A stretch of DNA of 40,789 nt. It comes from Bacteroidales bacterium (GTDB lineage Bacteria > Bacteroidota > Bacteroidia > Bacteroidales > PUMT01). A program made the translations under genes and the position numbers. Below the pieces are notes generated by a model. That model did not search any database and was not told the DNA's origin. It saw nothing but the letters and a program-made list of their open reading frames with translations. The stretch's first letter is position 1, and every line of letters starts with the position of its first letter. The stretch spans positions 1-40,789 of the forward strand of contig SLPB01000131.1 in NCBI GenBank assembly GCA_007132225.1. Direction: 5' to 3'. Positions 1 through 40,789 of the stretch are shown piece by piece.

Positions 1-662
1 ACCGTCCCCATTGCTTCAACCAGGTAATTGGCAGCATATTTATGCTCAGAGATTTCTTCACTTAAACTTCTTTCCTTAAGCTCCCTTGCCAAAGGATAGA
101 TAGCTTCCCTGGTTAACCTCCGGTTACTTTCATGCAAGTCTGTATCTATAATCCCGGGTTCAAGGGCTGAGAAATGGGTTTCAGGAACCTCTTTGGCATA
201 TAATTTCATCAAAGTATTCAATGCCGCTTTGGATATGGCAAATGCATTCCAGCCGCGGGAACCTTTAATAGCTGACCCTGACGAAATTGCCACAATCTGG
301 TATACATCAGAAACAGATTCCAGTAAGGTATCAATAATAACTTTGTTGGCTAACAAATTTACATTCATTACCGTAATGATATCTTTTACTGATGTTTTTC
401 TCATATCATTTATTTGTGAAAGAATACCTGCATTTAAAATTACAAGATCGAGAGTATCAACTCTGTTAAGAAAATTTTTGAGATGCAAATCCAGCACCTC
501 ATGTTTGGTGAGATCATATGTAAGATGGTGATAATGTTTATAATTTTTGAGCCTGCCACCTGACCGGCGACTGATCCCATAAACAGAGGCACCATTATTG
601 AGAAATTCCATGGCCAGTGCCTGACCAAATGCTGAACCGGTATCTGTTATCAGAATATTCAT
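1..662 (-). CDS. SDR-family oxidoreductase, C-terminus cut by window edge, catalytic Tyr replaced by Phe
   Basis: This is a short-chain dehydrogenase/reductase read from an ATG at 660-662; about 220 codons are visible and the C-terminus lies outside the window. The N-terminal nucleotide-binding loop is TDTGSAFG (residues 6-13), a variant of TGxxxGxG. The NAG motif is at residues 78-80. The active-site Ser (S128) and Lys (K145) are present with the usual 13 + 4 spacing, but the residue between them is Phe (F141, codon at 240-242) where SDRs have the catalytic Tyr: the motif reads FAISK, not YxxxK. The PGIIDTDLHE stretch resembles sepiapterin-reductase or benzil-reductase-like SDRs. Without the Tyr hydroxyl, normal carbonyl reduction is doubtful, so it may bind cofactor or ligand only, or use altered chemistry. 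Family confident; substrate unknown. Confidence 0.85.
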   Translation of the reverse strand, partial: MNILITDTGSAFGQALAMEFLNNGASVYGISRRSGGRLKNYKHYHHLTYDLTKHEVLDLHLKNFLNRVDTLDLVILNAGILSQINDMRKTSVKDIITVMNVNLLANKVIIDTLLESVSDVYQIVAISSGSAIKGSRGWNAFAISKAALNTLMKLYAKEVPETHFSALEPGIIDTDLHESNRRLTREAIYPLARELKERSLSEEISEHKYAANYLVEAMGT

Positions 663-1046
663 ATTTTTATTTTATTTAATAGTTAATGCCTGAAGCCCAA
701 TTGTTGTAAACTCCTGAATCATTAAAGGAACAGGTTCCTGTTAACCGGGCATTTTAGTAAAGGCAAATCTGATACCAGTTATTTTAATGGGACCGGTAAT
801 ACATTCAGTAAAATTCACCGGAACAGTTAAACAATTATAAATCAGCGATATTTCAAGCATTGCATTACTATATAATCACAGTAATAAATGGGGAAGAATG
901 ACCTCACATATAGAAATAATTACTCATCATGTACACAGTTCTAAATGTACACAGCGTTTCAGGGGGAAACCAGCTCCCATATCACATCAGGATTATTTGC
1001 CACCTCTGACTTCCTGGCCGGCTATTATGGCTTGGTGTAAAGAGGA
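663..1046. other. Intergenic stretch without a recognisable gene
   Basis: This stretch lies between the start of the SDR and the stop of the sigma-54 regulator, both on the minus strand, so it should hold the SDR promoter. I see no convincing ORF. The only structure is a 10-bp direct repeat ATGTACACAG at 929-938 and 945-954, which puts two palindromic TGTACA cores 16 bp apart. It could be a weak operator, but nothing else supports that. Confidence 0.4.
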
Positions 1047-2408
1047 TCAGGCATCCAGGTTGTAAAGCTTGATCTTATTGTAGAGAGTCTTGCGGTCAAT
1101 ATTCAGAATCCTTGCAGCCTTGGATTTATTATTATTGTTTTTTATCAGGGCATTTTGAATCACCTCTTTTTCCGTGATAAGTGTTGCAGATTTTAAGTCG
1201 GTAACATCTCTTTCAAGTAGATTACCGGTATCATTACTATTGGATATACCGGAATTAAACCTTATCTCATCCGGCAAAAGATCAGGTGTTATGATTTCAT
1301 CCGGACATAGTAAAACAACCCGTTTAATGATGTTCTGAAGTTCGCGTATATTGCCGTGCCAGTCGTAGTTTATCAGTAATTCTTTAACCGACTCATCCAC
1401 TCCTTTAACATTTTTATTGAAATCAATATTTGCCTGTTTTATGAAATGATTGGTAAACTCGGTAATATCTTCTGTACGCTGCCTTAGTGGAGGGATATGG
1501 AGTCTGAACCCGTTCAGCCGGTGATATAAGTCTTCCCTGAATTCGCCGGCTTTAACTTTATTCAGCAAATTTTCGTTGGCAGCTGCTATCAACCTTACAT
1601 CAACTTTAATGGACCTATTATCACCCAGTCTGCTCACGGTCTTTTCCTGCAAAGCCCTTAAGAGCTTCATCTGATTTTCATGGGGGAGGTTACCCACCTC
1701 ATCGAGGAAAAGGGTTCCGCCTTTTGCTTCCTGAAAATAACCGACTTTATCATTAATAGCTCCGGTGAAGGCCCCCTTTATATGTCCGAACAATTCACTG
1801 TTTGCAAGTTCTCTTGGTATGGCCCCGCAATCAAGAGCAATAAATGGTTTGTCACTTCGCTTACTGGCATAATGAATTGCTCTTGCGATATACTCTTTGC
1901 CAGAGCCAGTTTCTCCTTCAATCATAACGGTAATGTCGGTGGGAGCAATTACTTTCACATGCTTCATAATATCAAGCATCTCCGCACTGCGGCCAGTTAT
2001 AAAATCACTGCCAAATGAAGTTTTTGTAATCTTTTCTTTTTTATTTTCCAGTGCCTTTTTGATGATAGTCAACACCTCTTCTGGTTGCATTGGTTTTGAA
2101 ATGTAATCAAAAGCACCTGATTTGATAAGCTCAACAGCTTTTTTTATTTCTGCATATGCTGTCATAATTATTACAGGGGTAGAAGTGTTTTTGGCCTTTA
2201 CATATTTTAATATATCAAGCCCGTCATAATCGGGAAGACGGAAGTCACACAAAACCAGGTCGAAATGGTTCCTGTCTATCAAAGTTTTTGCACTGCTTCC
2301 TGAAAAAGTAGTTTCAGCAACAAACCCGTTTTGATCAAGGTACTTTTTCAGTATGCTGCAAATGTATGTGTCGTCATCGACAATCAGAATAGAATACTTC
2401 TTTGACAT
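1047..2408 (-). CDS. Sigma-54-dependent response regulator (NtrC/AtoC family enhancer-binding protein)
   Basis: This 453-aa protein has the full NtrC-type architecture. Residues 1-120 form a receiver domain with the acidic DDD at 11-13, phospho-acceptor D55 (in CDFRLPDYDG) and a Lys in the KP motif near residue 105. An AAA+ sigma-54 activation domain follows, with Walker A GETGSGKE, the sigma-54-contacting loop GAFTGA, Walker B GGTLFLDEVG and the arginine-finger region FREDLYHRL. The C-terminus is a Fis-type helix-turn-helix (SKAARILNIDRKTLYNKI). It would open sigma-54 promoters after phosphorylation by a histidine kinase; no kinase gene is in this window. It is transcribed divergently from ppsA across a 675-bp gap holding a good sigma-54 promoter that points at ppsA. 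Family assignment is secure; ppsA as target is inference. Confidence 0.97.
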   Translation of the reverse strand: MSKKYSILIVDDDTYICSILKKYLDQNGFVAETTFSGSSAKTLIDRNHFDLVLCDFRLPDYDGLDILKYVKAKNTSTPVIIMTAYAEIKKAVELIKSGAFDYISKPMQPEEVLTIIKKALENKKEKITKTSFGSDFITGRSAEMLDIMKHVKVIAPTDITVMIEGETGSGKEYIARAIHYASKRSDKPFIALDCGAIPRELANSELFGHIKGAFTGAINDKVGYFQEAKGGTLFLDEVGNLPHENQMKLLRALQEKTVSRLGDNRSIKVDVRLIAAANENLLNKVKAGEFREDLYHRLNGFRLHIPPLRQRTEDITEFTNHFIKQANIDFNKNVKGVDESVKELLINYDWHGNIRELQNIIKRVVLLCPDEIITPDLLPDEIRFNSGISNSNDTGNLLERDVTDLKSATLITEKEVIQNALIKNNNNKSKAARILNIDRKTLYNKIKLYNLDA

Positions 2409-2607
2409 CTAATTTAGGTTAAATGTAATTGCTTAATATAAAAAATTAATTTACCCTTGCTGCAAAAGTAAGAAAAAGAATTATAATAAGGAGTCATCCT
2501 TTCTTTTTCAAATGCCAAAAAATTATAACCAGACGATAATTCAGCAGGAAATAAGCTAAATCAGTTTTTCTATAAGCAAATCATCATTAGGTAGAAGGTG
2601 TTTTTCT

Positions 2608-2663
2608 TGAATCATCCATGTGACAAATCACCCGAAAGAGATATATAAACTATGGATGATTCA
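2608..2663. promoter_or_regulatory. 12-bp perfect inverted repeat, possible regulator-binding site
   Basis: TGAATCATCCAT at 2608-2619 is repeated in inverse orientation at 2652-2663 with a 32-bp spacer. It lies in the gap between the sigma-54 activator and ppsA, about 200 bp upstream of the activator start codon. Function is inferred only from position and symmetry. Confidence 0.35.
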
Positions 2664-2665
2664 TG

Positions 2666-2682
2666 AATTTGCAATGCAAATT
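2666..2682. promoter_or_regulatory. 17-bp palindrome, possible operator
   Basis: AATTTGCA, one spacer base, then TGCAAATT: a perfect 8 + 1 + 8 palindrome directly after the 12-bp inverted repeat. The TGCA half-sites resemble the dyads bound by Fis-type helix-turn-helix domains of NtrC-family activators. It could serve the divergent regulator, ppsA or both. Confidence 0.4.
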
Positions 2683-2799
2683 ACCCTAACCATAGACTTG
2701 TAACATGTTGTTAAATAGATTTATAACTATATTTTATGCGAATTAATTTCCCGCTGACAGATTACTTTATTGGCAAATTGAGGAATAAGTTCACACAGT

Positions 2800-2851
2800 G
2801 ATGGGATATTCTACATAAAAATATATTACTATTAAAGGATATTCTCCCATC
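2800..2851. promoter_or_regulatory. Paired GATGGGA sites, possible enhancer (UAS) of the ppsA sigma-54 promoter
   Basis: GATGGGA at 2800-2806 recurs inverted as TCCCATC at 2845-2851. The adjoining GGATATTCT occurs as a direct repeat at 2804-2812 and 2837-2845. The pair sits about 170-220 bp upstream of the start site expected from the -24/-12 promoter, the usual distance for enhancer sites of sigma-54 activators. There is no experimental evidence. Confidence 0.35.
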
Positions 2852-2992
2852 AACCTGTTTTCAATATAAGCAGCCGGTGTATCATAAAAATTCTCTTTAT
2901 CAAATATTAATAACCTGCCTGGACAGGGATATGCTTTCATTTTATAATTACATCCCTCAGGCAGGAGGAAGTTGAAGTGTTTTTGAAAATTT

Positions 2993-3008
2993 TGGCACGG
3001 ATTTAGCC
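2993..3008 (+). promoter_or_regulatory. Sigma-54 (-24/-12) promoter upstream of ppsA
   Basis: TTGGCACG followed by ATTTAGCC gives GG at 2994-2995 and GC at 3006-3007, with exactly the ten-base spacing of sigma-54 promoters. The -24 element is a full consensus match and the -12 element has one or two deviations (TAGCC against TTGCA/T). Transcription would start near 3019 and reach ppsA (ATG 3084) after a leader of about 65 nt. The divergent neighbour is a sigma-54 activator, which strengthens the call. Confidence 0.7.
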
Positions 3009-3083
3009 TTTTTTAAATTCCGTTAACACCAGGAAAAAATTCTTTTAACACCTAATAAACGTATATTATAAAAAAATAAATTT

Positions 3084-5471
3084 ATGAAGCTTATATATAA
3101 ATTTAGCGAACTTGATAATTCCAAAGTAAATGTAGTTGGCGGTAAAAACGCATCACTTGGTGAAATGTTTAAAAAACTTGATCCTAAAGGGATAAGAATA
3201 CCCGACGGTTTTGCCACTTCTGCAGAAGCTTACTGGAAATTTGTAAAAGATAACGATATTCTTGATTACCTGAAAGAAACTCTCGCCTCTCTTGATAATA
3301 AAAGTGATGACAGTTTAAAAAAAACCGGCAAAAAATGCAGGGATATGATAATGAAGTCATCCATTCCCGGGGAGATAAAAGAAAAGGTGATTCAGGCCTA
3401 CAAAGATCTAAAAAAAAGAGAATCATCATTACGGAGTGTGGCTGTGAGAAGCAGTGCAACAGCAGAAGATCTGCCTGATGCAAGTTTTGCCGGTCAGCAT
3501 GAATCCTATATGAACATAAAAACTCAGGAGGAATTACTTGATGCCTGGAAAAAATGCGTGGCCTCCCTGTTTACAGACCGTGCAATAAAATACAGGGAAG
3601 AAAAAGGATTTGAGCATATGAAGGTGGCTTTATCAGTTGGGGTTCAAAAGATGGTAAGAGCCGACAAAGCATCAGCTGGTGTTGCTTTTACACTTGATCC
3701 GGATAGTGGACACCGGAAAGTCATTATGATTGATGGTGCATGGGGACTGGGAGAAAATGTAGTTCAGGGAAGTGTTCTTGCAGACGAATTTTATCTTTTC
3801 AAGGAGGCACTTAAAAACAATAACAAATCCATCATTCAAAAAAGGCTTGGAACCAAAGCAAAAATGATGGTATATGCCAGCAAAAGGCAGAGCGGTGATA
3901 CCGTCAAAAATAAAACAACCCCAAAGAAAAAAAGAAATGAATTTGTACTTTCCGATAAAGAACTTGAAACATTGGGAAAGTGGTGCCTTGAAATTGAAGA
4001 ACTTTATAATAGACCCATGGATATTGAATGGGCAAAGGATGGTTATTCAAATGAGCTGTATATAGTACAGGCAAGGCCAGAAACGGTTCATTCCCCGGAA
4101 GAGAAAAAGACAAAACTTAAAAATTTCGACATAAAACAGGATGAACAAAAGCCTTTAATATCCGGGGTGGGCATAGGCAACAAGATTGCCTCGGGAAAGG
4201 CAAAAATCCTGAACTCACCCGATGAATCCGATAAGCTTAAGGAAGGTGATGTACTTGTTACTGAAATTACCAACCCGGACTGGGATCCTGTTATGAAAAA
4301 GGCTTCAGCCATAATAACCAACAGCGGAGGAAGAACAAGTCACGCCGCCATAGTAGCCCGTGAACTTGGAGCTGTAGCAGTAGTTGGCACCAGCGATGCC
4401 ACTGAAAAGATCAAAGATGGCCAGGAAATAACTGTTTCTTGTGCGAAGGGAAATGTCGGTCATATTTTCGAGGGTATCCTTGAGTGGGAGGAAAAGGAAA
4501 TCGATCTTGAAAAACTGGGAAAACCCGAAACCCGGGTAATGCTCATTCTTGCCAATCCCGGAACAGCATTTCAAAATGCCATGTTGCCGGTTGACGGAGT
4601 CGGGCTTATGAGACTCGAATTTGTAATCAATAACAGCATCAAAATTCATCCACTGGCACTTGTAAAATTTGATGAGATAGAAAATAAACGAACTAAAAGG
4701 GCAATTGATAAGATCACCGCCGGGTTTAAGGACAAGAAACAATACTTTGTGGAAAAGCTCTCTATGGCTGTAGGATCTATAGCGGCTGCCTTTTATCCCC
4801 AGGATGTCATTGTGAGAATGAGCGATTTTAAAACCAATGAATATGCAGATTTAATAGGCGGACAACAATTTGAACCAAAAGAAGAGAATCCCATGGTTGG
4901 CTTCCGGGGCGCATCAAGATATTACCATGAAAGATATACTGAAGGATTTGCCCTTGAGTGCGAAGCTATGAGGTTTGTTCGCGAAGATATGGGACTTACC
5001 AATGTTAAGCTTATGATTCCGTTTTGCCGCACCATAGAAGAAGGAGAAAGAGTACAGGAGGTGATGGCCAAAAACGGCCTGAAGCGGGGAGAAAATGGCC
5101 TGGAAATATATGTAATGACTGAAATTCCCAGTAACGTTATCATGGGTGAAGAGTTTGGTGAGATTTTTGACGGATTTTCAATCGGATCCAATGATCTTAC
5201 CCAGCTTACCCTTGGTATAGACAGGGATTCGGAAATAGTATCGGAACTGTTTAATGAAAAGGATGAATCGGTCAGAAAAATGATAAGCCTTGCAATTGAA
5301 AAGGCGCATAAAAAAAACAGGAAAATAGGCCTTTGCGGACAGGCACCAAGTGATTTTCCGGAATTTGCATCATTTCTGGTTGAAAAGGGAATTGACAGTA
5401 TTTCCTTCAACCCCGATGCAGTGGCAAAAGGTATAGAGAACATAGTGAACGCGGAAAAAAAGAAAAAATAA
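3084..5471 (+). CDS. ppsA: Phosphoenolpyruvate synthase (pyruvate, water dikinase)
   Basis: This 795-aa enzyme converts pyruvate + ATP + water to PEP + AMP + phosphate, the entry step of gluconeogenesis from pyruvate. Length matches PpsA (about 790 aa), not pyruvate phosphate dikinase (about 875 aa). The N-terminal ATP-grasp domain has VGGKNASLGEM (residues 18-28) and VRSSATAEDLPDASFAGQ. The phosphohistidine swivel domain has GGRTSHAAIVAREL with catalytic H420. The C-terminal TIM-barrel domain has IGSNDLTQLTLG and GLCGQAPSDFP with catalytic C751. A Lys-rich stretch (KKKR) near residue 277 differs from the enterobacterial enzyme. The start is the ATG at 3084, preceded by an A/T-rich leader without a Shine-Dalgarno, as is usual in Bacteroidota. 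It is monocistronic, with a strong terminator after it, and is probably under sigma-54 control from the promoter at 2993. Confidence 0.96.
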   Translation: MKLIYKFSELDNSKVNVVGGKNASLGEMFKKLDPKGIRIPDGFATSAEAYWKFVKDNDILDYLKETLASLDNKSDDSLKKTGKKCRDMIMKSSIPGEIKEKVIQAYKDLKKRESSLRSVAVRSSATAEDLPDASFAGQHESYMNIKTQEELLDAWKKCVASLFTDRAIKYREEKGFEHMKVALSVGVQKMVRADKASAGVAFTLDPDSGHRKVIMIDGAWGLGENVVQGSVLADEFYLFKEALKNNNKSIIQKRLGTKAKMMVYASKRQSGDTVKNKTTPKKKRNEFVLSDKELETLGKWCLEIEELYNRPMDIEWAKDGYSNELYIVQARPETVHSPEEKKTKLKNFDIKQDEQKPLISGVGIGNKIASGKAKILNSPDESDKLKEGDVLVTEITNPDWDPVMKKASAIITNSGGRTSHAAIVARELGAVAVVGTSDATEKIKDGQEITVSCAKGNVGHIFEGILEWEEKEIDLEKLGKPETRVMLILANPGTAFQNAMLPVDGVGLMRLEFVINNSIKIHPLALVKFDEIENKRTKRAIDKITAGFKDKKQYFVEKLSMAVGSIAAAFYPQDVIVRMSDFKTNEYADLIGGQQFEPKEENPMVGFRGASRYYHERYTEGFALECEAMRFVREDMGLTNVKLMIPFCRTIEEGERVQEVMAKNGLKRGENGLEIYVMTEIPSNVIMGEEFGEIFDGFSIGSNDLTQLTLGIDRDSEIVSELFNEKDESVRKMISLAIEKAHKKNRKIGLCGQAPSDFPEFASFLVEKGIDSISFNPDAVAKGIENIVNAEKKKK

Positions 5472-5527
5472 TTCTCAAAAGCGGAAAAGACGGGTGAAAT
5501 TATTATGATTTCAAAAGTCCATAAGCG

Positions 5528-5561
5528 AAAAGGCCATAAGAGGTATATCTTATGGCCTTTT
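5528..5561. terminator. Bidirectional intrinsic terminator between ppsA and the convergent reductase gene
   Basis: A perfect 14-bp stem (5528-5541 with 5548-5561) closes a 6-nt loop GGTATA. The arms begin with AAAA and end with TTTT, so both strands give a GC-containing hairpin followed by U residues. It can end ppsA transcription from the left and that of the minus-strand reductase from the right. Confidence 0.9.
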
Positions 5562-5600
5562 AATTCGTAAGGCTAATACAGGCTGTTAACGAAAATAAAT

Positions 5601-6272
5601 CTAAAACTCCTCTTTCACGATGAATTTTTTATCCACATTGAGGACTGCAAGATATTCCTGGAGTTTATTTAACATTGGCGGTGGTCCGCAGATATAAAAA
5701 TACTTATTGACATCTTCAATATTCTTTCTTAGAAATTCCTCATTGACAAAGCCGTGAGAATATTCCTGAGTTTTTTCATCCGAAAGGATGTTTATAAAAT
5801 TATCTCCCAGCATCTTCTCAAAATCTTCCCTGAGAATGATATCATCTTTAGTTTTGTTTGCAAAGATCAGCTTGTTGTTTCCGATCTGCCCCTTTTTATA
5901 AAGATCCTTTAATATGGCAATAAAGGGGGTTACCCCTGCACCACCGGCTATAAAAACACCTTCGCCTTTATAAACTATAGTACCGAATATATCAAAAAGT
6001 ATAAGATATTCCCCGGTTTTAACATCCAGAAGCTTATCTGTAGCACCATCATGCTCTGGATATGTTTTTATTATAAATTCAATATGATCATCCTCAGGAA
6101 GGGATGTAAAGGTAAAGGGTCTTTTTTCATCTTTCCACCCTTCCCTGTCAATAGCTACCATAGTAGCCTGCCCCGGCTTAAAATTATAATTTTCCGGCTT
6201 TTCTGTTATTATCCTGAGCGTGTCGTGAGTAACTTTTTCTATTGATTTTATATTAACGTAATGTTGTGACAT
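5601..6272 (-). CDS. FAD-dependent oxidoreductase of the ferredoxin/flavodoxin-NADP reductase family
   Basis: This 223-aa two-domain flavoprotein has a β-barrel FAD domain with RPFTFTS (about residues 51-57) in place of the RxYS/T flavin motif. An NAD(P)-binding domain follows with GGAGVTPFIAILK (about residues 110-122) and the C-terminal CGPPPML. No 2Fe-2S ferredoxin domain is fused and no Cys cluster is seen, so electrons must pass to or from a separate partner. The family moves electrons between NAD(P)H and flavodoxin, ferredoxin or an oxygenase-like partner; the real partner cannot be read here. The start is the ATG at 6270-6272. It may be co-transcribed with the YdfG-like gene upstream (gap 125 nt), although a weak hairpin lies between them. 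Confidence 0.88.
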   Translation of the reverse strand: MSQHYVNIKSIEKVTHDTLRIITEKPENYNFKPGQATMVAIDREGWKDEKRPFTFTSLPEDDHIEFIIKTYPEHDGATDKLLDVKTGEYLILFDIFGTIVYKGEGVFIAGGAGVTPFIAILKDLYKKGQIGNNKLIFANKTKDDIILREDFEKMLGDNFINILSDEKTQEYSHGFVNEEFLRKNIEDVNKYFYICGPPPMLNKLQEYLAVLNVDKKFIVKEEF

Positions 6273-6360
6273 ATTTTAAAATATAATATATAAAAAATGA
6301 ATTATAGGATATTTTCTTCTATATAGATAACAGTTAATCCAGGTAATTGTTCTCTGTTAT

Positions 6361-6383
6361 ATGAGAAAAGTAAATTTTCTCAT
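6361..6383 (-). terminator. Weak hairpin downstream of the YdfG-like gene
   Basis: ATGAGAAAA at 6361-6369 pairs with TTTTCTCAT at 6375-6383 around a 5-nt loop, 14 nt beyond the stop codon of the YdfG-like gene. The stem is perfect but A/T-rich and has no good U tract, so it may be a weak terminator or an RNA end stabiliser. Confidence 0.35.
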
Positions 6384-6397
6384 TCCAAATCACTGTT

Positions 6398-7153
6398 TCA
6401 TTCCCTGAGGGTATGAACAACACTTGCCTGCAGGCTGGGCATAATAAGCATATCATGAACACTAACATGAGAAGGACGTGTAACCATAAATAAAATTGCT
6501 TCTGCTATATCCTCAGCAGATAAAGGTACTATTCCTTTATATGGTATTTGGGATTTTTCCTTATCCCCTTTAAACCGGACAAGGGAAAATTCGGTTTCCG
6601 CCATACCCGGAGAAATAGTCGACACTTTTATGTTATGCCTTAACATGTCAATTCTCATAGCTTGTGAAAGTGCCTCAACAGCATGTTTTGTTGCACAATA
6701 CACATTACCTTTTTCATAAACCTCCCTGCCGGCAATACTTCCGACATTAACAATTTGTCCACCTCCATTTTTTATCATTCCCGGGACAACCTTTCGGCTC
6801 ATATAAAGCAGTCCCTTAAGGTTGGTATCAATCATAACTTCCCAGTCGTCAATATCACATTCATGGAACATATCAAATCCTGATGCCAGTCCGGCATTAT
6901 TAATCAGTAAATCAATATTCTGCCATTCGGGCGGAAGTGATTCTATTGCCTGATCAACCTGTTTGCGGTCTCTTATATCAAAGCATAATGTATGTACTTT
7001 GCATGATCCTTTCAGAGCGGACTTGATTTTCTCCAGACGGTCATTACGCCTTCCGGTAAGTATCAGATCGAAATTGTTTTTGGCAAGAATTTCTGCAGTG
7101 GCTTCACCTATCCCTGCAGTAGCTCCTGTTATAAGCACTATTGGTTTACTCAT
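6398..7153 (-). CDS. YdfG-like NADP-dependent short-chain dehydrogenase
   Basis: This 251-aa classical SDR has an intact active site. The TGATAGIGEATA cofactor loop is at residues 10-21, followed by NNAG, the active-site Ser in NVGSIAG and YCATK supplying Tyr and Lys. Segments PPEWQNIDLLINNAGLASG, DDWEVMIDTNLKGLLYMSR and TEFSLVRFKGD closely match E. coli YdfG, the NADP-dependent 3-hydroxy acid (L-allo-threonine, L-serine) dehydrogenase. A cytosolic oxidoreductase acting on β-hydroxy acids is therefore likely, though YdfG-like enzymes also reduce other carbonyls such as malonic semialdehyde. The start is the ATG at 7151-7153. It is the intact counterpart to the Tyr-less SDR at 1-662. Confidence 0.9.
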   Translation of the reverse strand: MSKPIVLITGATAGIGEATAEILAKNNFDLILTGRRNDRLEKIKSALKGSCKVHTLCFDIRDRKQVDQAIESLPPEWQNIDLLINNAGLASGFDMFHECDIDDWEVMIDTNLKGLLYMSRKVVPGMIKNGGGQIVNVGSIAGREVYEKGNVYCATKHAVEALSQAMRIDMLRHNIKVSTISPGMAETEFSLVRFKGDKEKSQIPYKGIVPLSAEDIAEAILFMVTRPSHVSVHDMLIMPSLQASVVHTLRE

Positions 7154-7444
7154 TTTGTAAATTTTAATAAATAATCGTTATGTAATTTTTTGTTACTGAT
7201 CATAAAAATAGGATTTTTAAAGCGATTAAGAATAATATGAGTAGCTTTTTTTGATCCGTTATTTTCCATGGAGTTTCTTAGGTTATTTATAAAATTAATC
7301 CTTAATTAGCTAATCGAAACTGATACTGCTAAAATCATAAAACACGAAACCTGATATAACCAAATAATTATCAAAATATACTGGAAAATGATTATTTGAT
7401 TATGGTAAGTTCCACCTAACAAATAAAAAATATAATATAACCAG

Positions 7445-8818
7445 ATGAAAACATTAATTCTTTTATTCCTTGGTCTTACCCTTTCATGTCAATACATGTT
7501 TTCACAAAAAAATATTATATGGGACGAAACCCCACAGGAACGGACCGAAAGGATGAAGTGGTGGACAAATGACAGATTTGGAATGTTCATACACTGGGGC
7601 TTGTATGCCCTGCCGGCCAGGCATGAATGGGTTAAAACACAGGAGAGAATGACAAATGAGGATTACCGCATATATTTTGAAGAGTTCAACCCGGACCTCT
7701 ACGATCCCCGTGAGTGGGCAAAGATGGCAAGAGATGCAGGCATGAAATATGTTGTTTTAACTGCCAAGCACCATGACGGTTTTTGCCTTTTTGAATCAGA
7801 GTATACGGATTACCATGCCGGTAATACACCCTACGGTAAAGACCTGGTTAAGGAATATGTGGATGCCTTCAGGGCTGAGGGAATGGGAGTTGGTTTTTAT
7901 TATTCTCTTATAGACTGGCATCACCCGCATTTTACTATAGACAGGGTGCATCCTCAACGCACTACATCAGCAGAGGAATATGAAAAGATGAACCAGGGTC
8001 GTGATATGGCAATTTACAGGGAGTATATGAAAAACCAGGTTCGTGAACTGCTTACCAATTACGGTAAGATAGATATCATCTGGCTTGATTATTCATATCC
8101 TGGTGAATTCGGGAAAGGACGTGATGACTGGGGATCGGTTGAACTTCTGAAAATGGTCCGCGAACTTCAGCCGGATATACTGGTGAACGACAGACTTGAC
8201 CTGAAAGAGTACAGGGACGGATGGGACTTTACCACTCCGGAGCAGTTCAAGGTTCAAAGCTGGCCGGAGATTGACGGAGAAAAGATACCCTGGGAAACCT
8301 GCCAGACCTTATCGGGCAGCTGGGGATACTATCGCGATGAGCATACATGGAAAGACAATAAACAATTGCTTGTATTGCTTATAGAAAGCGTGAGCAAGGG
8401 TGGCAATGTATTATTGAACGTAGGACCCACAGGAAGGGGACTTATTGATTACCGTGCCCGGCAGGCACTGAAGGAGATAGGTGACTGGATGAAATATAAC
8501 AGCCGGGCTATATATAACTGTACCCAGGCGCCGGAAGAATTTGAGGCACCGGAACATTCAATCCTGACATATAACCCCGAAACCAACAGACTCTATATTC
8601 ACCTGATTGATTACCCGATAACCAATTACCGGTTGCCCGGTATGAGGGGTAAGGTTAAATATGCACAATTCCTGCATGACGCCTCCGAATTGCTTATAAC
8701 AACACCTTACGGGCACCACCGTCAGGGAGACATCGCAACGGAAGAGGATCTGAACCTGCGTCTGCCGGTAATAAAACCAAATATCCGGATTCCGGTCATA
8801 GAACTGATACTAAAATAA
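7445..8818 (+). CDS. α-L-fucosidase, glycoside hydrolase family 29
   Basis: This 457-aa secreted GH29 enzyme has a type I signal peptide (residues 1-20, ending around SCQYMFSQ) and then the family core: WWTNDRFGMFIHWGLYALPA, DAGMKYVVLTAKHHDGFCLF, GVGFYYSLIDWHHP and the nucleophile region IDIIWLDYSYPG with D215 as probable nucleophile. A small C-terminal β-domain follows. GH29 enzymes release α-L-fucose with retention from glycoprotein, host or algal glycans in the periplasm. The gene is 9 bp ahead of a sulfatase on the same strand, so the pair probably removes fucose and sulfate from one substrate, for example fucoidan-like polysaccharide or sulfated mucin. Conserved active-site residues look complete. 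Substrate linkage cannot be told from sequence. Confidence 0.95.
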   Translation: MKTLILLFLGLTLSCQYMFSQKNIIWDETPQERTERMKWWTNDRFGMFIHWGLYALPARHEWVKTQERMTNEDYRIYFEEFNPDLYDPREWAKMARDAGMKYVVLTAKHHDGFCLFESEYTDYHAGNTPYGKDLVKEYVDAFRAEGMGVGFYYSLIDWHHPHFTIDRVHPQRTTSAEEYEKMNQGRDMAIYREYMKNQVRELLTNYGKIDIIWLDYSYPGEFGKGRDDWGSVELLKMVRELQPDILVNDRLDLKEYRDGWDFTTPEQFKVQSWPEIDGEKIPWETCQTLSGSWGYYRDEHTWKDNKQLLVLLIESVSKGGNVLLNVGPTGRGLIDYRARQALKEIGDWMKYNSRAIYNCTQAPEEFEAPEHSILTYNPETNRLYIHLIDYPITNYRLPGMRGKVKYAQFLHDASELLITTPYGHHRQGDIATEEDLNLRLPVIKPNIRIPVIELILK

Positions 8819-8827
8819 CACGCTCCC

Positions 8828-10423
8828 ATGCAACTAAAAAACAAACAGACAATTCTCCTTACAAAATCGATTGGATTATGCTCACTGGGAATTATGGCTG
8901 CCTGCAGTCCGCAACCAGAAGAGTCCTCCCGGCCCAATATTATCTTTATAATGACCGACGATCATGCCTGGCAGGCAGTAAGCGCTTACAATGAAAGACT
9001 TCAGTATGTCGCCCCGACTCCTAATATCGATCGAATTGCCACAGAGGGAATGCGTTTTGACCGTTGCCTTGTTACCAATTCCATCTGCGGACCTTCCCGT
9101 GCTGCCATCCTTACCGGAAAGTACAGCCATATGAATGAATATGCATTAAACGTAGCCAGGGCGGGTGATTTTGACGGCAGTCAGCAAACATTTCCCAAGA
9201 TCCTTCAAAAAGGCGGGTATACAACTGCCATGATAGGCAAATGGCACCTTGGTTCTGATCCTACAGGATTTGATCACTGGGATATACTACCCGGTCAGGG
9301 GCATTACTATAATCCGACTTTTATCAACAGGGAAGGCACCTACGATGAATACGGGTATGTTACCGACATTATAACCGATAAGACACTGGACTGGCTGGAA
9401 AACCGGATACATGATCCCGCGCCTTTCATGGTAATGATGCATCATAAAGCTCCCCACCGGGAATGGGAGCCGGGGCCTAAATATCTTAACCGTTTTCAGG
9501 GTGTTGAGTTTCCTGAGCCGGTCAACCTTTTTGACGATTATTCAGGAATGGGAACTGCAGCAAGAGAGCAGGACATGTCCATCGAGCATACCATGAGGAT
9601 TGTAGAAGATCTGAAAATGTGGCCTCCCGATGCCTCTGGAGGTGTATACGACAGGACTATAGGAAGAATGGATGAAAAACAAAGGAAATTATGGGACATG
9701 ACCTATGAACCCATCAGAGAGGAGTTTGAAAGACTTGATCCGCAAGGTAAAGATCTTGTCAGATGGAAATATCAGAGGTACATGTACGATTATCTTGCCA
9801 CTATCCAGTCTGTCGACGAAAGTGTTGGCAGGATACTGCAATACCTTGAGGAGACCGGTCTGGATGATAACACCATCGTTGTCTACACTTCCGACCAGGG
9901 TTTTTATCTTGGTGAACACGGATGGTTTGACAAGAGATTCATGTATGAAGAATCATACCGCACTCCCCTGGTTATAAAATGGCCGGGACATATAGAGCCG
10001 GGGAGCATCAACACAAACATTGTTTCCAATCTTGATTTTGCTCAAACCTTCCTGGATGCGGCAGGATTATCTGAACCGGAGGAAATGCAGGGCCGAAGCA
10101 TGCTCCCGTTACTCAGGGGGGAGACTGATGAAGGCTGGCGGACAGCACATTATTACCACTATTATGAATACCCTGCCGTACACAGTGTTAAAAGACATTA
10201 CGGGATTGCAACCGGGCGGTACAAGCTAATGCATTTTTACTATGATATTGACGAATGGGAAATGTATGACCTGGTAACTGATCCGCACGAGATGCAGAAT
10301 GTTTACAATGATCCGGATTATGCTTCAATACGCGAAGATTTGCATACAAGGCTGGATGAACTTCGTGAAAAGTATGAGGAAACGTATGAAGATTCGTTCA
10401 GATTATATCCGGTTCCGGAATAA
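8828..10423 (+). CDS. Formylglycine-dependent sulfatase (S1 family), lipoprotein
   Basis: This 531-aa arylsulfatase-type enzyme carries a lipoprotein signal (GIMAAC, lipid Cys C26), so it is probably membrane-anchored. The metal-site motif PNIIFIMTDDHAWQAV follows. The modification signature NSICGPSRAAILTGKYSH contains C87, which FGE-type enzymes convert to formylglycine (C-x-P-S-R). Later metal and sulfate-binding motifs include GKWHLG, MMHHKAPH and TSDQGFYLGEHGWFDKR. The motif set and C-terminal domain (YYHYYEYPAVHSVKRHYGI) resemble the SulfAtlas S1 N-acetylglucosamine-6-sulfatase or N-sulfoglucosamine hydrolase subfamilies, but other sulfated sugars are possible. It sits 9 bp after the fucosidase gene and is surely co-transcribed with it. 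The maturase is not in this window. Confidence 0.94.
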   Translation: MQLKNKQTILLTKSIGLCSLGIMAACSPQPEESSRPNIIFIMTDDHAWQAVSAYNERLQYVAPTPNIDRIATEGMRFDRCLVTNSICGPSRAAILTGKYSHMNEYALNVARAGDFDGSQQTFPKILQKGGYTTAMIGKWHLGSDPTGFDHWDILPGQGHYYNPTFINREGTYDEYGYVTDIITDKTLDWLENRIHDPAPFMVMMHHKAPHREWEPGPKYLNRFQGVEFPEPVNLFDDYSGMGTAAREQDMSIEHTMRIVEDLKMWPPDASGGVYDRTIGRMDEKQRKLWDMTYEPIREEFERLDPQGKDLVRWKYQRYMYDYLATIQSVDESVGRILQYLEETGLDDNTIVVYTSDQGFYLGEHGWFDKRFMYEESYRTPLVIKWPGHIEPGSINTNIVSNLDFAQTFLDAAGLSEPEEMQGRSMLPLLRGETDEGWRTAHYYHYYEYPAVHSVKRHYGIATGRYKLMHFYYDIDEWEMYDLVTDPHEMQNVYNDPDYASIREDLHTRLDELREKYEETYEDSFRLYPVPE

Positions 10424-10632
10424 CAACCAGGGGCATTATACCAGCCGAATAACTTTAATCAGAAAAAGCCGGTCACCCTGGTTAAAATGAGGTGGACTGT
10501 ACTGTAATGATGGGTTTTCGAGATTTGCGGTACGAAATTCATGCTTTTTACTAATTAACCGGGCAATATTTATTTAAAGTAACCGTAATTAAACCCGGGA
10601 AACATAAAAAATTAACATAATAAATCCCAGTT

Positions 10633-11511
10633 ATGAAAAAATCACTATTTCTGATCCTTTTTATCCTTATTCCCGCTTTTTATGCACTTGCTCAAAATGA
10701 TGAAATAATCAACGTGGTAATTTTCGGATCCCATCCCGATGATGCAGATAAGCAGGCCGGAGGTACGGCTCTTGAATTTTTAAAAAGAGGCCATAATGTA
10801 GTTTTTGTGTCATTAACAAACGGAGATGCCGGCCACCAGTCCCTCGGCGGGCCCAGGCTGGCTCACAAACGGTATCTTGAAGCAATGGAGGCAGGTAGAC
10901 GCTTTGGTGTCGAGTATATCGTACTGAACAACCACGATGGTAAACTTTTACCTAAAATGGAAATAAGGGAAGAGGTGATAAGGATCATACGCAGATATAA
11001 TGCAGATATTGTTATCGGTCACCGGACCAACTCATTGCATCCTGACCGCAGAAATTCAGCCATATTGATTCAGGATGCTGCATATATGGTTATTGTTCCT
11101 AACATAGTTCCCGATGAAGAGCCACTGGAAGAAAGTCCCCTGTTCCTCTATTTTGAGGATAATTTCAAAAAGCCCCAGCCCTTTAGTCCGGATATTGTTG
11201 TTGATATTACCGGTTCATACGATGGGAAAATTTACGGTATGGCAGCACATGAGACCCAATTTTTCCAATGGCTGCCATGGGTAAACAAAAACCTTGACAT
11301 GGTGCCGGACGGGGAAAAAGAGAGGCTGGAATGGCTTGCTCAAATGAGCAGGGCCCCAATGAACCCTGAGAAAAAACAAAGCCTGATAAAATGGTACGGA
11401 AAAGAGAGGGCAGCAGAGGTTGAAGTTACCGAGTCATTTGAAATATGTGAATACGGGAAGCAACCGGATTATAATGAGATAAGGCGGCTGTTCCCTATGC
11501 TGGGAGAGTGA
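10633..11511 (+). CDS. Exported PIG-L/LmbE family deacetylase
   Basis: This 292-aa protein has a signal peptide (residues 1-20, cleavage near ALAQ) and a PIG-L (LmbE-like) domain. The metal motif is SHPDDADKQAGG with H34, D36 and D37. TNGDAGHQS follows, then LNNHDGKLLP, and HRTNSLHPDRRNS supplies the third metal ligand. Family members are Zn-dependent hydrolases that deacetylate N-acetylglucosaminyl groups or related amides. Exported versions are common in Bacteroidota glycan loci. Its position after a fucosidase and a sulfatase suggests work on a sulfated, fucosylated amino-sugar glycan, though a 209-bp gap separates it from the sulfatase and it may have its own promoter. The TPR lipoprotein gene follows almost directly. 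Confidence 0.87.
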   Translation: MKKSLFLILFILIPAFYALAQNDEIINVVIFGSHPDDADKQAGGTALEFLKRGHNVVFVSLTNGDAGHQSLGGPRLAHKRYLEAMEAGRRFGVEYIVLNNHDGKLLPKMEIREEVIRIIRRYNADIVIGHRTNSLHPDRRNSAILIQDAAYMVIVPNIVPDEEPLEESPLFLYFEDNFKKPQPFSPDIVVDITGSYDGKIYGMAAHETQFFQWLPWVNKNLDMVPDGEKERLEWLAQMSRAPMNPEKKQSLIKWYGKERAAEVEVTESFEICEYGKQPDYNEIRRLFPMLGE

Positions 11512-11566
11512 GAGAATGAGCACCTGTAAATTAAAAAATCAAAAACCGGGAGATAAAACAAATTAT

Positions 11567-12469
11567 ATGATCATCAGTTTTAAAACAACGCTATTTCTCA
11601 TGCTTGTAATTTCTTTAAGCGCATGTGGTGTATCTCACAGGGTTAGTGAAATAGAGTCAGATGCAGAAACAGCGTTTTATCATGAAAACTATGAAAAAGC
11701 ACTTGCTCATTTTGAGGAGCTTATAGAACTCAAATCCGGACGCGATAATGAAATAAGCGGTAAAACATATTATAGAGCAGGTATTTCTGCCTGGAAGATT
11801 GAACAAAACAATAAAGTAATTGAATACCTGGAGCTGGCAATAAATAAAGGCTTCGAAAATGAAAAGAGTTTTTTTATACTTGCCCGGGCATACAGGTATA
11901 TCGATAATCTTTCACTTGAAATGTCCTCTTTAAGATCATATATTAAAAAATACCCTGATGGAGAGCATATTGGTGTTATGCGAAAAAGACTGTTTGAGGC
12001 CTACTTTGAAACTGAAAATTATGAGGCTGCCATGGAACTATGGCCGGACATCCAAAAAAAATATGCTAACAACCCGGATATTATTGACATGTTCTTTCTA
12101 ATAAATAAAAGATTGGGCAATGATGATATTCTTAAGGAAACAGCTTATAAATTGATTGATCTGGATAAAAACAATGTCAATGCACTTGAATACCTTGGTG
12201 AATATTACTTCTGGAAAGCCGAGAACCGTTACCAGGAAGAGATGATCGAATATGAAAAAACACAGACCAGGAGGCAATACCGACAGCTTCTGAATGCTCT
12301 GGAGGAGATAAACGAACACTTCAGGGTCTCTCGCGAATTTTTTAAACGACTTTACCAAAAAGATCAGTCCCCTCAATATGCTACCTACCTTAGAAACATA
12401 GCACTCAGGTTTGGTAACGAAGAAAAAGCTGAATATTACAACAGGAAATCTGAAATTAAGGGCCAGTGA
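11567..12469 (+). CDS. TPR-containing lipoprotein of unknown function
   Basis: The reading frame opens at an ATG at 11516, 4 nt after the PIG-L stop. I chose the internal ATG at 11567 because it gives a clean lipoprotein signal ending ISLSAC (lipid Cys C20), giving 300 aa. The mature part is helical with several TPR-like units (AETAFYHENYEKALAHFEEL, GKTYYRAGISAWKIEQN and further copies) and a charged C-terminal segment (EEMIEYEKTQTRRQYRQLLN). TPR lipoproteins usually scaffold envelope complexes. The gene is in operon position after the deacetylase, but nothing ties it to that enzyme. No enzymatic motif is visible. Confidence 0.75.
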   Translation: MIISFKTTLFLMLVISLSACGVSHRVSEIESDAETAFYHENYEKALAHFEELIELKSGRDNEISGKTYYRAGISAWKIEQNNKVIEYLELAINKGFENEKSFFILARAYRYIDNLSLEMSSLRSYIKKYPDGEHIGVMRKRLFEAYFETENYEAAMELWPDIQKKYANNPDIIDMFFLINKRLGNDDILKETAYKLIDLDKNNVNALEYLGEYYFWKAENRYQEEMIEYEKTQTRRQYRQLLNALEEINEHFRVSREFFKRLYQKDQSPQYATYLRNIALRFGNEEKAEYYNRKSEIKGQ

Positions 12470-12490
12470 TACCACCTCTGACACACCCCC

Positions 12491-12574
12491 TGACTATCAG
12501 ATTACTACGGAGCTGCTGTATAGCTTCCCCCCTGACTGTCAGGTCAGGATCCAACTCCTATATAGCCTCACCAC
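12491..12574. repeat. Imperfect 42-bp tandem repeat overlapping the luxR stop codon
   Basis: Two units, 12491-12532 and 12533-12574, share TGACT-TCAG at the start and TATAGC-TC near the end, about two thirds identical overall. The period equals 14 codons. On the minus strand the unit continues the luxR reading frame: the TAG stop at 12558-12560 corresponds to CAG in the other copy (12516-12518). Confidence 0.6.
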
Positions 12575-13160
12575 CGTGCAGCTCGTCAACAGATACAATC
12601 TCGTTAATTATGGCATAAACAATCAACCCGGCAACAGATTTAATATTCAGCTTGCGGCTGATGTTTTTGCGATGTGTGATCACCGTGTGGGTACTGATAA
12701 ACAGATGTTCGGAAATTTCTTTGTTGGTCATGCCTTTAGCTAATAGCCTGACCACATCTTTTTCACGTTTTGACAGTATGCTCTCAACCTCCTCTTTCCC
12801 TGGCTTTGGTTTATGGCAGGCCAGCCTTTCTATTTTATTCCTAATCTTGAGCCTCGTATCTCCTATCTGAATGACTTCGTCAAAAAGTTCCTTTAGCTCA
12901 TCATCAAAAAGAGTGTATACGACAGCCGCTATGCCAATGCCCCCGCTTTTAAATTCCTTAACCCATTTTGGGAACCGGGGCTGTATAAGTAATGGATTTA
13001 TAATCAGCACATCCGGATCAAGCTTAATCAGAGATGATTCGATAGCGGAACCAGTTGTTATCTCATGAATATCATCAAACAAACCAAAGCTTCCAATTAT
13101 ATGGACAAGTCCGTTCCTGACGACCTCAGAATGTTCAGCTATTAGTAGAGTTTTGCTCAT
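12558..13160 (-). CDS. LuxR/NarL-type transcriptional regulator with degenerate receiver domain
   Basis: This 200-aa protein has a receiver-like N-terminus (about residues 1-125) and a C-terminal LuxR helix-turn-helix (LSKREKDVVRLLAKGMTNKEISEHLF through HTVITHRKNISRKLNIKS). The receiver lacks the key residues: the phospho-acceptor position is Asn (N55 in DVLIINPLL), the acidic pair is reduced to AEHS, and the usual Lys near the end is absent. It is therefore unlikely to be controlled by phosphotransfer. It lies 19 bp after the hemerythrin-domain gene on the same strand, so the di-iron protein is a natural candidate for its input. The current stop codon falls inside a 42-bp repeat. DNA binding is confident; the signal is inference. 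Confidence 0.9.
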   Translation of the reverse strand: MSKTLLIAEHSEVVRNGLVHIIGSFGLFDDIHEITTGSAIESSLIKLDPDVLIINPLLIQPRFPKWVKEFKSGGIGIAAVVYTLFDDELKELFDEVIQIGDTRLKIRNKIERLACHKPKPGKEEVESILSKREKDVVRLLAKGMTNKEISEHLFISTHTVITHRKNISRKLNIKSVAGLIVYAIINEIVSVDELHGGEAI

Positions 13161-13179
13161 TTAACCATAAAATTGTATG

Positions 13180-13899
13180 TCATTTCTTTAATCTGAGTTG
13201 TTTTTCCAACTGTTTAACCACCGGAATAAGTACTTTATCCTCTATCCTGGCATGGTTGATAAGATCCTCCTCGAAATCTATAAGTTCATTAAGCATCCTT
13301 ATCCTGATGTACCTGTCATTGGCAGGCGGAAAATACTTTATAAGCAAATTCTTAAGGTCTGACAACTTTTCCTGGATATTGTCATGTCTGTCTTCAAAGA
13401 TGTTTACAGAATAATCAACCTGACCCAATGGTGAATCTGTCTTTTTCTGATATGCAGATATCATGGCCATATATGGAAAAGCAGTCTCATCCTCATATGC
13501 AAGATGATCTGTTACTTCTTCTATATACTGGTCAAAAAATTTCTCAAGCTGTACCACTGCCGGATGATCCACCTTATTCTTAAATCCGGAAATAAGTGAC
13601 TGCAGATAAGGAATTTTCTCTTCCAGGTAATAATTATGTGATTCAACAAGGTAACCAATCAGCATATCCACATCAACACCCCTGAGCTGATTATCGGGGA
13701 AGTAATCGGGATTAAGAAATGTATTTACCATAAGCAGAAAAAACTGAAGGTCAATTTCTCGTCTGGTGCAAATATCAGCCACAGTTTTATCCCCAAAACC
13801 CAGCTCAATGCCAAATCTGGGAAATAAAACAAGGGCACGTTTGTCAGATTCAACAATATCAGAAAGTTTCATCTCCCCGGTAATGATAATCTCAGCCAT
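13180..13899 (-). CDS. Hemerythrin-domain di-iron protein related to YtfE/ScdA (RIC)
   Basis: This 239-aa protein starts at the ATG at 13897-13899; an upstream in-frame TTG is less likely. Residues 1-60 match the ScdA_N (DUF542) domain, but the Cys-Cys pair of RIC proteins is missing: GIELGFGDKTVADIC where YtfE has the CCGG motif. The hemerythrin domain keeps a full set of candidate di-iron ligands, H88, H132, E136, H172, H216 and E220, with spacings very close to E. coli YtfE. RIC proteins repair Fe-S clusters damaged by nitric oxide or oxidants. Loss of the Cys pair suggests sensing of O2, NO or iron rather than repair. It is the first gene of an operon with a receiver-degenerate LuxR regulator. 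Confidence 0.88.
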   Translation of the reverse strand: MAEIIITGEMKLSDIVESDKRALVLFPRFGIELGFGDKTVADICTRREIDLQFFLLMVNTFLNPDYFPDNQLRGVDVDMLIGYLVESHNYYLEEKIPYLQSLISGFKNKVDHPAVVQLEKFFDQYIEEVTDHLAYEDETAFPYMAMISAYQKKTDSPLGQVDYSVNIFEDRHDNIQEKLSDLKNLLIKYFPPANDRYIRIRMLNELIDFEEDLINHARIEDKVLIPVVKQLEKQLRLKK

Positions 13900-14329
13900 G
13901 ATTTGCAATTTTTAATGCGTTACTAATAGTGAATCATGATATAAAATCTCTGAATTCATATTCACAAAAACAAATTCAAATATTATTATAATCCAATGTA
14001 AAGATAAATAATAACCGGCCATTCTAATAAGATCATTTTTTTACTGTTATTTTACTGTTATTTTGCTGTTTTTCTCACTCACCCTTAAACAAGACCTGAA
14101 CTGTTTGCAATAATATGCACACTGCCTGACTTCCGGGAAAAACTTATTATCTCTGTTTTGAAAAGTTCGGGTTATATTTAATTTTATTATATTAGCAAAC
14201 TCGATTATTTTGTTATTATTCTAATTCATTCCCGCGGCATAACCGGCAGGTTGGCGTACCGATGAAAATTCAGCAATAACCGCTTATATAACTTAAAATA
14301 TATTGATTCTAACCTTAAATACAAACAAA
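13900..14329. other. Intergenic region between divergent genes, with an 11-bp tandem repeat
   Basis: This gap separates the hemerythrin operon (minus) from the tandem oxidoreductases (plus) and must hold both promoters. I could not assign them. At 14040-14072 there are three copies of an 11-bp unit, TTTACTGTTAT twice exactly and then TTTGCTGTTTT. One helical turn per unit could suit cooperative protein binding, but a simple slippage repeat is as likely. No ORF is convincing. Confidence 0.4.
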
Positions 14330-15691
14330 ATGGACAGAAGAAAATTTATTACCAGTACTGGTGCAGCAACTGCGGGAGCGTTACTTATTAACCCTGTAAA
14401 AGTGGTGGCGGGAACAACCGGCCGGCGGTCACGCAAAAAAAGGGTTGCCCTGGTTGGCACAGGAGTGAGAGGAACAGGTATGTATGGTCGTAACCTGATG
14501 CGGGATTATTCAGATTACGTCAATATGGTGGGCATTTGTGATGCAAATCCCGGAAGGCTGAAAGTTGGCAGGGATATGATTGGTGTAGATTCACCAGTTT
14601 ACACCGACCTTGAAGAGATGATCACAAAAGAAAAGCCGGAAACACTTATTGTCACAACATGGGACTCCACACATCATGATGTAATAAACAAAGGGATGGA
14701 GATGGGCTGCGATATCATCGTTGAAAAACCACTTACAATTGATGAGGTGAAGGCTCAGTCAATAATTGATGCTGAGAAAAAATACGGGAAAACGTGCATA
14801 GTGACCTTTAACTACCGCTATCCACCTTACAGGGCAAAAATGAAGGAGATGATCATGGAGGGTATGATTGGAGATGTGACCTCGGTAGATTTTCACTGGA
14901 ACCTGCACCACGGACACCTGCAGGCATACATGATGCGCTGGCACGGAGAGATGAACAGGGGAGGCAGCTTATGGGTACATAAATCAACCCATCATTTTGA
15001 TATGGTTAACTGGTTCATTAACTCAGAGCCGGTTCAGGTTAATGCTTTTTCTGCCCTTGAACGTTTTGGAAGCAAGGGCCCTTTCCGGGGAAATAATTGC
15101 AGGAACTGTGCCCACACAGCAAAATGTCCTTACTACTGGAATATTAACGAGAATGAAAGACTTAAGAGGCTGTATGCTGATAACGAACATTATGATGGCT
15201 ACATAAGGGATAACTGCGTTTTCCGTCACCAGATAGATGTATTTGATAAGCATTCGGCCATAGTGAAATATGCAAATGGCGCCTACCTGAATTATTCCCT
15301 TACGGCAGATACAGATTACTCCGGGTACTGGCTCGCCTTTAACGGAACCAAAGGAAGACTGGAATCAAGGGTGCTTGGTTTCCCACGGGAAGATCATGCA
15401 AAGGTTGTCTTTACACCTGTCAGCATCTACAATGATAAACCGGCAGAAGTAATAAATATTGATTTTGCCAGAGGCGGACACTGGGGAGGTGATCCCATAA
15501 TGATGGACAAGCTGTTCAAAGACCCTGACACTCCCGATCCGCTGGGGCAGCAAGCCGGGGTCCGTGACGGTGTGATGTCCATTCTCATTGGTATTGCAGC
15601 AAGGAAAAGTTCGGCTGAAAACCGTCCGGTTGACATAGAAGGTCTCACCACTCTTAAGCCCCAGGCTGAAAAACCAATTTTTTCGCCGTAG
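14330..15691 (+). CDS. Tat-exported Gfo/Idh/MocA family oxidoreductase, first copy
   Basis: I chose the ATG at 14330 over an upstream TTG. It gives 453 aa, the same length as the paralog, and puts a twin-arginine signal (DRRKFITSTGAATAGALLI) at the N-terminus. A Rossmann fold follows (VALVGTGVRGTGMYG), then the EKP motif with catalytic-type K133 and the domain KSTHHFDMVNWF typical of NAD(P)-dependent sugar oxidoreductases. An insert has four Cys in the pattern C257-x2-C260-x5-C266-x29-C296, a probable metal site. Tat export fits a cofactor-loaded enzyme folded in the cytoplasm. Related secreted enzymes include GH109 glycosidases and sugar dehydrogenases; the substrate is unknown, but the nearby fucosidase locus suggests a sugar. 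It is followed 101 bp later by a near-identical copy. Confidence 0.9.
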   Translation: MDRRKFITSTGAATAGALLINPVKVVAGTTGRRSRKKRVALVGTGVRGTGMYGRNLMRDYSDYVNMVGICDANPGRLKVGRDMIGVDSPVYTDLEEMITKEKPETLIVTTWDSTHHDVINKGMEMGCDIIVEKPLTIDEVKAQSIIDAEKKYGKTCIVTFNYRYPPYRAKMKEMIMEGMIGDVTSVDFHWNLHHGHLQAYMMRWHGEMNRGGSLWVHKSTHHFDMVNWFINSEPVQVNAFSALERFGSKGPFRGNNCRNCAHTAKCPYYWNINENERLKRLYADNEHYDGYIRDNCVFRHQIDVFDKHSAIVKYANGAYLNYSLTADTDYSGYWLAFNGTKGRLESRVLGFPREDHAKVVFTPVSIYNDKPAEVINIDFARGGHWGGDPIMMDKLFKDPDTPDPLGQQAGVRDGVMSILIGIAARKSSAENRPVDIEGLTTLKPQAEKPIFSP

Positions 15692-15792
15692 TTACTCCCT
15701 TGTCAGTTACCTGAAAATGATTTCAAATGAAGGCAACATTATGTGCAGGTAACACTAAATTTGACCATTATTGAAAAACCTAAAAACATTAC

Positions 15793-17154
15793 ATGAACAG
15801 AAGAAAATTTATTACCAGTACCGGTGCAGCAACCGCGGGAGCCTTACTTATTAACCCTGTAAAAGGGGTGGCGGGAACAACCGCCCGGCGGTCACGCAAA
15901 AAAAGGGTGGCCCTGGTTGGCACAGGAGTGAGAGGAACAGGTATGTACGGTCGCAACCTGATGCGGGATTATTCAGATTACGTCAATATGGTGGGTATAT
16001 GTGATGCAAATCCCGGAAGGCTGAAAGTTGCTAGGGAGTTGATTGGTGTAGATTCACCAGTTTACACCGACCTTGAAGAGATGATCACAAAAGAAAAGCC
16101 GGAAACACTTATTGTCACAACATGGGACTCCACTCATCATGATGTTGTAAACAAAGGGATGGAGATGGGCTGCGATATAATCGTTGAAAAACCCCTTACC
16201 ATTGATGAGGATAAGGCCCAGTCAATAATAGACGCCGAAAAAAAATACGGGAGAAAAGTTATAGTGACCTTTAACTACCGCTACCCCCCTTATGCAGGGA
16301 AAATGAGAGAGCTGATTATGGACGGTATAATCGGGGAGGTAACTTCGGCAGATTTTCACTGGAACATCCATCACGGGCACCTGCAGAATTATATGATGCG
16401 CTGGCACGGAGAGATGAACAGGGGAGGCAGTTTATGGGTACACAAATCAACTCATCATTTTGACCTTATTAACTGGTTCATCAATTCAGAGCCGGTTCAG
16501 GTCAATGCTTTCTCTGCCCTGGAACGTTTTGGGAGCAAGGGCCCTTTCCGGGGAAATAATTGCAGGAACTGTGCCCACACAGCAAAGTGCCCTTACTACT
16601 GGAATATTAACAACAGCGACTACCTTAAAAGCCTTTATGCTGATAACGAGCATTATGACGGTTACATAAGGGATAACTGCGTTTTCCGTCACCAGATAGA
16701 TGTATTTGATAAGCATTCGGCCATTGTTAAATATGCAAATGGTGTCTTTCTGAATTATTCCCTTACGGCAGATACCGATTACGCCGGATACTGGATTGCC
16801 TTTAACGGCACCAAAGGAAGACTTGAGAGCAGGGCAATGGGTTTTCCGGCCAGGGATCATATGGAGATGACCTTTACACCTGTCAGCATTTACAACGATA
16901 AACCGGCAGAAGTAATCAGGATTCCATATGTTACCGAAGGTCACTGGGGGGGTGATACCATAATGATGAACAAATTGTTCAAGGATCCCGATAAGCCCGA
17001 ACCTTTGGGACAGCAAGCCGGGGTCCGTGACGGTGTTATGTCCGTTCTGATTGGTGTTGCAGCAAGGAAAAGTTCGGCAGAAAACCGTCCGGTTGACATA
17101 GAAGGTCTCACCACTCTTAAGCCCCAGGCTGTTAAGCCGCCATTTACCGGATAG
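15793..17154 (+). CDS. Tat-exported Gfo/Idh/MocA family oxidoreductase, second copy
   Basis: This tandem paralog of the preceding gene has exactly the same length (453 aa) and about 88 % identity by my by-eye count, with no gap. The twin-arginine signal (NRRKFITSTGAATAG), the GTGVRGTG cofactor loop, the EKP motif and all four Cys of the insert are kept. Differences are not even. The first 130 residues and residues 200-270 are almost unchanged, while changes cluster around residues 140-200, 274-280 and 350-395. The last segment forms part of the substrate-facing C-terminal domain in this family. That pattern suggests duplication followed by either gene conversion or divergence in substrate preference. 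A strong terminator follows at 17221, so the two genes probably form one transcript. Confidence 0.9.
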   Translation: MNRRKFITSTGAATAGALLINPVKGVAGTTARRSRKKRVALVGTGVRGTGMYGRNLMRDYSDYVNMVGICDANPGRLKVARELIGVDSPVYTDLEEMITKEKPETLIVTTWDSTHHDVVNKGMEMGCDIIVEKPLTIDEDKAQSIIDAEKKYGRKVIVTFNYRYPPYAGKMRELIMDGIIGEVTSADFHWNIHHGHLQNYMMRWHGEMNRGGSLWVHKSTHHFDLINWFINSEPVQVNAFSALERFGSKGPFRGNNCRNCAHTAKCPYYWNINNSDYLKSLYADNEHYDGYIRDNCVFRHQIDVFDKHSAIVKYANGVFLNYSLTADTDYAGYWIAFNGTKGRLESRAMGFPARDHMEMTFTPVSIYNDKPAEVIRIPYVTEGHWGGDTIMMNKLFKDPDKPEPLGQQAGVRDGVMSVLIGVAARKSSAENRPVDIEGLTTLKPQAVKPPFTG

Positions 17155-17220
17155 TAAATCATTCACTTTGCTTTTAAAGTAAAAAAAAGCCCTGATAACC
17201 ATCTTAATTCATTCCTCAGT

Positions 17221-17250
17221 AAAAACCCCGGAAAGTACCGGGGTTTTTTT
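17221..17250 (+). terminator. Intrinsic terminator after the tandem oxidoreductases
   Basis: AAAAACCCCGG at 17221-17231 pairs perfectly with CCGGGGTTTTT at 17238-17248 around loop AAAGTA, followed by further T residues. It lies 67 bp after the second oxidoreductase stop. Confidence 0.93.
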
Positions 17251-17552
17251 ATTGATTAATGCGGAGCTTAACCGGATTATAGTCCGCATCTCATTATTGT
17301 CAGGTCTCAAAGAAAATTTATGGACAACCCGTTTTAAAACATGTTGAAAAATTACACAGATAAAAGAACATGCGACAATTAAAATTTTAATTATGAGACA
17401 CATAACTATTTGGCATGGTTTTGTATGTACCAGTAATAATTCCCATATTAAACAATTATCAGTTTTGTTAATAAAAAACAGTCAGAAAAATCACTTTATA
17501 ATTTATAACAGTAATCAAACATCAGAAATTAATTTAAAAGAGGGTATCAATT
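17251..17552. other. Intergenic region upstream of the HtrA-type protease
   Basis: This region has no convincing gene; a 60-codon frame from 17393 lacks family features and is very A/T-rich. A perfect 16-bp A/T-only palindrome (AATTAAAA then TTTTAATT) lies at 17378-17393. The protease promoter must be here, but I cannot assign it with confidence. The protease start is preceded by GAGGG at 17540-17544, a possible ribosome binding site. Confidence 0.4.
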
Positions 17553-18986
17553 ATGGAAACAAAAAATATCACTAAAAACCTTTCAATTATCCTGGCCTTT
17601 TCAATGATGGTTGTTTCCACCACACCCATAACGGGTAATACTTACGGAGACAATGCAACAAACAATCTGCCGGAGAAAAGTCAGCAAATCAATATGATCG
17701 AAGATTCCAATCCTGGCAACCCTGATTTCATCTACGCTGCAAATCAAACCATTAACGGGGTTGTTCATGTAAAAACCATCAGGGAAAGAGATGCCGGCAT
17801 GAGTCCCCTTGAATTCTTTTTCGGGCCACGCGAAGAGGAGAGGGAGCCGGAACCGGACGAAGGCATAGGCTCAGGAGTTATTATTACCGATGATGGCTAT
17901 ATTGTAACCAATCATCATGTTATTGCCGGGGCTGACGAAATTGAAGTCACTCTCCATGATCAGCGTACATATATAGCAGAAGTAATCGGGTCAGATCCCA
18001 ATACCGATATTGCAGTATTAAAGATCAATGAAACGGGTTTGGACTACATAAACATTGGTAACTCCGATGACCTGGAGGTGGGAGAATGGGTGCTGGCTGT
18101 GGGTAATCCCTTTGGACTCACCTCTTCGGTTACAGCAGGAATAATAAGTGCCAAGGAGAGAAGCCTGGGTGTTCTGCAGGAAGGAGAAATGCCCATCGAA
18201 TCTTTTCTGCAGACAGATGCAGCTGTTAATGTAGGAAACAGCGGGGGTGCCCTGGTTAACCTCAGTGGCGAACTGGTGGGTATTCCCACATTGATCATTT
18301 CCCCCACCGGGACCGATATCGGCACTGCTTTTGCTGTGCCTTCCTCCATTGTGAGAAGAGTAAAAGAAGATCTGATTGAATACGGAGAGGTAAGAAGAGG
18401 TATTCTGGGGGTTTCCATCAGTGAGGTAACTTCAGAGGTGGCAAAGGAAAAAGGGCTGGAAGAGATTCAGGGGGTTTATGTAGAGGGTGTGATTGACGGT
18501 GGTGCTGCTGATCAGGCAGGAATCCAAAGCGGTGATATAATAGTTGAAATTAAAGGGAATATGGTCGATTCACCCAGTATTCTGCAGCAGGAAATAGCGC
18601 GGCATCAGCCGGGGGAAAGAGTGGAGATCGCATTAATAAGGGCTGGCAATCGTATGAATATGACCGCCGAGTTGCTTAGCATGGAAAGCCATCGTGAACT
18701 GGTGATGCAACAAGAAGAAACATTGCTGGGTGCTACTTTTGGTATGGTGCCGGAGGAATTAAAGGAACAACTTGGCTTACCGGGCGGAGTGCAGGTAACG
18801 GAAATTGAAAACGGGCCTTTTCAGGCATTGGGCATGGAAGAAGGATTTATTATCCTTGGCATCAATAATCAACTGGTCAGTGAACCGGCACATGTTCGCT
18901 ACCTGCTTGAAGATTATTCCGGGAATGTAGTTATTGAAGGGGTTTATCCCGACGGCACGCCGGGCAGGTATGCTTTCAGCATTTAA
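17553..18986 (+). CDS. HtrA/DegP-family periplasmic serine protease with two PDZ domains
   Basis: This 477-aa protein has an N-terminal signal sequence (residues 1-28), a short linker and a trypsin-like protease domain. The catalytic triad is H122 (VTNHHVI), D152 (NTDIAVLKI) and S230 (GNSGGALVN). Two C-terminal PDZ domains follow, at about 285-380 (GILGVSISEV through GDIIVEIKG) and 395-475 (with GFIILGINN). DegP/DegQ proteins degrade or refold damaged envelope proteins as oligomers. A charged loop (FFFGPREEEREPEPDEG) precedes the first protease motif, in the position of the regulatory LA loop. The family is certain. I do not assign degP or degQ, because Bacteroidota members do not sort cleanly. 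The gene ends 19 bp from the convergent ABC-F gene. Confidence 0.95.
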   Translation: METKNITKNLSIILAFSMMVVSTTPITGNTYGDNATNNLPEKSQQINMIEDSNPGNPDFIYAANQTINGVVHVKTIRERDAGMSPLEFFFGPREEEREPEPDEGIGSGVIITDDGYIVTNHHVIAGADEIEVTLHDQRTYIAEVIGSDPNTDIAVLKINETGLDYINIGNSDDLEVGEWVLAVGNPFGLTSSVTAGIISAKERSLGVLQEGEMPIESFLQTDAAVNVGNSGGALVNLSGELVGIPTLIISPTGTDIGTAFAVPSSIVRRVKEDLIEYGEVRRGILGVSISEVTSEVAKEKGLEEIQGVYVEGVIDGGAADQAGIQSGDIIVEIKGNMVDSPSILQQEIARHQPGERVEIALIRAGNRMNMTAELLSMESHRELVMQQEETLLGATFGMVPEELKEQLGLPGGVQVTEIENGPFQALGMEEGFIILGINNQLVSEPAHVRYLLEDYSGNVVIEGVYPDGTPGRYAFSI

Positions 18987-19005
18987 GGATGACCTCACCG
19001 GTCCG

Positions 19006-20637
<1,632 letters not shown>

Positions 20638-20723
20638 TTAAGAATAAAGCCGGCCACAATAAAAAGTTCATATAAGAACATTAAAAATTGCGGCGGATCT
20701 TATTGAGTGAAAAAACAGATTAG

Positions 20724-20765
20724 TATTAATATTTTTAAAGGAGGTGCGAAGGTACAATTTTATAT
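20724..20765 (-). promoter_or_regulatory. Possible ybiT-type promoter region and anti-Shine-Dalgarno-like leader
   Basis: Read on the minus strand, TACCTTCG matches the Bacteroidota -7 consensus TAnnTTTG with one mismatch. It is followed by CACCTCCTTT (20739-20748), identical to the 3' tail of 16S rRNA, within what would be the 5' region of the ABC-F transcript. I found no good -33 TTTG, so the promoter call is weak. Confidence 0.3.
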
Positions 20766-20900
20766 CTAAAGTTGATCATAAACGGATTCATATTTAAATA
20801 ATTGCCTGCTGCCTTCCATTTTAATGGTTTTCCTGTATAAGAAATTAAATTTATACACTGGTGAACCGTGATTCAAAAAAAGAGTTTTATATGAATCCTG

Positions 20901-21194
20901 TCAATAGCTTCTTTCAATATTCCAGACAAAAGCCCTCACCCCCACTTCCTTGTTTATCTCATCCAGCTTTTTGATACATTCCAGGAGTTCATCTACTTTA
21001 TCATCTTCTACTATGGTCATTGCCGCTGAATTCATTTCAGGCCAGGTATGGGTCCCCATCCGGGGCTCACCTGTTTCAGATCCCCTGCCTTTAACCTCGC
21101 TCCACCAGGTATAACCTTTGATTTTCAACCGGTCAAATATAAACTCAACCCTTTCGGTGTTGGCCTGGTTAAATATTATCATTACTGACTTCAT
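20901..21194 (-). CDS. Small PII-like signalling protein associated with RND efflux genes
   Basis: This 97-aa protein has the size and βαβ-like pattern of a PII-superfamily ferredoxin-like fold (MKSVMIIFNQANTERVEFIF, then AAMTIVEDDKVDELLECIKKL). It lacks the classical T-loop uridylylation Tyr region, having GSETGEPRMGTHTWPEMN there instead. A divergent PII group (PII-NG) is known next to heavy-metal efflux genes. Here the gene is last in a cluster of RND efflux genes, 68 bp after the pump, which by its DD motif looks like an HAE1 drug-type pump. It may bind a small molecule or metal and modulate the pump. The start is the ATG at 21192-21194. The fold is probable; the ligand is unknown. Confidence 0.72.
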   Translation of the reverse strand: MKSVMIIFNQANTERVEFIFDRLKIKGYTWWSEVKGRGSETGEPRMGTHTWPEMNSAAMTIVEDDKVDELLECIKKLDEINKEVGVRAFVWNIERSY

Positions 21195-21262
21195 AATTTA
21201 TCCTGTTCATTTAAAATTATTGTTTTATGCACTGGCAAAAGTCTCTGCGGCAGATGATATTT

Positions 21263-24200
21263 CTACTGCCCGGATATTGGATTCTCACCGTTCAAAAATC
21301 TGAACCTTCTTCTTACCTCCTGAATCTTGTCTCTTTCACCCCTTCGGGAAAATATGCTGTATACTACCGGAACAAGGATCAGGGTTACGACGGTAGAAAA
21401 AACCAGTCCCCCGATCAGAGAGATTCCCATAGGGCTCCATATCTCCGATCCCTCACCCCTGCTCAGGGCCAGCGGAAGCATAGCCAGGGTTGTGGTAGCA
21501 GCAGTCATCAGTACGGGCCGAAGCCTTAATTTGCCGGATATGGCAATAGCCTCATTGAGAGCATGACCCCGGTCGCGCATCAGGTTGATATAGTCAACCA
21601 GAACAATACCGTTCTTGACAACTATACCGATCAGAAGCACTGCACCAAGCGCAGCGATTATGCTCAATGTGGTATTTGTTATAAACAGGGCAAGTATTAC
21701 CCCGGTGAATGAAAAAGGAATGGAAAACATGATTACAAAAGGCATCACAAACGATTCGAACTGGGAAGCCATTACAAGAAATACCAGTATTATGCTTATC
21801 ACAAGCAGCAAACCCAAATCCATAAATCCCTCAGCCATGTCTTCATATGCTCCCCCTACATTGATCATTATTCCCGGGGGAGCATCAATGGAAGAAACGA
21901 CACTGTTTATTTCCTGTGCAAGATCTCCAAGTGCAATCCCGGAAGGCACGGCAGAAACGGTAACAATTCTTTCACGACTTTTCCTTTCAATATTCGGGGG
22001 ACTCCAGTACTCCTCTACCCGGCCGATTTCACCCAGAAACACCCTGCTGCCAGTTGCATTTGTCAAAACCAGGGACTCAATATCCGATATGGCACTCCTG
22101 GTATCTTCCCTGTACCTTACTATAATGTCATATTCGTCTCCCTCCTCCCTAAGCATGGAAGCGGTCATTCCGGCAACCCGGTTACGGATGGCAGATGATA
22201 CCATTGCGGTATTAAGCCCGTTCTCGGCAAGCTTGTTCCTGTCAAGTACAACCTGCAGTTCGGGACGGTCATCTTTCCTGCTGATCTGCACATCTTCAGC
22301 TCCGGGAATTGCCTGGATGGCATCTCTTATCTGGTGGGCAAGGGCACCGGTGACATCGAAGTCAAATCCGTAAATTTCCACATCCACGGTATTCGATCCA
22401 AAGCCGCCACCGGAAGTTGTAACCGAATATTCAACAACCTCGGGAATCAGCTCCATTTGCCTCCTCAGGTCGTCGGCAATTTGCCACACCGAACGGTTCC
22501 TTTCTGATACAGGAGATAACCTGAGAACCATATCGATAGAATTGGATCCTCTCTGACTGAACAGGGCAGATATACCTCCGGCATCGTCAGAACCGGATGA
22601 AACAGCCATAAGCTGCACCTCGGGATATCTTTCGCGGATTATCCCCTCCAGCTCCCGGGAAACTTTCATTGTCTCCTCCACCCTTAAACCGGTAGTCAGT
22701 TCAATAGAGGCATTTAACCTGCTTTCATCCGACTCGGGCATAAAATCAGTGCTTATGAAGCCGAGTAAAAACAATGAACCGATAAAAACAGCAAGTCCAC
22801 CGATAACCACTTTCTTTTTGTTCCTTAAGGCCACACGGAGTGTCTTTTCATAAAATCCGTCAAGCCATTCCAGGAAGGGCTCAATTGTTTTTTGGTGACT
22901 GAACCGGCCTGGTTTTTCCACCCTCTTTTTTAGTTCCAGGAGCTGTGAAGCAAGCATTGGTGTAAGAGTGATGGCTGCAATGGTGGAGGCACTGACGGTT
23001 ATGGTAACTATCCAGCCAAGCTGACTGAACAATACGCCGGTCATGCCGGAAACCAGGGTTAACGGGAAAAACACTGCAACAATAACCAGTGTGGTGACTA
23101 TTACCGAAAGCCAAACCTCGTTTGTGGCATAAATGGCAGCTTCGCGGGGACTGGTTCCCCTCTCGATATGGCGGGAGATATTCTCAAGTACAACTATTGC
23201 ATCATCCACAACCATTCCAAGTGCAATGGAAAGGGATGCAAGCGATATCACGTTAAGAGAGCCGTCGGTTACAAAAAGGTAAACAAATGAAACTATCAGC
23301 GATATGGGGATGGTAAGTATCACAATGAAGGTGGCCCTCCATTTACCCAGGAAGAACAATACCACAAGTATCACAAAGAAAAGGGCCCAGAGCATTGTTT
23401 GTGAAAGGTTGTTTACAGAATCGCTTATAAACACGGATGTGTCGATGATTTCCCGTACGGTGATATCAGGAGGAAGATCCTGTTGCAGCTCTGCAATTGC
23501 ATTTTTCACATCCCTTGCCACGGTTACCGTATTGGCACCTGATTGTTTCATAACCATCAGCCGCACCCCCTGACTGCCATCTATTCTTTCATCCAGCGAC
23601 AGATCCCTGAGGGTATCACTCACCTGGGCCACATCGCTGAGAAAAACCGAGCTGCCCTGGAAATGACCGACCACAAGATTATTCAGTTCATAACTCTCTG
23701 CAAATTCACCCTCAACCCTGAGCTGGTAATCCATCATTCCCATACGGATATTTCCCGAAGGCATATTCATGTTTTCCGACCGGATGGTATTGCCAAGCTG
23801 TTCTATGGTAAGGTTGTATGCTGCAAGTTTAACCGGATCGGCTTCAACATAAATCCTTCTCTGGGGTGAACCCAGCAATCCTGCCGACCCTATGCCTTCA
23901 ATCCGGTTAAGAGGATTGATAATCTGTTCCTCAAGAATTTTGCCAAGACCCGGATAACTTTCTTCAGCGGTAATTGCATAAAAAAGTATGGGGATCATGC
24001 TCAAATCAAATTTGAAAATGGTTGGCCTTTCCACTCCTTCGGGAAGAAAACCATATACAAGGTCAATGGCATCCCTCACATCATTGGATGCCTCGTTAAG
24101 ATCCGCCTCCCAGTCAAACTCAAGGGTTATTACAGAAACGTTGTCGCTTGAAACAGAGGATATCTCCCTGAGGTTGTCGACAGTATTTAACATGTTTTCC

Positions 24201-24400
24201 AGGGGACGGGTAACATTGGTCTCTATATCGCTGGCATTTGCACCCGTATAGGATGTTATAACTGAAATAAAGGGAGGATCCATTTCCGGGTAAAGATCAA
24301 CCGGAAGATATATCAGCGAATATATTCCCATCACTATTACTGCGGCAAAAACCATCATTGTAGTGATAGGCTTCTTTACGGCGTTTTTATATATACTCAT
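21263..24400 (-). CDS. RND efflux pump, inner-membrane transporter (HAE1/AcrB type)
   Basis: This 1045-aa protein has the full RND length and layout: TM1, a periplasmic porter and docking half, TM2-6, then a repeated second half (DFMPESDESRLNASIELTTG onward) and TM7-12. The proton-relay pair in TM4 is present as D399-D400 (GMVVDDAIVVLEN), which marks drug-type HAE1 pumps rather than metal-type HME. Related motifs include PVDLYPEMDPPFI near the N-terminus and the C-terminal GIVVKNGIVLVDY. It exports substrates with the adaptor and TolC-like protein encoded just upstream. Substrates may be drugs, bile acids, lipids or cell-envelope compounds. It is cotranscribed in the order tetR, tolC, adaptor, pump, PII-like. 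Confidence 0.96.
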   Translation of the reverse strand: MSIYKNAVKKPITTMMVFAAVIVMGIYSLIYLPVDLYPEMDPPFISVITSYTGANASDIETNVTRPLENMLNTVDNLREISSVSSDNVSVITLEFDWEADLNEASNDVRDAIDLVYGFLPEGVERPTIFKFDLSMIPILFYAITAEESYPGLGKILEEQIINPLNRIEGIGSAGLLGSPQRRIYVEADPVKLAAYNLTIEQLGNTIRSENMNMPSGNIRMGMMDYQLRVEGEFAESYELNNLVVGHFQGSSVFLSDVAQVSDTLRDLSLDERIDGSQGVRLMVMKQSGANTVTVARDVKNAIAELQQDLPPDITVREIIDTSVFISDSVNNLSQTMLWALFFVILVVLFFLGKWRATFIVILTIPISLIVSFVYLFVTDGSLNVISLASLSIALGMVVDDAIVVLENISRHIERGTSPREAAIYATNEVWLSVIVTTLVIVAVFFPLTLVSGMTGVLFSQLGWIVTITVSASTIAAITLTPMLASQLLELKKRVEKPGRFSHQKTIEPFLEWLDGFYEKTLRVALRNKKKVVIGGLAVFIGSLFLLGFISTDFMPESDESRLNASIELTTGLRVEETMKVSRELEGIIRERYPEVQLMAVSSGSDDAGGISALFSQRGSNSIDMVLRLSPVSERNRSVWQIADDLRRQMELIPEVVEYSVTTSGGGFGSNTVDVEIYGFDFDVTGALAHQIRDAIQAIPGAEDVQISRKDDRPELQVVLDRNKLAENGLNTAMVSSAIRNRVAGMTASMLREEGDEYDIIVRYREDTRSAISDIESLVLTNATGSRVFLGEIGRVEEYWSPPNIERKSRERIVTVSAVPSGIALGDLAQEINSVVSSIDAPPGIMINVGGAYEDMAEGFMDLGLLLVISIILVFLVMASQFESFVMPFVIMFSIPFSFTGVILALFITNTTLSIIAALGAVLLIGIVVKNGIVLVDYINLMRDRGHALNEAIAISGKLRLRPVLMTAATTTLAMLPLALSRGEGSEIWSPMGISLIGGLVFSTVVTLILVPVVYSIFSRRGERDKIQEVRRRFRFLNGENPISGQ

Positions 24401-24500
24401 TTCTAATTTTCCTCAGTAAATATTATATTTAATTAATTGGACTTATGGATGTGTTCATGACCATGGACTACTCATTATATTGAATCATCACCGCCAATGG

Positions 24501-25592
24501 CTATCTTAGGCTAACGGCAACTCCGTCAAGCAGCCTTGCCTGGCCGGCAACGATAAGGTTGTCGCCGGCATTTACATGGTCCGAAATTATTTCAACCTTA
24601 TCATCAAAACGGTCACCAAGTTCCACAACGACCCTTCTTGCCCTGCCATTCTCTTCCAGGAAAACGAAACGTTCGTTCGATCCCTGGAGCTTCAGTACTG
24701 CCAGGGAGGGAACGGCAAAAACCTTGTCCTGGGAAATATCAATCCCGGCCCTGGCAAACATGCCCGGACGAAGCTTATCATCAGGGTTTGGAATGGAAGC
24801 CTCGATTGTGAATGTGCGGGTAACCTGATCAATCGTGGGATAAATACGAAGTACCGTACCGTTGAATATCTCACCCGGAAATATATCGGAGGTTATGCGT
24901 ACGGGCATACCCGTTTTAATTTGAGGGTAAAATCTCTCTGAAACATTTACCCTTGCTTTAAGCGGTGAAGTCTGCACAAGTGATAGTATGGCTGCTTTTC
25001 CCACCGGGGTATTGGGTGCTCCCGAAAACATTTCACCGTTTTCAAAGTATTTTCCCGATACAACACCGGTGAAAGGTGCCGGGAGGGTGGTATTCTCCTC
25101 AAGGAACTCAACATTGGAAAGTGCCAGTTCATATTGTGTTTTTATCTGGTCATACTGTTGCTGAGGTATGCTGCCCGTCCTGCGAAGCGTATCCAGTCGC
25201 CGGTAATCTTTCCTCACATTCTCAAGCTGCACCCGGGCCTGTTTTAACTGGGTTCTGTCCATCTCCACAAGCAGCTGTCCGGCAGAAACCCTGGCGCCGA
25301 CTTCAACGTGAATCCGGTCTACTCGTCCAGGTGAGGCCGGGGCAAGATGGACCTCCCTGAAAGCCTGCATATTGGCTGAGTGTGTAATACTCCTGGAAAT
25401 ATCAGAATATTGGAGTTCCATTACCCTTACGGCTTCTGTAGTCTCTTCACCTGCGCCCAGGTTGTTATCAGGTACCTCACCCCCGGAGCCTGAACATCCG
25501 GAAAAGCCAATCATCAGAGGCAAAATGCCCATTATTGAATATAAACGATATTTAATCTTCATTTTCTGTATCAGTTTTTTTAGATTTATCAT
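24501..25592 (-). CDS. RND efflux periplasmic adaptor (membrane fusion) lipoprotein
   Basis: This 363-aa AcrA/HlyD-type adaptor has a lipoprotein signal (LMIGFSGC, lipid Cys C33 from the first ATG). A lipoyl/barrel-sandwich half follows (VHLAPASPGRVDRIHVEVGARVSAGQLLVEMD), then a hairpin (ARVQLENVRKDYRRLDTLR through YDQIKTQYELALSNVEFLE), the second lipoyl half and β-barrel domains. It links the inner-membrane pump to the outer-membrane channel. The start ATG at 25590-25592 overlaps the tolC stop in ATGA, implying translational coupling. An alternative start is M11 (25560-25562), which gives a shorter n-region to the same signal. The pump gene follows 100 bp downstream. Confidence 0.94.
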   Translation of the reverse strand: MINLKKLIQKMKIKYRLYSIMGILPLMIGFSGCSGSGGEVPDNNLGAGEETTEAVRVMELQYSDISRSITHSANMQAFREVHLAPASPGRVDRIHVEVGARVSAGQLLVEMDRTQLKQARVQLENVRKDYRRLDTLRRTGSIPQQQYDQIKTQYELALSNVEFLEENTTLPAPFTGVVSGKYFENGEMFSGAPNTPVGKAAILSLVQTSPLKARVNVSERFYPQIKTGMPVRITSDIFPGEIFNGTVLRIYPTIDQVTRTFTIEASIPNPDDKLRPGMFARAGIDISQDKVFAVPSLAVLKLQGSNERFVFLEENGRARRVVVELGDRFDDKVEIISDHVNAGDNLIVAGQARLLDGVAVSLR

Positions 25593-26893
25593 AAACTACG
25601 TAGTAATTTGTCCATTTCGGTTTGTGCCTGGAGCAACTGCATCAGTGCAGAGATATAACTGTTCTCGGCCTGAAGATAGTTGTTGTTGGCAGTGGTCAGA
25701 TCAAGGCTTGACAGAAGTCCCTGCTGATATTTGAGCCGGCTATTGTCGTACACCCTCTGTGCAACGGTAACATTTTCCTTCTGGCTTTCAAATTGCTCCA
25801 TGGCATTGTTCAGATTATACCGTAACTGCCTTTCCTGTATTAAGAGCTGCTCTGCCACAAGTTCTTTTTGGATTTCAACGGACTGGAAATTAATTCTTGC
25901 CTGGTTAACCCGTGACCGCCTGACACCGCTGGAAAATATGGGTATGCTGACATTCAGCCCGATAACATGTTTTGGCGTTATGTCAAATTCCGGTTTTAGC
26001 AGTTTTTCGGTGTAATTATAAAAACCACTAACTGTAGGAAGATAAGCAGACCTTTCAAGATTGATCTGTTTTTCAGCGATTGATGTTTGCAACTGTATGA
26101 GCTGGTAATCAATATTTTCTTCAAGGCTGAAGGGGGTCAGGAGGCTTCCCTGGAAATCAGCCCGGCTGAGTATATCATCAAGGTCATTGGTCAGCATTAT
26201 CTCCACCCCTGCATCAAGACCCAACTGCAACCGTAGCATATTAACCGACATCTCAACCTGCCGCTGGGCTGCATGAAGACCGTTTTCAAGCATATTTGCC
26301 TGCACTGATAACTGGTCATAATCAAGGTCCTCTGCAATACCCGCGTCAACCAATGCCCTGGTCTTGACCATTACATCATGCATGTTTTCAATATTGGCCT
26401 CAAGTATGCCTCTTGACTGCTCAGAGACAAGGACCAGGTAATATGCCTGAAGCACCTGGGATATTATTTCAAGTTCGGTTCTCTCCCTGCTGGTCTCGGA
26501 AATTTCTTTGAAAAGCCTTGCTGTCTGTATTCCTACAATGTAGCTTCCGCTGAAAATCAGTTGTCCCACCGACAGGTTGGCGTTACTGGTGGGATTGAAT
26601 TCAATTACTGCCGGAACCGGTCCGAAAGCTAATTCAGCCGTAGAACCAAAAAAATTGTTATAGTCCACCGTAGCATTTACCTGCGGCAGCCCCTGGGAAA
26701 TTGTTTCCCTGAGGCTTTCATCTGCCTGGTCAATTGCCAGTCCGGCAATAACAAGATTTTTATTATGTTCAAGTGCATAGTACCTGGCACTGTCAAGGCT
26801 CAGTTGCATCGGCTCCCGGGCCGTTGCCGTGCCAGTCAGTAGGCAAAATGCGGTAATTGCAAAAAAGATCCTTAATATTTCTTGTTTTAACAT
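25589..26893 (-). CDS. TolC-family outer-membrane efflux protein
   Basis: Starting from the ATG at 26891-26893, rather than an upstream TTG, this gives 434 aa with a signal peptide (MLKQEILRIFFAITAFCLL, cleavage near ATA). The mature protein has the internal duplication of outer-membrane efflux proteins. Long coiled helices (LDSARYYALEHNKNLVIAG, ERTELEIISQVLQAYYLVLVS, LLSSLDLTTANNNYLQAEN) alternate with β-hairpins that enter the barrel (PQVNATVDYNNFFGSTAELAF and PTVSGFYNYTEKLL). It forms the trimeric exit duct of the tripartite pump. The gene follows tetR and overlaps the adaptor start by 4 nt. Bacteroidota TolC proteins are often lipoproteins; here no lipobox Cys is seen. Confidence 0.93.
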   Translation of the reverse strand: MLKQEILRIFFAITAFCLLTGTATAREPMQLSLDSARYYALEHNKNLVIAGLAIDQADESLRETISQGLPQVNATVDYNNFFGSTAELAFGPVPAVIEFNPTSNANLSVGQLIFSGSYIVGIQTARLFKEISETSRERTELEIISQVLQAYYLVLVSEQSRGILEANIENMHDVMVKTRALVDAGIAEDLDYDQLSVQANMLENGLHAAQRQVEMSVNMLRLQLGLDAGVEIMLTNDLDDILSRADFQGSLLTPFSLEENIDYQLIQLQTSIAEKQINLERSAYLPTVSGFYNYTEKLLKPEFDITPKHVIGLNVSIPIFSSGVRRSRVNQARINFQSVEIQKELVAEQLLIQERQLRYNLNNAMEQFESQKENVTVAQRVYDNSRLKYQQGLLSSLDLTTANNNYLQAENSYISALMQLLQAQTEMDKLLRSL

Positions 26894-27078
26894 GATTATC
26901 AAATTGCTTTATATTAACAAGTTAATTTTATTAATAAGTTGCTGGTATTTCTTTGGTTCCTTTATTGATTTTTCACTCAGGTTTACAGTTGTTAAAAAGG
27001 CAAACCTTACAAAAAACTTTTTCAGCCTTAATAGTTTATACATATAATCACTTAGCTTTCTGTTTTGCCGGTTTTTTT

Positions 27079-27690
27079 CTAAGGCTGAGGATGATCCATG
27101 TATTTGTCAATAATCTCAATGCCTTTTGCTGTAGCTATCCCCCTGAAAAAGTTTATCACTATATTCTCAAATACAGTCGTTTTGGAATATTTAAATGAAG
27201 GGAATATTCTTTCGTCAGACATTAAGGTTAACTGTTCATTTAAAAGCTTTGACACTATTTCTATGTCAATATTCTTCCTGAAAAGCCCTTCATTAATGCC
27301 CTTTTTAAGGATAGTAAATGTCTGGGTCAGGTACTTGTCGCTGTTGATCATATAAGTCTCTTTCCATATCCTGAAGTGATACTTTTTCATGTCAGTCATA
27401 AAAAGGGGGTTAATGCAATTAATAGCCTCTATTCCATGTTTTAGGAACCGGAACACCATATCGATTGTGTTTGTTGACTCTGAGAGAATCCTCTCCGTTT
27501 CCCGTGCATGATGATTATCCATAAACACCAGGCAGGCCCGCAGAAGCTCGTCCTTATCCTTGAAATTCTCATAAATAGTGCGTTTAGAAACGCCTGCTTC
27601 AGTGGAAATATCATCCATGGTAATAGCTCTGACCCCTGACCGGACAAACAGCTCCACGGCATTATTCACTATTTTCTCTGTTATGTTCAT
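27079..27690 (-). CDS. TetR-family transcriptional regulator of the efflux operon
   Basis: This has about 203 aa from the ATG at 27688-27690; an upstream GTG at 27709-27711 would add 7 residues. The N-terminal TetR helix-turn-helix is clear (ITEKIVNNAVELFVRSGVRA, then TMDDISTEAGVSKRTIYENFKDKDELL). The ligand-binding C-terminal domain is variable. It is first in the minus-strand cluster with tolC, adaptor, RND pump and PII-like genes, so it probably represses that operon and itself and is released by a pump substrate. A 10-bp palindrome TTATCGATAA lies at 27789-27798, about 100 bp upstream, and could be its operator, but that is only a positional guess. Confidence 0.9.
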   Translation of the reverse strand: MNITEKIVNNAVELFVRSGVRAITMDDISTEAGVSKRTIYENFKDKDELLRACLVFMDNHHARETERILSESTNTIDMVFRFLKHGIEAINCINPLFMTDMKKYHFRIWKETYMINSDKYLTQTFTILKKGINEGLFRKNIDIEIVSKLLNEQLTLMSDERIFPSFKYSKTTVFENIVINFFRGIATAKGIEIIDKYMDHPQP

Positions 27691-28110
27691 TAAGATTTGC
27701 TTTTTATCCACATGGTAAAAATATATCCCGGCTATGCCTTTCCAAATATTAATCAGATGAATGCCTGATTATTGCCGGTAAATAACGATTATCGATAAAT
27801 GAAGGAGTATCCTGCCATTCCTGCCGGTCAACTGCAATATCATATTTGATACAGGTTAATCCCATCGATAAAACAGGGGGCAAATGTAGATATAAAAACT
27901 TTTAAAACCCGTATAGTTTTTATAATTTTATCAAAAATTAACAACTACTGTTTATGACATGGCATTTTTGGAACCGGTGGAAAGTTTCCCAGGTTTATTT
28001 AAGTCCGGTCAAAAACCATATCAAAACCAGACAGGTAATTAAACAACCGACTAAGCAGCCTGGCCATTTAATTATTTTATGGAAAAAATGGAACCTCCCC
28101 CGATGGAAAC
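27691..28110. other. Intergenic region upstream of tetR
   Basis: No gene I can support. A 62-codon frame from 27954 is rich in Trp and Lys and runs into the 20-bp repeat array, so I treat it as spurious. The palindrome TTATCGATAA at 27789-27798 is a candidate operator for the TetR protein. The promoter of the efflux operon should lie here. Confidence 0.4.
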
Positions 28111-28210
28111 GGATATATTCAGATCAGTATAAATCCATTTAGATCGAATTGGATATATTCAGATCTGTATAAATATACTCAGATGAAAATGGATATATTC
28201 AAGTGGAGAT
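28111..28210. repeat. Short tandem array with 40-bp period (20-bp subunits) at the 3' end of wecB
   Basis: GGATATATTC begins at 28111, 28151 and 28191, a 40-bp period. Within each unit a core like TTCAGAT(C/G) recurs every 20 bp: TTCAGATC, TTTAGATC, TTCAGATC, CTCAGATG, then TTCAAGTG. The last unit contains the wecB stop codon (28199-28201). Twenty bases is two helical turns, so the cores face one side of the DNA. It could be an iterated binding site or simple slippage. Confidence 0.7.
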
Positions 28211-29254
28211 GGAATCTATTACCGAGACCATCTTATTGCAAACATCTTCACCAAAAACTTTCTTTTGAGTTGCAGGAGCTTTGAAGGAATGTATCTTTTG
28301 ACATATTGCAGGGTCAGAGGGATCCACCAGCAGATTCCACTTTTCCTCGACTGTCTCGACCCACTCAGTCTCTGTGCGCAGTGTGATGCATGGTTTCTTC
28401 AGGATATAAGCCTCTTTCTGTATTCCGCCTGAATCGGTTATAATCCTTTTACTGGAATTCTCAACCATTATGAAATCAAAATAACCAAGGGGTCCGGTCA
28501 ATACTATATTTTTAAGTGAAACATCAATTTCCCCCAGCATTTTCCTGGTCCGGGGATGAACAGGAAAAATTATTAATTCACCAAGATTATCAAGCTGCTT
28601 TAAAATACCTGCAAGTACCAAAGGATCATCAACATTGTAATTGCGATGAAGGGTAAGAAGGTTGTAATCCCTGTTGTCAATGTCAAGGTCGGAGAGAACA
28701 GATGATGTTTCAAGTGCAACAGGAAGACTCATTTTTATTGTATCAACCATGATATCACCTGTTACATATGTTTTATCCTCAAGGCCTTCACCTTTCAGAA
28801 GGCGGCCTGCGCTTTCGGTAGGTGCAAAAAGATATTCAGATACATGATCAGTGACGACCCGGTTAATCTCTTCGGGCATAGCCCTGTTATAACTTCTCAG
28901 TCCCGCTTCCACATGTACAAGCGGAATACTTAATTTGGAAGCGGCAAGAGCTCCGGCAAGAGTTGTATTGGTATCTCCGAACACAACTACAAGTTCGGGA
29001 TTCTCTTTTATCATAATCTCTTCAAGGGCTTTCATCATTTCACCGGTCTGGGTGGCATGAGATCCTGATCCGATACCAAGATGGTAATGAGGATTTCTTA
29101 TCCCAAGATCCAGAAATATCTTCTGAGACATTTCAAAATCATAATGCTGTCCGGTATGGACAATTAACTCCTCGTGGTTTTCGGAAAGCTTTTCAGACAA
29201 AGGTGCAAGCTTGATGAACTGAGGCCTTGCTCCTGCTATGGAAATAATCTTCAT
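28199..29254 (-). CDS. wecB: Non-hydrolysing UDP-N-acetylglucosamine 2-epimerase
   Basis: This 351-aa enzyme interconverts UDP-GlcNAc and UDP-ManNAc, supplying ManNAc-derived sugars for surface polysaccharide. The family motifs are intact: AGARPQFIKLAPL at the N-terminus, VHTGQHYDFEMS, GDTNTTLAGALAA, HVEAGLRSYNRAMPEEINR (two catalytic Glu), LLTLHRNYNVD, VHPRTRKML, and the UDP-binding DSGGIQKEA and RTETEWVE. The start is the ATG at 29252-29254. The stop lies in the tandem repeat array. It is 95 bp after an oxidoreductase gene on the same strand. No glycosyltransferases or other capsule genes are in the window. Confidence 0.95.
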   Translation of the reverse strand: MKIISIAGARPQFIKLAPLSEKLSENHEELIVHTGQHYDFEMSQKIFLDLGIRNPHYHLGIGSGSHATQTGEMMKALEEIMIKENPELVVVFGDTNTTLAGALAASKLSIPLVHVEAGLRSYNRAMPEEINRVVTDHVSEYLFAPTESAGRLLKGEGLEDKTYVTGDIMVDTIKMSLPVALETSSVLSDLDIDNRDYNLLTLHRNYNVDDPLVLAGILKQLDNLGELIIFPVHPRTRKMLGEIDVSLKNIVLTGPLGYFDFIMVENSSKRIITDSGGIQKEAYILKKPCITLRTETEWVETVEEKWNLLVDPSDPAICQKIHSFKAPATQKKVFGEDVCNKMVSVIDSIST

Positions 29255-29349
29255 CAGATAAATTTAATGAGCTTTTTCTTGACGGTTAAAAATAACAAAT
29301 TTCCCAGATGAACACTAAAAACAAAAATATTTTTTGCAATAAGTCTCAC

Positions 29350-30438
29350 TTAAGTGTTCTTTCTGAATTTATTCATCTGCTGAGCCGTTTCCCGCACAAG
29401 TCTCTGCACTTCGAGTCCGTGTTGCAAATCGGGAACGTAAGCCATCGTATCGTTCCCCGTAAGGAAAATATAATGAGCATGGATAAGTGCCCGCAGCCAG
29501 CCTGCAGGAACATGTCCGGAGGGAAAACTTGTAACCGGGTTAAAATTGCTTCCGGTGAATCGTGTTGTCCAGTCTCCCTTCTCTTCAAAGAAATATTCGA
29601 ACCGATCCGGATAGTATGAGTTATATTTCAGTGCACCCTTCTCGCAAAATATTTCGAATGCCATCATGTCTCCAATACCAGAACTCACCCTGCTTCCGGA
29701 AACATTACCAACCGCACGGGTTTTGGGGTCGAAAAGAGAAATCTCTGAATAAAGATCGGATCCGGCGGGAACATCATCAAACTGTCCGGATTGCAGTGCA
29801 GAGATTATTTTCAGATCGCTTCCCAAAAAAGCGACCATCAGACTGAGGGCATGGGATCCCAAATCAGCCATTGCACCGCCGTCGGGAGCAGGTGTAAGCC
29901 GGGACTGACGTTTAGCCCTGTAAGAGGCCTTCAGGTAATCACTGTGTTTAAGTGTAAAACTAAAATGCAGTGGCTTACCGAAATCTTTCTCTTTCCACCA
30001 TATGAGCGCTTCGCGCACAGCCGAGGACATAAGAAACTGAAAACCAACCTGGATAGTCTTTTCTTTATGCTTGCCGCCAAGCAGTTCATTAATCCTGTTT
30101 TCTTCATCCTGACTGGAACAGACAGGTTTTTCAAGATATATTCTATTGACAGACGGCATATTAAGAGCTGCCTTAAGATGTGGGAAATGAACATTATTGG
30201 GCCCGAGAATGAAGACAGTATCCAGATCTTTAATTTTAAAAAATTCATCAGCATTTACAGCAGAGCTGAAGCCAAAATTCTCAGAAAAGGATTTTCTGCT
30301 TTCCTCTCTTGCAGAACTAACAGCTGCAAGTTCAAATTCAGGAGGTGACTGATAAAAATATTTAAGTGAGTTAAGGGCAAATACATGGGAACGAGCTATT
30401 CCACCGGCTCCCAGGAAACCAATCTTGAATTTTGGCAT
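29350..30438 (-). CDS. Cytosolic Gfo/Idh/MocA family oxidoreductase
   Basis: This 362-aa NAD(P)-dependent sugar-type oxidoreductase has no export signal. The N-terminal Rossmann loop is GFLGAGGIARSH (residues 8-19), the EKP motif is IYLEKPVCSS, and the C-terminal domain holds PDGGAMADLGSHALSLMVAFLG, which contains the conserved His of the family. It is distinct from the Tat-exported pair at 14330-17154, to which only the fold is shared. It lies between a lipoprotein gene (30 bp upstream) and wecB (95 bp downstream), all on the minus strand. It may therefore act on a nucleotide-sugar or sugar in the same surface-glycan pathway, for example as a UDP-sugar dehydrogenase or ketoreductase. The substrate cannot be fixed. 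Confidence 0.87.
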   Translation of the reverse strand: MPKFKIGFLGAGGIARSHVFALNSLKYFYQSPPEFELAAVSSAREESRKSFSENFGFSSAVNADEFFKIKDLDTVFILGPNNVHFPHLKAALNMPSVNRIYLEKPVCSSQDEENRINELLGGKHKEKTIQVGFQFLMSSAVREALIWWKEKDFGKPLHFSFTLKHSDYLKASYRAKRQSRLTPAPDGGAMADLGSHALSLMVAFLGSDLKIISALQSGQFDDVPAGSDLYSEISLFDPKTRAVGNVSGSRVSSGIGDMMAFEIFCEKGALKYNSYYPDRFEYFFEEKGDWTTRFTGSNFNPVTSFPSGHVPAGWLRALIHAHYIFLTGNDTMAYVPDLQHGLEVQRLVRETAQQMNKFRKNT

Positions 30439-30468
30439 AATGAGATTGTTTAATTTCTACAACATTGA

Positions 30469-31074
30469 TTAAAAAGGCGCGGTAAGATCAAATTCAGCTT
30501 CAAACATCAGCCTGGAACTATAGTGAAGCTGATAGGTAAAGGCGGACATGTCTTCGGCGAGAATTATCCTCCACTCACGGCCAAGTGTATCTTCAAGCAG
30601 ATCTATGGTATAATCGTCAGCAGGAAAATGCTGATGGTATTGATTACCTGTGCCGTCAGCATAACCGCCATACATTGTCAGATCCTCAGGGGTGCCGTCC
30701 TCATGCCTGTGATCATGCCTGAAACGCAGACCTTTTTCGGTGGCAAGAAACATCCAGGTACGCGATTTATCCTCATCCAGGTGAAAGGGAATATAAACCC
30801 TGTCATCCTCACAAACGGTAACATGCATTACAAAATTCTTATCTGCCCAGCTTTCCCTGCCAGGGGCCGTATAGGTTTCTTTACCCGGAAAGGAGTTTCC
30901 GCATAAACCTGCAAGGTTGTTCATAAATCCCCTTTCAGTGTCTGATAAAGATACCTCAGCACTCGCCCTGCCGCCTGTCCCTGTCTTGCTGCCGGATGCC
31001 TGCTCCTGTCCGGAGCGACCACAATAAATCAACATTGTTGAAAAGAAAACCAGCAATATCAGTTTATGGAACAT
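30469..31074 (-). CDS. Lipoprotein of unknown function
   Basis: This 201-aa protein, with its start ATG at 31072-31074, carries a lipoprotein signal (FFSTMLIYCG, lipid Cys C18) followed by a flexible Gly/Ser/Ala linker (residues 20-40). The folded part has no family motif I recognise. It is rich in aromatic and acidic residues and has a His-dense stretch RFRHDHRHEDGTPEDL, then NQYHQHFPADDYT, which may bind a metal. Two Cys near residues 58 and 88 could form a disulfide. It is first in a possible three-gene operon with an oxidoreductase and wecB. It looks like a periplasmic β-sandwich protein, but that is a guess. Confidence 0.7.
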   Translation of the reverse strand: MFHKLILLVFFSTMLIYCGRSGQEQASGSKTGTGGRASAEVSLSDTERGFMNNLAGLCGNSFPGKETYTAPGRESWADKNFVMHVTVCEDDRVYIPFHLDEDKSRTWMFLATEKGLRFRHDHRHEDGTPEDLTMYGGYADGTGNQYHQHFPADDYTIDLLEDTLGREWRIILAEDMSAFTYQLHYSSRLMFEAEFDLTAPF

Positions 31075-31378
31075 TGTTTAGTTATTTAAGTGGTTATACA
31101 TGCTTTAATTTAAAAAAACCGAACCTGCAAGATAAATATTATTTTTCACAAGAAAATATTATACGTTAGTTTTACCGGCAGCATAAGCAGCTGAAGGCAT
31201 TTTAAGGTAGGAACTTAATACATTTTATGTTAAATTTACGTTATTACAATACTTTCGGTTAAATATCAAACCAGGCAACAGAATAACAGAATTACTGTTT
31301 AACCTGTGAAACTGTAGTATTTATCATCATTTTATTATTTTCATCAGAATAAGCTAATAAGTATATACAAGTACAACT
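31075..31378. other. Intergenic region between a lipoprotein gene and divergent tamB
   Basis: No gene seen. On the plus strand TACTTTCG (31250-31257) is one mismatch from the Bacteroidota -7 element and about 120 bp upstream of tamB. I see no clear -33 partner, so it is only a weak promoter candidate. Confidence 0.3.
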
Positions 31379-34300
31379 ATGCCTCCCGGTAAATTAAAGA
31401 AATACATTAAAAAGTTTTTCCGTTTACTGGGATGGCTGTTTGCCTCATTGCTTTTTATTTTCCTGCTCGTCCTGCTGATTTTGCAGTTCTCCCTGGTACA
31501 AACCTGGCTGACGGGCAAGGTAGCTTCAAGGCTAAGCAGGGAGACCGGAGCAGTTATAGAAGTTGAAAGGGTGGCAATACGATTTCCTAAATCAGTTGGA
31601 CTGAAAGGTATTTATGTGGAAGAACCCGGGGGAGACACACTTCTTTACGCAGGAAGTATATTTACCAGTGTACAGATGACAGCCCTGCTGCAAAATAGGA
31701 TACAGTTAAATTCCGTTGAAATTAAAGATCTTACCGCCTTTATAATCAGGGACAAACCGGATACTGTATTTAACTTCCAGTTCCTTGCAGATGCATTTGC
31801 CGGCAACAAGGAAGGCAGTAAACAGGTAAGAGATGAACAGGTAACCCAGTATAATAATGGGGAAGGAGAAGGAGAGGTAGTAGTAGAACAAGAAGTAGAA
31901 CAAGAAGTAGACCAAGAAGTAGAGACCAGCCCCCTCTCCCTGCGGCTCAAGAGGGTGAATCTGAAAAATATAAAAATTCATTTCGAGGATCATTTTTCAG
32001 GAACGCGCCTTGCAGCCAATCTGGATTACCTGCAAACCAGGCTTGATGATTCTGATTTGCTAAACGGAAAATACCATGCCGGCAAAACAGTTATAGACGG
32101 AGGCTATGTACAGCTCTTTACTTATGAACCCTCAGTGCCCCGGGAAGAGCCGGATACGGAACCCTCTGAGATTGATATCTCCCTTGCATCACTATATTTA
32201 ACAGATTCAGGGTTTTTTCTTGAAAGTGTGGATGGAAGTCATCTCAGCATAGAAACATCCCTGCTTAACATTATCCCTGAAACCATCCGCCTTCATGAAA
32301 AATTAGTGGATATTTCATCCATGAGAACCGAAAATCTCAACGCCTCGATAATTCAGCCACATACCACTGAAGATGCCGGTCCCGGATCCGGTGGAGAAAA
32401 TGCAGCTTCTGCAGATATCAGGGAAATAGAATTTAACTTTTCGGAAATAATGGATTGGACTGTCGGACTGGGCAGTCTGGAAATAATTAATTCACTTTTC
32501 AGGCTTGGGCAAGTCAACACCCCCCTTTCCCGGGAGAATTTTGATCCGGGCAATTTTTCACTTGGAAATCTCAACCTTACTGCCAGCGACCTTTATGTGG
32601 CCCCGGACACTCTGCATATTGACTTTAATGAAATTAACATGCTTGTTTCTGAAATTTTCAGGCTTGACAATATGGATATTGATATGAACCTGGGAAGAAG
32701 ATACGGCACAATGGATCTCAGGTTACAATCCGCCGGAAGCAGTATAGGCCTGGGCCTGGATATGGAGGCAAACCTGTTAAATTTCAGATACGACTATATC
32801 CTGGACCGGGATATGCTGCTGGTAATGGAAAATACAAATATCGGGGAAGATCTTGCTTTTTTCCTTCCCCTGATGAACTCCTACTATTTCAACTGGCCGG
32901 ACACCGGTCCGCTCGAAATAGAAAGCCATATAACCGGATCACCGGCAAATATGACAATTGACAGTCTCCGGATTACCGGTCCGGATGTTTTTAATGTTTT
33001 TATGGCGGGAAATGTTTCGGGACTTCCTGAAACTGACAATTTGTTTCTGGATATGGAGGCAATCGAATTATGGACTGCCCCGGGTGTGTTTTTGGCAAAT
33101 ATTCCGGAAATAAAGCAACCAACCGGCATTACTCTGCCGGAATATATTCTGGTTGAAGGACAATTGCGCGGAACCTTCCGGGAATTTGAGACCGGGATGG
33201 ATATAAGCAGTGATCTTGGAAATTTGCAATTAATGGCAGAATTGCTTGAGGGACCACCGGGTGAGAAAAGCAGCTTTGAGGGCGGATTGTTTTCGGCGGA
33301 ATTTGATATTGCAAGGCTCCTGCAAACAGATCTTTTTCAGCAACCGCTGTCCCTGGATCTTGCTTTTACAGGTCGGGGACTGGAGCCTGAAATAATGGAG
33401 ATGAATGCAGATCTTACAATAGGGCAACTTTTGATGATGGATTATTCCTATGATGATATTTCAATTGACATGACCCTCAGGGATTCCGTTGCAACAATAA
33501 TTACCAGTTACAACGATGAATTCCTTGCTTTGGATTTGAATGCCGGACTGGGTATGTTCAAGGAAATTATAACGGCGGAAGTGGGCTTTACTGTTGATTA
33601 TGCTGCACTGGATCAACTCGGAATGTACGGAGAGGAATTTTTTATAGGAACAGATATCGAAGCGGACATCATTATTTTCCCGGTTGATTTTTTTTCCGGC
33701 AATATAATTGTTTCCAATACCAACATAGCACTTAACGGTGAGATATATAACATTTCCCGGATGCATATTGCATCAGATTCACAGCCGGGAGATTATTCAC
33801 TGGAACTGGATTCGGAATTTGTTACCGCCGGCTATAAAGGAAATTTTACTCCGGCTGATATTCCCAAAATCCTTTCTGACCACATATCGGAATATTTCAC
33901 TATTCACGACATTTCTGTTCCCGAGGATCAGGCAGAAGCTACTGAAATCAGCGAGTATGCCGATATTCCTGAGAATGAGTATGCCGATATTCCTGAGAAT
34001 GCAGGTGCAGGGAATATGTACCCCGGAGATAATAATTTTGATTTTACCCTTCATGTATTCCCTTCCGATGTTATTAGTATGGTATTGCTACCGGCTGTTG
34101 ATGTGTATGATACCATTTCGGTTTTTATCAACTACACCAGTCAGGATCAAAAATTTTCACTTGATGCAGTTATGGATGAAATGAAGTATTCAGGAATCCA
34201 TTTAAAGAACTTCAAAGCTGAAATTTCATCTGATCCGGGAAAAATGGATTTCGGAATTTTTCTGCAATCATTGAATCTTAATGGAACAAACTTTTATGAT

Positions 34301-36655
34301 TTTGATCTCAGCGGAACTCTATTTGATGAAATGATTGATCTCTCCTTCTCTTTTCAGGATGAGAAGGAAGAAAATATTTTCCTTATTGGTGCACTGCTTG
34401 AAAGCAGGGAAAGCCAGTACCATTTAAGAATAGATCCTGAAAACCTGATTTTAAACTACGAAAACTGGGAAATCCATCAGGATAACCGGATAGTGGCAGG
34501 TCAGGAATACCGCCGGTTTTACAACTTCATTCTGGAACATGAAGAAAGCATGTTTTATATCAGCAGCCGGGGTGTTGATGAAGAGTCAGATGATTATTCG
34601 GATATAACAGATATTACTTTTCGGCAGTTTGATATTCACAGCCTGACCGGCTTTGCAGATAAAATTATTCCACTTAGAGGGGGATTGCTTGATGGTGACC
34701 TTACCATAAGAAACATTTATGATGAAACCAGCTTTAGCGCGGACCTGACCATAACTGACCTGTTATGGTCCGACTACAAAATAGATATTATAAATCTGCA
34801 GGCACAGGATGTTACTCCCAATCAGATATATATCGAAACAAGCCTTAAATATGAAGGGACAAGTATAAGGGCCAGCGGCGATTATTTCCCGGGCGAAGTT
34901 CCCGCCGTCAACATGGAAGTAATCATGGATAATTTTGACCTGAATATTATTGAAGCATTTGCCGGAGAGGAGGTAACCGATGTAAGCGGTGTGGTTACAG
35001 GAAAACTCCGTGCTGAAGGGAACATCATGAGTCCTGAAATTACCGGTAATATAAACTTTACCCAGGCCGGGTTTAGAATTGTTGAGCTGAATACAAACTA
35101 CCTTTTAAAAGATGAACAAATCACATTTGACAGATATAATGTGAGGCTTCAAAATTTTACACTCGAAGATCCGCAGGGAAGAACAGCAAATCTTAATGGT
35201 CATGTAAATTTTGAAAATTTAGATGAGCTGGTTTTAAATCTCAATTTCAATACCAGTAATTTCTTGCTCATGAACCTGCCGCAACGACGCGGGGCGATGT
35301 ATTACGGAACAATACTCATGGACAGTGAACTGCAGATCAGGGGAAGTCATAACAACCCTTCCGTGGGTGGCAGATTAAGACTAAATGAAGGTTCAGCTTT
35401 TACCTTTGTCATACCCCAAACCACTCCTGAAGCTATAGGTGGTGAAGGTGTGGTTGAATTTATTACACCGGAAGAAGAAGAACTTTTCCGGAAGCTTATT
35501 GAAAGGCAGGAGCCGGATGAACTAAGATCCGCATATGAAATAATGAACGTGTCCCTTAATGTAGAACTGGACAAAGAAACAAAACTAACCGTAATTATTG
35601 ATGAACTGGCCGGCGATTATCTTGAACTTCAGGGAGGGGGGGTTTTAACCTTCGGCATTGACCCGGGAGGGACAATAAGCCTTACCGGAAGATATGAAAT
35701 AGAGTCAGGTGAATATATGCTGTCATTTCACGAAGTAGCCAGAAGAAGATTCAGGATAAGAAAGGGAAGTAATATTATATTTACCGGAGATCCATTGGAA
35801 GCTGACCTTGACATAACCGCAATTCACACAGTAAGAACAAGCCCCGAACAAATTATGAGGCCGGTTCGGGGTGATCTTCGCGATGGAATAGCCCGGCGAC
35901 AATTGCCATTTCTTGTATATCTTAACCTTGAGGGGGAGCTGATGGCTCCAGCTATTAGTTTTGAACTGGACATGCCGCCCGAGCACCGGGATGCATTGGA
36001 TGGCTCCCTCATGGCAAGAATAAATGCAATAAACGAAAATGAATCTGAACTCAATAAACAGGTATTTGCTCTTCTTATACTGGGAACTTTTATTCATGAA
36101 AATCCCTTCGCTGCCGCGGAAGGACCGGGAATCAGTACCACTGCAAGATCTTCTGGCAGCCAGATACTCTCACAACAGCTTAACCGTTTATCGGACAGGT
36201 ATGTAAGGGGAGTTGACATCAGCTTTGATCTGGAATCATATGAAGTGGACAGGGAAGATGACGTAGTGGGAAGGACAGAGCTTCAGGTAGAGGTTTCGCG
36301 CGATTTTTTTGATGACCGGGTGAGGGTCGTTGTTGGAGGTAATATAGAACTGGAGGATGAGACACACCGGGAAACCAGGCCGGGAGATATTGCAGGGGAT
36401 TTCACCCTCGAATACCTGCTGACTCCCGAGGGCAACCTGATCTTAAGGGGGTTCCGGAAAAGGGAATTTGGAGACCTGATTGAGGGAGAATTAACCACGA
36501 CCGGCGTCTCACTGGTATTTTCCAGAAGCTATAACAGGTTCAGGGAACTTTTCAGAAGAGAGGAAGAGGATAATTACGCAGGCACAGCTTCACCGGAAGA
36601 TGAAGGAGGTGAAACTACAGAAACAGTCTTGCCTGAAGATGGAGATATTAGATAA
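31379..36655 (+). CDS. tamB: TamB-family translocation/assembly module protein (AsmA-like, DUF490)
   Basis: This 1758-aa protein is anchored by one N-terminal transmembrane helix (about residues 17-38, LFASLLFIFLLVLLILQFSL). The AsmA-like start VASRLSRETGAVIEVERVAIRFPKSVGLKGI follows. The long periplasmic part is repetitive β-strand, and a C-terminal TamB/DUF490 domain (about residues 1330-1730) includes GGRLRLNEGSAFTFV and RTELQVEVSRDFFDDRVRVVVGG. An acidic tail ends the protein. TamB-like proteins span the periplasm as a hydrophobic groove and move phospholipid or assist outer-membrane protein assembly with an Omp85 partner, here encoded 165 bp downstream. Two in-frame minisatellites lie in the linkers (residues 169-180 and 859-874). 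The length is in the upper range for Bacteroidota TamB. Confidence 0.94.
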   Translation: MPPGKLKKYIKKFFRLLGWLFASLLFIFLLVLLILQFSLVQTWLTGKVASRLSRETGAVIEVERVAIRFPKSVGLKGIYVEEPGGDTLLYAGSIFTSVQMTALLQNRIQLNSVEIKDLTAFIIRDKPDTVFNFQFLADAFAGNKEGSKQVRDEQVTQYNNGEGEGEVVVEQEVEQEVDQEVETSPLSLRLKRVNLKNIKIHFEDHFSGTRLAANLDYLQTRLDDSDLLNGKYHAGKTVIDGGYVQLFTYEPSVPREEPDTEPSEIDISLASLYLTDSGFFLESVDGSHLSIETSLLNIIPETIRLHEKLVDISSMRTENLNASIIQPHTTEDAGPGSGGENAASADIREIEFNFSEIMDWTVGLGSLEIINSLFRLGQVNTPLSRENFDPGNFSLGNLNLTASDLYVAPDTLHIDFNEINMLVSEIFRLDNMDIDMNLGRRYGTMDLRLQSAGSSIGLGLDMEANLLNFRYDYILDRDMLLVMENTNIGEDLAFFLPLMNSYYFNWPDTGPLEIESHITGSPANMTIDSLRITGPDVFNVFMAGNVSGLPETDNLFLDMEAIELWTAPGVFLANIPEIKQPTGITLPEYILVEGQLRGTFREFETGMDISSDLGNLQLMAELLEGPPGEKSSFEGGLFSAEFDIARLLQTDLFQQPLSLDLAFTGRGLEPEIMEMNADLTIGQLLMMDYSYDDISIDMTLRDSVATIITSYNDEFLALDLNAGLGMFKEIITAEVGFTVDYAALDQLGMYGEEFFIGTDIEADIIIFPVDFFSGNIIVSNTNIALNGEIYNISRMHIASDSQPGDYSLELDSEFVTAGYKGNFTPADIPKILSDHISEYFTIHDISVPEDQAEATEISEYADIPENEYADIPENAGAGNMYPGDNNFDFTLHVFPSDVISMVLLPAVDVYDTISVFINYTSQDQKFSLDAVMDEMKYSGIHLKNFKAEISSDPGKMDFGIFLQSLNLNGTNFYDFDLSGTLFDEMIDLSFSFQDEKEENIFLIGALLESRESQYHLRIDPENLILNYENWEIHQDNRIVAGQEYRRFYNFILEHEESMFYISSRGVDEESDDYSDITDITFRQFDIHSLTGFADKIIPLRGGLLDGDLTIRNIYDETSFSADLTITDLLWSDYKIDIINLQAQDVTPNQIYIETSLKYEGTSIRASGDYFPGEVPAVNMEVIMDNFDLNIIEAFAGEEVTDVSGVVTGKLRAEGNIMSPEITGNINFTQAGFRIVELNTNYLLKDEQITFDRYNVRLQNFTLEDPQGRTANLNGHVNFENLDELVLNLNFNTSNFLLMNLPQRRGAMYYGTILMDSELQIRGSHNNPSVGGRLRLNEGSAFTFVIPQTTPEAIGGEGVVEFITPEEEELFRKLIERQEPDELRSAYEIMNVSLNVELDKETKLTVIIDELAGDYLELQGGGVLTFGIDPGGTISLTGRYEIESGEYMLSFHEVARRRFRIRKGSNIIFTGDPLEADLDITAIHTVRTSPEQIMRPVRGDLRDGIARRQLPFLVYLNLEGELMAPAISFELDMPPEHRDALDGSLMARINAINENESELNKQVFALLILGTFIHENPFAAAEGPGISTTARSSGSQILSQQLNRLSDRYVRGVDISFDLESYEVDREDDVVGRTELQVEVSRDFFDDRVRVVVGGNIELEDETHRETRPGDIAGDFTLEYLLTPEGNLILRGFRKREFGDLIEGELTTTGVSLVFSRSYNRFRELFRREEEDNYAGTASPEDEGGETTETVLPEDGDIR
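31883..31918 (+). repeat. 12-bp minisatellite inside tamB
   Basis: GTAGAACAAGAA occurs twice exactly, at 31883-31894 and 31895-31906, followed by GTAGACCAAGAA at 31907-31918. In frame it encodes VEQE-VEQE-VDQE (residues 169-180) in an acidic linker, preceded by a GAAGGA-type run. Copy number changes would alter linker length without breaking the frame. Confidence 0.9.
33953..34000 (+). repeat. Perfect 24-bp tandem duplication inside tamB
   Basis: Units 33953-33976 and 33977-34000 are identical and encode EYADIPEN twice (residues 859-874). It keeps the reading frame. No mismatch between the copies suggests a recent event. Confidence 0.95.
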
Positions 36656-36820
36656 TGAGATTGATAACAATAGTTTATTCCTATGAAGCCCCATGATACC
36701 GGAGTCTCACAAAATAGCATATATAAAACAGGGGGATCCATCGGATTTGAAACACTGAACTTGAATTACCTGAATTATGTAATTAGTTGATTAATAATTT
36801 AAATAGCCTGTTTTATACAG

Positions 36821-39247
36821 ATGAAGCACAGTAACACTAATATTATTAAAAATACTTATTTGTTGATTCTGAGACCATTCAGGAAAATATATTATTGTTG
36901 CCATACCGGAGGTTCGGGCCTTATTTACCTTATTACTGCCATTATTTCCATTACAATTTCCGTATCATGTACCGGCCTGAGGCAACTTGAGGAAGACCAG
37001 AGCCTTTACACGGGAAGCCGGATAAACATCGAGTCAGCTGAAGAGCCAGTACCCAATAAAAAGAAGGTGGAATCAGAATTGAGAGAGGTTCTCCGGCCCG
37101 ATCCCAATATGAAGATCCTGATATCAAGACCACGGCTGTGGATACATAATTTGATGGGAGAAACCGGGGAGCGGGGACTGGATTACTGGATACAAAACAA
37201 TTTTGGAAGACCGCCTGTGCTGTTTGAAGATATAGATACTGAACGGACAGTGAAACTGATGCAGAACCGGCTGTTCAACATTGGTCATTTTGATGCTCAG
37301 GTCAGTTACCAGATAAGGGAACGGCAAAGAAGCACATCTGTTGATTACAATATCACAGTAAAAAAGCCCTACAGAATAAGAAACATCATCAAGCTGGAGG
37401 AGGACACGGGAATTTCCAGGGATATCAACCTCTCTATGGAAGAAAGCATTTTGGACAGCAATCAGATCTACCGGTTGCAGGATTTAAGAGATGAAAGGAC
37501 ACGGATTGACACATACCTTAAGGAACTTGGCTATTTCTACTTTCATCCTGATTACCTGATTTTCCAGGCTGACAGTACCGTTGAAAACAGGGTGGTGGAT
37601 CTCCATTTGAGAATAAAGCCCACTGCCCCTCCGTTTGCTCTTAATAAATTTACTATAAGAAATGTTTATATAGATATCACTAACCAGCAAGCAAATATTT
37701 TCGAAGAACCCGGTCAGGAAATTGAATATAATCCTGAATCCGTTCAGGAGTATCAAAAAAAAATAAGGGAGGGGGTATTCATAACCTCAGGTGAAGATTT
37801 TCTGAAAACAGATGTGCTGAACAGGGCGATTTTCCTTGAAAAAGACCAGATATACAGAAACACGGACCGCAGGCGGACCCTTGCCTACTTAATGGGGATG
37901 GAGGTGTTCAGCTTCGTAAATATTAATTTTCAGCGGGTTCAAAATAACCCGGACAATAATTACCTTGATGCAAGGATAGTACTCATGCCCATGGAAAAAA
38001 AGAGCCTCAGCGCAGAAGTGAGAGGAGTTTCCAAATCCAATGATTTTGCCGGGCCTGGACTGGCGGGGACTTATACGAACAGGAATTTTTTGGGCGGAGC
38101 AGAGAAATTCAGCATAAATATAGAAGGAGCATTTGAAACCCTCCTGGGTCAAAGAGGGGTTAATTCCACAGAAGCGGGAATATCTTCAGAATTAAAATTC
38201 CCCCGCCTTATGCCTTTTGAATTTGGGTGGATAACACCCGAGCGGATACCGGCAACAAAGATGTCATTGTCTTTCAACTACCTTAACCGCACCGATGCTT
38301 TCAGCCTTGGTTCCTTCAGATCAGAATTCGGCTATATGTGGAACCCTTCGGTAAGGACCCAGCAACGATTTACTCCAATTGTTTTCAATGTTTTTGGACT
38401 GGGAAACGTTTCCCCGGAGTATGAGGACCTGTTTGACCGTGATGCACTTCTCAGGAGAGGTCTTTTTGAACAGTTTATCTTAGGTTCCCAATACTCATAT
38501 CTCTATAACTCCCAGTTAGACGGGATCAGCAATGAGGACTGGTATTTTAATTTAAATTTTGACGTGGCAGGTAACAGTCTATGGCTGCTTACCAGTTACC
38601 TGGGTGCTGGTCATACTGATGAAGAGGGCGACCATCGTCTCTTTGGCCAGAGCTTTTCACAATACAGCAAAGCAGATATAGACTTCCGTTATTATGTTAA
38701 TATAGGAAGTGACACAAGGCTTGCCACAAGATTAATTGCAGGAATAGGAATGCCTTACGGAAACTCCACGACCCTGCCCTATACAAGACTTTTCACCATT
38801 GGAGGCACCACCAGCATACGTGCGTTTCACCCCCGCCGGCTTGGGCCCGGCTCATATACACCCCCTGAAGAACTGTTAACCGCTTTTAATATATACCAGA
38901 CTGGTGAAATCAAACTTGAAATGAACATGGAATTCCGGTATGCTTTCGGCAATATAGTTAAAGGTGCCATATTTGCTGATGCCGGAAATATCTGGAATCT
39001 TAAAGAAGATGAAGAGGTTCCCGGAGGAAAATTCGAGTATCCCGGTTTCCACGAAGAGATAGCTCTTGGAACCGGCTTTGGGCTGAGGTTCGATTTTACG
39101 TTTTTCCTTCTGAGGCTGGATCTTGCCTTCCCCCTTGCAGATCCGCGTCATCCTTCCGAAAATTATCTCCAGCCTTTCAGACCTCTTGACTCTGGATGGA
39201 GACGTGATAACCTGGTGTTCAACCTGGCAATTGGATATCCCTTTTAA
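36821..39247 (+). CDS. tamL: TamL: Omp85-type outer-membrane lipoprotein partner of TamB
   Basis: This 808-aa Omp85/BamA-superfamily protein starts at the ATG at 36821. It has an unusually long 33-residue n-region before a hydrophobic segment ending ITISVSC, a lipobox with lipid Cys C50. The mature start (CTGLRQLEEDQSLYTGSRI) matches the TamL pattern of lipidated TamA-like proteins in Bacteroidota. POTRA-like domains follow (about residues 90-370), then a 16-stranded barrel domain. The barrel carries the conserved RAFHPRRLGPGS (the (V/I)RGF-like loop motif) and ends in Phe (IGYPF), as Omp85 barrels do. It is encoded right after tamB, so the two form the TAM-like outer-membrane assembly system. 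Lipidation of an Omp85 protein is the lineage-specific feature. Confidence 0.93.
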   Translation: MKHSNTNIIKNTYLLILRPFRKIYYCCHTGGSGLIYLITAIISITISVSCTGLRQLEEDQSLYTGSRINIESAEEPVPNKKKVESELREVLRPDPNMKILISRPRLWIHNLMGETGERGLDYWIQNNFGRPPVLFEDIDTERTVKLMQNRLFNIGHFDAQVSYQIRERQRSTSVDYNITVKKPYRIRNIIKLEEDTGISRDINLSMEESILDSNQIYRLQDLRDERTRIDTYLKELGYFYFHPDYLIFQADSTVENRVVDLHLRIKPTAPPFALNKFTIRNVYIDITNQQANIFEEPGQEIEYNPESVQEYQKKIREGVFITSGEDFLKTDVLNRAIFLEKDQIYRNTDRRRTLAYLMGMEVFSFVNINFQRVQNNPDNNYLDARIVLMPMEKKSLSAEVRGVSKSNDFAGPGLAGTYTNRNFLGGAEKFSINIEGAFETLLGQRGVNSTEAGISSELKFPRLMPFEFGWITPERIPATKMSLSFNYLNRTDAFSLGSFRSEFGYMWNPSVRTQQRFTPIVFNVFGLGNVSPEYEDLFDRDALLRRGLFEQFILGSQYSYLYNSQLDGISNEDWYFNLNFDVAGNSLWLLTSYLGAGHTDEEGDHRLFGQSFSQYSKADIDFRYYVNIGSDTRLATRLIAGIGMPYGNSTTLPYTRLFTIGGTTSIRAFHPRRLGPGSYTPPEELLTAFNIYQTGEIKLEMNMEFRYAFGNIVKGAIFADAGNIWNLKEDEEVPGGKFEYPGFHEEIALGTGFGLRFDFTFFLLRLDLAFPLADPRHPSENYLQPFRPLDSGWRRDNLVFNLAIGYPF

Positions 39248-39309
39248 TCTCATCAATACCCCTCACTACACCTTTCTGGATAGCCATAGGTTATTCGCCA
39301 TACTCCATA

Positions 39310-39347
39310 AGTAAAAATGGCCCGGTTAGAACCGGGCCATTTTTACT
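39310..39347. terminator. Bidirectional intrinsic terminator between tamL and the DUF4168 gene
   Basis: AGTAAAAATGGCCCGG (39310-39325) pairs with CCGGGCCATTTTTACT (39332-39347) around a 6-nt loop TTAGAA, a perfect 16-bp stem with A and T runs at the base. It serves both convergent genes. Confidence 0.93.
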
Positions 39348-39379
39348 CTGACTTATTAGAAAGAGGATATTCATTTATT

Positions 39380-39877
39380 CTAATCCTGATGCTCTTCCAT
39401 CAGCTCATTTATCCTTACCTGAAGCTCCGGATCTGTTTGGTAGCTGGTTATAATCTGCTCATACTTTTGTAAAGAAAGACCCTCTTCCTCAATGGTTTCA
39501 GCGATAATTACCTGGTATTCCATCTGTATCTCTTCTATGCCCTCAATAGCATTGCTAAATGCCTGCAGTTTATTTTCGCTGGCATTTATCTGCCCTCCTG
39601 TAGACTGAGCCTCCAGGATCTCGTTAAACTCCTCAACTGTGAGTTCGTTATCTTCAACCTCTTCAATCATTTTCATCTGGCTTTCCTGCTGCAATGGCAT
39701 TACTTTCTGGGCGGCACCAAGGAATGCAATCAGCTCCGAATCGGAGTATTCAGCGGATTGTGGAGCCTGTTGCATTGGCATTTGCTGTCCATATACCTGA
39801 GCGGAAAAAAGGAAAACAGACACTAACATAAAGGATCCAAAGAATTTCAAAATAAGAGTACTTTTTTTAATAGACAT
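39380..39877 (-). CDS. Secreted DUF4168-family protein
   Basis: This 165-aa protein has a type I signal peptide (residues 1-30, ending near AQVYG) and a Gln/Met-rich segment (QQMPMQQAPQSAE). The DUF4168 pattern YSDSELIAFLGAAQKVMPLQQE follows and continues to the end with amphipathic helices (ELTVEEFNEILEAQSTGG, GLSLQKYEQIITSYQTDPELQ). The family is periplasmic and helical, with no known biochemical role. The start is the ATG at 39875-39877. It is convergent with tamL, sharing a terminator, and monocistronic. It could be an envelope chaperone-like or stress protein; that is inference only. Confidence 0.85.
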   Translation of the reverse strand: MSIKKSTLILKFFGSFMLVSVFLFSAQVYGQQMPMQQAPQSAEYSDSELIAFLGAAQKVMPLQQESQMKMIEEVEDNELTVEEFNEILEAQSTGGQINASENKLQAFSNAIEGIEEIQMEYQVIIAETIEEEGLSLQKYEQIITSYQTDPELQVRINELMEEHQD

Positions 39878-40070
39878 AATGTTTTTTTTAAATTCTACAT
39901 ATAAAACTAACGGTTATCTTAATGTAATATTACCCTTAATTATTGTGAAACACCAATATTTAAGCCATAAAAAAACTTAAAAACTCTCCCTTAAACAGAG
40001 CATATAGTCAATAAGCAGCTGCAAGATTTTTTTTGATATTTTAAAATGCAACAGAAAAAACATGAAAACT

Positions 40071-40101
40071 TTTGGTTTTTAAAAAATAACTGGTAGGTTT
40101 A
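40071..40101 (+). promoter_or_regulatory. Bacteroidota-type promoter for the asn leader
   Basis: TTTG at 40071-40074 is followed after 19 bp by TAGGTTTA at 40094-40101, one base from the Bacteroidota -7 consensus TAnnTTTG and at the usual spacing from the -33 TTTG. Transcription would begin near 40105-40110, about 15 nt before the leader start codon. Confidence 0.65.
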
Positions 40102-40122
40102 CACAAATTTATGTTATAAAAC

Positions 40123-40209
40123 ATGGCAAATACCAATAATAATCTCAATAATAATGCTTTGAACAATAATCCGTTCAATAGCCCGGAGGTTATTATGTGT
40201 AATATGTAA
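40123..40209 (+). CDS. Asparagine-rich leader peptide (28 aa) of asnA
   Basis: An ATG at 40123 opens a 28-codon frame ending in TAA at 40207-40209, beginning MANTNNNLNNNALNNNP. Twelve of the codons are Asn (residues 3, 5-7, 9-11, 14-16, 19 and 27), eleven AAT and one AAC. They fall in three runs of three separated by Leu or Ala-Leu, the pattern of attenuation leader peptides in which codons of the regulatory amino acid are concentrated. The stop lies 22 nt before a strong intrinsic terminator, and the next gene is asnA, whose product makes asparagine. The peptide itself probably has no function; its translation rate would report charged tRNA-Asn. The A-rich leader without Shine-Dalgarno is normal for Bacteroidota. 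An A/T-rich triplet run by chance is the alternative, but the codon mix and context argue against it. Confidence 0.85.
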   Translation: MANTNNNLNNNALNNNPFNSPEVIMCNM

Positions 40210-40243
40210 ACCAAATCACAATATAAAACACAGAAGCCCTCCG
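40184..40243 (+). promoter_or_regulatory. Candidate antiterminator of the asnA attenuator
   Basis: CGGAGG at 40184-40189, inside leader codons 21-23, is complementary to CCTCCG at 40238-40243, the upper part of the terminator ascending arm. The leader segment CCCGGAGG also copies the terminator descending arm CCGGAGGG (40248-40255). Pairing of the first two would exclude the terminator. The segment lies just after the Asn runs, so a ribosome stalled there leaves it free. The helix is only 6 bp, so its strength is uncertain. Confidence 0.6.
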
Positions 40244-40267
40244 CGAACCGGAGGGCTTCTTTTATTT
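40232..40267 (+). terminator. Intrinsic terminator (attenuator) between the Asn leader and asnA
   Basis: AGAAGCCCTCCG (40232-40243) pairs perfectly with CGGAGGGCTTCT (40249-40260) around loop CGAAC, followed by TTTATTT. It stands 80 bp before asnA, downstream of the leader stop codon and in front of the gene it would serve, which marks it as an attenuator rather than the end of a normal gene. Confidence 0.92.
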
Positions 40268-40346
40268 AAACAGATATTAACAAACGGGATAATGCAGAAC
40301 TTCATAAATAACAATAGATATAATAATTAAATCTAAAATTAAAAAA

Positions 40347-40789
40347 ATGGAATCCTCTCAAAAAACAGCGACTTCGGAAATGCTTGGCCAGTTTGAAACA
40401 GAAAAGGCCATTGACCTGGTAAAAACAACCTTCTCGGAAATATTGAGCCGGCAGCTGAATCTGTTCAAGGTAGTAGCACCAATGATAGTAGCGGAAGATA
40501 CCGGCATCAATGACGATCTCAACGGTATCGAACGTCCTGTAAAACTTCATATAAAAGATATGCCTTCCAGCCATGTAAGCGTTGTCCAGTCACTTGCCAA
40601 ATGGAAACGGTACCGGCTTGGCCAGCTTGATGCAAAACCCGGGGAAGGTATAATAACAGACATGAAAGCTCTTAGACCGGATGAAGATATGGGCCCGCTC
40701 CATTCTATATTCGTGGACCAGTGGGACTGGGAAAGAGTGATCACCAAAGAGGAAAGAAAATTGTCATTCCTGAAAGATACTGTAAGACA
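40347..40789 (+). CDS. asnA: Aspartate-ammonia ligase (asparagine synthetase A), C-terminus cut by window edge
   Basis: From the ATG at 40347, 147 complete codons are visible and the frame runs off the window. The sequence matches AsnA closely: QLNLFKVVAPMIVAEDTGIN, DDLNGIERPV, SVVQSLAKWKRYRLGQ, GEGIITDMKALRPDED and LHSIFVDQWDWERVI, all conserved in the class II-tRNA-synthetase-like fold. AsnA makes asparagine from aspartate, ammonia and ATP (AMP-forming) in the cytosol. The visible part is about 45 % of a usual length near 330-345 aa. Upstream are an Asn-rich leader peptide and an intrinsic terminator, so expression is probably set by attenuation in response to charged tRNA-Asn. The AsnC regulator of Enterobacteria is not seen here. 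Confidence 0.97.
   Translation, partial: MESSQKTATSEMLGQFETEKAIDLVKTTFSEILSRQLNLFKVVAPMIVAEDTGINDDLNGIERPVKLHIKDMPSSHVSVVQSLAKWKRYRLGQLDAKPGEGIITDMKALRPDEDMGPLHSIFVDQWDWERVITKEERKLSFLKDTVR

Follow-up and report, generated by a model that had tools for sequence, protein, structure and literature searches.

The region preceding asnA in the window, the whole 40,789-nucleotide stretch that was analysed, very probably controls this gene by ribosome-mediated transcription attenuation, with Asn-tRNA(Asn) as the species sensed. The basis for this conclusion is comparative: a conserved Asn-rich leader, a terminator, a covarying antiterminator, a conserved spacing between these parts, and the association with asnA. 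From these features we infer ribosome stalling, terminator readthrough and the physiological signal. Attenuation had been proposed in a sequence-only reading of the window, and the proposal is supported by Asn enrichment that is kept in relatives and by covariation of the alternative antiterminator and terminator pairings. Each feature of leader-peptide attenuation that can be tested computationally in a sequence was found, namely an Asn-rich ORF, a terminator, and an antiterminator that excludes it.

Results

The elements of the region are listed in Table 1. The Bacteroidota-type promoter named in the sequence-only reading has its elements at the expected spacing. A -7 element of the form TAnnTTTG, 28-30 nt upstream of the leader, is also present at the matching distance in congeners L010, L014, and L022-L025. 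The perfect 12-bp intrinsic terminator described after the leader ORF is there, with its U-rich tail, and the gene downstream is indeed asnA. Its product matches TIGR00669 from the ATG at 40347 (E 2.8e-39 over the 147 codons present). The gene is cut by the contig end, and its 3' part lies on a separate contig (G000:C93).

Table 1. Features of the asnA upstream region, numbered from the first nucleotide of the window
Feature	Position	Strand	Basis
Bacteroidota-type promoter: TTTG (-33 like) at 40071, TAGGTTTA (-7 like) at ~40094-40101	40071-40101	+	sequence
Palindrome ATGTTATAAAACAT, overlapping the leader start codon	40111-40126	+	sequence
Leader ORF MANTNNNLNNNALNNNPFNSPEVIMCNM, proposed Asn sensor	40123-40209	+	sequence; kept in relatives
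Region 1, Asn codons pairing with 40186-40196 in ribosome-free RNA (1:2)	40136-40146	+	minimum-energy fold
Region 2, 5' side of the antiterminator	40184-40200	+	covariation, fold
Intrinsic terminator AGAAGCCCTCCG-CGAAC-CGGAGGGCTTCT, 12-bp stem 40232-40243/40249-40260 plus T-rich tract	40232-40265	+	sequence, covariation in relatives
Second Asn-rich ORF MQNFINNNRYNN, no Pro-Pro, no terminator	40292-40330	+	intact modules there in relatives
asnA, aspartate-ammonia ligase, 5' part	40347-40789	+	TIGR00669
Tandem modules in relatives L023-L025, L028, L030, L041, L045, L087, L126, L127, L160, L161; L069 at contig edge			

The leader ORF has 28 codons, 12 of them for Asn and arranged in three NNN clusters, as the sequence-only reading had it, and this content is beyond what shuffling yields. 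When the 469-nt intergenic region was shuffled 4000 times with dinucleotide content preserved, no shuffle yielded an ORF in which 9 codons out of 12 encode Asn, and four reached 12 Asn in one ORF. The leader has the highest Asn density among the 1970 short start-to-stop frames of the window, and the fold of the leader RNA has a z-score of -7.0. With 74% A+T in the intergenic region and A-rich codons (AAT and AAC) for Asn, the ORF might be regarded as a by-product of (AAT)n drift that happens to precede a terminator unrelated to it. This explanation is barely credible given that the Asn density was never matched in the shuffles and that, among the leaders of relatives, AAT and AAC codons replace one another while the Asn residue itself is kept. 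Moreover, the only other match to an NNNxNNN-type pattern in the same genome lies antisense within a glycosyltransferase-like coding gene. Drift is also at odds with a similar leader before asnA in a GC-rich genome and with the covariation between region 2 and the terminator, both described below.

The sequence-only reading missed the antiterminator. In the window, CGGAGG (40184-40189) is complementary to CCTCCG (40238-40243) of the terminator 5' arm, and folding predicts a second helix between UGUGU (40196-40200) and ACACA (40228-40232). The corresponding pairs are GGAAGGCU:AGCCUUCC in Hymenobacter and GAGAGGCU:AGCCUCUC in L127. Complementarity of region 2 to the terminator 5' arm exceeds that of shuffled sequences in the window (p=0.005) and in the type-1 set of 25 aligned first-type modules, each of which has a terminator (Fisher p ~1e-29). 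It is weak in L045 (p=0.33) and L014 (p=0.24). Each region 2 matches the arm of its own module more closely than arms taken from other genomes, with a permutation p of 5e-5, the floor of the test; the value is the same with one module per genus.

Pairs were counted on curated, anchored arms, since the MAFFT alignment displaces some arms; L120 and duplicate rows were excluded. In the 15 distinct curated rows, 94.2% of antiterminator cells are paired compared with 82.9% after shuffling, five of eight pairs show changes in both partners, and covariation scores 0.50 compared with 0.26. Every pairing measure drops when the antiterminator partner is slid out of register. Anchoring by complementarity biases these counts toward structure, which makes the permutation of own and foreign arms the stronger test. 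The terminator 5' arm also covaries with the 3' arm, with pair counts similar to those of the antiterminator, as expected of one strand that takes part in two mutually exclusive helices.

The spacing of the parts is consistent with a stalled ribosome. In 23 of the 25 type-1 modules, 9-15 nt separate the last clustered Asn codon from the start of region 2 (13 nt in the window); a ribosome with that codon in its A site would reach almost to this point with its leading edge. Masked folds were calculated for the 25 type-1 modules and one type-2 module with a thermodynamic model that ignores cotranscriptional kinetics. When the ribosome is placed at the last Asn codon, all 25 type-1 modules are predicted to form the antiterminator. 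For the stage at which the terminator arm is still to be synthesized, the folds of 24 of them show region 2 paired with the Asn-codon region upstream of it. A point against the model is that in the window and most congeners ~20 nt lie between the core of region 2 and the last nucleotide of the stop codon, so that a ribosome waiting at the stop would cover region 2 only in part.

The following sequence of events is proposed. Transcription would begin just 5' of 40123, and the leader would be translated by a ribosome. When Asn-tRNA is ample, the ribosome would pass the Asn codons, move over region 2 and reach the stop codon. Region 2 would then be unable to hold the terminator 5' arm, the 12-bp terminator would form, and the transcript would end at ~40265. 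When Asn-tRNA is short, the ribosome would stall at the Asn codons with its leading edge just short of region 2. Region 2, left free, would pair with CCUCCG of the terminator 5' arm, no terminator would form, and asnA would be transcribed.

Alternatively, asnA could be controlled by a leader RNA that binds a ligand or protein, such as a T-box or riboswitch, or the palindrome (40111-40126) could be the site of a repressor; in either case the Asn ORF would be of secondary importance. The palindrome may function as an operator or form a hairpin at the 5' end of the RNA, and it is kept in much of the genus, intact or nearly so in L008-L010, L022-L024 and L161. It is absent, however, from the leader-bearing congeners L014 and L160 and from other families; the conserved parts are the Asn codons, region 2 and the terminator. 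No Rfam family reached its gathering threshold in the window, nor in the leader when this was scanned permissively, and no T-box was found. The best Rfam score of the leader was that of Phe_leader, 28.7 bits against a gathering threshold of 55, which probably reflects merely the shape of a leader and terminator. A tRNA scan of the window found none. Taken together, control by such an RNA or by a repressor seems highly improbable.

To determine how widespread the module is, AsnA was searched for in 60 relatives, 395 genomes of the class, 395 of the phylum and a collection of named genomes, and the upstream regions were scanned. Asn-rich leader modules precede asnA in ~31 species. Asn enrichment in the asnA leaders of relatives, on which the sequence-only reading had staked its claim beforehand, was found, together with a terminator, in 10 of the 11 genomes of the window's genus in which the asnA 5' region is assembled, and likewise in many other families, with ~20 species beyond the genus. 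In one congener (G008; L007, ~2480-2620, reverse strand) the leader ORF is lost and the terminator directly follows the asnA promoter, a natural leader deletion. The module is likewise found upstream of asnA in the family's second genus and in several further families of the Bacteroidia. Cultured Hymenobacter, among them H. pini, H. gummosus and H. frigidus, carry a single-module form, and the module is present in Solirubrum puertoriconensis. The GC-rich genome mentioned above (L148, ~1250-1400, reverse strand) belongs to another class of the phylum and has an Asn leader that starts with GTG (VNANLNSNLNLNANNNAMTAGG), a terminator and asnA; it is the only one with an Asn leader among nine AsnA loci first met in the phylum search.

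The distribution is limited, a point missed by the sequence-only reading, as was the tandem layout described below. On a tree of 127 AsnA proteins the presence of the leader is clustered, requiring 9 changes compared with 23 when labels are shuffled. In the large, typical Bacteroides/Prevotella clade the leader is absent from most AsnA genes, which, like its loss in G008, counts against the proposal. When the window's genome was scanned with a covariance model of the module, a single match was obtained (E 6.6e-17). Matches with E <1e-5 among the 60 relatives all lie before asnA, except one at a contig end. Among the weak matches listed (E >3e-5), only L195 has an Asn leader, itself before asnA; L211 has an unrelated short Asn-rich frame, and some are thr and asd leaders.

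Several other candidate leaders were observed. L046 (Rhinopithecimicrobium) and L125 (a genome of the same class) have a weak candidate leader of low Asn content (MSNIYNSLLNYPCNLAGS) and a terminator before an AsnA gene. In other Bacteroidia, Thr/Ile-rich leaders such as MTINNTTIITIITTGKYFGGK, followed by a terminator, precede an aspartokinase (thrA-like) gene (L188, L191, L194 and L199, ~1480-1700 each, reverse strand) and are candidates for a thr attenuator. A Lys-rich leader, MKMICKNKKHNMKRFQQGKGQ, and a terminator adjoin an asd-like (aspartate-semialdehyde dehydrogenase) gene in L186 and L204 (~1495-1620), a possible lysine attenuator.

Two complete modules lie in series before asnA in 12 relatives; a thirteenth, L069, is truncated by the edge of its contig. 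The downstream, type-2 leader has an Asn run such as NNNNNNKSPPGG, followed in 14 of 14 cases by Pro-Pro 1-3 codons past the last Asn. The Pro codons vary, and an exact RNA complement of the Pro-Pro segment is present in only 1 of 14, so that a role as an RNA pairing element was rejected and a pause at the level of the peptide is favoured. Antiterminator pairing in type-2 modules is weaker (Fisher 3e-7, permutation p 0.02).

The window has one complete module and does not have the tandem layout. A second Asn-rich ORF, missed by the sequence-only reading, ends 16 nt upstream of asnA, and intact second modules occupy the corresponding place in L023, L024, L160 and L161. In L022 the second leader and asnA form a single in-frame fusion. 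We infer from these comparisons that the second attenuator has decayed in the window and in L022, and the ORF in the window is regarded as a relic.

The position of the relic and the fusion in L022 might suggest that the short ORF acts on asnA by translational coupling or reinitiation, while the hairpin terminates another transcript. In a 2016 survey, leader genes in Bacteroidetes peak 11-14 bp upstream of genes (PMC4833913), which is in keeping with coupling. The main leader, however, is 137 nt from asnA, behind the terminator, and the single-module relatives have no ORF adjoining asnA. Nor does coupling require that region 2 covary with the terminator arm. Coupling is thus very unlikely as an alternative to attenuation.

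Discussion

The proposed asnA attenuator resembles the enterobacterial trp, his, thr, leu and phe attenuators, in which, too, a short ORF is enriched in codons for the amino acid that the pathway makes, the 1:2, 2:3 and 3:4 pairings exclude one another, and an intrinsic terminator precedes a biosynthetic gene. It differs in that the amino acid sensed would be asparagine and the host belongs to the Bacteroidota. Unlike Trp_leader, His_leader, Thr_leader, Leu_leader and Phe_leader of Rfam, it has no covariance match at the thresholds used. In Enterobacteria asnA is controlled by AsnC, and in Firmicutes T-boxes often control asparagine genes. These act in the same pathway through a protein regulator or an RNA that binds tRNA directly, whereas the asnA leader is proposed to act through translation of a leader peptide. 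No published description of an Asn leader attenuator for asnA was found in the open-access literature, in line with the sequence-only reading, which was aware of none in Bacteroidota. Bacteroid-trp RNA (RF01692), a candidate cis-regulatory leader RNA in Bacteroidetes (PMC2864571), is by name linked to an amino-acid pathway; it is a family separate from the asnA leader and was not detected in the window by the Rfam scan.

The tandem relatives share with Salmonella mgtCBR the presence of two short ORFs in one leader. The mgtM and mgtP attenuators of mgtCBR read ATP and proline-charged tRNA, and were considered by the authors a singular example (PMC3641672). In contrast to those two different signals, both asnA modules are Asn-rich and would read one common signal. 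The conserved Pro-Pro of the type-2 leader suggests a built-in ribosome pause and could add a second input. A tentative extension, more doubtful than attenuation itself, is that in many Bacteroidota two serial Asn-reading attenuators guard asnA. Pro-Pro would hold an unstarved ribosome over region 2 and give a tight default OFF state, and the two gates would multiply, so that a purely RNA-based circuit would respond steeply and with a threshold to one amino acid.

Judged from a 96% complete assembly, in which no AsnB passes the curated cut-off, the window's genome appears to encode no asparagine synthetase besides AsnA. AsnS is present, which indicates that free asparagine can be used to charge tRNA(Asn); asnS of the same genome does not have an Asn leader of this kind.

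If the conclusion is correct, asparagine joins the amino acids that are read by leader-peptide attenuation, and classical attenuation by coupled transcription and translation is placed in the Bacteroidota. Shine-Dalgarno use is rare in this phylum and, to our knowledge, transcription-translation coupling has been little studied there. Uncoupling of transcription and translation would disable the design, and the asnA, thr and asd leaders therefore make coupling directly testable. The tandem design, in which both modules would respond to the same signal, would lend itself to testing how a dose response is shaped by attenuators placed in series.
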